Below are positions 1 through 34,635 of a stretch of 34,635 bases of DNA, piece by piece. Each line of letters starts with the position of its first letter. The first letter of the stretch is position 1. Source of the DNA: Halorubrum sp. Boch-26. Its GTDB lineage: Archaea; Halobacteriota; Halobacteria; Halobacteriales; Haloferacaceae. The stretch covers positions 1 through 34,635 of the forward strand of contig NZ_JARANT010000020.1 in assembly GCF_029889805.1 (NCBI RefSeq), given 5' to 3'. A program made the translations under genes and the position numbers. The notes under the pieces were generated by a model that made no database searches, had not been told where the DNA came from, and worked only from the letters and a program-made list of their open reading frames with translations.

Positions 1-512
1 GCCGCACGGGCGAGATCTGGGCGGCGGACCACTACGCCATCGAGCCGGACGTCATCGCGGCCGCGAAGGCGTTACGGGTCGGCGCGACGATCTCCCGGTC
101 GGAGCTGTTCCCGTCGGAGAAGAACCGCCTCGGCTCCACGTTCGGCGGCGGCGACCTCCTCGGCTCGATGATGGGGGCGTTCACGCTGGAGGCGATCGAG
201 GAACACGACCTGCTGGCCAACGCGACTCGTCGGGGGCGGCAGGCGAAAGAACTCCTCCGCGACGACGCGCCCGGCACCGTCGTCGACGTCCGCGGCAAGG
301 GGCTGATGCTCGCGGTGGAGTTCGACACGCCGGAGCGTCGCTCCGCGGTCGTCGAGGCCGCCCTCGACCGCGGGCTCCTGACGCTCGGCTGCGGGAAGAA
401 GACGATCAGACTCTTACCGCCGCTCGACGCCACCGAACGCGAGATCGCGCTCGGAACCGGGATATTCCTCGACGCGATCGACGCCGTGAGCGCGAGCGCG
501 GCGGCGAACTGA
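1..512 (+). CDS. Class III PLP aminotransferase, C-terminal part (5' end outside window)
   Basis: The reading frame is open from the left edge (first whole codon at base 3) to a TGA at 510-512. It gives about 169 C-terminal residues of a class III (ornithine/acetylornithine/GABA-type) pyridoxal-phosphate aminotransferase. Visible marks are RTGEIWAADH, then EPDVIAAAKAL, whose lysine (codon 66-68) sits where the Schiff-base lysine of this family is, then the GSTFGGGDLLGS segment, and a small C-terminal domain with VRGKGLMLAVEF and IRLLPPL. The best guess is a GABA or 4-aminobutyrate-like transaminase, but substrate cannot be read from the C-terminal half. It lies upstream of a catabolic block that contains a second class III aminotransferase at 7941-9302, so it may serve the same or a related amine-degrading route. 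The family call is firm; the substrate is open. Confidence 0.85.
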   Translation, partial: RTGEIWAADHYAIEPDVIAAAKALRVGATISRSELFPSEKNRLGSTFGGGDLLGSMMGAFTLEAIEEHDLLANATRRGRQAKELLRDDAPGTVVDVRGKGLMLAVEFDTPERRSAVVEAALDRGLLTLGCGKKTIRLLPPLDATEREIALGTGIFLDAIDAVSASAAAN

Positions 513-751
513 CGGGCTGGAACCGGCAGGCGGGCTTCGCTGAAATCCTCCGCCGGTGAGACGTCCCGGCCCGTTTCGATTCGTGCGAGGGACTCGCGCG
601 TCGATCCGCCCTCCGATTTATTCGGCATCTCCGAAAAACGCCGTGCGAGATACGGAGGGCGCAGTCGGGACGACGGGCGCGTCCGTTTCGCGTTGACGTC
701 GCTCGGCTCTCCTCCGACTCGCGACCGCTATTCAGACCGGGAAGCGAGATA

Positions 752-874
752 TCAGGAGCGCAGCCACGCCAGCAGGCGGGCGGCCGGGCTGGTCACCGCC
801 TTGAGGTCTTCGGGTCGCGGGTTGTCTTTCAGTCGCTCGGGTCCGCTTTCGCGGTTCGTCTTATTAATATCCAT
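752..874 (-). CDS. 40-residue orphan mini-protein
   Basis: I do not recognise this gene. A minus-strand ATG at 872-874 opens 40 codons ending in TGA (752-754). The product starts MDINKTNRESG, has a charged middle (RLKDNPRPEDLK), and ends in a likely amphipathic helix (SPAARLLAWLRS). The reasons for calling it are its good haloarchaeal codon use in the body, a clean ATG, and its position directly downstream of the only strongly AT-rich stretch nearby (890-985). That stretch holds a TATA-like AAATTTCTTATCC on the minus strand about 27-33 bases before the ATG, which suits a leaderless transcript. It could be a small regulatory or membrane-binding peptide. The alternative is chance coding in an intergenic gap; conservation would decide. 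Confidence 0.5.
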   Translation of the reverse strand: MDINKTNRESGPERLKDNPRPEDLKAVTSPAARLLAWLRS

Positions 875-1152
875 TACGGTCAACGATTAGACCTACATAC
901 GGATAAGAAATTTGAATTCTTAATATATTCTCTCAGAAAGTACATTATATATTGATTTAATCATCACTATTTTTGAAGAACAGACGCACGACAGAGGAGC
1001 GCGGCGGCTACAGAGGGTGGGAACGCCGGGAGAGACTCGCTCGGCTTCGATGAGCGGTCCCCGTCAGCGATCGACCGCTCGGCGACGTCGCCGGCCGTCA
1101 CGCGCGGCGCGTCTTCCCCGCCGCCCGCGTCGCGGCGGTCGGGTCCCCCTCG
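875..1152. other. Gene-free stretch with an AT-rich core at 890-985
   Basis: The first hundred bases are very AT-rich for this genome (TTAATATATTC, ATTATATATTGATTTAATC) and are best read as the promoter and upstream region of the 40-residue gene at 752-874. The rest, to the end of the M20 gene, is GC-rich. It has open frames on both strands but none with a convincing start or protein character. No RNA gene or repeat was seen. Confidence 0.5.
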
Positions 1153-2475
1153 TCATTCGGGGTTCGGACCCGCGTCCGCGGGGATCTCCGCCCGCGGAAC
1201 GGGGTGGCGCCGTTCGAGGTCCCGAATCGCGCCGACGAGCACGTCCACGCCGTGCCGGAGGCTCCGCTCGTCGACGTCAAACGTCGGCGTGTGATGGCTC
1301 GTCGGGTGGTCGGTGCCGACGATGAGGTACGTCGCCAGCCCGCCCTCCTCTTGCACGCGCTCCATCAGGAACGTCGCGTCCTCGCTCGCGCCGAAGTCCG
1401 CCGCCGGGATCACGGTGTCGACGCCGTCGACGTCCTCGGCGATCTCGGTCACCAGCGCCTGCAGCTCCGGGTCGCTGTCCGCGCGCGGCGACTCGCTCAC
1501 CACGTCGACGGTCCCGCGACAGCCGTGCATCGTCGCCGCGGCGCGCACGGTGGTCTCGAACCGCTCTTTCATGTACTCCATCAGCTCGGTCGTCTCGCCG
1601 CGCGCCTCGGCCTCCATCTCCGCGCGCTCGGCGATGACGTTGCTCGCGGTGCCCGCCTGGGCCCAGCCGACGTTGACCCGCGTCATCCCGTCGGCGTGCC
1701 GGGCGATGCCGTACGCGTTGACGATCGCCGTCCCCATCGCCTGCATCGCGTTGTCGCCCTCGTTCGGCGCCTTCCCGGCGTGTGCAGAGGTCCCCTCGAT
1801 CGTCGCGTCCAAGTGCGCCATCGCCAGGGGCTTCTCGATTCCCGCGACCACCTCGCCCGTCGGGTGATCGAGCCCGACGTGGACGGCGAGCAGGTAGTCG
1901 AGGTCGTCCGCGAACCGGCTCTCGGCCATCGGGTGCCCGCCGCCGCCGGTCTCCTCGGCCGGCTGAAAGAAGACGACCAGCCGCCCGGCGAAGTCGCTCT
2001 CGGCGATCGCTTCCAGCACGGCGAGCCCCCACGTCATGTGGACGTCGTGACCGCAGGCGTGCATCGTCCCGTCGATCTCGGAGCGGTACCCCTCGTCGAC
2101 GGGGTCGTGGTCGGGGTCGGTCGACTCCTCGATGAACAGCCCGTCGATGTCGACGCGGAGCCCGATTGACGGGCCCTCGCCCCGGTCAAGCACGGCGACG
2201 CAGCCGGTGTTCCCGCCGGTCATGCGGTCGAGCAGCTCCGCGTCCGCGCCGCGGTCGCGGGCGCGCTCGATCCACGGAGTGAGGTCCGCTTCGGGGACGG
2301 CCATGCGGTCGGCCGGGTCGTACGCGTCCGGGCCGATCGCGAGCTCGTCGACGCCGATCGCCCGGATCTCCTCGGCGAGCGTCGCCGTCGTGAGGAACTC
2401 GCGCCACGCCGGCTCCGGGTGGCGGTGGAATCGTCGGCGGACGCTGGCGAGCCGATCGCGGATCGGTTCGTTCAT
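1153..2475 (-). CDS. M20 family amidohydrolase, candidate N-acetyl-diaminobutyrate deacetylase
   Basis: This is a 440-residue zinc-dependent amidohydrolase of the M20D type (aminoacylase/hippurate hydrolase-like), which removes acyl groups from N-acylated amino acids in the cytoplasm. The metal-site motifs are MHACGHDVHM (His and Asp ligands), FFQPAEETGGGG (the catalytic Glu pair), AVHVGLDHPTGEV, and the late SHHTP histidine. ATG at 2475 is chosen over longer in-frame extensions because the protein begins as its family does (MNEPIRDRLASVRRRFHRHPEPAWREF) and a TATA-like CGCTTAAGA lies 25-33 bases upstream. It is divergent from the D-2-hydroxyacid dehydrogenase and close to a DoeA-like ectoine hydrolase, so deacetylation of N-acetyl-2,4-diaminobutyrate (the DoeB step, which I recall being done by an M20 enzyme called DoeB2 in some bacteria) is a reasonable inference. 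Other acyl-amino acids remain possible. Confidence 0.88.
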   Translation of the reverse strand: MNEPIRDRLASVRRRFHRHPEPAWREFLTTATLAEEIRAIGVDELAIGPDAYDPADRMAVPEADLTPWIERARDRGADAELLDRMTGGNTGCVAVLDRGEGPSIGLRVDIDGLFIEESTDPDHDPVDEGYRSEIDGTMHACGHDVHMTWGLAVLEAIAESDFAGRLVVFFQPAEETGGGGHPMAESRFADDLDYLLAVHVGLDHPTGEVVAGIEKPLAMAHLDATIEGTSAHAGKAPNEGDNAMQAMGTAIVNAYGIARHADGMTRVNVGWAQAGTASNVIAERAEMEAEARGETTELMEYMKERFETTVRAAATMHGCRGTVDVVSESPRADSDPELQALVTEIAEDVDGVDTVIPAADFGASEDATFLMERVQEEGGLATYLIVGTDHPTSHHTPTFDVDERSLRHGVDVLVGAIRDLERRHPVPRAEIPADAGPNPE

Positions 2476-2497
2476 GCGAGTGGCTCTCTCACTCGAC

Positions 2498-2508
2498 CGT
2501 CTTAAGCG
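2498..2508 (-). promoter_or_regulatory. TATA-like element for the M20 gene
   Basis: On the minus strand this reads CGCTTAAGACG, centred about 28 bases before the ATG at 2475. That is the usual spacing for a haloarchaeal leaderless promoter. Confidence 0.5.
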
Positions 2509-2517
2509 TAGCTGATT

Positions 2518-2547
2518 GTACACAATTGTCGTGTACGTAGGGTACAC
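2518..2547. promoter_or_regulatory. Triple GTACAC half-site operator candidate
   Basis: GTACAC at 2518-2523, its reverse complement GTGTAC at 2531-2536, and GTACAC again at 2542-2547 form two overlapping dyads with 7- and 5-base spacers. They lie between the divergent M20 and D-2-hydroxyacid dehydrogenase genes, just upstream of the M20 TATA element. This is a plausible binding site for a dimeric regulator controlling both genes. Which protein binds is unknown. Confidence 0.5.
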
Positions 2548-2567
2548 AAAAAGCTAAGAATCCCCCT

Positions 2568-2600
2568 CGCGTTGATCCGTCAACGCGTCGTTTCGACGCG
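2568..2600 (+). promoter_or_regulatory. Two back-to-back perfect inverted repeats sharing CGCG
   Basis: CGCGTTGA-TCCG-TCAACGCG (2568-2587) is an 8-bp perfect stem with a 4-base loop. It overlaps CGCGTCG-TTT-CGACGCG (2584-2600), a 7-bp perfect stem with a 3-base loop. They share CGCG (2584-2587), so as RNA the full stems cannot both form. They end 10 bases before the ATG at 2611, so they could be an operator dyad at the transcription start or a leader hairpin switch. Confidence 0.5.
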
Positions 2601-2610
2601 CCCACCGCTC

Positions 2611-3588
2611 ATGAGCTCACACCAGACCGCCGACCCGGACGTCGTCGTGCTGCGGGAGGGAACCGAAGGACTGTCGATGGCGTCGTACGCGGACGCGCTC
2701 CGCGACCGGCTCCCGGACCGGACGGTCGCGCTCGCGCGGACGCCCGCCGAGGAGCGCGACCTCGTTCCGAAGGCCCGCGTCGTGACCGGCATCACGCTCG
2801 ACGCCGACCTCCTCGAGCGCGCCGACCGGCTGGAGCTGTTCGCGTGCACCTTCGCCGGCACCGACCACGTCCCGACCGACGCGCTGCGCGAGCACGGCGT
2901 GACGGTGACGAACGCGGGCGGCATCCACGCGCCGGGGATCGCCGAGCAGTCGATCGCCAACATGCTCGTGTTCGCGCGGGACCTCCACGAGGGGTTCCGC
3001 CGGAAGGCGAACGGCGAGTGGCGCCACTTCCAGTCGCGCGAGTTCACCGACAGCACGGTCACCGTCGTGGGCCTCGGCTCGATCGGTCAGGCGGTCGTCC
3101 AGCGGCTCGCCGGGTTCGAGGTGGAGACGATCGGGATCCGCTACACGCCGGAGAAGGGCGGCCCCACGGACGAGGTGCTGGGCTTCGACGACGACGATAT
3201 CCACGCGGCGTTCGCCCGGAGCGACTACGTCGTGCTCGCGTGCCCGCTGAACGATCTGACTCGCGGGATGGTCGGCGAGGCGGAGCTGGCGACCCTCCCG
3301 CCGAACGCGGTCGTCGTCAACGCGGCCCGCGGCGGGCTCGTCGACACCGACGCGCTCGTCTCTGCGCTCCAGACCGAGAGCATCCGCGGGGCCGCGCTCG
3401 ACGTGACCGACCCCGAGCCGCTCCCGTCGGACCACGTCCTCTGGGACTTGGAGAACTGCCTGATCACCCCGCACACCGGCGGCCACACGCCCAAGCACTG
3501 GGACCGGCTGGCCGCCATCGTCGCGGACAACGTCGCGGCGCTCGACGCGGGCGAGGAGCTGGAGAACGCGGTGGTCACGCCGGACTAA
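2611..3588 (+). CDS. D-isomer specific 2-hydroxyacid dehydrogenase
   Basis: This 325-residue NAD(P)-dependent D-2-hydroxyacid dehydrogenase interconverts a 2-oxoacid and a D-2-hydroxyacid in the cytoplasm. The Rossmann dinucleotide loop is VVGLGSIGQ (G154-x-G156-xx-G159). The catalytic trio is visible as R240 (NAARGG), E269 (DPEPLP) and H288 (TPHTGGH), and overall length matches the family. ATG at 2611 is preferred over an in-frame TTG at 2572 because the latter would add a residue run atypical of the family and runs through the inverted repeats at 2568-2600. It is divergent from the M20 amidohydrolase with about 135 bases of shared control region, and convergent with the DoeA-like gene. Its substrate cannot be told; the neighbourhood suggests a 2-oxoacid or hydroxyacid arising in amino-acid or compatible-solute breakdown. 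Confidence 0.9.
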   Translation: MSSHQTADPDVVVLREGTEGLSMASYADALRDRLPDRTVALARTPAEERDLVPKARVVTGITLDADLLERADRLELFACTFAGTDHVPTDALREHGVTVTNAGGIHAPGIAEQSIANMLVFARDLHEGFRRKANGEWRHFQSREFTDSTVTVVGLGSIGQAVVQRLAGFEVETIGIRYTPEKGGPTDEVLGFDDDDIHAAFARSDYVVLACPLNDLTRGMVGEAELATLPPNAVVVNAARGGLVDTDALVSALQTESIRGAALDVTDPEPLPSDHVLWDLENCLITPHTGGHTPKHWDRLAAIVADNVAALDAGEELENAVVTPD

Positions 3589-3612
3589 GAGGGCCGACCG
3601 CGGAGAGCCCGG

Positions 3613-4794
3613 TCAGGTCGTGAACAGCTCGCGGGGGAACTCGGCCAGCGCCTCCGCACCCGTGGACGTGACGCGGAACGTCTCGCTGATCTCCATGCCG
3701 ACCTCGGAGGTCCAGATGCCGGGGATCATGTGGAACGTCATGTTCTCCTTGAGGACCGTCTCGTCGTTCGGCCGGATGCTCGCGGTGTGCTCGCCCCAGT
3801 CCGGCGGGTAGCCGAGCCCCATCGAGTAGCCGATGCGGTCCTCCTTCTCGATCCCGTACTGCTCGATCGTGGACCGCCACGCCTCCTCGACGCTCTCGCA
3901 GGTGACGCCGGGCTCCGCGGCGTCGAGTGCGGCCTCCAGCCCCTCGACGACGATATCTGCGGTCTCTTGCAGTTCGGCCGGCGGGTCGCCGACGAACGTC
4001 GTCCGCGCCAGCGGCGAGTGGTAGCGGTGCCGGCAGCCCGAGAGCTCGATGATCACCGGGTCGCCCTCCTCGTACCGCCGGTCCGTCCACGTCAGGTGGG
4101 GCGTCCCCGTGTGGTCGCCCGACGGCATCAACGGGACGATCGCCGGATAGTCGCCGCCGTACTCGTCCGTTCCGTCGATCAGCTGCCGGTAGATGGCGGA
4201 GGCGACCTCGTACTCGGGGACGCCCTCCCCGACCGCGTCGAGGCCGGCGCGCATGGCGTTCTCGGAGATCCGGGCGGCCTGCCGCATGTACTCCAGCTCC
4301 CGGTCCGACTTCTCGACCCGGATCCAGCCGACGAGCAGCGTCGCGTCCGCGAACTCGGCGTCCGGGAGGTTTCCCTGCAGTCTGGTGTACGACTTCGCGG
4401 TGAAGTAGGCGGCGTCCATCTCCAGCCCGACCCGCCCGTCCGCGACGCCCAGCTCCTCGAGGACGCCGGCGACGTAATCCATCGGGTGGAGGTCGCGCGG
4501 CGACTGCACGTGGTCGTCGCTGTACGCGCGGATGCTGTCCTCGGAGAGGTGCGTCGTCGCCCGCGCGCCGTCCTCGTCCATGTCGCGGCCGATCCAGATC
4601 GGTTCGTCGCGGTCGGGCGTGACCACGACCGCCTGATGGACGTAAAACGACCAGCCGTCGTAGCCGGTCAGGTAGTTCATGTTCGCCGGGTCGGCGACGA
4701 CGATCGCGTCGAGGTTCCGCTCGCGTAACCGCTCTTTCGTCCGGGCCAGCCGCCGCTCGTACTCGGCCTCGTCGAAAATGTGTTCTCGTGGCAT
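3613..4794 (-). CDS. doeA: M24-fold ectoine hydrolase-like protein (DoeA/EutD type)
   Basis: This 393-residue creatinase/aminopeptidase-fold (M24) protein has an N-terminal creatinase domain (about 1-155) and a C-terminal pita-bread domain. It resembles ectoine hydrolase DoeA/EutD, which opens the ectoine ring to N-acetyl-2,4-diaminobutyrate, more than Xaa-Pro peptidases. The telling segments are YLTGYDGWSFYVHQAVVV, HPMDYVAGVL, GGDYPAIVPLMPSG, PHLTWTD and GYPPDWGEHT. Two residues where peptidases hold metal-binding Asp are changed: E250 (VIIELSG) replaces the first, and the second falls at HSPLAR with no Asp. As I recall, EutD works through a covalent glutamate intermediate rather than a metal centre. 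ATG at 4794 gives the family-like start MPREHIFDEAEYERRL; about 100 further in-frame upstream codons look non-coding and overlap the AOR promoter. The subfamily match is by memory and needs a search. Confidence 0.8.
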   Translation of the reverse strand: MPREHIFDEAEYERRLARTKERLRERNLDAIVVADPANMNYLTGYDGWSFYVHQAVVVTPDRDEPIWIGRDMDEDGARATTHLSEDSIRAYSDDHVQSPRDLHPMDYVAGVLEELGVADGRVGLEMDAAYFTAKSYTRLQGNLPDAEFADATLLVGWIRVEKSDRELEYMRQAARISENAMRAGLDAVGEGVPEYEVASAIYRQLIDGTDEYGGDYPAIVPLMPSGDHTGTPHLTWTDRRYEEGDPVIIELSGCRHRYHSPLARTTFVGDPPAELQETADIVVEGLEAALDAAEPGVTCESVEEAWRSTIEQYGIEKEDRIGYSMGLGYPPDWGEHTASIRPNDETVLKENMTFHMIPGIWTSEVGMEISETFRVTSTGAEALAEFPRELFTT

Positions 4795-5026
4795 GATAAC
4801 AGGGCGTCTACGGAGGCGATCAGCCAGCAGCAGCATAAATTTATCGTGTAGATTGGAAACACATACTGTGTACGCATTGCGCCGCGGCTCCACCGTATTC
4901 GCGAAGCATCGCTTCGTCGTATCGAGGAGCGCCGCCGCGCAGAACGACCTTTCAGGACCCGAAATTCCTCTCCCATTCGTTCCTTTTGGATCGGGATTTT
5001 TGTACTGCGTTCCCGGACGATCGGAC
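4795..5026. promoter_or_regulatory. Divergent control region between the DoeA-like gene and the AOR gene
   Basis: It contains the 10-bp palindrome ATAAATTTAT near 4835-4844, a possible TATA for the minus-strand gene. It also has one GTGTAC (4868-4873), a perfect inverted repeat CGAAGC-ATC-GCTTCG (4902-4916), and a TATA-like TTTTTGTA (4996-5003) about 27 bases before the AOR start at 5027. The GTGTAC matches the half-site repeated three times at 2518-2547, but one hexamer alone is weak evidence. Confidence 0.5.
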
Positions 5027-6694
5027 ATGCTACACAGTACCGGGCCGCTGCTCTCGATCGACGTCGGCGAGCGGGCGGCGTCCGAGACGGACATCACGGC
5101 GGTTCAGGAGCGATACATCGGTGGACGGGGCGTGGCGACGCGTCTCGCGCACGAGCGGATCCCGTTCGACGCGGACCCGCTCGGCCCCGAGAACCGCGCC
5201 GTGTTCACCACCGGACCGATGCAGGCGTCCCAGATGAGCTTCACGGGGCGGACCAACTGCACCGCGCTCTCGCCGCTGACCGACGGGCTCCTCTCGTCGA
5301 ACGCCGGCGGCTTCGTGTCGCGCCACCTCGCGGCGACGGGGTACGGCGCGATCGAACTGGCCGGCGCGAGCGACGAACTGGTCGCCGTCCACGTGCGCGA
5401 CGACGGGGTCGAGTTCGAAGCCGTGCCGGAGCTCGCCGGAGCGACCGTCTCGGAGACGACCGCTTATCTGGAGGCCGAACGAGACGTCTCCAGCGAGCAG
5501 ACGGCGGTCATCGGTCCCGCCGGCGAGCACGAGGTCCGGTTCGCGTCGGTCATGACGACCGAGGAGCGCGCGTTCGGCCGCGGCGGGCTGGGCGCGGTCC
5601 TCGGCTCGAAGAACGTCAAGGCCGTCACGTTCGGCGGCGACTCGGCGCCAGATCTCTCGATCGACGCGACCGCCGACGAGATTCACCGCGAGGCAGCCAC
5701 CGAGGACCACATCATGAAAGAGCAGGGGACGGTCGCGGTGATGGACTTGGCCAACGAGATGGACGGGCTGCCGTCGTACTACTTCTCGGAGCGCTCTTTC
5801 GAGGGCGTCGAGGGGATCAACGGCGCCGCCGTCGCGGAGAAGAAGTACAAGAAGGCGACGTGCTCGGCGTGCGCGTTCGCCTGCAAGCTCCCGACCCGTG
5901 ACGAGGCCCGCGGCGTGGAGACCGAGGGCCCGGAGTTCGAGGTGGCGATGGCGTTCGGCTCGAACTCCGGGGTCGACGACATCGTCGACGTGATGGAGTC
6001 GAACCGATTGTGTGACGAGTACGGGCTCGACGCGATCTCCGCGGGCAACACGATCGCCGCGTACCTCGACGCCGAAGACGAGTTCGGCAATCGCGAACTC
6101 ATCTGGGAGCTCGTCGAACAGATCGCTCACCGCGACGGGGTGGGCGACCGGCTCGCGGAGGGGATCGGCCGGATACACGACGAGCTCGGCGTGGGGAACT
6201 GGTCGGTGAAGAACATGGACTTCGCGGCCCACGAGGGGCGACTCCTCCACGGGCAGGCCCTCTCGTACGCGGTCGCGAACCGCGGCGCGGACCACATGTA
6301 CGCGACGTTCTACTCCGTGGAGTACCCCTTGGTCGAGGAAGAGGACGCCATGGAGCCCGCGGGGTTCGAGGGGAAGGCCGAACGGCTCGTGCAGCGCGAG
6401 GACCTGATGGCGCTCAACGACAGCGGCGTCGTCTGTAAGTTCTCCCGCGACTTCATGACGCCCGAGCGCTACGAGCTGCTGTTCGACGCCGACTTCGAGG
6501 AGCTGCTCGCGGCGGGTGCACGGACCGTGACCTTAGAGCGCCACTTCAACAACCGGCGCGGGATCGACGGCGACGACGACCGGCTCCCGTACGAGGACGA
6601 ACTCCCCGGACTCGACGACGCCATCGACTCGTACTACGAGCTCCGTGGGTGGAACGAGGACGGCACGGTGCCCGAATCGGCGCTGCCGGTGTAG
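5027..6694 (+). CDS. Aldehyde:ferredoxin oxidoreductase family tungstoenzyme
   Basis: This 555-residue protein of the AOR family uses a tungsten (or molybdenum) bis-pterin site and one 4Fe-4S cluster to oxidise an aldehyde to its carboxylic acid, passing electrons to ferredoxin. The N-terminal pterin-binding domain has YIGGRGVATRLAHE and GPENRAVFTTGPM, followed by RGGLGAVLGSKNVKAV. The cluster ligands are C279, C282 and C286 (CSACAFAC) with the late C470 (SGVVCKFSRDF), exactly the CxxCxxxC...C layout. ATG at 5027 is chosen because the family begins here (LLSIDVGERA) and a TATA element sits about 27 bases upstream, implying a leaderless mRNA; the longer in-frame extension runs into the divergent gene. 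It is divergent from the DoeA-like gene, so aspartate semialdehyde from diaminobutyrate transamination is a candidate substrate by inference. No cofactor-biosynthesis gene is nearby. Confidence 0.92.
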   Translation: MLHSTGPLLSIDVGERAASETDITAVQERYIGGRGVATRLAHERIPFDADPLGPENRAVFTTGPMQASQMSFTGRTNCTALSPLTDGLLSSNAGGFVSRHLAATGYGAIELAGASDELVAVHVRDDGVEFEAVPELAGATVSETTAYLEAERDVSSEQTAVIGPAGEHEVRFASVMTTEERAFGRGGLGAVLGSKNVKAVTFGGDSAPDLSIDATADEIHREAATEDHIMKEQGTVAVMDLANEMDGLPSYYFSERSFEGVEGINGAAVAEKKYKKATCSACAFACKLPTRDEARGVETEGPEFEVAMAFGSNSGVDDIVDVMESNRLCDEYGLDAISAGNTIAAYLDAEDEFGNRELIWELVEQIAHRDGVGDRLAEGIGRIHDELGVGNWSVKNMDFAAHEGRLLHGQALSYAVANRGADHMYATFYSVEYPLVEEEDAMEPAGFEGKAERLVQREDLMALNDSGVVCKFSRDFMTPERYELLFDADFEELLAAGARTVTLERHFNNRRGIDGDDDRLPYEDELPGLDDAIDSYYELRGWNEDGTVPESALPV

Positions 6695-7067
6695 GGCGTA
6701 CGCGCTGCCCGATTACGGCACGCTGGACTCTGTTGACACCCTCCCTTTCAGACGCACCGCAGCGTGAAACAGCCGGCGTCAACCGGTCCGAAGTGACCAC
6801 CAATGGTGCTACCAGACCGAAGAGGTGGTTCTGTAGCCGTGCGAGATACACTGCGCGTATTCAGCAGGAGGCGCCGGTGGTACTGAATGTTGTTCGGATT
6901 GGGTAGTACAGAGGTCGTATACACTGCCAGCCACTGAATGTACAGTTTCCGATGCTTACGGCTTGCATACATAGACTACGATACTTGATCGCAATATATG
7001 ATGCTCCTCGTTTTGGAAAATTGGGAATGAGTGTAATGTTCAAATCCACAAACAGATTATATCGCAT
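6695..7067. other. Gene-free stretch with a long imperfect hairpin, grading into AT-rich DNA
   Basis: No gene is supported. An imperfect nested inverted repeat at 6732-6783 (outer arms GTTGACACC and GGCGTCAAC, inner arms TTTCA..CGC and GCGTGAAA) lies just after the AOR gene. It could be a terminator, a relic of an insertion, or a binding site. From about 6890 the base composition becomes AT-rich up to about 7300, unlike the flanks. The short frames here have no protein-like character. Confidence 0.5.
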
Positions 7068-7322
7068 ATGGAGGAGACCGTCAGCGACACTATCACCGAA
7101 ATCATACGATGGTATGATATCGCCGTTCTCGGTGGGATCTTTATCATCGTTATCTCTGTATCTGCTATCGCCGGTGAGACGACTCCGTCTAATCTCTTGG
7201 ATATCTTTTCGGTGTCATTAATTATATATGGTTTAATATATATTTTTATAGGTTTATTCGGGGACTTTTTCATCGAGTTGGGACACCGCTCCGAGACACG
7301 AATTTTGGACGGCTATCGATGA
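7068..7322 (+). CDS. Small two-helix membrane protein, unknown
   Basis: I do not recognise this 84-residue protein. After an acidic N-terminus (MEETVSDTITEIIRWYD) come two hydrophobic segments, about residues 18-35 (IAVLGGIFIIVISVSAIA) and 46-66 (IFSVSLIIYGLIYIFIGLFG). A short polar C-terminus (ELGHRSETRILDGYR) follows. It is most likely a small integral membrane protein with both ends on the same side. Its codons are markedly AT-richer than those of the neighbours (runs such as TTAATTATATATGG), as is the surrounding islet 6890-7620. That fits recent acquisition or a locus exempt from the GC bias. No partner gene is adjacent, and no clear ribosome binding site or TATA fixes the start, so the ATG at 7068 is by length only. 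Confidence 0.6.
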   Translation: MEETVSDTITEIIRWYDIAVLGGIFIIVISVSAIAGETTPSNLLDIFSVSLIIYGLIYIFIGLFGDFFIELGHRSETRILDGYR

Positions 7323-7571
7323 GTCGAGCCGAGAGCGTTGGACCGAACAGTCACAACACCCACTTCCACTCGTCACAATCTCTGTCGCTCCAGTAGCGAC
7401 TCTTGGTGCGGACACATCGAAGGTATCATACGACGCTTCACAAGGTCTCGTTTCTAACCGAGATATGTGAATTAACCGTTCGGTGAAGTCTGCGTACAGA
7501 TGGGTCGGTTCAGAGTCTTTTCTTCGAGATCTGATACAAGGATTGAAGTCAAACGGTAGTATTGATGTTTT

Positions 7572-7781
7572 ATGCCCAGTTTAGTTTGTGACACGGCCCA
7601 GACGATGTTAGCCTCTGTACAAGAGGAGATCGAGGATGATGACCTTATTTTCAAACTCCGCACTGCCCGCCAATTGATTATCGCGTGTAAAGACCAGCAT
7701 GCGGAGTATCAACAGGCGTTAGAAAGCGCGGATCTTGACGACGAGATTGAAACGCGACTCGAAGAGTTAGGATATTTATAA
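7572..7781 (+). CDS. Small acidic helical protein, unknown
   Basis: This 69-residue acidic protein reads MPSLVCDTAQTMLASVQEEIEDD, then DLIFKLRTARQLIIACKDQH, and ends ETRLEELGYL. The pattern of spaced hydrophobics predicts two or three helices and no membrane segment or metal motif. It looks like a genuine haloarchaeal soluble small protein, possibly a coiled dimer or an antitoxin-sized partner, but no family is recognised. It stands alone, about 250 bases after the membrane mini-gene and convergent with the diaminobutyrate-type aminotransferase. Codon use is more AT-rich than in the core genes, like the islet to its left. The ATG at 7572 is the only reasonable start. Confidence 0.65.
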   Translation: MPSLVCDTAQTMLASVQEEIEDDDLIFKLRTARQLIIACKDQHAEYQQALESADLDDEIETRLEELGYL

Positions 7782-7940
7782 AACACCGCCAAACGCTGCG
7801 TCCGTCCTCCGGGTATTGAGCCGGTTTCTGACGCGATACCGAGCAATCAGTCCTCCGCGTCGGTGCCTGAGTCCACCCGTACTGACGGCGAGCGAAATGG
7901 GTATTTAAGAGAGTTGATATTCCAACAGCGTCGCACGCCG

Positions 7941-9302
7941 TTATTCGGTGGTCGCCGCGATCGCGTCCGCGATAATCTCGGTGCCGACTTCCGCCTGTCG
8001 CTGCGTCAGGACGAGCGGCGGGAGCAGCCGCAGGACGTTCCCGTACTGGCCCGCCGTCCAGACGAGGACGCCGTGCTCGTAGCAGTACTCTTGGACCGCG
8101 TCGACGCGGTCGTCGTCCGGGTCGCCGTTCGCGCTGACGAACTCGGCGCCGACGAAGAGCCCCTTCCCGCGGACCTGTCCCAGTCCCGGATCGCCCTCGC
8201 CCGCGTCGCGGAGGCGGTCTCGGATCCACGCGCCGACCTCCGTCGCGTGGTCGAGCAGGTCGTGCGACTGGATGTACTCGATCGCGCGCAGCCCGCCGAC
8301 CATCGCGGGGACGTGGCCGCGGTAGGTGCCCGCGTGGTCGCCCGGCCCCCACGTGTCCAGATCCTCGTAGTACATCGTCCCCGACAGCGGCTGGCCGTTG
8401 CCGCCGAGCGCCTTCGCGGTCGTCATCACGTCCGGCGTCACGTCGTAGTGCTCGGACGCCCACCACTCGCCTGTGCGCCCCATCCCGACTTGGATCTCGT
8501 CGAACACCAGCGGGAGGTCGTTCTCGTCGGCGATCTCGCGAAGCCCGGACAGGAACCCCTCCGGCGGGACGACGACGCCGCCCTCGCCCTGGATCGGCTC
8601 GACGAAGATACCGGCCGGGTCCGTGAGGCCGCCGTACGGCTCCTCGATTACCGCTCTGACCTCTTCGAGCGCGCGGTCGACCGACTCCTCGGGACCCCGG
8701 CCCTCGCGGAAGGGGTACGGGAACGGCGCGTGCACCACGTCGGGAAGGAGCGGCGCGTACGGCTTCTTGAACTTCTTGTTCGACGTGATGCTCATCGCGC
8801 CGGTCGTCGCCCCGTGGTAGGAGTTCCGGAACGCGACCAGCCCGTTGCCGCCCGTGTTGTACTTCGCGAGCTTGATCGACGCCTCGACGGCGTCACTCCC
8901 GGTGGGACCGCCGAAGACGAATCGGCTGTTGCCGGCGAGGCTGCCGGGCGCGATCTCGTCGAGCTTGTCGATGAGATCGAGCCGGGGCTCCGTCGGGAAG
9001 TCGACCGAGTGGGTGAGCTTGTCGATCTGTTCGTGGACGCCCTCGTTGACGTACGGGTTCGCGTGGCCGACGTTGTAGACGCCGATGCCGGCGAAGAAGT
9101 CGAGGAAGACGTTGCCGTCCGCGTCCTTCAGGGTCGCGCCGCGCCCCTCCTCGAACGCGAGCGGGATGTCGTTCGGATACGCGACCGCGCCGCTGTCGAT
9201 CGCCTCCTGTCTGTCGAGGAGGCGCCGCGAGTTCGGACCGGGGACGTGATCGACGCTCGGTTCCTCCGCGAAGTGCAAGTCGTGGATCGGCGGTCCAGCC
9301 AT
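7941..9302 (-). CDS. Class III aminotransferase, diaminobutyrate:2-oxoglutarate type
   Basis: This 453-residue PLP fold-type I class III aminotransferase has the cofactor site GPTGSDAVEASIKLAKY, SYHGATTGAMS, FVEPIQGEGG, DEIQVGMGRTGEWWASEH, and Schiff-base K297 in TTAKALGG. The segment WGPGDHAGTYRGHVPAMVGGLRAIEYI resembles the GAHTGTFRGN..A region of 2,4-diaminobutyrate 4-aminotransferases (Dat/EctB/DoeD), which interconvert diaminobutyrate and aspartate semialdehyde. That makes it the likely DoeD-type step in ectoine degradation with the DoeA-like and AOR proteins, although EctB-like direction or another diamine is possible. ATG at 9302 (MAGPPIHDLHF) is preferred over upstream codons because a TATA-like CATATG lies about 27 bases ahead. 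It follows the GlpR-type regulator on the same strand after 126 bases. Confidence 0.87.
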   Translation of the reverse strand: MAGPPIHDLHFAEEPSVDHVPGPNSRRLLDRQEAIDSGAVAYPNDIPLAFEEGRGATLKDADGNVFLDFFAGIGVYNVGHANPYVNEGVHEQIDKLTHSVDFPTEPRLDLIDKLDEIAPGSLAGNSRFVFGGPTGSDAVEASIKLAKYNTGGNGLVAFRNSYHGATTGAMSITSNKKFKKPYAPLLPDVVHAPFPYPFREGRGPEESVDRALEEVRAVIEEPYGGLTDPAGIFVEPIQGEGGVVVPPEGFLSGLREIADENDLPLVFDEIQVGMGRTGEWWASEHYDVTPDVMTTAKALGGNGQPLSGTMYYEDLDTWGPGDHAGTYRGHVPAMVGGLRAIEYIQSHDLLDHATEVGAWIRDRLRDAGEGDPGLGQVRGKGLFVGAEFVSANGDPDDDRVDAVQEYCYEHGVLVWTAGQYGNVLRLLPPLVLTQRQAEVGTEIIADAIAATTE

Positions 9303-9428
9303 GGAACAACCGATACGACACGCCCACATATGCGTGATGCAACCAGCAATCCATGACAACGTACACGGTATCCGTTTTCGGAGGGTCGATACCGCGCCGT
9401 CACCCGCTCCGAGATCCGACGGCGGCTG

Positions 9429-10235
9429 TCACGTCGACGTCTCATCCGTCAGGCCGTCGATGATGTCGACGTTGGCCTGCTGGAGAACGCTCCGCATCTC
9501 GTCGCTCAGAGTGATATCCGTGATGACCGCATCCACCTTCTCGACGGTGGCGAACTCGCGGAAGCTCTGTGCGCCGAACTTGCTGCCGTCGACGACGAGG
9601 ACGACGTGCCGGCCGGCGTCACACATCAGGGATTTCAGTCGCGCCTCGTCTTCGTTCGAGACGGAAAGCCCGCCGTCGTCTCGCACCGCGTCCGCTTCGA
9701 GGAACACCACGTCGAAGTTCGTCTTCTTGAGATACGACTCTCCGCTGGATCCGACCAGCGCGTCGGACGTCGACCGGAGAGAGTCTCCGACGATCTTCAC
9801 CTCGCCGCACGTGCCCCGGAGTTCGAACGCGTTTTCCGGGGAGTTGGTGGCGACGAGAAGCGAGAGCTCCTCCGGGATCGAGCGAGCCACTTCGAGGGTG
9901 GTCGGTCCGGTATCGAACAACACCGCGTCGCCGTTGGTCAGCTCGTCGATGGCTCGCTCGGCGATCGCCCGCTTCGCCGTAGAGTTCGCGACGGTCTTCT
10001 GTGTCAGTCGGCTCCCGGCGCTTTCGGCCGACACAGCGCCGTTTCGCTCGGCAGTAGACACCGGGAGCGCACCGCCGTGGAACCGCTCGATGAGCCCTTC
10101 CTCGGCGAGCGACGACAGGTCGCGCCGGATCGTCGCCTCCGAGACCCCGAACTCCTCGGTGAGCCCTTCGACTGTTACCCGATCAGATTTGTTGACCTTT
10201 CTGAGTATCTCCTCCCTGCGTTCTTCAGGTAACAT
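9429..10235 (-). CDS. DeoR/GlpR family transcriptional regulator
   Basis: This 268-residue cytoplasmic repressor-type regulator has an N-terminal DeoR winged helix-turn-helix (about 6-57: EERREEILRKVNKSDRVTV, then SEATIRRDLSSLAEEGLIERFHGG). A DeoR C-terminal sensor domain follows (AVLFDTGPTTLEVARSI, LLVATNSPENA, LVVDGSKFG), which in this family binds a phosphorylated sugar. Haloarchaeal GlpR proteins regulate sugar and glycerol genes. It lies downstream of the CUT1 ABC transporter operon and upstream of the diaminobutyrate-type aminotransferase, all minus strand, so it probably controls the transporter and perhaps the aminotransferase. A TATA-like GGCATATAACCG (about 10301-10312 on the other strand) lies about 70 bases upstream, so it may also have its own promoter. 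Effector is unknown. Confidence 0.92.
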   Translation of the reverse strand: MLPEERREEILRKVNKSDRVTVEGLTEEFGVSEATIRRDLSSLAEEGLIERFHGGALPVSTAERNGAVSAESAGSRLTQKTVANSTAKRAIAERAIDELTNGDAVLFDTGPTTLEVARSIPEELSLLVATNSPENAFELRGTCGEVKIVGDSLRSTSDALVGSSGESYLKKTNFDVVFLEADAVRDDGGLSVSNEDEARLKSLMCDAGRHVVLVVDGSKFGAQSFREFATVEKVDAVITDITLSDEMRSVLQQANVDIIDGLTDETST

Positions 10236-10432
10236 GTTAGACGTGCGGACACTCTCCGATCACGATGGTCTCATCAGCGGGCCGTAAGGGTCGCATACGG
10301 TTATATGCCGCGTGCAGCGTTCGGCCGACTGACGCGACTCGTGACAGCGAACGACTCCGCGTGTGGGGTGCGCCTCCAGACCGTCGGTTGCGGGGGATCT
10401 GTGTCTGTATCATGGAGGTTCGTAGTCGCATC

Positions 10433-10608
10433 TCACTCGCTGAGCAACCCGAACAGCGCGGCCATGATGGCCCCGAGGGCGCTCGCGACGGCGCCGCCGT
10501 ATACTCCGGCCCCGTAGTTGAACAGGGCAAGCACCGCGAGCAGGACCGCACCTCCGAACGCGACCAGCGGGGGGGACGTACTGTAGGAGTCGTCGCGGGC
10601 AGTCACGG

Positions 10609-10612
<4 letters not shown>
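10433..10612 (-). CDS. 59-residue membrane protein of the ABC operon
   Basis: This is a short unrecognised gene. The start ATG (10610-10612) overlaps the TGA of the ABC ATPase gene (10609-10611) as ATGA, so translation is very probably coupled. The product begins MTVTARDDSYSTSPP, then has two hydrophobic segments, about 16-32 (LVAFGGAVLLAVLALFN) and 36-56 (AGVYGGAVASALGAIMAALFG), and ends LLSE. It is likely a small integral membrane protein, and its place as last gene of the transporter operon suggests an accessory subunit or stabiliser of the permease complex. Known sugar ABC systems do not need such a part, so the role is inference. The alternative, a chance frame, is made less likely by the exact overlap and clean hydrophobic pattern. 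Confidence 0.7.
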
Positions 10613-11739
<1,127 letters not shown>

Positions 11740-11745
11740 GTTGAA

Positions 11746-12666
11746 TCACTCCTTGACCGCGCCTTGGGTCAGTCCGCTCACGATGTATTGCTGGAAGAAC
11801 AGGCCGAAGAGGATCCCGGGCAGGGCGGCGATGATACCGCCGGCCGCGAGGTGCGCCCAGTCGACGAAGTCGTCCGCGACGAACAGCGACACCGCGATCG
11901 GAAGCGTCTGTGAGACCTCGGACGACGTCAACACCAACGCGAAGACAAACTCGTTCCACGAGAAGATGAACGCGAGGATCGCCGTCGCAGCGATCCCCGG
12001 CTTCGCCATCGGGAGGATGATTTTGAAGAACGCCTCCCACGTCGAACAGCCGTCGATCTTGGCCTGCTCGTCGAGCGACTCCGGAACCCCGTCGAAGTAG
12101 TTTTTCATTATCCACACAGCGAACGGCAGATTGAAAAACGTGTACGTGAGGATGAGCGCCACGCGCGTGTCGTAGAGGCTTCCGGTGAACCCGCCGATCA
12201 GCGGCGGATTCGACATGATCTGGAAGAACGGCACGATGAGCGCGATCGGCGGGATCATTCGCGCTCCGACGATCGACAACAACAGGGTCTTGTTGCCAAA
12301 GAAATCGAAGCGCGAGAAGCTGTACCCGGTGAGCGTCCCGAGCGTGACGCAGATGACCGTCGTCGTCGTCGCGACGATCACGCTGTTGAACGTGTAGTGC
12401 TCGAACGGCCGATTCGCGAAGATGTCGACGTAATTTTGCACTGTTGGTTGCTGCGGAATAAATGTTATCGGTACGGATAGCACCTCGCTCGACGGCTTGA
12501 TGCTCGTGATGAAGATGTAGTAGATCGGAAACCAGATCACGACGACGTAGATTCCGAGGAGCGCGTACGTGACCAGTCGCTCGCGGGCCACGGTCGGCCA
12601 TTCGTTCTGCGTCTCCATGCCGAGCGCCTGCCGGATCCGATTGAGTGTCGACTGTTTCGTGCTCAT
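11746..12666 (-). CDS. ABC transporter permease, MalG family
   Basis: This 306-residue inner permease subunit has about six transmembrane helices, starting with YALLGIYVVVIWFPIYYIF. The EAA loop that docks to the ATPase is visible as DEQAKIDGCSTWEAFFKIILPMAKPG, and the C-terminal GILFGLFFQQYIVSGLTQGAVKE is characteristic of MalG/UgpE-type partners. Its ATG (12664-12666) overlaps the TGA of the preceding permease gene, which indicates coupled translation and fixed stoichiometry. The ATPase gene follows after 6 bases. Confidence 0.95.
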   Translation of the reverse strand: MSTKQSTLNRIRQALGMETQNEWPTVARERLVTYALLGIYVVVIWFPIYYIFITSIKPSSEVLSVPITFIPQQPTVQNYVDIFANRPFEHYTFNSVIVATTTTVICVTLGTLTGYSFSRFDFFGNKTLLLSIVGARMIPPIALIVPFFQIMSNPPLIGGFTGSLYDTRVALILTYTFFNLPFAVWIMKNYFDGVPESLDEQAKIDGCSTWEAFFKIILPMAKPGIAATAILAFIFSWNEFVFALVLTSSEVSQTLPIAVSLFVADDFVDWAHLAAGGIIAALPGILFGLFFQQYIVSGLTQGAVKE

Positions 12667-13601
12667 GCGTTGTAGGGGGAGTCACCGAAGACGCTGTACA
12701 GCACGGCGACGATGACGAACGTCGTCGCCAGCAGCACGACGCCGAGCGCCGCGCCCGGCCCGGGCTCGTTGAACACCTGCGCGGTTCGATACAGCCACGA
12801 CGCCCACACCTCGGTCGCCTTTCCGGGCCCGCCGCCCGTCATCACCCACACCAGATCGAGTGCCCGGATATCGAAGATGATGCGGATAGTGAGTGCGACC
12901 AGAATCGAGGGTTTCAGGAAGGGGTACGTGACGTTCCAGAACCGAGACCATCGGCTGGCCCCGTCTACTTCCGCGGCGTCGTACAGCTGCTCGGGGACGT
13001 TCTGGAGCCCCGCCAAGAGGATGATAATGATGAACGGCGTGAACACCCAGACGTCCGCGACGATTAACGCCATCATCGCCAAGGTACCGTCTGAGAGGAA
13101 CGGGATGTTATCGGCGATGATCCCGAACTGGGTCAAGACTCCGTTGATCGCGCCGTACTCGGTCTGGAACATCCAGCGCCACATTAGTCCGCTCATGACG
13201 TAGGGCATTATCCACGGCACGATGACCGCGGTCCGCAGCCATCCCCGTCCCTTGAGGTCCTTGTTCAACAACAGCGCGATTCCCAACCCGAGCAGGAACG
13301 AGATGGTGACGCTGAACCCGACGTACACGACCGTGTTCGCAGTGAACGAAACGAAGTTCGGATTGAACACGCCGAGTACCGCGCTGCCCCCCTCTCTGGC
13401 GAACAGGAGCCGCTGGAAGTTACGGAGCCCGACGAACTGCATCTCGTTCGTGATCGGGTTCCGAAACTGCAGGCTACTGAGCAGCAACTGCACCGTCGGA
13501 TACACGATAATCGCCGCGATCCAGACGAGCGTCGGCCCGACGGTCAGGGGGACGAACAGCCTATCGAGTTTCCGACGGAGCTTCTTATTTTCAACGGACA
13601 T
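12663..13601 (-). CDS. ABC transporter permease, MalF/UgpA family
   Basis: This 312-residue permease has about six membrane helices, beginning with LFVPLTVGPTLVWIAAIIVYPTVQLL after a basic N-terminus. The EAA loop is DAAEVDGASRWSRFWNVTYPFLKPS, and WVMTGGGPGKATEV is the typical late segment of this family. It follows the substrate-binding protein after 24 bases and overlaps the MalG-type gene by 4 bases. It lacks the long extra N-terminal domain of enteric MalF, as is normal for UgpA/LacF-like members. Confidence 0.95.
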   Translation of the reverse strand: MSVENKKLRRKLDRLFVPLTVGPTLVWIAAIIVYPTVQLLLSSLQFRNPITNEMQFVGLRNFQRLLFAREGGSAVLGVFNPNFVSFTANTVVYVGFSVTISFLLGLGIALLLNKDLKGRGWLRTAVIVPWIMPYVMSGLMWRWMFQTEYGAINGVLTQFGIIADNIPFLSDGTLAMMALIVADVWVFTPFIIIILLAGLQNVPEQLYDAAEVDGASRWSRFWNVTYPFLKPSILVALTIRIIFDIRALDLVWVMTGGGPGKATEVWASWLYRTAQVFNEPGPGAALGVVLLATTFVIVAVLYSVFGDSPYNA

Positions 13602-13625
13602 AATAATTTAGAGGGCCGTCGATCC

Positions 13626-14963
13626 TCAGATCAGGCCGATGTCCTGATAGAGGCGTTCGATGTTAGAGTAGGCGTCCTCGAGCGCCGTCTGCGGCTCCTT
13701 CTCGCCGAGGAGCGCTTGAGTGATCTGCTCGTTGAGGTAGTCGTCCACCTGCGGCTGAGCCATGTACGTCTCGCTCTTGGCGTTCTCGAGGTTGAACCGC
13801 ATGTCCTCAAGCAGCCACGAGGGGTACTGTTCCCGAATTTCGTCGTCCTCGTACACTTCCGGGACCACGGCGGGATTCCCTTCGACGAGCATGTTGTTCT
13901 TGGACGAGCTCTGCGTCGTCATAAACCGCGCAAACTCCTTGGCGGCGTCCTTGCGTTCGGAGAACGCGGAGACACTGATTCCGTTGGTGTCCTGGAACGT
14001 CGCACGGGACTCCGGCCCCTCCGGAGGTCGAGCGCTGGCGATCCGGCCCTCGCCCCACTCGTTGAGCGCGCGGGATCCGAGGGGAGTCCACGACTCCACC
14101 GTCGCGTACTGGCCGGCTATGAAGTTGTCGCCGACGCCGCCCTCGCCGAGACTGGACATGCCGTCGGGAATGATGTCTCGCTCGCGGAGCTGGCCGAAGA
14201 ATTCCAACACTTCGGTCCCTTCCTCCACGAACACCGGTTCGTAGCTGTCGTTGAACAGCCGGCCGCCCGCCTGGTAGAGGAATTGCTTGAAGCTGAACAC
14301 AGACTTGTCGGCCCAGGTAAACGCGAACCCGGCCTTGTCCCCACCGCTCAGCTGTTCGCCCTGTTCGAGGATTTCGTCCCACGTCGACGGCGGGGAGTCA
14401 AACCCTTGCTCCTCGAGATACTGCTGGTCATAGAGGTAGCTGCCCCACTTCCCGAATTCGGGCGCCATGTAGGTCTGTCCGTCGAACTGGACGAGATCCA
14501 CGAGGGAACTGGGGAACTTGGACATGTGGCCGCTCTCGAGCTCGAGCGGTTCGAGCCAGCCCGAGTTCACGAAGTCGGCGAGCCACCACGTCGGCCCATT
14601 GAACGCGTCCACCTGATCATCCTCGTTCCGCCAGATGGTCGTGAGGCTTGTCTTGAGATTGTTCCACGGGACCTCGTTCACTTCGACGCTGATCCCCGTC
14701 TCCTCTTGGAATCGTTGGATGTTCGCCTCCGTCCCGGGGTCGAACTCCAGCGATCCGGCGTTGTAGAAGACGATCTCGTCGGCCATCGACCCCGATCCGG
14801 ACCCGGTCGTCCCCCCGGAGGAGCCGTCACCGCCGTCTTCCGATCCGTCCGATCCGTCCGATCCGTCGTCGTTGGAACCGCTGCATCCTGCAAGCGCCAC
14901 CGCACCGGCCGCCCCGGCTCCCGTGAGGAAGCGGCGACGAGTTCTGTGGTGTTTGTCTTGCAT
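13626..14963 (-). CDS. Tat-exported lipoprotein, extracellular solute-binding protein family 1
   Basis: This 445-residue substrate-binding protein captures the transporter's ligand outside the cell. The N-terminus HRTRRRFLTGAGAAGAVALAGC carries a twin-arginine signal followed by a lipobox (LAGC, C27), so it is exported folded and lipid-anchored, as usual in haloarchaea. A Ser/Gly/Asp-rich linker (GSDGSDGSEDGGDG and so on) follows. The mature part has family 1 marks such as DEIVFYNAGSLEF, FQEETGISVEV, AFNGPTWWLADFVNSGWLEPL and TNGISVSAFSERKDAAKEFARFM. The ATG at 14963 is preferred over a GTG four codons upstream because TTTATAAT lies about 30 bases ahead, giving a leaderless mRNA. It is first gene of the operon. 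The ligand (sugar, polyol or glycerol-phosphate) is not readable. Confidence 0.95.
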   Translation of the reverse strand: MQDKHHRTRRRFLTGAGAAGAVALAGCSGSNDDGSDGSDGSEDGGDGSSGGTTGSGSGSMADEIVFYNAGSLEFDPGTEANIQRFQEETGISVEVNEVPWNNLKTSLTTIWRNEDDQVDAFNGPTWWLADFVNSGWLEPLELESGHMSKFPSSLVDLVQFDGQTYMAPEFGKWGSYLYDQQYLEEQGFDSPPSTWDEILEQGEQLSGGDKAGFAFTWADKSVFSFKQFLYQAGGRLFNDSYEPVFVEEGTEVLEFFGQLRERDIIPDGMSSLGEGGVGDNFIAGQYATVESWTPLGSRALNEWGEGRIASARPPEGPESRATFQDTNGISVSAFSERKDAAKEFARFMTTQSSSKNNMLVEGNPAVVPEVYEDDEIREQYPSWLLEDMRFNLENAKSETYMAQPQVDDYLNEQITQALLGEKEPQTALEDAYSNIERLYQDIGLI

Positions 14964-14988
14964 ACAAACGCTCACGTCAATCTACTAC

Positions 14989-14996
14989 ATTATAAA
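14989..14996 (-). promoter_or_regulatory. TATA box of the ABC transporter operon
   Basis: TTTATAAT on the minus strand is centred about 30 bases before the ATG at 14963. Two GGTTGTT copies (15007-15013, 15055-15061) lie upstream and could be regulator half-sites, though a direct repeat this short is weak. Confidence 0.7.
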
Positions 14997-15061
14997 TCAT
15001 GTGGGTGGTTGTTCAATTAATATCGACACTTTATACCTAATAAAATCTTTCTAAGGTTGTT

Positions 15062-15538
15062 ATAGAGCATAAAAGTTGCTCAAACCTGTCCTATCCGCTA
15101 TTTTGGGTTCTGATCGTTCCCGATCAAATACGCGGTGTATTCCTACTCGTGAACGAATTCGTTCACAGCGAGACCACTTCCGGGTGGAGCATCCGTCGAG
15201 AGGTTCCGTCTCCGGCGGAGTCAGCGTCGGCGAATCCGGTCGGATCAAGTCGATCGCGGGGGAGCGTCTGCACTGCAGTTCGCACGGAACACGCGCGGCA
15301 GCTGACAGAGCGGCCCGCTGGCGTTCGGCTACTGCCGTCCGTCCCCGCCGTCTCGACGATCGGACCATCGGAGAGCCGGATTGGCCGACCGCCGCACCGA
15401 GCTCCGGCCCCCGCGGACGATGGTCCGGCACGTTGCCGAGCGGATCGCCGACGGCCACGAGTCGCGGATCGAGGCGTCGACGGCGAAACCACTCGCGGCT
15501 CACGGAGTGGTCGCCGCGAAGTGGACGGCCTCATCGAC
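15062..15538. other. Gene-free stretch with two strong dyads
   Basis: No gene is supported; the frames here have the Arg/Pro/Ser-rich look of GC-skewed noise. Two perfect inverted repeats stand out: TGATCG-TTCC-CGATCA (15111-15126) and the 18-bp palindrome GTGAACGAATTCGTTCAC (15149-15166). From about 15495 the tRNA-Leu-associated repeat array begins, with a GCGGC..GCCGC hairpin at 15495-15517. Confidence 0.5.
15149..15166. repeat. 18-bp perfect palindrome
   Basis: GTGAACGAATTCGTTCAC is identical to its reverse complement. It lies upstream of the ABC operon promoter and apart from any gene. It could be a repressor operator or a remnant of a mobile element end. Confidence 0.6.
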
Positions 15539-15785
15539 ACCGGATTCGAACCGAAACCAAACGTACCCACTTCGCTGCGCGCGTCTGGTAGGATTCGAAT
15601 CCTTCGCACCCATTTGCGGCTCACGAGATGCTCGCCGCAAAATACGCGGGACCGGATTCGAACCTGAGGAAGACGTGCTCGCTTGCGTCGCACGCTGCGC
15701 GCGACTTCCAGGGCTCGAATCCGCTACTGCTCTCTCGCTCAGTCGCTTCGCTCCTTCGCTCAGTGCGCGGGACCGGATTCGAACC
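15495..15785 (-). repeat. Array of tRNA-Leu 3'-half/T-arm copies with hairpin spacers
   Basis: Downstream of tRNA-Leu, its T-arm and acceptor sequence recurs in diverged form. A 20-bp exact copy of the tRNA 3' half lies at 15645-15664 (same as 15766-15785, offset 121). Shorter TTCGAA-centred T-arm cores lie at 15541-15553, 15590-15603 (a perfect 14-bp palindrome) and 15711-15722. Spacers repeat too: GCGGCTCACG...CGCCGC at 15495 and 15616 (offset 121), and CTGCGCGCG at 15575 and 15695 (offset 120). The unit is therefore a decayed tandem repeat of about 120 bp. Possible origins are repeated site-specific integration at the tRNA end, unequal recombination, or selected tRNA-like processing elements. 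Confidence 0.7.
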
Positions 15786-15848
15786 GGCGGACCCCTACGG
15801 GATAGCGTCCTAAGCGCTACGCCTTTGGCCTGGCTCGGCAACCCGCGC
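15764..15848 (-). tRNA. tRNA-Leu (anticodon UAG)
   Basis: This 85-nt class II tRNA is on the minus strand. The acceptor stem GCGCGGG pairs with CCCGCGC, followed by discriminator A; CCA is not encoded. The anticodon stem TAGCG/CGCTA encloses loop CTTAGGA with anticodon TAG (15810-15812). A long variable arm (TCCCGTAGGGGTCC) and T-arm GCCGG-TTCGAAT-CCGGT follow. A TATA-like CTATTTTTGAG lies about 28 bases upstream (15871-15881). No intron is visible. Confidence 0.95.
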
Positions 15849-15923
15849 GCGGAGTATCGTACCGGAGTCGCTCAAAAATAGTTGTCGCTACCGCCCCGCC
15901 GACGCCGGGTCCGGCGGCGACCC

Positions 15924-16496
15924 TCAGATCTCCGTCTCGAACGGCAATCGATCGAGCACCGCCTCCTCGCCGACGCGGCCGAGGAGCCACTCCGCGAACA
16001 GCACGGCGGCGACCCCGAGCCCGATCCCGAAGAGGGTGTCCGAGAGGTAGTGGGTACCGAGGTAGATCCGCGAGAAGGAGATCAGCCCGGCGAAGCCGGC
16101 GGCGACCCCGAACGGGAGCTCGTCGGAGTTCCACGCGATCGCCGCGTACGCCGCGACGGCGGCCGAGTGGCCGGAGGGGAACGAGCTCGTGGTCCCGGCG
16201 CCGCCCTCGGTGACGCAGATCGGATTCGGCGGGAAGGGCCGCTCGACGAGCGTCATCAGGACCCAGACGACGACGCCGAGCAGCGAGAGCGCGACGACGC
16301 TCCTGACGAACTCCTCGCGCCAGCCGGCGATGTAGAACAGCCCGACGAACACGACCCCGGCCGTCACGGAGCCGAGCCCGGTCATCGACGTCATCATCTC
16401 GGTCAGAAGCGGCGTCCGGACCGCGACGACGAACTCGGCGGCGAGCCCGTCGACCCACCGGACTGCGCTCAGGACCTCGCCGATCTGCGCGTGCAT
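15924..16496 (-). CDS. PAP2 superfamily phosphatase, membrane protein
   Basis: This 190-residue integral membrane phosphatase of the PAP2/acid phosphatase superfamily probably dephosphorylates a lipid phosphate or diphosphate at the membrane. The three-part signature is present: LVERPFPPNP (degenerate first motif, with R-P), SSFPSGHSAAV (second motif with catalytic His), and SRIYLGTHYLSD (third motif, nucleophile His). About five membrane helices surround these, for example SVTAGVVFVGLFYIAGW and SVVALSLLGVVVWVLMTL. The start at 16496 is supported by a TATA-like GCCTATACTCG about 27 bases upstream. It lies between tRNA-Leu and endonuclease III with no operon partner. Confidence 0.9.
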   Translation of the reverse strand: MHAQIGEVLSAVRWVDGLAAEFVVAVRTPLLTEMMTSMTGLGSVTAGVVFVGLFYIAGWREEFVRSVVALSLLGVVVWVLMTLVERPFPPNPICVTEGGAGTTSSFPSGHSAAVAAYAAIAWNSDELPFGVAAGFAGLISFSRIYLGTHYLSDTLFGIGLGVAAVLFAEWLLGRVGEEAVLDRLPFETEI

Positions 16497-16558
16497 GGGT
16501 GTGCTCCTATCGGGCGGACGAGTATAGGCGCTCGCCTCACGCGCGGGGGGAGGGGCCC

Positions 16559-17260
16559 TCAGGCGCAGAACTCGCAGTCGCAGTAGCGCTCGCAGACGGG
16601 GTTCTCGCAGTCACCGTTGCGCGCCGAACAGCGCTCTCGACCGTGCCGGATCAGGAGGACGTGGAGCGGGTAGGTCAGCTCGTCGGGCACGAGTTCGTCG
16701 AGCGCGTCGTGGGCCGCCTGGTTCGAGGCCGACTCCGGGACGAGCCCGAAGCGCTTCGAGACGCGCTCGACGTGGGTGTCGACCGCCATCGTCGGCTTCC
16801 CGAAGTAGAAGTTCAGGACGACGCTCGCGGTCTTCGGTCCGACGCCCTTGATCGCCGTGAGCCACGCCTTGGCGTCGTCGGTCGCCATCGCGTCGAGGAA
16901 CGCCAGCGAGTAGGCGCCGCCGGTCTCCTCGCGGATGGCGGCGAGCGCGCGCTGGATCCGGGCGGTCTTCTGGTCGGCGAGGCCCGCCACGCGGATCGTC
17001 TCGGCCAGTTCGTCGTGGTCGGCCGCCTCGATGGCCGCGAAGTCGTCGTAGCGCTCGAACAGCGCCGCCGCCGCCCGGCTCGTGTTCGCGTCGGCGACGT
17101 TCTGCGAGAGGATCGTCGTCACCAGCTGACGCACGCCTTCACCGGGTTCGGCGGTCGGGTCGGCGCCGTGCTCGGCCACCCTGTCCACCGGCTCGTACAG
17201 CGACACCAACTCGTCGTGTAGCTCGCGTACCCGCGTCTCGTCCCACGCTTGCGTGGACAT
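16559..17260 (-). CDS. nth: Endonuclease III-type DNA glycosylase/AP lyase
   Basis: This 233-residue HhH-GPD base-excision repair enzyme removes oxidised pyrimidines and cleaves abasic sites. The helix-hairpin-helix is IKGVGPKTASVVLNFYFG with catalytic Lys K143, and the catalytic Asp is D161 in MAVDTHVERV. Their spacing of 18 matches E. coli Nth K120/D138. The C-terminus would normally carry a 4Fe-4S cluster as C-x6-C-x2-C-x5-C. Here the six cysteines are at 211, 218, 223, 227, 229 and 232, so the first pair fits (x6), the third expected position (221) is proline, and the cluster, if present, must use another set. The N-terminus is longer than bacterial Nth. This may be the second, divergent Nth of haloarchaea. 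It is divergent from the TFIIB-like gene. Confidence 0.9.
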   Translation of the reverse strand: MSTQAWDETRVRELHDELVSLYEPVDRVAEHGADPTAEPGEGVRQLVTTILSQNVADANTSRAAAALFERYDDFAAIEAADHDELAETIRVAGLADQKTARIQRALAAIREETGGAYSLAFLDAMATDDAKAWLTAIKGVGPKTASVVLNFYFGKPTMAVDTHVERVSKRFGLVPESASNQAAHDALDELVPDELTYPLHVLLIRHGRERCSARNGDCENPVCERYCDCEFCA

Positions 17261-17341
17261 ACCCGCGGTAGGGGCGGCGCGGACTTCAGGGCGACGGACG
17301 GGGCAGTCGGAAGCTCCCGCCAGAGGAGTTTCGCCGCGGGG

Positions 17342-17352
17342 TCTTTTTATAC
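17342..17352 (+). promoter_or_regulatory. TATA box of the TFIIB-like gene
   Basis: TCTTTTTATAC is centred about 27 bases before the ATG at 17374, which implies a leaderless transcript. Confidence 0.7.
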
Positions 17353-17373
17353 CGTACCGTCTAACGAACGCCC

Positions 17374-17682
17374 ATGTACCGAGCGAGCGATCGCGTCGAC
17401 AACGCGGCGTGGATCGACAGGCTCGACGACGCGTGCGCGACGCTCGACCTCGACGAGGAGGCGCTCTCGACGGCGACGGATCTCTTCTTGTCCCGAGCGC
17501 CGGACGACGAGCGCGGGAAGCGCGTCTCCGCCGCCGCGAGCCTCTACGCCGCCGCGCTGATCCGCGGGCAAGAGCGCTCGCAGTCCGCCGTCGCCGACGC
17601 GATGGACGTCTCCCGGCTCTCCGTGCAGAAGCGCTGGAAACCTATTCTGGAGGACGCGGGCTTCTCGCCGCCGACGTGGTAG
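17374..17682 (+). CDS. Small TFIIB cyclin-repeat-like protein
   Basis: This 102-residue protein resembles one cyclin-like repeat of archaeal transcription factor B without the zinc ribbon or a second repeat. The match is the core RVSAAASLYAAALIRGQERSQSAVADAMDVSRLSVQKRWKPIL, read in two halves as the last helices of a cyclin repeat including the helix-turn-helix that contacts the BRE. The N-terminal half (NAAWIDRLDDACATLDLDEEALSTATDLF) gives the first helices. It may bind DNA or compete with TFBs, but cannot recruit RNA polymerase without the zinc ribbon. Similar small TFB-like proteins occur in haloarchaea, and function is unknown to me. It has a clear TATA at -27. Confidence 0.85.
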   Translation: MYRASDRVDNAAWIDRLDDACATLDLDEEALSTATDLFLSRAPDDERGKRVSAAASLYAAALIRGQERSQSAVADAMDVSRLSVQKRWKPILEDAGFSPPTW

Positions 17683-17731
17683 GCGCGCCCTCGTCGAGGT
17701 GGTAGGCACACCCCCGGCGAGGTGGTCTCGG
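17676..17731 (+). repeat. Imperfect 23-bp tandem repeat over a stop codon
   Basis: GTGGTAGGCGCGCCCTCGTC-GAG (17676-17698) is followed by a diverged copy (17699-17721) and the start of a third (GTGGTCTCGG, 17722). The stop TAG of the TFIIB-like gene lies in unit 1. Confidence 0.6.
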
Positions 17732-17752
17732 CACCGCTTCGTCACCGAGGGG

Positions 17753-18391
17753 TCACTGCGGCGTCGCCACGACGCCGAGGTGGTCCTCGTGGTACCGGTC
17801 GAGCCGCCGCGTCTCCAGGATCTCGTAGGTCTCGCGGAGTTCGTCGAGCGCGGCGTCGAACACGTCGCTCGGGTCCGCGGTGGCGTCCTCGCTGCGCGCC
17901 TTCACCGCGAGCAGCAGCCGACCGTCGTCCGCGAGGAACCGGGCGTTCCGCGCCGCCACGGTCGCCTGCCCCCGCGTCGCCACGTCCTGAACGATCGCGT
18001 CGACGTCGACCTCGACGACGTGCGCGTAGCTCTCGGGTTTCCGAGCGTCTTTCAACAGCGGGAACAGCCGATCGCGCGGTCTCGCGGCGTCGAGGAGGTC
18101 GCGCGCTGGCCGGGGCGCGAACTCGACCGCGTACGTCGGCCCCGCGAAGTCTGCGACGTGGCTGACGGTCGTCCCGCTCGCCGCGCCGAGGTACAGCACC
18201 GTCTCGCCGCCGGTCAGACCGGTGACGAATCCGAGCTCGAACATCCCGCCGAGCTTCGAGCGTCTGGGGTCCCATGCGCGCCACCCGTCCGCGGTCGGCT
18301 CGCCGTACACCGGCGGACCGCGTGTCGCCAGCCGGGTCTCGCCGGCGATCTCCCGGCGCTCGACGCCCGCCGGCAGGTCGGAGTCGCTCAC
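17753..18391 (-). CDS. flpA: Fibrillarin-like rRNA/tRNA 2'-O-methyltransferase
   Basis: This 212-residue catalytic subunit of the archaeal C/D box sRNP transfers methyl from SAM to ribose 2'-OH at guide-selected positions in rRNA and tRNA. The fibrillarin marks are LGGMFELGFVTGLTGGETVLYLGAA, the SAM loop GAASGTTVSHVADF, YAVEFAPRPARDLLDAARPRDRL, LKDARKPESY, VDAIVQDVA, and a late LLAVKARSED. The start is a GTG at 18391 overlapping the TGA of nop5 by 4 bases (GTGA); the longer upward-reading frame is only the shadow of nop5. The weak start with overlap implies translation coupled to its partner Nop5, which it binds. L7Ae is not in the window. Confidence 0.95.
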   Translation of the reverse strand: MSDSDLPAGVERREIAGETRLATRGPPVYGEPTADGWRAWDPRRSKLGGMFELGFVTGLTGGETVLYLGAASGTTVSHVADFAGPTYAVEFAPRPARDLLDAARPRDRLFPLLKDARKPESYAHVVEVDVDAIVQDVATRGQATVAARNARFLADDGRLLLAVKARSEDATADPSDVFDAALDELRETYEILETRRLDRYHEDHLGVVATPQ

Positions 18392-19257
18392 GCGCCCCCC
18401 TCCGCGCCGCCGTCGCTCTCGGCCTCCGCACGCGCTCGGATCGTCGCCATCCGCTCGCGGATCTCCTCGTGGAGCGTCGCCCGGCGCTCGCCCGAGTAGT
18501 AGTCGACCCGGGCCGCGAGCGTCAGCTTCCCGGCGAGCGCTCTGGCGGCCGATCCCCGGTCTTCGGGGCGGGTGTTCCGGACGTAGTCGTGGGTGTAGAT
18601 GATCCCGTGTTTCGGGGAGGGCGCGCGACCTGAGAGGTGCGCGAACAGGGCGTCCTCCGCGCCGAGTACCTGTACGGTGCCGGAGGGCTTCTTCGCGAGC
18701 GACTCCAGCCCGCCGGCGAGCGCGATAAGCCGCGCCGCGAGCTCCGCCCCGGCCATCTCCGCGAGGTTCGGCGCGACCGCGGGCGCGATTCGGTCGATCG
18801 TCTCGGCGAGCGCGTCGCGCTCGGCCGCGAGTCCGGTGACTCGGCCCGCGAGCGACACCGCCCGGCGCTCCAGTTCGCCGTCGGGCTCGCGATCCGCCAC
18901 CGCGCGAGCGCCCTCGATTCCCGGCTCGGGGTCGTCGAACAGACTCCCCGCCCACTCGGCGGCGCGCTCGGCCAGTTCGTTCGCGGTGCGCTCGCAGTCG
19001 TCCATCGCCCGCACGACGTGGATCAGCTGCTGGTCGTCGGCGCGCTCGCGCTCGCGGACGGTCTCGCGAGTCGCCCCCAGGGTCTCCTCGTGGAGTCGGT
19101 CGTAGTAGTCGTCGGTCGAGTCGGCGAACCCGGACGCGACGGCGAGGGCCGGCCAGTCCCGCGGCTGATCGGCCTCGCCGTTCGCGATCCGGTCGCGAGC
19201 GGCGGCGACCGCGGCGCGACCCGCGAACCACCCCGCCTCGGCGTCGGTGTCGGTCAT
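18388..19257 (-). CDS. Nop5/Nop56/Nop58 C/D box sRNP scaffold protein
   Basis: This 289-residue core protein of the box C/D sRNP bridges L7Ae-RNA and fibrillarin. The N-terminal part (1-90) is acidic, a central coiled-coil stretch with many charged and Ala residues spans about 85-155, and the Nop domain follows with GAELAARLIALAGGLESLAKK, PSGTVQVLGAEDALFAHL and the signature PSPKHGIIYTHDYVRNT. The protein is shorter than many Nop5 homologues, mainly in the N-terminal domain. It starts at 19257 with a TATA-like CCTATACGAC about 25 bases upstream and is followed immediately by fibrillarin (4-base overlap). Confidence 0.95.
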   Translation of the reverse strand: MTDTDAEAGWFAGRAAVAAARDRIANGEADQPRDWPALAVASGFADSTDDYYDRLHEETLGATRETVRERERADDQQLIHVVRAMDDCERTANELAERAAEWAGSLFDDPEPGIEGARAVADREPDGELERRAVSLAGRVTGLAAERDALAETIDRIAPAVAPNLAEMAGAELAARLIALAGGLESLAKKPSGTVQVLGAEDALFAHLSGRAPSPKHGIIYTHDYVRNTRPEDRGSAARALAGKLTLAARVDYYSGERRATLHEEIRERMATIRARAEAESDGGAEGGA

Positions 19258-19330
19258 TAGCCGCGGCTACTCGTCCCGGTCGTATAGGCGTTCTTGAACG
19301 GTCACGGGCGCTCGGTGGCTCGCCGACGCC

Positions 19331-19576
19331 TCACTCGGTCGTCGCGGCGTCGTCGGCCGTGTCGGGCGCCTCCTCGTCCTCGTCGGACCGGAGCGCGGAG
19401 AGGAGCCCGTTCGGATCGGAGCGGACGTCCGCGACCGTCGCGCCGGCGAACGCGCCGAGAGCGGCGCCGCTGCTCGCGGCCTGTCGACTGATCAGTCCGC
19501 CGACCGCGGCGCCGCCGGCCCCGCCGACCGCGGCGAGCGTTGCCCGAGAGAGTGCCCGTCGAATGCGTGATCCCAT
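19331..19576 (-). CDS. Small Ala/Gly-rich protein, unknown
   Basis: I do not recognise this 81-residue protein. A basic start (MGSRIRRALSRATLAA) leads into a Gly/Ala-rich hydrophobic stretch (about 14-50: VGGAGGAAVGGLISRQAASS, ALGAFAGATVADV). It ends in an acidic tail (RSDEDEEAPDTADDAATTE). The glycine-zipper look suggests membrane insertion or close helix packing. A TATA-like ATTTTTGTAATTAC lies about 27 bases before the ATG at 19576, so the gene is probably expressed and leaderless. It is a single gene between nop5 and the CBS-ParB gene. Confidence 0.7.
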   Translation of the reverse strand: MGSRIRRALSRATLAAVGGAGGAAVGGLISRQAASSGAALGAFAGATVADVRSDPNGLLSALRSDEDEEAPDTADDAATTE

Positions 19577-19672
19577 ACCGGATACGTATCGGCGTAATTA
19601 CAAAAATCCCCCAGTCGTCGACGGACGCGCCGACGGATCGCGCCCCTCAGCCCCCGCGGTCGAACGGCGCGC

Positions 19673-20455
19673 TCACTGCAGCCGCTTCGTCGTCTCCACG
19701 AGGGGATGGCGCGCGTAGTCGACGATCTCGATGTCGGTGATGTCGTAAAGCCCCTCCTTCTCGGCGGTCTTGGCCATCCCGAGGTCGACCGCGCGCTCGG
19801 GGACGATCACGTACGCGTCCATCGTCTCGATGCCGGCCTCGTGAGCGGCCATCACTCGGTGGTGGCCGTCGGCGAGGTGGAGCGTCCCGCCGTTGTCGAT
19901 GACGACGAGCGGCTCCGCCAGCCCGCGTTCCAGTTCGTACTGGCGCCCCTCCAACTCGTCGGCGTACACCCGCGCCTGCGTCGGGATGAGGTCGGTGAGC
20001 CGGACCTCGCGTCGATCCTCGGTGAGACCGACGCCGTGGATCTGTTCGAGCGTCCGCATCAGTTTCCCCACCTTGCTCGGCGTGGCGCGCTCGATCTGCG
20101 AGCGGACCACGTCGGTGTTCGAGATGATCCCGACGAGATTGTCGGCGTCGTCGACGACGGGGAGCCGCTGGATCCCCGACCGGAGGATGACGCGGGCGGC
20201 GTCGGTCACTTTCATCTCCGGATGCGCGACGATGAGGTCGTCGGACATCACGGTGAAGACGGGGGCCTCCTCATCGGCGAGCAGCAGGTCGGCGGCCGAA
20301 ATGAACCCCTCGACCGTCCGGCCTTGGGTGACGGGGAACCCGTTGTGACCGTCGCTCTCGGCCATCTGTTGCGCCACCACCCCGACCGTCTCGTCGGGGC
20401 TGACGGTCTCGACATCGCGGGTCATGTACTCGCCGACGGTCGGTTTTCCGCTCAT
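19673..20455 (-). CDS. CBS-domain pair fused to a ParB-like domain
   Basis: This 260-residue cytoplasmic protein has two CBS repeats (about 8-60: GEYMTRDVETVSPDETVGVVAQQM, and 66-122: VMSDDLIVAHPEMKVTDAARVIL). CBS pairs usually sense adenine nucleotides. From about residue 125 comes a ParB/sulfiredoxin-type domain with LIPTQARVYADELE, EPLVVIDNGGTLHLADGHHRVMAAHEAG, where DGHHR is the family's nucleotide-site motif. The C-terminus IVDYARHPLVETTKRLQ ends the protein. The role is not established; nucleotide-regulated NTP hydrolysis or modification is possible. ATG at 20455 has TATA-like CTTTTTATT centred at -27, so the far longer in-frame upstream extension is antisense noise. Confidence 0.88.
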   Translation of the reverse strand: MSGKPTVGEYMTRDVETVSPDETVGVVAQQMAESDGHNGFPVTQGRTVEGFISAADLLLADEEAPVFTVMSDDLIVAHPEMKVTDAARVILRSGIQRLPVVDDADNLVGIISNTDVVRSQIERATPSKVGKLMRTLEQIHGVGLTEDRREVRLTDLIPTQARVYADELEGRQYELERGLAEPLVVIDNGGTLHLADGHHRVMAAHEAGIETMDAYVIVPERAVDLGMAKTAEKEGLYDITDIEIVDYARHPLVETTKRLQ

Positions 20456-20517
20456 CGTCCGCCGTTGACCCCGCCGGAATAAAAAGGGGACGGGGTCATC
20501 TTCCGGTCGCGAGACCG

Positions 20518-21336
20518 CTACGGCCCCTCGTGGACGGCGAACTCCACGGCGTTGACGACGTAGTGAGCGACGACGGGGACGAGGAGACTCCCCGTGACGG
20601 CGAACAGCCCTGCGAGCGCGAGGCCGAGCGCCCCGGCGACGACGACTCCCAGGCGTCCCTGCGCCCCGTGGCCGAGTCCGAAGGCGACCGAGGACCCGAC
20701 CGCGAGGAGCCACGGGTCGATCGCGAAGCCGGCCGCGAGCGCGCCCACCAGCGCGCCGCGGAACAGCGCCTCCTCGAAGGCGGCCACGATCGGGAGGGCG
20801 ACGCCGAGCAGTAGGGCCCACTCGCCGGCGGTGCCGGGCGCCATCGCGGCCCGAAGTCGGCCCGAGGGCGCGACGCCGACCCGCGCCCCGAGCCGCGCGG
20901 CGGCCTCGTTGCCGGCGGCGAGGACCACCCCCGCGGCGACCCCGAAGGCGCCGACTTCGAAGACACCGAGCGACGCGAACGCCGGTGCCCCGAGCGTCGG
21001 ATGCGTCTCGCCGATCCCGAACGCCGCGGTCGGCACTGCGGCCCACCACGCGACGGCGGCTAGGACGACGAGCCCGCCCGCCTGCGACGCGGCGGCGTTG
21101 GCCAAGAGCAGTCGCGTCGTGAGGACCGGGCGGGCCTCGGACGGATCGCTTTCGGGGCCGCTTTCGCCGTCGGCGCATGCGAGGTCGCTCTCGCCGTCGC
21201 TCTCGGCGTCAACGACCTCTGTCCGAGAATCGACGATCCGGGCCCGCGCCAGCAGGCGCTGAGAGCGACGGGTGAAGTACAGAAGCAGCAGCGTCAGGGC
21301 GACGGTCGCGAGCGCGAACGACGCCCACTCGGGCAT
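20518..21336 (-). CDS. CPBP family intramembrane metalloprotease
   Basis: This 272-residue CPBP (CAAX protease/bacteriocin-processing) membrane protein has about seven hydrophobic segments. The catalytic motif 1 is AAFEEALFRGAL (EExxxR), motif 2 is the SSVAFGLGHGAQG histidine, and the HYVVNAVEF (HxxxN) motif closes the active site. Between the first helix and the second lies an acidic cytoplasmic insertion (about 37-70, SDGESDLACADGESGPESDP). Substrates of archaeal members are unknown. It sits 22 bases downstream of the lonB stop on the same strand, so two proteases may be co-transcribed. Confidence 0.9.
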   Translation of the reverse strand: MPEWASFALATVALTLLLLYFTRRSQRLLARARIVDSRTEVVDAESDGESDLACADGESGPESDPSEARPVLTTRLLLANAAASQAGGLVVLAAVAWWAAVPTAAFGIGETHPTLGAPAFASLGVFEVGAFGVAAGVVLAAGNEAAARLGARVGVAPSGRLRAAMAPGTAGEWALLLGVALPIVAAFEEALFRGALVGALAAGFAIDPWLLAVGSSVAFGLGHGAQGRLGVVVAGALGLALAGLFAVTGSLLVPVVAHYVVNAVEFAVHEGP

Positions 21337-21358
21337 CGGTGTGGTGTGGGAGCGAGCC

Positions 21359-23629
21359 CTACTGCGGGCTCGGGCTGGAGGGACCGGAGACGCTCCCCTC
21401 CTTCAGGGCCGAGCCGGTGATCGACTTGAGCCGGGAGACGAGCGAGTCCTTCTCGGCCTCGCCCTCCAAGGCGATGTCGAGCACCTCGCTGATGTGCGAG
21501 ACGGGGATGATCTCGACCATCTCCTCGTACTCGTCTTCGATCATCACGTCCTGCTCGTTGGCCTGCGGGATGATGACTCGGGTGCAGCCGGCCTTCGCGG
21601 CCGCCTCGATCTTGTGAGTGACGCCGCCGACGGGGAGCACGTCGCCCCGCACCGACAGCGAGCCCGTCATCGCGAGGCTCTGGTCGACGCCGACGTTCTC
21701 CAGCGCGGAGATGACGGCGGTCGCGACCGTGATAGAGGCGGAGTCGCCGTCGACGCCCTGCTGGCCCGCCTGCACGAACTGGATGTGGATGTCCATCTCC
21801 GAGATGTTCTCGTCGGAGAACTTCTTGATGATCGCGGAGACGTTCGACACCGACTCCTGAGCCATCTCCTTCAGCTGGCCCGTGGCGATCACTTCGCCGG
21901 GCCCCTGCGAGGGGGCGACCTCGGCCATCACCGGGAGCATGATCCCGGAGTCCTCGCCCATCACGGCGAGCCCGTTGACGCGGCCGACGACGTAGCCGTC
22001 GGAGACCTGCAGCTCGTAGTCCTTCCGGCGCTCGATGAAGTCGTCCGCGAGCTGCTGTTCGATGGAGCGCGAGCGCCCCTTCGCCTGCAGCACGTGGTCG
22101 CGGGTGGTCATCTCGGCGTCCTCGCCGCGGGCGATGTCGCCGGCGACGCGGACCATTCCGCCGAGGTTCCGCATCTTCAGCGTGAGGTGACCCTTCCGGC
22201 CGGAGCGCCGCTTGGCTTCGAGGATGATCTCCTCGACCGCCTCCGCCGAGAACTCCGGCAGGCGGCCGTCCTTCGCGACCTCCTGAGCGATGAACCGGAC
22301 GTACTTCCGGCGCATCTCCGGGGTGTCCTCGATGGTGTCCTCCATGTACACCTCGTAGCCGTACCCCTTGATACGGCTCCGGAGCGCCGGGTGCATGTTC
22401 TCCATCGCGTCGAGGTTCCCGGCCGCGATCATGACGAAGTCGGTCGGGACGGGCTCGGTCTGGACCATCGCGCCCGAGGAGCGCTCGGACTGGCCCGTGA
22501 TCGAGAACTCGCCCTCCTGGATCGCCGTCATGAGGTGCTGCTGGCTCCGGATGTCGAGCGTGTTGATCTCGTCGACGAACAGCACGCCCTTGTTCGCCTT
22601 GTGGATGGCGCCCGCCTCGACGCGGTCGTGGCTGGGCGTCTCCATCCCGCCGGACTGGAACGGGTCGTGACGGACGTCGCCCAGCAGCGCGCCGGCGTGG
22701 GCGCCGGTCGCGTCGCGGAACGGCGCCGTCTTCGTGTCGCCGTTGTTCACCAGTAGGTTCGGGATCATCGCGTCCGACCCGCGGTTCAGGTAGCGGAAGA
22801 CGAGGTAGACGACCCCGGCCGCGATGATGCCGACGAGGATCTGGCCGACGATGATGAGCGCGTAGCCCAGCACGACGGCGATGATGATCCACATCAACAG
22901 CGACCGCATCTGGTTGCGCTTGCGCGCCTCCTCGCGGTGCGCGTCGACGATCTGGTCGCCCTTCCCCGCGGGGACGGTCCGGACCTTCGGCTTGTTACCG
23001 TCGTCCGGGTTGTGGTACACCAGCACGTCCTGCAGCTCCTCTTTCGGGAGCAGCTCGGACATCGCCTTCGCGAGCATCGACTTCCCGGTCCCCGGCGAGC
23101 CGATCATCATCACGTGGCGGCGCTGCTTGGCCGCCTTGATGATCACGTCGCGGGCGTGCTCCTGTCCGATCACCTGATCGACGAGGCGGTCGGGGATTTC
23201 GAGTTCGGCGGTGGTGTCGATCCTGAGTCCGCCGAGGAGGTCGTCCTCGTCGGGGTCCTCGTCGATATCGGCACCCTCGACCTCGACGGAGCTCCCGAGC
23301 TCGTCGATGCCGCCGCTCTCGCTCTCTTCGGTGACACCCTCGGGGGTGGCGTCGTTCCCCTCGCCGTGACCCGTTCCGGCGTCCTCCGGGCCCGGATCGT
23401 CGACGACGATCCCGTCGTCCCAGACCTCGTCCGGCTCCTCGCCGGTCGCCGACTCCTCGGCCTCGCCGGCCTCGCCGGCCTCGTCGGGCACGCGGGCGCC
23501 GTCGTCGGGAGCGACGTCGTCGGGGGCGTCCTCGCCGTTCCCCGCCGATTCAGAGTCTCCGAGCCCGGTTTCGTCCGGGTTCTCGGGATCCTCAGTCGGC
23601 GGGTCGTTCGCGTCCTTTTCGTTGCTCAT
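21359..23629 (-). CDS. lonB: Archaeal membrane-anchored ATP-dependent Lon protease (LonB)
   Basis: This 756-residue hexameric AAA+ protease is essential in several haloarchaea and degrades misfolded and regulatory proteins at the membrane. The first 130 or so residues are a very acidic, low-complexity Asp/Glu/Gly tail (an extension beyond typical archaeal Lon). Then come the AAA domain with Walker A GSPGTGKS (177-184), two tandem membrane helices inserted after it (SLLMWIIIAVVLGYALIIVG and ILVGIIAAGVVYLVFRYL), and Walker B VLFVDEINTLD. The protease domain has catalytic S630 (GDSAS) and K673 (THKIEAAAKAG), the 43-residue spacing also found in E. coli Lon. ATG at 23629 starts MSNEKDANDPP. It is divergent from nadM. 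Confidence 0.97.
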   Translation of the reverse strand: MSNEKDANDPPTEDPENPDETGLGDSESAGNGEDAPDDVAPDDGARVPDEAGEAGEAEESATGEEPDEVWDDGIVVDDPGPEDAGTGHGEGNDATPEGVTEESESGGIDELGSSVEVEGADIDEDPDEDDLLGGLRIDTTAELEIPDRLVDQVIGQEHARDVIIKAAKQRRHVMMIGSPGTGKSMLAKAMSELLPKEELQDVLVYHNPDDGNKPKVRTVPAGKGDQIVDAHREEARKRNQMRSLLMWIIIAVVLGYALIIVGQILVGIIAAGVVYLVFRYLNRGSDAMIPNLLVNNGDTKTAPFRDATGAHAGALLGDVRHDPFQSGGMETPSHDRVEAGAIHKANKGVLFVDEINTLDIRSQQHLMTAIQEGEFSITGQSERSSGAMVQTEPVPTDFVMIAAGNLDAMENMHPALRSRIKGYGYEVYMEDTIEDTPEMRRKYVRFIAQEVAKDGRLPEFSAEAVEEIILEAKRRSGRKGHLTLKMRNLGGMVRVAGDIARGEDAEMTTRDHVLQAKGRSRSIEQQLADDFIERRKDYELQVSDGYVVGRVNGLAVMGEDSGIMLPVMAEVAPSQGPGEVIATGQLKEMAQESVSNVSAIIKKFSDENISEMDIHIQFVQAGQQGVDGDSASITVATAVISALENVGVDQSLAMTGSLSVRGDVLPVGGVTHKIEAAAKAGCTRVIIPQANEQDVMIEDEYEEMVEIIPVSHISEVLDIALEGEAEKDSLVSRLKSITGSALKEGSVSGPSSPSPQ

Positions 23630-23767
23630 AGAATCGAGTATCGCTAAGAAAAACGAAGGGTCGGCTACTGATATACTTTCTCCCCGCGGGCGTTCCGTGC
23701 GGGTCCGGGGAAACGCCGCTGAGAGCGGTTACAGCCCCCGATATTGCCGTTCGAGCGTTCCCACGGA

Positions 23768-23777
23768 GTTTATAAAT
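23768..23777 (+). promoter_or_regulatory. TATA box of nadM
   Basis: GTTTATAAAT is centred about 27 bases before the ATG at 23800; the mRNA should be leaderless. Confidence 0.75.
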
Positions 23778-23799
23778 ACTGGCCGCCCAACGTGGATCC

Positions 23800-24330
23800 A
23801 TGCGCGGGTTCTATATCGGGCGGTACCAGCCGTTTCACGAGGGCCACCGGCACATGGTCGAGGAGATCGCCGGCGAGGTCGACGAACTCGTCCTGGGGAT
23901 CGGCTCCGCCGGCGACTCGCACTCCACCCGGAACCCGTTCACGGCCGGCGAGCGCGTGATGATGGTGACGAAAGCCGTCGAGCGCCTCGATATCACCACC
24001 TACGTCGTCCCGATCGAGGACCTCGACCGCAACTCCGTGTGGGTGAGCCACGTCCAGAGCATGACCCCGCGGTTCGATGTCGCCTACTCGAACAACCCGC
24101 TCGTCGTCCGGCTGTTCGAGGAGGCCGGCGTCGAGGTGCGCGGCTCTCCCATGTTCCGCCGCGACGTACTGGAGGGGACGGAGCTGCGCGAACGGATGAT
24201 TCGCGGCCACGACTGGGAGGAACTCGTCCCCGAAACCGTCATTAACGTGATCGAGGAGATCGACGGCGTCGAGCGCATCCGCCGGATCGCCGAAACCGAC
24301 ACGAACGGCGAGCCGCCGATGGACGCGTAG
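23800..24330 (+). CDS. nadM: Nicotinamide-nucleotide adenylyltransferase, archaeal type
   Basis: This 176-residue cytoplasmic enzyme joins NMN and ATP to NAD and diphosphate, the last step of NAD synthesis. The nucleotidyltransferase signature GRYQPFHEGH is at 7-16, followed by LVLGIGSAGDSHSTRNPFTAGER (ATP and dinucleotide contacts), VYSNNPLVVRLF-like AYSNNPLVVRLFEE, and the late ELRERMIRG, corresponding to the ISxTxxR motif. Length is typical of the archaeal NadM family. It is divergent from lonB and 39 bases before the SAM hydroxide adenosyltransferase gene, a frequent neighbour in haloarchaea as far as I recall. Confidence 0.96.
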   Translation: MRGFYIGRYQPFHEGHRHMVEEIAGEVDELVLGIGSAGDSHSTRNPFTAGERVMMVTKAVERLDITTYVVPIEDLDRNSVWVSHVQSMTPRFDVAYSNNPLVVRLFEEAGVEVRGSPMFRRDVLEGTELRERMIRGHDWEELVPETVINVIEEIDGVERIRRIAETDTNGEPPMDA

Positions 24331-24369
24331 TCGCCCCCTTTTAAGACTCAGCCGGACGGCGGATCGCCC

Positions 24370-25218
24370 GTGATCACGCTTACGTCCGACTTCGGCTCGC
24401 CGTACCCGGCCGCGATGAAGGGTGCCGTCCGTCGGCGCACTGACGCCGAGATGATAGACGTCGCCCACGACCTGCCGCGCGGCGACCCGCGGGCGGCCGC
24501 CTTCTGGCTGCGCTTCGTCCTCCCGGAGTTCCCGCCCGCCGTCCACTGTGCCGTTATCGACCCCGGCGTCGGCACCGACCGTGACGCCCTCGTCGTCCGC
24601 GCCGGTGCCCACGTGCTCGTCGCGCCCGACAACGGGCTCGCGATGCCCCCCGCGAGGGCGCTCGCCGGCACGGCGGCGGAGGCGGGGGAAGGAGACCCCG
24701 ACGTGGAGGCCTTCGTCGTCGACGTCGACGATCCCGCGAGCGCGACGTTCCACGGTCGCGACGTGTTCGCGCCGGTCGCGGCGCGGATCCGCGCGGCGCT
24801 CGACGACGGCCCGGCGACAGCGGGCTCAGAGGGTGTCTCGACCGCTCTCGCGTCGATGGACGACCTCTCGCCGGCGACCGACCCCGTCGACATCGCGTTT
24901 CCCGAGCCGACCGTCGAACGCGATGACGACGGCGACCCCGTCGCCGTCGACGGCGAGGTGCTCGTGATCGACCGGTTCGGCAACGTCGTCACGAACGTTC
25001 CGGGCGAATTGGTTCGCGGGAGCGACTGGATCCGAGTCAACGGCGAGCTCACGCCGGTCGCGGAGACGTTCGGCGCGGTCGACCGCGGCGAGCGGCTCGT
25101 CACCGTCGGGAGCCACGGCTACGTGGAGTGCGACGTCAACGACGGCCGCGGCGACGGCGTGTTCGACTTGCGGCCGGGCGACGAGGTACGGCTCGTCGGC
25201 GACAACGTGAGTATCTGA
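24370..25218 (+). CDS. SAM hydroxide adenosyltransferase (DUF62 family)
   Basis: This 282-residue member of the DUF62/SAM hydrolase family splits S-adenosylmethionine to adenosine and methionine with water, a relative of fluorinase and chlorinase. Visible family motifs are LTSDFGSPY (3-11), VIDPGVGTDRD, LVAPDNGLA, FHGRDVFAPVAA, VDGEVLVIDRFGNVVTN and GSHGYVEC. The start is a GTG at 24370, supported by TATA-like CTTTTAAGA at 24338-24346, centred about 28 bases upstream, so a leaderless GTG mRNA. It follows nadM by 39 bases. An insertion of about 30 acidic and Ala residues precedes the C-terminal domain. The 3' end and stop codon lie in a 16-bp tandem duplication. Confidence 0.93.
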   Translation: MITLTSDFGSPYPAAMKGAVRRRTDAEMIDVAHDLPRGDPRAAAFWLRFVLPEFPPAVHCAVIDPGVGTDRDALVVRAGAHVLVAPDNGLAMPPARALAGTAAEAGEGDPDVEAFVVDVDDPASATFHGRDVFAPVAARIRAALDDGPATAGSEGVSTALASMDDLSPATDPVDIAFPEPTVERDDDGDPVAVDGEVLVIDRFGNVVTNVPGELVRGSDWIRVNGELTPVAETFGAVDRGERLVTVGSHGYVECDVNDGRGDGVFDLRPGDEVRLVGDNVSI

Positions 25219-25240
25219 GCGGTCGAGTATCTGAGCGGTC
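25209..25240 (+). repeat. 16-bp perfect tandem duplication across a stop codon
   Basis: GAGTATCTGAGCGGTC occurs twice back to back. The first copy contains the TGA (25216-25218) that ends the SAM hydroxide adenosyltransferase, so the duplicate lies just outside the gene. Confidence 0.85.
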
Positions 25241-25270
25241 GCGGGAGAAGTGAGCGGCGGGCGACCGGCG

Positions 25271-25732
25271 CTACAGCTCTACGCCGGAGGGGATCAGGCT
25301 CTCGCTCCGAAGAAGATTCCCCTCGTGGTCGTACACGAGGAACGTGTCTTTGTCGTACGAGGCGAGCCGCTCGCCCTCGACATCGATCTCGACGCGGTAA
25401 CGGGCGTCCTCGTCGCCGGCGACGTCGCGCGCGGCGTGGATGAAGGGGAGCACGTCCGTCGCGGTCTCGTTGAGCTCCAAGACGAAATCCCCGGTGTACC
25501 GGTTCGTCACGCCGACCACGCCTTCCGGGTCGGCGGCGTCCGCGAGCGGCTCTCGGAGCCGGAACGCTACGTCGACCCCGGCGGCCTCCAGCAGTTCGCC
25601 GTCCGTGTCCGAGAGCCGGTCGCGCAACAACCCCTCCGGCCCGTGGAAGTCGATCCGGACCAGGGGCATCGCCCGGTCGTCGGCGTCGTCGCCGACGCCC
25701 TCGACGGTCAGTTCGAAGTAATCACGCCGCAT
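25271..25732 (-). CDS. Haloarchaeal protein of unknown function
   Basis: This 153-residue acidic protein begins MRRDYFELTVEGV. The sequence alternates short strands and turns (ELTVEGV, VRIDFHG, VDVAFRLREPL, VGVTNRYTGDFVLELNET, YRVEIDVEGERLASYDKDTFLVYDHEGNLL), suggesting an all-beta or alpha/beta soluble domain. No catalytic motif, signal or membrane segment is seen. I think it belongs to a conserved haloarchaeal family of unknown function that starts MRRDYF, but cannot confirm the number. It is divergent from the PilB gene and convergent with the SAM hydroxide adenosyltransferase. Confidence 0.8.
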   Translation of the reverse strand: MRRDYFELTVEGVGDDADDRAMPLVRIDFHGPEGLLRDRLSDTDGELLEAAGVDVAFRLREPLADAADPEGVVGVTNRYTGDFVLELNETATDVLPFIHAARDVAGDEDARYRVEIDVEGERLASYDKDTFLVYDHEGNLLRSESLIPSGVEL

Positions 25733-25896
25733 TGCCTACCCGACCCTTTGCGGTGGGCACCTATCAACGTAACGGGCCGATCCCTCCACAGACGGTCGAA
25801 ACGGAGGAGAAAACCGCGCTCTCGGTCGCGGCCTCGCGGCTGATAATCGCTCGGTGGCATTTAAACCACCGCGCCGCATACGCCCTCCTAACGACG

Positions 25897-27585
25897 ATGG
25901 CGAGTGACGCGCACGAGGACGGCGAGGACCGCATCGCGGCCCTCCGGCGACGGCTCTCGCGAACGTGGGAGATGCTGCGGGGGTCGGAGCTCGATGTCCG
26001 TCCCTTCCGGCCGGGCGAGGACGGCCCGCTCGCCTCCGTCACCGTACCGGACGGCGAGCGTGAGGTCGATCGCTACTGGGTGAACGCCCCGTACGCGTAC
26101 GTCGTCATCACCTACGACGACGAGGAGAGCGAACACCGGTACTACGCGGTCGAACCGGACCTCGACGAGTTCGAACGCGATCTCCTCGACCGCGTCGTCG
26201 ACGACATCCGCGATCCCTTGCTGTACCGCGAGGGGACCGGGAAGACCGACGAGGAGACGCTCCGCGAGGAGCTGAAGGGATTACTGGAGGGGTACGGCGT
26301 CGAGGCCGGAATGGCGACGTTCCACGCGCTCGCGTACTATCTCTACCGCGACTTTCGCGGCTACGGGAAGGTCGACCCGCTGCTGAACGACCGCCACATC
26401 GAGGACGTCTCCTGTGACGGCTACGATCTCCCGATCTTCGTCTACCACGACGACTACACCGACATCGAGACGAACGTCTCGTTCCCGAAGGGCGAGCTCG
26501 ACAACTACGTCATCCGGCTCGCTCAGCAGTCCGGGCGCCACGTCTCCGTCGGCGACCCCATCGTGGAGACGACGCTGCCGGACGGCTCCCGCGCCGAGCT
26601 CGCGCTCGGCGAGGAGGTGACCCCCCGCGGCTCCGCCTTCACGATCCGCCAGTACGCCGAGGACCCGTTCACGCCGATCGACCTGGTTGAGTACGGGACG
26701 TTCTCGATCGAGCAGATGGCGTACTTCTGGCTCTGTATCGAGCACAACAAGAGCCTCATCTTCGCGGGCGGCACCGCCTCGGGAAAGACCACCTCGATGA
26801 ACGCCGTGTCGATGTTCGTCCCGCCGCGCGCGAAGGTACTCACCATCGAGGACACCCGCGAGCTCTCCTTGTACCACGACAACTGGCTCTCATCGGTCAC
26901 TCGCGAGCGCCGCTACGAGGGGACCGACATCGACATGTACGACCTGCTGCGCTCCGCGCTGCGCCACCGTCCGGAGTACATCGTCGTCGGCGAGGTGCGC
27001 GGCGACGAGGCGATCACCCTGTTCCAGGCGATGAACACGGGACACACCACCTTCTCGACGATGCACGCCGACTCGATCGAGACGGTGATAAACCGGTTGG
27101 AGAACGAGCCGATCAACGTGCCCCGCGCGATGGTGCAGTCGCTGGATATGCTCTCGATCCAGACGCTGACCCGCTCGGGCGACCAGCGCGTCCGGCGGGC
27201 GAAGACGATCGGCGAGATCGGCGGCATCGACCAGCGCACCGGCGAACTCGACTACTCATCGGCGTTCGAGTGGGACGCGGAGGCCGACGAGTTCCGCCGC
27301 AACGACTCGTCGCTCATGGCGGAGATCGCCGACGAGCGCGGCTGGTCCCGATCCGAGCTACTCCGCGAGATCCGCCGCCGCGAGCGCTTCCTCGAACTGC
27401 TCCGGAGGCTCGGGATCACCGACTACCGGACGTTCACCGCGCTCGTCAACGAGTACTACGCCGACCCCGACCGCGTGATGGGTCGGTTGGACGCTCGGGT
27501 GGCGGACGCCGACGGCGTCGACGCGGGGGACGCCGTCGAGGTGCCGGACGAGATCGGTGAGGGGGCCGGAGAGCGACCGGAATGA
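25897..27585 (+). CDS. Type II/IV secretion ATPase, pilus assembly (PilB family)
   Basis: This 562-residue cytoplasmic hexameric ATPase of the archaeal PilB/VirB11-like group powers assembly of type IV pili. Walker A is GGTASGKT (291-298), the Asp box is TIEDTRELSLYHDNW, Walker B is YIVVGEVRGDEA (361-372), and the His box is GHTTFSTMHADS. The N-terminal domain (about 1-260) is acidic and contains RDFRGYGKVDPLLNDRHIEDVSCDG, typical of this group. ATG at 25897 is preferred over an in-frame TTG 55 codons upstream because a TATA-like CATTTAAACC lies at 25858-25867. Its stop overlaps the start of the PilC gene (ATGA). No pilin or prepilin peptidase is in the window. Confidence 0.95.
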   Translation: MASDAHEDGEDRIAALRRRLSRTWEMLRGSELDVRPFRPGEDGPLASVTVPDGEREVDRYWVNAPYAYVVITYDDEESEHRYYAVEPDLDEFERDLLDRVVDDIRDPLLYREGTGKTDEETLREELKGLLEGYGVEAGMATFHALAYYLYRDFRGYGKVDPLLNDRHIEDVSCDGYDLPIFVYHDDYTDIETNVSFPKGELDNYVIRLAQQSGRHVSVGDPIVETTLPDGSRAELALGEEVTPRGSAFTIRQYAEDPFTPIDLVEYGTFSIEQMAYFWLCIEHNKSLIFAGGTASGKTTSMNAVSMFVPPRAKVLTIEDTRELSLYHDNWLSSVTRERRYEGTDIDMYDLLRSALRHRPEYIVVGEVRGDEAITLFQAMNTGHTTFSTMHADSIETVINRLENEPINVPRAMVQSLDMLSIQTLTRSGDQRVRRAKTIGEIGGIDQRTGELDYSSAFEWDAEADEFRRNDSSLMAEIADERGWSRSELLREIRRRERFLELLRRLGITDYRTFTALVNEYYADPDRVMGRLDARVADADGVDAGDAVEVPDEIGEGAGERPE

Positions 27586-29735
27586 TCGCTTCGATCCCCT
27601 TGTTCGCCGCGCTCGGGCTCTGTCTGGCGCTGTTGCTGCCGGCCGTCGACCGCCGAGCCGACCTCTTCGTCACTCGGATCGCGCTGTCGCTGTTCGGCGA
27701 CTACGTTGCCGAGGACGGGGACCGCCGCCGGCGCCAGCGCGACCTGATGCGCGCCGCTCACGTCGCCGGCACCCACCGGACGTACGCCTCCCGGACGCTG
27801 CTGTACGCCGGCGTTCTCGGCGTCGCCGGGAGCGTCATCGGCGTGTACGCGGCCGCCGCGCTCCTCTCCGCGCTCGACGTCGGTGCGGCGGCGATCCGCG
27901 CGGCGCTTCCGGCCTCGGTCTCGTTTCTCGCCGGCGTCGCGGGGCTCTCGTCCCTCGCCCTTCCGCGGCTGTTCCTGCTTCTGACCTTCGCCTCGGCGAC
28001 CCTCGGTTCCGCGCTCGCGGCCGGGACGTACTACGGGCGGTGGGAGCTGCTGAGCCAGCGCGCGCACGCCAGGGCGGCCGAGATCGACGCCACCCTCCCC
28101 CGAACGGTCGCGTTCATCTACGCGCTCTCGCGCTCGGGGATGGCGTTCCCACGAGTGATGGACACGCTCGCGGAAAACGAAGGGGTGTACGGCGAGGCGG
28201 CCACGGAGCTGTCGGTCGCCGTCCGCGACATGAACGCGTTCGGGACCGACGCCCTGACCGCGCTCCAGCGCACCGCACGTCGGACGCCGAGCGAGGATCT
28301 CACCGATTTCTCGGAGAACCTCGCGTCCGTCCTCGGCACCGGACAGTCGATACCGACGTTCCTCGCCGACCAGTACGAGCTGTACCAAGACGAGGCCGAG
28401 TCGAAACAGGAGCGCTACCTCGAACTGCTCTCGACGTTCGCGGAGGCGTACGTCACGGCGCTCGTCGCCGGCCCGCTCTTTTTCATCACCATCCTCGTCG
28501 TCATCGGGCTCGTGTTGGAGGACACGCTCCCGCTGCTCCGCGTCGTCGTCTACCTCGGCGTCCCGCTCGCGACGTTCGGTTTCGCCGTCTACGTCGACAG
28601 CGTGACGCAGGGCGTCGGCGGGACGGAGAGCGTCGACCTCTCCGAGGCGGCCGGCGACGGTCCGGCCGAGGACGGGAGCGCCGGAGACGGGGTCTCGGAA
28701 ACCGCCGCGACGACGGCCGGGATCCGGTCCGACGGCGGCGTTGCGAGCGGGACCGAAGGCGATCCGTGGGCCGTCAGTCGGGAGCGACTCCGCGCGTACG
28801 ACCGGATCCGGCGGCTGCGTGGGTGGGTCGCGTCACCGGTCGAGAACGTGATCGCGTCCCCGTGGATATCGTTCCTCGTGACGGTGCCGCTCGGGGTCCT
28901 CGGGCTGCTCGCCTTCGTCTTCCCGATCACGCTCGGCCCGGCGACCGAAATGGTCGCGCAGATAGAGACCCCGGTCGTCGTCGTGACGGGGCTGGTCCTC
29001 GCGGTCTACGCGGTCGTCTACGAGGTCCGAAAGCGACACACCCGCCGGATCGAGTCGTCGGTACCGGACCTCCTCGACCGCCTCGCGAGCGTCAACGAGG
29101 CCGGCACCTCCGTCGTCGGGAGCGTCCGGCGGGTCGGCGACTCCAACCTCGAAGCGCTGACGGCCGACCTGAAGCGCACCAGACGCGACATCGACTGGGG
29201 CGCCGACGTGAGCACCGCGCTCCGCCGGCTGGAGCACCGGGTCCGGTCGCCGATGACCTCCCGGGCGGTGGCGCTGGTGACGAACGCGATGCACGCGAGC
29301 GGCGATATCGGTCCCGTACTCCGGATCGCGGCCGACGAGTCGCGTGCGACGTGGGCGCTCCGCCGGGAGCGCCGACAGGTCATGATCACGTACCTCATCG
29401 TGATCTACATCTCCTTTCTGGTGTTCCTCGGGATCATCGCCTCGCTGTCCGTCTCCTTTATCCCGGCCATCGAGGAGGCCGCGATTCCGAGCGGCGGCGG
29501 CACGGGCGGGGTGCCCGGCGCGCCGGGCGGACCGACCGGGATCGCCGACGGACTCGGCGACATCGACTCGTTCGCCTACGAACAGCTGTTCTTCCACGCC
29601 GCGGCCGTGCAAGCCGTCTGTTCCGGCCTCGTCGCCGGCCAGCTCGGCGAAGGGTCGGTCAAAGACGGCGTGAAACACGTGGTCGTCCTCCTCATCTTGA
29701 CGCTTCTCACGTTCGCCGTCATCGGGCTGGTGTGA
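27582..29735 (+). CDS. Type II secretion F-domain membrane protein (PilC/TadC family)
   Basis: This 717-residue integral membrane platform of archaeal type IV pili couples the PilB ATPase to pilin assembly. There are two F-domain halves: residues about 150-240 (RTVAFIYALSRSGMAFPRVMDTLAE) and about 485-580 (ESSVPDLLDRLASVNEAGTSVVGSV). About eight to nine membrane helices include the N-terminal pair, a pair near 285-335, a pair around 430-480, and four at the C-terminus (QVMITYLIVIYISFLVFLGI, GVKHVVVLLILTLLTFAVIGLV). A Gly/Asp/Ala-rich loop (345-400) separates the halves. The ATG overlaps the PilB stop by 4 bases, giving coupled translation. Confidence 0.94.
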   Translation: MIASIPLFAALGLCLALLLPAVDRRADLFVTRIALSLFGDYVAEDGDRRRRQRDLMRAAHVAGTHRTYASRTLLYAGVLGVAGSVIGVYAAAALLSALDVGAAAIRAALPASVSFLAGVAGLSSLALPRLFLLLTFASATLGSALAAGTYYGRWELLSQRAHARAAEIDATLPRTVAFIYALSRSGMAFPRVMDTLAENEGVYGEAATELSVAVRDMNAFGTDALTALQRTARRTPSEDLTDFSENLASVLGTGQSIPTFLADQYELYQDEAESKQERYLELLSTFAEAYVTALVAGPLFFITILVVIGLVLEDTLPLLRVVVYLGVPLATFGFAVYVDSVTQGVGGTESVDLSEAAGDGPAEDGSAGDGVSETAATTAGIRSDGGVASGTEGDPWAVSRERLRAYDRIRRLRGWVASPVENVIASPWISFLVTVPLGVLGLLAFVFPITLGPATEMVAQIETPVVVVTGLVLAVYAVVYEVRKRHTRRIESSVPDLLDRLASVNEAGTSVVGSVRRVGDSNLEALTADLKRTRRDIDWGADVSTALRRLEHRVRSPMTSRAVALVTNAMHASGDIGPVLRIAADESRATWALRRERRQVMITYLIVIYISFLVFLGIIASLSVSFIPAIEEAAIPSGGGTGGVPGAPGGPTGIADGLGDIDSFAYEQLFFHAAAVQAVCSGLVAGQLGEGSVKDGVKHVVVLLILTLLTFAVIGLV

Positions 29736-29820
29736 CGGGTCGGGCGGGTCGCGGCGTCACTACTCTCCTCCGGCGACCGCCGGGCACTGGAGCTATGTCA
29801 CTCGGCGCCGACCCTCCGGT

Positions 29821-30453
29821 ATGGACACGCAGTCGACGTACGACCGCATCGCCGCACACTTCGCGAAGACCCGCGAGTACGCGTGGCCGGAGGTCGAATC
29901 CTTCGTGCAGGGCCGCTCGGCGACGCGCGCCCTCGACGTCGGCTGCGGGAACGGCCGCCACGCGGAGCTGCTCGCGGAGCGCGCCGACTCGGTCGTCGGG
30001 ATCGACCTGAGCCGGGAGCTCCTTCGCGAGGCGGCGACGCGAGCCCGCGAGCGCGACTTCGCCGACGCCCTCGATCTCGTTCACGGCGACGCCGTCGCCC
30101 TCCCGATCGCCGACGACGCGGTCGGGCTCGCGACGTACGTCGCCACGCTCCATCACCTCTCGCCGCGCGCGGCCCGCGTTCGGAGCCTCGACGAACTCGC
30201 GCGGGTCCTCGCGCCGGGCGGGGTCGCGCTCGTGAGCGCGTGGAGCACCGCCCACGACCGCTTCGACCGGACGAAGGGGTTCGACACGACCGTCGACTGG
30301 ACGCTCCCCGGCGGCGAGACCGTCGCCCGGTACTATCACGTCTACGCCCCCGACGAGTTCGACGCCGATATCGAGAACAGTCGGCTCGAAGTCGTCGAAT
30401 CGACCGTCTCCAGCGGGAACTGCTACGCCGTCGTCTCGGGGCCTCGCCCCTAA
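29821..30453 (+). CDS. Class I SAM-dependent methyltransferase, Trm9-like
   Basis: This 210-residue cytoplasmic methyltransferase has SAM-binding motif I LDVGCGNGRHAE (38-49), motif II acidic VVGIDLSRELL, the HGDAVALPIADDAV post-motif, and an aromatic-His segment ATLHHLSPRAARVRSLDELARVLAPGG. The start YDRIAAHFAKTREYAWPEVESF and that HHLS segment resemble Trm9/ABH8-type tRNA wobble-uridine methyltransferases, which complete cm5U to mcm5U. The archaeal tRNA role is inference; small-molecule methylation cannot be excluded. It lies between the PilC and transducer genes and has no clear operon link. Confidence 0.85.
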   Translation: MDTQSTYDRIAAHFAKTREYAWPEVESFVQGRSATRALDVGCGNGRHAELLAERADSVVGIDLSRELLREAATRARERDFADALDLVHGDAVALPIADDAVGLATYVATLHHLSPRAARVRSLDELARVLAPGGVALVSAWSTAHDRFDRTKGFDTTVDWTLPGGETVARYYHVYAPDEFDADIENSRLEVVESTVSSGNCYAVVSGPRP

Positions 30454-30513
30454 TTATCACGGGAGATACCGTGGAGTGAGGTTTAATGTATCGCTGCCGC
30501 CGCCGTCGAGTCA

Positions 30514-32910
30514 ATGAGTTCGACTCGCCTCGATCGTCTCCTTCGTCGCCTGAGTCCAGACGCGATCACTCGGAGTTACCTCGCGAAGTTCGCGGTCGTC
30601 GTGCTCCTCGTCGTCGTGGCCATCGGCGCCGTCGGCGCGGTCACTTACGCGGAGACGACGGACCGCCTGGAGGACAACGCCCAGCAGGACTACACCGCGG
30701 TCGCGGAGCTGAGCGCCACGGAGATCGACGTGTGGACCAGCGATCACCGCTCGATCGCCAGAGAGACGGCCGACAGCGACGCCTTCGGGTTCACGAGGGA
30801 GCCCGAAGAGGTGGAGAGCTACCTCACCTCGCAGCTCTCGTGGCAGCCCGACGAGATCGTCGCCTTCCACCACATCAACCGGCACGAAGGCACGCTGCTC
30901 GCCTCGACAGACGACGACCGCGGCACCGCGATCACCGAGGAGAGCTGGCTCAACGACGGTCTCCTGATCGGCGAGGACACTTACACCTCGCCGACGTACG
31001 AGGTAGACGGCGAGCGGCACGTCTCTTACGTCGCGTACACGCCGCGGCGCAACTACTTCGTCATGGAGGTGTCGCTCGCGTCGATCGTCGAGGACCTCCG
31101 GCAGCCGACCGACGGGTCGTTCACCGCGATCGTCCAGTCCGACGGCGTGATCGGGGCCAGCGACCGCGCGGGCGCCGTGGCCGAGCCGTACGCCGACGAG
31201 GTGCGGGACGCGATGATCGCCGGCTCCGCGGTCGGTCACGTGTCGTCGGCGACCTTCGAGTTCGCCGACGACGCGGAGTACTTCGTCGCGTACGCGCCGG
31301 TCCCCTCCGAGGACTGGTACGTCGCCGTCCACGTCCCCCTCGCGGAGGCGTACGCGCTCTCCGGGATGATCGGCCGGAACCTGCTGCTCATCGTCGGCGT
31401 CGCGGCCGTCGGACTCGGTCTGCTGGGCGCGACGCTCGGCCGCGGAACCGTCGCGGAGCTGAACCGACTCACCCGGAAGGCGCGGGCGCTGGAGACCGGC
31501 GACCTCGACGTCGGATTCGACACCGAGCGCCGCGACGAGTTCGGCGACCTCTACGGCGCGTTCTCGACGATGCGCGACTCGCTCGGCGAGCAGATCGAGT
31601 CGGCCGAGACGCAGAAGCGGCGGGCCGAGGACGCGAAGGCCGAGAGCGAGGCGTTCGCGGAGCGGCTGGAGTCGCGCGCGGCGGCGTTCGGCGCGACGAT
31701 GGACGCGTGCGCCGACGGCGACCTCACCGCCCGAATCGACGTCGAGCCCGCCGATCCGGACGCGCTCGCCGACATCGCCGACGGGTTCAACGACGCGATG
31801 GACGAGCTTGAGGGGGCTATCGCGGAGGTGGACGCCTTCGCCGGGCAGGTCGCGGCCCGGAGCGAGGCGGTCACCGACGGCACGGACGAGGTCGCCGCGG
31901 CGGGCCGGGAGACGAGCGACGCGATCGACGAGATCTCGGCCGGCGCGGAGCGACAGAGTCGGCGCCTCTCAGAGGTCGCCGGCGAGATGGAAGACATGTC
32001 CGCCACGGTCGAGGAGGTCGCCGCCTCCGCCGATCAGGTCGCGACCACCTCCAGAGAGGCGAACGCGGTCACCGAGGAGGGACGAGAGGCCACGGCCACG
32101 GCGGTCGCGGAGCTGCACGACGTCGAAGATCGATCGGAGTCGGCGACCGAGACGATCGAGCGCCTCGAAGCGGAGATGGCCGAGGTTGACGCGATCGTCG
32201 AGACGATCTCGGAGATCGCCGACCAGACGAATCTGCTGGCGCTGAACGCCTCGATCGAGGCGGCGCGGGCCGGCGAGGCGGGCTCCGGCTTCGGCGTCGT
32301 CGCCGAGGAGGTGAAGGCGCTCGCGGAGGAGACGCAGTCGTCCGCGGCCGAGGTCGAGACGCTGATCGACGGGCTGCGCGAACGCACCGACGAGAGCGTC
32401 GCGGAGATGTCGCGGATCCGCGAGGGGGTCGACGCCGGCGTCGACACCGTCGAGACCGCGGACGACGCCCTGACCGAGGTCGCGACGCGGGTGGCCGAGG
32501 CCGACGACGGCGTTCAAGAGATTTCGGGCGCGATGGACGCGCAGGCGTCGTCGGTCAACGAGGTGACCGGCGCCGTCGACGACTTGGCCGGCGTGAGCCA
32601 GCAGACGACCGCGGAGGCGACCACCGTCGCGTCGACTGCCGAGGAGCAGGCCGCCACGCTCGGCGACGTCTCCGAGCAGACCCACGCGCTCACCGAGCGC
32701 GCCCGCGACCTGCGCCGGATGACGGACGGGTTCGAGGTGGACGGCGAGCGCGACGGCGGCGACGCTGAGACCGGTCTCGGTGGGTCCGACGGCGACTTCG
32801 ACTTCGGTGCGACCGAACCCGATACATCGGTGAGCGCCGACGGCGGGGTCGAACGGCCGACGGACTCGAGAGTCGCCGGCGGATCGTCGAACGAGAACGC
32901 AGAAAAGTAG
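30514..32910 (+). CDS. Halobacterial-type methyl-accepting chemotaxis transducer
   Basis: This 798-residue chemoreceptor signals to CheA through the cytoplasm. It has a basic N-terminus, membrane helix 1 (about 23-46, [20 protein letters not shown]), an extracellular Cache-type sensory domain (47-285) with [18 protein letters not shown] and [15 protein letters not shown], and membrane helix 2 (about 289-310). A HAMP region with [25 protein letters not shown] and a second HAMP-like segment ([21 protein letters not shown]) follow, then a long signalling coiled coil. The kinase-interaction tip [22 protein letters not shown] is near 567-590. The C-terminal 60 residues are acidic and variable. A TATA-like GTTTAATGT lies about 30 bases before ATG 30514. 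The ligand is unknown; no che gene is adjacent. Confidence 0.95.
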
Positions 32911-32944
32911 CTGTACCGCCTACCGCGACGGTCGAGTTACGCCG

Positions 32945-33229
32945 TCAATCAGCCATGGTCTCGCGGCCAGCTGCCGCGTCGGCCGCGAGCGGCGTCACGA
33001 TCTTGTACGCCGCGTACAGGCCGAGCACTGCGACACCGGCCAGCACGATACCGGTCCGGATCTGCGGCGAGATCAGCGGCGTCGCCACCACCTCACCCGC
33101 CTCGTTAGTTATCGGGGCCGGACTGTACGGCGCACCGACGAGGATCTCTAGGATCCCCATGCCGATCAGTCCGAGTAGCATTAGTCCCGCGCTCAGCGCC
33201 ATCGCCGCCTTGTCGATGATGTTCGTCAT
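32945..33229 (-). CDS. Small membrane protein downstream of DoxX
   Basis: This 94-residue protein has two membrane helices, about 8-30 (AALSAGLMLLGLIGMGILEIL-like) and 58-78 (GIVLAGVAVLGLYAAYKIV). Between them is an extracellular loop of about 25 residues (GAPYSPAPITNEAGEVVATPL), and a short charged tail follows. A strong Shine-Dalgarno-like GAGGTGA lies 7 bases before its ATG, over the end of the DoxX gene, so it is the second gene of that operon. It is perhaps a partner subunit of the DoxX membrane protein, by position only. No family is recognised. Confidence 0.8.
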   Translation of the reverse strand: MTNIIDKAAMALSAGLMLLGLIGMGILEILVGAPYSPAPITNEAGEVVATPLISPQIRTGIVLAGVAVLGLYAAYKIVTPLAADAAAGRETMAD

Positions 33230-33242
33230 TGGAATTCACCTC

Positions 33243-33767
33243 TTAACCGAGCAGGTAGCGTAGTTTCGGGTGCTTTTGCACGAACGAGAGCTTCTCGAGG
33301 ACCGCGTCGAGGCCGTAGTACCGACCGGCCGACAGCATGATCACGGTGATGAACAGCAGCAGCCCCATGAAGTCGCTGTTGACCAGCCCGTGACCGAAGC
33401 CGGCGTTGCCGACCCAGAACAGGGTCATGAAGATGACCCCGCCGAACGCGGCCAGCCGGGTGACGGCGCCGAAGATCAGCGCCAGCCCGATCAGCGTCTC
33501 GAACAGGGGTACCCCCGGCTCGATGAGCCACGCGAGGTTGTTCCCCATCCAGACAGGGATCCCGCCAAGCGCGGTCCCGCTCATCCCCTGCATGTAGGCA
33601 GAGCCGTAGGTGTACGAGAACCCGCTCTCGATGATTTTCGTGATTCCCGCGTGGAAGAACCACCATCCAGTTACCACGCGCAGGAAGGCGATCCAGTACG
33701 CCGCCCACGGACCATCAAGCGCGAACTCGACCTCGTCGACCAGTGGATTTCCCGATTGGTATGACAT
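33243..33767 (-). CDS. DoxX family membrane protein
   Basis: This 174-residue protein has four membrane helices: about 20-42 (AAYWIAFLRVVTGWWFFHAGI), 75-100 (IEPGVPLFETLIGLALIFGAV), 105-125 and 135-152. WFFHAGITKIIES in helix 1 and FETLIGLALIFG in helix 2 are DoxX/SURF4-like. The family includes the small subunit of archaeal thiosulfate:quinone oxidoreductase, though most members are of unknown function. ATG 33767 (MSYQSGNPLVDEVEF) is chosen because GAGGTGA precedes it by 6 bases, whereas the longer frame starts without one. Unlike most genes here, this operon clearly uses Shine-Dalgarno sites. A TATA-like GTACATATACGG lies near 33796-33807. Confidence 0.9.
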   Translation of the reverse strand: MSYQSGNPLVDEVEFALDGPWAAYWIAFLRVVTGWWFFHAGITKIIESGFSYTYGSAYMQGMSGTALGGIPVWMGNNLAWLIEPGVPLFETLIGLALIFGAVTRLAAFGGVIFMTLFWVGNAGFGHGLVNSDFMGLLLFITVIMLSAGRYYGLDAVLEKLSFVQKHPKLRYLLG

Positions 33768-34009
33768 CGTGCTCACCTCACGGTTGGACGTTGAACGCGT
33801 TCCCGTATATGTACCCAACCGGCTTCTAAGCGGCTGAAAAACGTTCTAAGTGTGCGGGAATACCCCGTTATATTGTGGTGTTTTAATACAGTTCCGTCGT
33901 CCGAGGGATCCGCCGGTCGCAATCGACGGACTCGCCGCCGGGAACACGGAACGTTTATTGGATTCGTTCAGCCTACAGTTACATGCGTCAGTGACGGACG
34001 CACCCACGC

Positions 34010-34080
34010 GCGCCGGTGGTCTAGTGGTAGGACCTGAGCCTTCCAAGCTCATGGCCCGGGTTCAAATCCCGGCCGGCGCA
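34010..34080 (+). tRNA. tRNA-Gly (anticodon UCC)
   Basis: This is a 71-nt tRNA. The acceptor GCGCCGG (34010-34016) pairs with CCGGCGC (34073-34079) and is followed by discriminator A. The anticodon stem TGAGC/GCTCA encloses loop CTTCCAA with anticodon TCC (34042-34044). The T-arm is CCGGG-TTCAAAT-CCCGG, and CCA is not encoded. A TATA-like GTTTATTGG lies about 50-58 bases upstream, consistent with a short leader. Confidence 0.95.
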
Positions 34081-34335
34081 CTCCCTTCGGTCGTGCGCCG
34101 CCCGTACCCTTGCTCGCTCACGCTGTTCGCTCGCAAGGGTCCCGGCCGGCGATTTTCCTCGCTCCGCTCGGAAAATACTGAGAGGGATTTGAACCCTATC
34201 AGTCGCGCACAGCGAACGAAGTGAGCGAGCCCGTCTGATTCCGGTTCAAATCCCGGCCGGCGCACTCCCTTCGGTCGTGCGCCGCCCGTACCCTTGCTCG
34301 CTCACGCTGTTCGCTCGCAAGGGTCCCGGCCGGCG
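34059..34335 (+). repeat. Exact 93-bp direct repeat of the tRNA-Gly 3' half and trailer
   Basis: Bases 34059-34151 (from the T-loop of tRNA-Gly through 71 bases of trailer) recur without a change at 34243-34335, 184 bases on. Each copy holds the hairpin CCCTTGC...GCAAGGG and ends CCCGGCCGGCG. The 91 bases between the copies hold a hairpin ATTTTCC-(11)-GGAAAAT (34152-34176) and an inverted T-arm-like AGGGATTTGAACCCT (near 34182-34196). They also hold an ATCAG...CTGAT-bounded segment with GAGCGAG motifs. Confidence 0.9.
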
Positions 34336-34376
34336 CATTTCTCGAACGGCACAGGAGAATTACAGTGGTACTGTGT

Positions 34377-34635
34377 TCACCAATTGCCGTCAAATTTGGC
34401 GGTGAAGTCGTAGTGAGTGACGAGGCGGTCGATTTCCCGACGTTTCTGAACTGAGCTCAGATTTGTCTCTACGTAATATCTGCCGGTTATAAAACGCAAG
34501 GAGAATACCCGCGGCTTTAGGCGTGGGATGAATCCGACAACGCCGACACGTTCAACCGTCGATGGCACAGCCTGAGTTTCCCAATCCTCACTTTTAATTA
34601 TCAATCGCTTCAACAGAGAAGTAAGGTCAGGTCGG
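34377..34635 (-). other. Open reading frame crossing the right edge, unrecognised
   Basis: A minus-strand frame is open from the window's right edge to a stop at 34377-34379 (residues include LLKRLIIKSEDWETQAVPS and, across the hairpin, VGFIPRLKPRVFSLRF). I do not recognise it. It may be the degenerate 3' end of a transposase gene whose body lies outside, or non-coding DNA around the IS-like hairpin at 34513-34550. Confidence 0.3.
34513..34550 (-). mobile_element. IS200/IS605-like end hairpin (tnpB 3'-end/omega-RNA type), remnant
   Basis: On the minus strand this reads GGATTCATCCCACGCC then TAAAGCCGCGGGTATTCTCC. The stem CCCACG/CGCGGG (one G-T pair) is framed by ATTCAT and TTCTCC. I recall this layout from the right ends of IS200/IS605-type elements carrying tnpB, where the hairpin belongs to the guide-RNA scaffold. 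No transposase motif is visible inside the window, so it is either the end of an element beyond the edge or a stranded remnant. Confidence 0.4.

Follow-up and report, generated by a model that had tools for sequence, protein, structure and literature searches.

A tRNA-Gly gene followed by copies of its own 3′ end

The window analyzed here, a stretch of 34,635 nt, belongs to a draft haloarchaeal genome (2.76 Mb, 177 contigs), of which it is contig 91. Near its right end lies an intact tRNA-Gly(TCC) gene (34010-34080/81, forward strand; ARAGORN, and Rfam RF00005 with 71 bits), which hosts an array of repeats on the same strand. The last 22 nt of the tRNA, G52 to N73 (34059-34080), open the first copy of a 93-bp repeat (34059-34151), in which they are followed by a hairpin unit, here called unit A, and by a cut-down copy of the tRNA 3′ end (TCCCGGCCGGCG, 34140-34151). 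This short copy is of the 14-nt class (13 to 16 nt) and has lost 2 terminal nucleotides. After a first hairpin (ATTTTCC...GGAAAAT, 34152-34176) comes a module of 71 bp (34184-34254), supported by covariation and scoring 96.7 bits with our covariance model R1 (E 5e-23, although covariance-model E-values are only rough). It consists of an inverted T-arm (34184-34195), a core hairpin (34196-34242), and a direct copy of the T-arm (34243-34254). The last of these is also the beginning of a direct 22-nt copy of the tRNA 3′ end (34243-34264), in a size class of 21 to 24 nt typical of att cores, with which the second copy of the 93-bp repeat starts (34243-34335). There, the 22-nt copy and unit A recur, followed by a short copy that is complete at 14 nt (TCCCGGCCGGCGCA, 34324-34337). 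Modules of the 71-bp type are referred to as family I.

The 2 copies of the repeat are exactly identical, as both a search for repeats and a direct comparison of the strings established, with identity stopping at 93 bp on both sides; they lie 184 bp apart from start to start, separated by a spacer of 91 bp. An earlier note on this DNA had reported an exact duplication of 93 bp with an inverted T-arm-like sequence and additional hairpins in its interior, all of which we confirm: the repeat is perfect, the inverted T-arm (GGGATTTGAACCC, 34184-34196) is complementary to the T-arm of this tRNA-Gly at 13 of 13 positions, and the hairpins are present in a region that folds much more strongly than shuffled sequences (z -6.5). 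What that reading overlooked is that the 91-bp interior is a module present throughout the class, and that a second array lies in the same window. Behind tRNA-Leu(TAG) (15763-15848, reverse strand; ARAGORN), 2 family-I modules follow on the same strand, at 15653-15723 (R1, 82.4 bits, E 3e-19) and 15541-15603 (R1, 57.8 bits, E 7e-13).

Chance can be excluded as the source of the 93-bp repeat because of its exact length and because related genomes share the architecture of the array. Some of these genomes are single contigs with the identical layout, which rules out an assembly artefact as the only cause; the exact copy number in the window is that of a draft assembly and may owe something to the assembler. 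In related arrays (L010 and L105/L013), the 2 A units have diverged, while in the window they are identical, in agreement with the proposal of a recent event or gene conversion. Judging from these sequence comparisons, we conclude that one unit, comprising the 3′ end, hairpin A, and the short copy, was probably duplicated very recently, which would account for the 93-bp identity.

Beyond the array lies the 3′ remnant of an HSDR_N-like gene (type I restriction R N-terminus; 34377-34490, reverse strand), recognized from its translation and from an intact relative beside the orthologous array in L020 (PF04313/PF13588), and truncated by an IS-like sequence. An HSDR_N gene also adjoins an array on a plasmid of Natronorubrum bangense (L209, 2709-3890). 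The IS-like end that had been noticed just past the repeat (34485-34635, no strand assigned) indeed recurs, at 97-99% identity, at or near 4 other contig ends of the same genome; it contains the motif CCCGCGGCTTTAGGCGTGGG, which we take to recall IS200/IS605-type ends. On the window contig, no integrase gene was found to the right of the array up to the contig end, which is this IS-like sequence, nor does an integrase element lie between the tRNA-Gly gene and the array. An ordinary integrated element, with an integrase and cargo between 2 att copies, fails as an explanation of the locus, as the spacing is 184 bp and nothing is encoded.

The module is found throughout the Halobacteria

When 84,980 species genomes were scanned with the core pattern of the module, 54 stretches were found, all in records titled as haloarchaeal and nearly all directly behind tRNA genes, namely those for Gly, Arg, Ser, Leu, Val, Asp, Phe, Ile, and Glu. 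Of 242 Halobacteria genomes searched with the covariance model, 235 contain the module, covering 71 of 74 genera. Across a sample of the phylum, it was detected in 51 of 53 Halobacteria genomes and in none of 242 genomes of other classes. Rfam 15 holds no family for the module, returning just tRNA and weak tRNA-like matches. No module was found in phage records, nor, by exact pattern, in the viral contigs of IMG/VR. Plasmid records yielded a single case, behind a plasmid-borne tRNA-Val(CAC): on an 828-kb Natronorubrum plasmid, this gene and its own module occupy 2358-2435 and 2501-2567 of locus L209.

The modules have the anatomy seen in the window: an inverted T-arm of the host tRNA, a conserved covarying hairpin, and the tRNA 3′ end repeated in direct orientation. 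Among 64 aligned modules, the motifs GTCGC and CGTC are invariant, and a T.T (U.U) mismatch separates the stems. Covariation is strong; since the pairing of the T-arms is partly built in by the way in which the sequences were selected, we also considered the inner helices alone, where 8 pairs have changed on both sides. The folded module has an asymmetric bulge (CT/TYC) and mostly GNA triloops. It folds best on the tRNA-sense strand, the only strand on which its tandem G.A pairs are stable, suggesting that the hairpin acts either as RNA or as that single strand of DNA. Wobble pairs could distinguish the two: in the inner helices, 16 G.U pairs were counted against 7 A.C pairs (p = 0.09), and the summed counts for the stem, CG, and apical positions gave 10 against 3, with G.U rare overall. 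This asymmetry is not decisive. Neither a bulge-helix-bulge splicing motif nor a K-turn could be fitted to the sequence.

Other repeats were encountered as well. A second, shorter module family lies between inverted and direct T-arms (CAGRGAGYG...CGACCGT) and may contain a tandem G.A motif (L019, L046, L047, L051, L122, L129, L139). In Haloarcula rara, 4 near-identical units of about 122 bp stand in tandem behind tRNA-Glu(CTC) (L090, 6962-7399). Matches to the core AGTCGC..CGTCT that were dispersed away from tRNA genes turned out to belong to a different repeat and not to tRNA arrays. This large, dispersed, GC-rich repeat (GAGGCTGGGGAGG.., GGGACTCAAAGGGGCAG, CTGGGGCTTTGGAGG, and TTTATAA blocks) can include the core (L093-L099), and also occurs behind tRNA genes (L114, L115, L120, L125, L130, L140, L143). 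It has no match in Rfam, and has the look of a non-coding RNA or mobile element present in many copies.

Modules are matched to their host tRNA genes

In 4 complete genomes, 65 modules were detected at a cut-off of E < 1e-5, of which 60 follow a tRNA gene on the same strand at a distance of 30-354 bp. Per genome, 10 to 15 of the 44 to 57 tRNA genes carry a module, or a quarter to a third. The remaining 5 modules lie 2.8-12.5 kb downstream, again on the same strand, with an integrase-bearing mobile element in between.

The match of each module to its own host was assessed for 56 modules that had been picked without regard to the inverted arm. Arm and direct copy together fitted the host tRNA better than in 1000 of 1000 shuffles. 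The 22-nt direct copies are perfect in 34 of these modules, and where they deviate, 53 of the 59 mismatches fall in the acceptor part, the T-arm part being better kept. The copies are also a feature of the tRNA surroundings at large: of the 44 tRNA genes in one complete genome, 20 have 12 nt or more of their own 3′ end repeated in direct orientation within 420 bp, compared with 4.6% for other tRNAs.

Over 174 tRNA loci, with the comparison resting on the tRNA sequences of the collected loci, the copies extending to the tRNA 3′ end form 2 sharp classes, of 13-16 nt (n = 50) and 21-24 nt (n = 109), which are absent from the regions downstream of the other tRNAs compared. Long copies start at G52 or G53 of the T-arm, and short copies at around position 60.

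Copy sizes correspond to the att cores of tyrosine integrases

The same sizes recur beside integrase genes. Next to those of the same genus, at loci that are the best-scoring ones rather than a random sample, attR copies measure 13-15 nt (about 15 cases) or 21 nt (3 cases), with exceptions of 17, 31, and 33 nt. Relatives of these integrases are present in 48 of the 51 genomes of the genus, and in L187, L188, L192, and L194, attR copies are followed by an array.

Each of the 5 far modules lies immediately beyond the attR of an element whose tyrosine integrase is located between the module and the tRNA. The cores of these elements, all in complete genomes, are 21 nt (one) and 14 nt (three), the fifth (L175) being more complex. 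PF00589 was detected above the Pfam cut-off in 4 of the 5 integrases; L176 scored below it, with the C-terminal motif visible. In all 5 elements (L174-L178), the integrase gene is located at the attR end, towards the array, and not beside the intact tRNA. Among the elements examined, no autonomous element was found that carries a family-I module at its own end and could be the parent.

As the copies in the arrays fall in the same size classes as attR cores, and as integrase elements lie between tRNAs and arrays, we read the copies as att cores. The earlier note had stated that the duplication is not a plain attL/attR pair. This holds insofar as 91 bp is too small for a normal element, but not for the copies themselves, which behave as integrase att cores.

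Arrays turn over rapidly and modules appear to move between tRNA genes

At the window locus and its orthologues, units measure 72-184 bp and contain no gene. In L021, the tRNA is directly followed by hairpin A; in L018, an additional 113-bp unit ending in a 22-nt copy precedes hairpin A, and the same convergent gene follows both arrays. Between 2 congeneric complete genomes, only tRNA-Asp and tRNA-Ala(CGC), among the hosts typed, carry modules in both.

The cores differ by 5.9 edits across tRNA types within a taxonomic family, versus 8.7 edits for the same tRNA across families, a comparison of short sequences selected by a single pattern that is best taken as a lead. This closeness within families suggests movement of modules from one tRNA gene to another, after which they would be re-matched to their new host. 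Such re-matching might involve recombination in the GGTTC box that the genes have in common and subsequent foldback correction.

Gene-less miniature integrative elements as the most probable explanation

We consider it probable, at slightly better than an even chance, that tRNA-Gly(TCC) is followed at its 3′ end by an array of gene-less miniature integrative elements, resembling an archaeal form of the cassettes known as microCIMEs. This reading draws on the anatomy of the module, the copy sizes, the match to the host, the class-wide spread, and the interposed integrase elements, as well as on the whole-unit differences between orthologous loci and the patchy occurrence of modules in congeneric genomes. 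Direct copies of the tRNA 3′ end, corresponding to the att core of a tyrosine integrase, would delimit each unit, which would hold little besides strand-specific hairpins, one of them flanked by the inverted T-arm. Such short att-bounded units may be left behind or moved by integrases that act at the T-arm or at around position 60, whether in trans or through accretion. Copies could be exchanged and lost when the direct repeats recombine, and the direct copies would likewise permit expansion, while foldback (quasipalindrome) correction may keep the arms of the hairpin matched. The hairpin itself might be retained for its use in recombination or in foldback repair, or through a role as RNA. The apparent spread of modules from tRNA to tRNA counts against the cassette reading, as simple integrase exchange at tRNA-specific cores would be insufficient for it. 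So do the invariant GTCGC/CGTC motifs and compensatory stems kept across the class, which one would not expect of a decayed by-product, the failure to find modules in phage records or, by exact pattern, in IMG/VR contigs, and the failure to find an autonomous element with a family-I module at its own end; neither a moving cassette nor a circular one was observed.

An unlikely alternative is that the modules are functional RNAs: a structured 3′ trailer or a small RNA co-transcribed with the tRNA, which affects its maturation or is regulatory, the inverted T-arm being paired with the copy or competing for the genuine T-arm. A role of this regulatory or trailer type has been proposed for the rtT RNA of Escherichia coli tyrT. 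The fixed sense orientation at 30-354 bp from the tRNA would suit such an RNA, as would the covariation of the inner helices, the invariant GTCGC and CGTC with their U.U mismatch, the G.A pairs stable on the sense strand only, and the concentration of mismatches outside the T-arm part of the copy. However, modules are patchy over orthologous tRNAs and turn over fast, G.U pairs barely exceed A.C pairs in the inner helices, Rfam gives no matching family, and an RNA role leaves unexplained why the copy reaches the tRNA 3′ end in the sizes of att cores.

It is improbable that the arrays are passive debris, left at the tRNA 3′ end by repeated integration and excision of ordinary elements, by template switching, and by unequal recombination, with neither role nor mobility. 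Hairpin-A units with their 14-nt copies do resemble the stripped right ends of elements (compare L177 and L205), and the acceptor part has decayed in some outer copies, but a covarying core conserved in 71 of 74 genera would not be expected of debris.

Quite improbable, finally, is recombination of single-stranded DNA hairpins as in integrons, in which the tRNA T-arm would be the fixed site. The folded module, running from the inverted T-arm through bulge, stem, and bulge to the T-arm, would serve as the site on the cassette, with a tyrosine recombinase or HUH enzyme to cleave it. The hairpin arms do copy the recombination core, the CT/TYC bulge is asymmetric, and the arrays run directionally from a fixed site, with up to 4 tandem units in L090. 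Tandem sheared GA pairs with a GNA triloop, moreover, form a very stable DNA motif, and the module shows strand-specific tandem sheared GA with mostly such triloops. Against this, no module-specific enzyme was identified, the cassettes contain no genes, and the T-arm sequence GTTCRAA, as read from the alignment, does not fit the integron core GTTRRRY. In the logic of its folded hairpin, the module does resemble attC. We attach a similarly small probability to the broader proposal that tRNA 3′ ends of Halobacteria are the fixed sites of an integron-like system, its hairpin site built from the inverted and direct copies of the host T-arm, in which gene-less folded-hairpin cassettes are gained, lost, and re-matched, perhaps serving as buffers or decoys for integrases.

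If the arrays are indeed miniature integrative elements, what has passed for “junk” next to tRNA genes becomes a readable record of integrase activity, and the modules can serve to mark att sites and hotspots of integration. It can now be tested whether tiny non-coding elements ride on archaeal integrases, whether the hairpins protect tRNA genes or advertise them, and how a single module keeps matching more than a dozen tRNAs.

Comparison with known systems

In an open-access literature search, no description of these arrays of hairpin cassettes, each of about 70-190 bp, was found, and near-universal as they are among haloarchaea, they have apparently remained undescribed so far. The rtT repeats of E. 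coli tyrT are likewise tandem units downstream of a tRNA, each opening with the tRNA 3′ end. They are not known to have the inverted T-arm or the hairpin core, however, and the haloarchaeal units differ further in occurring behind many tRNA species and in having no match to rtT in sequence or structure (Rfam 15).

Two other sets of short palindromes show partial likeness. In Methanopyrus kandleri, a reportedly species-specific palindrome (CGTTA-N9-TAACG) lies about 10 bp downstream of half the tRNA genes (PMC5217627); haloarchaeal modules are likewise palindromic and located behind many archaeal tRNA genes, but carry tRNA copies, which the short M. kandleri palindrome lacks. The PATE, SMR, and MITE elements of Haloquadratum are short, palindromic, non-coding repeats as well, but are dispersed (PMC3119063), whereas the modules stand behind tRNAs and contain tRNA-specific copies. 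Dispersal independent of tRNAs fails for the modules, with 60 of 65 at most 354 bp from a tRNA and the rest behind an element inserted at one.

Archaeal elements with tyrosine integrases target tRNA genes and have cores from the 3′ end (PMC8371274). The arrays share this target and these cores, and true members of the group adjoin them, but the units in the window are gene-less and too short for autonomy.

The closest counterparts are the microCIMEs of Streptococcus salivarius, gene-less cis-mobilizable elements of 130-220 bp, which follow in tandem after the target and a full element as tiny units (PMC7563491). The haloarchaeal arrays are likewise gene-less, with units on the order of 100-200 bp, have att repeats that copy the 3′ terminus of the target gene, and lie distal to integrase elements. 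In particular, the direct repeats are of att-core size (13-16 and 21-24 nt), units of 72-184 bp are somewhat below the published range, and all 5 far modules lie distal to a tandem autonomous element, while the window locus itself has none. Unlike microCIMEs, the arrays are archaeal and class-wide, are associated with many tRNA genes, and number from several to about 20 per genome. Their units also hold a conserved covarying hairpin and an inverted host T-arm, and this class-wide hairpin with its inverted T-arm exceeds what known microCIMEs show.
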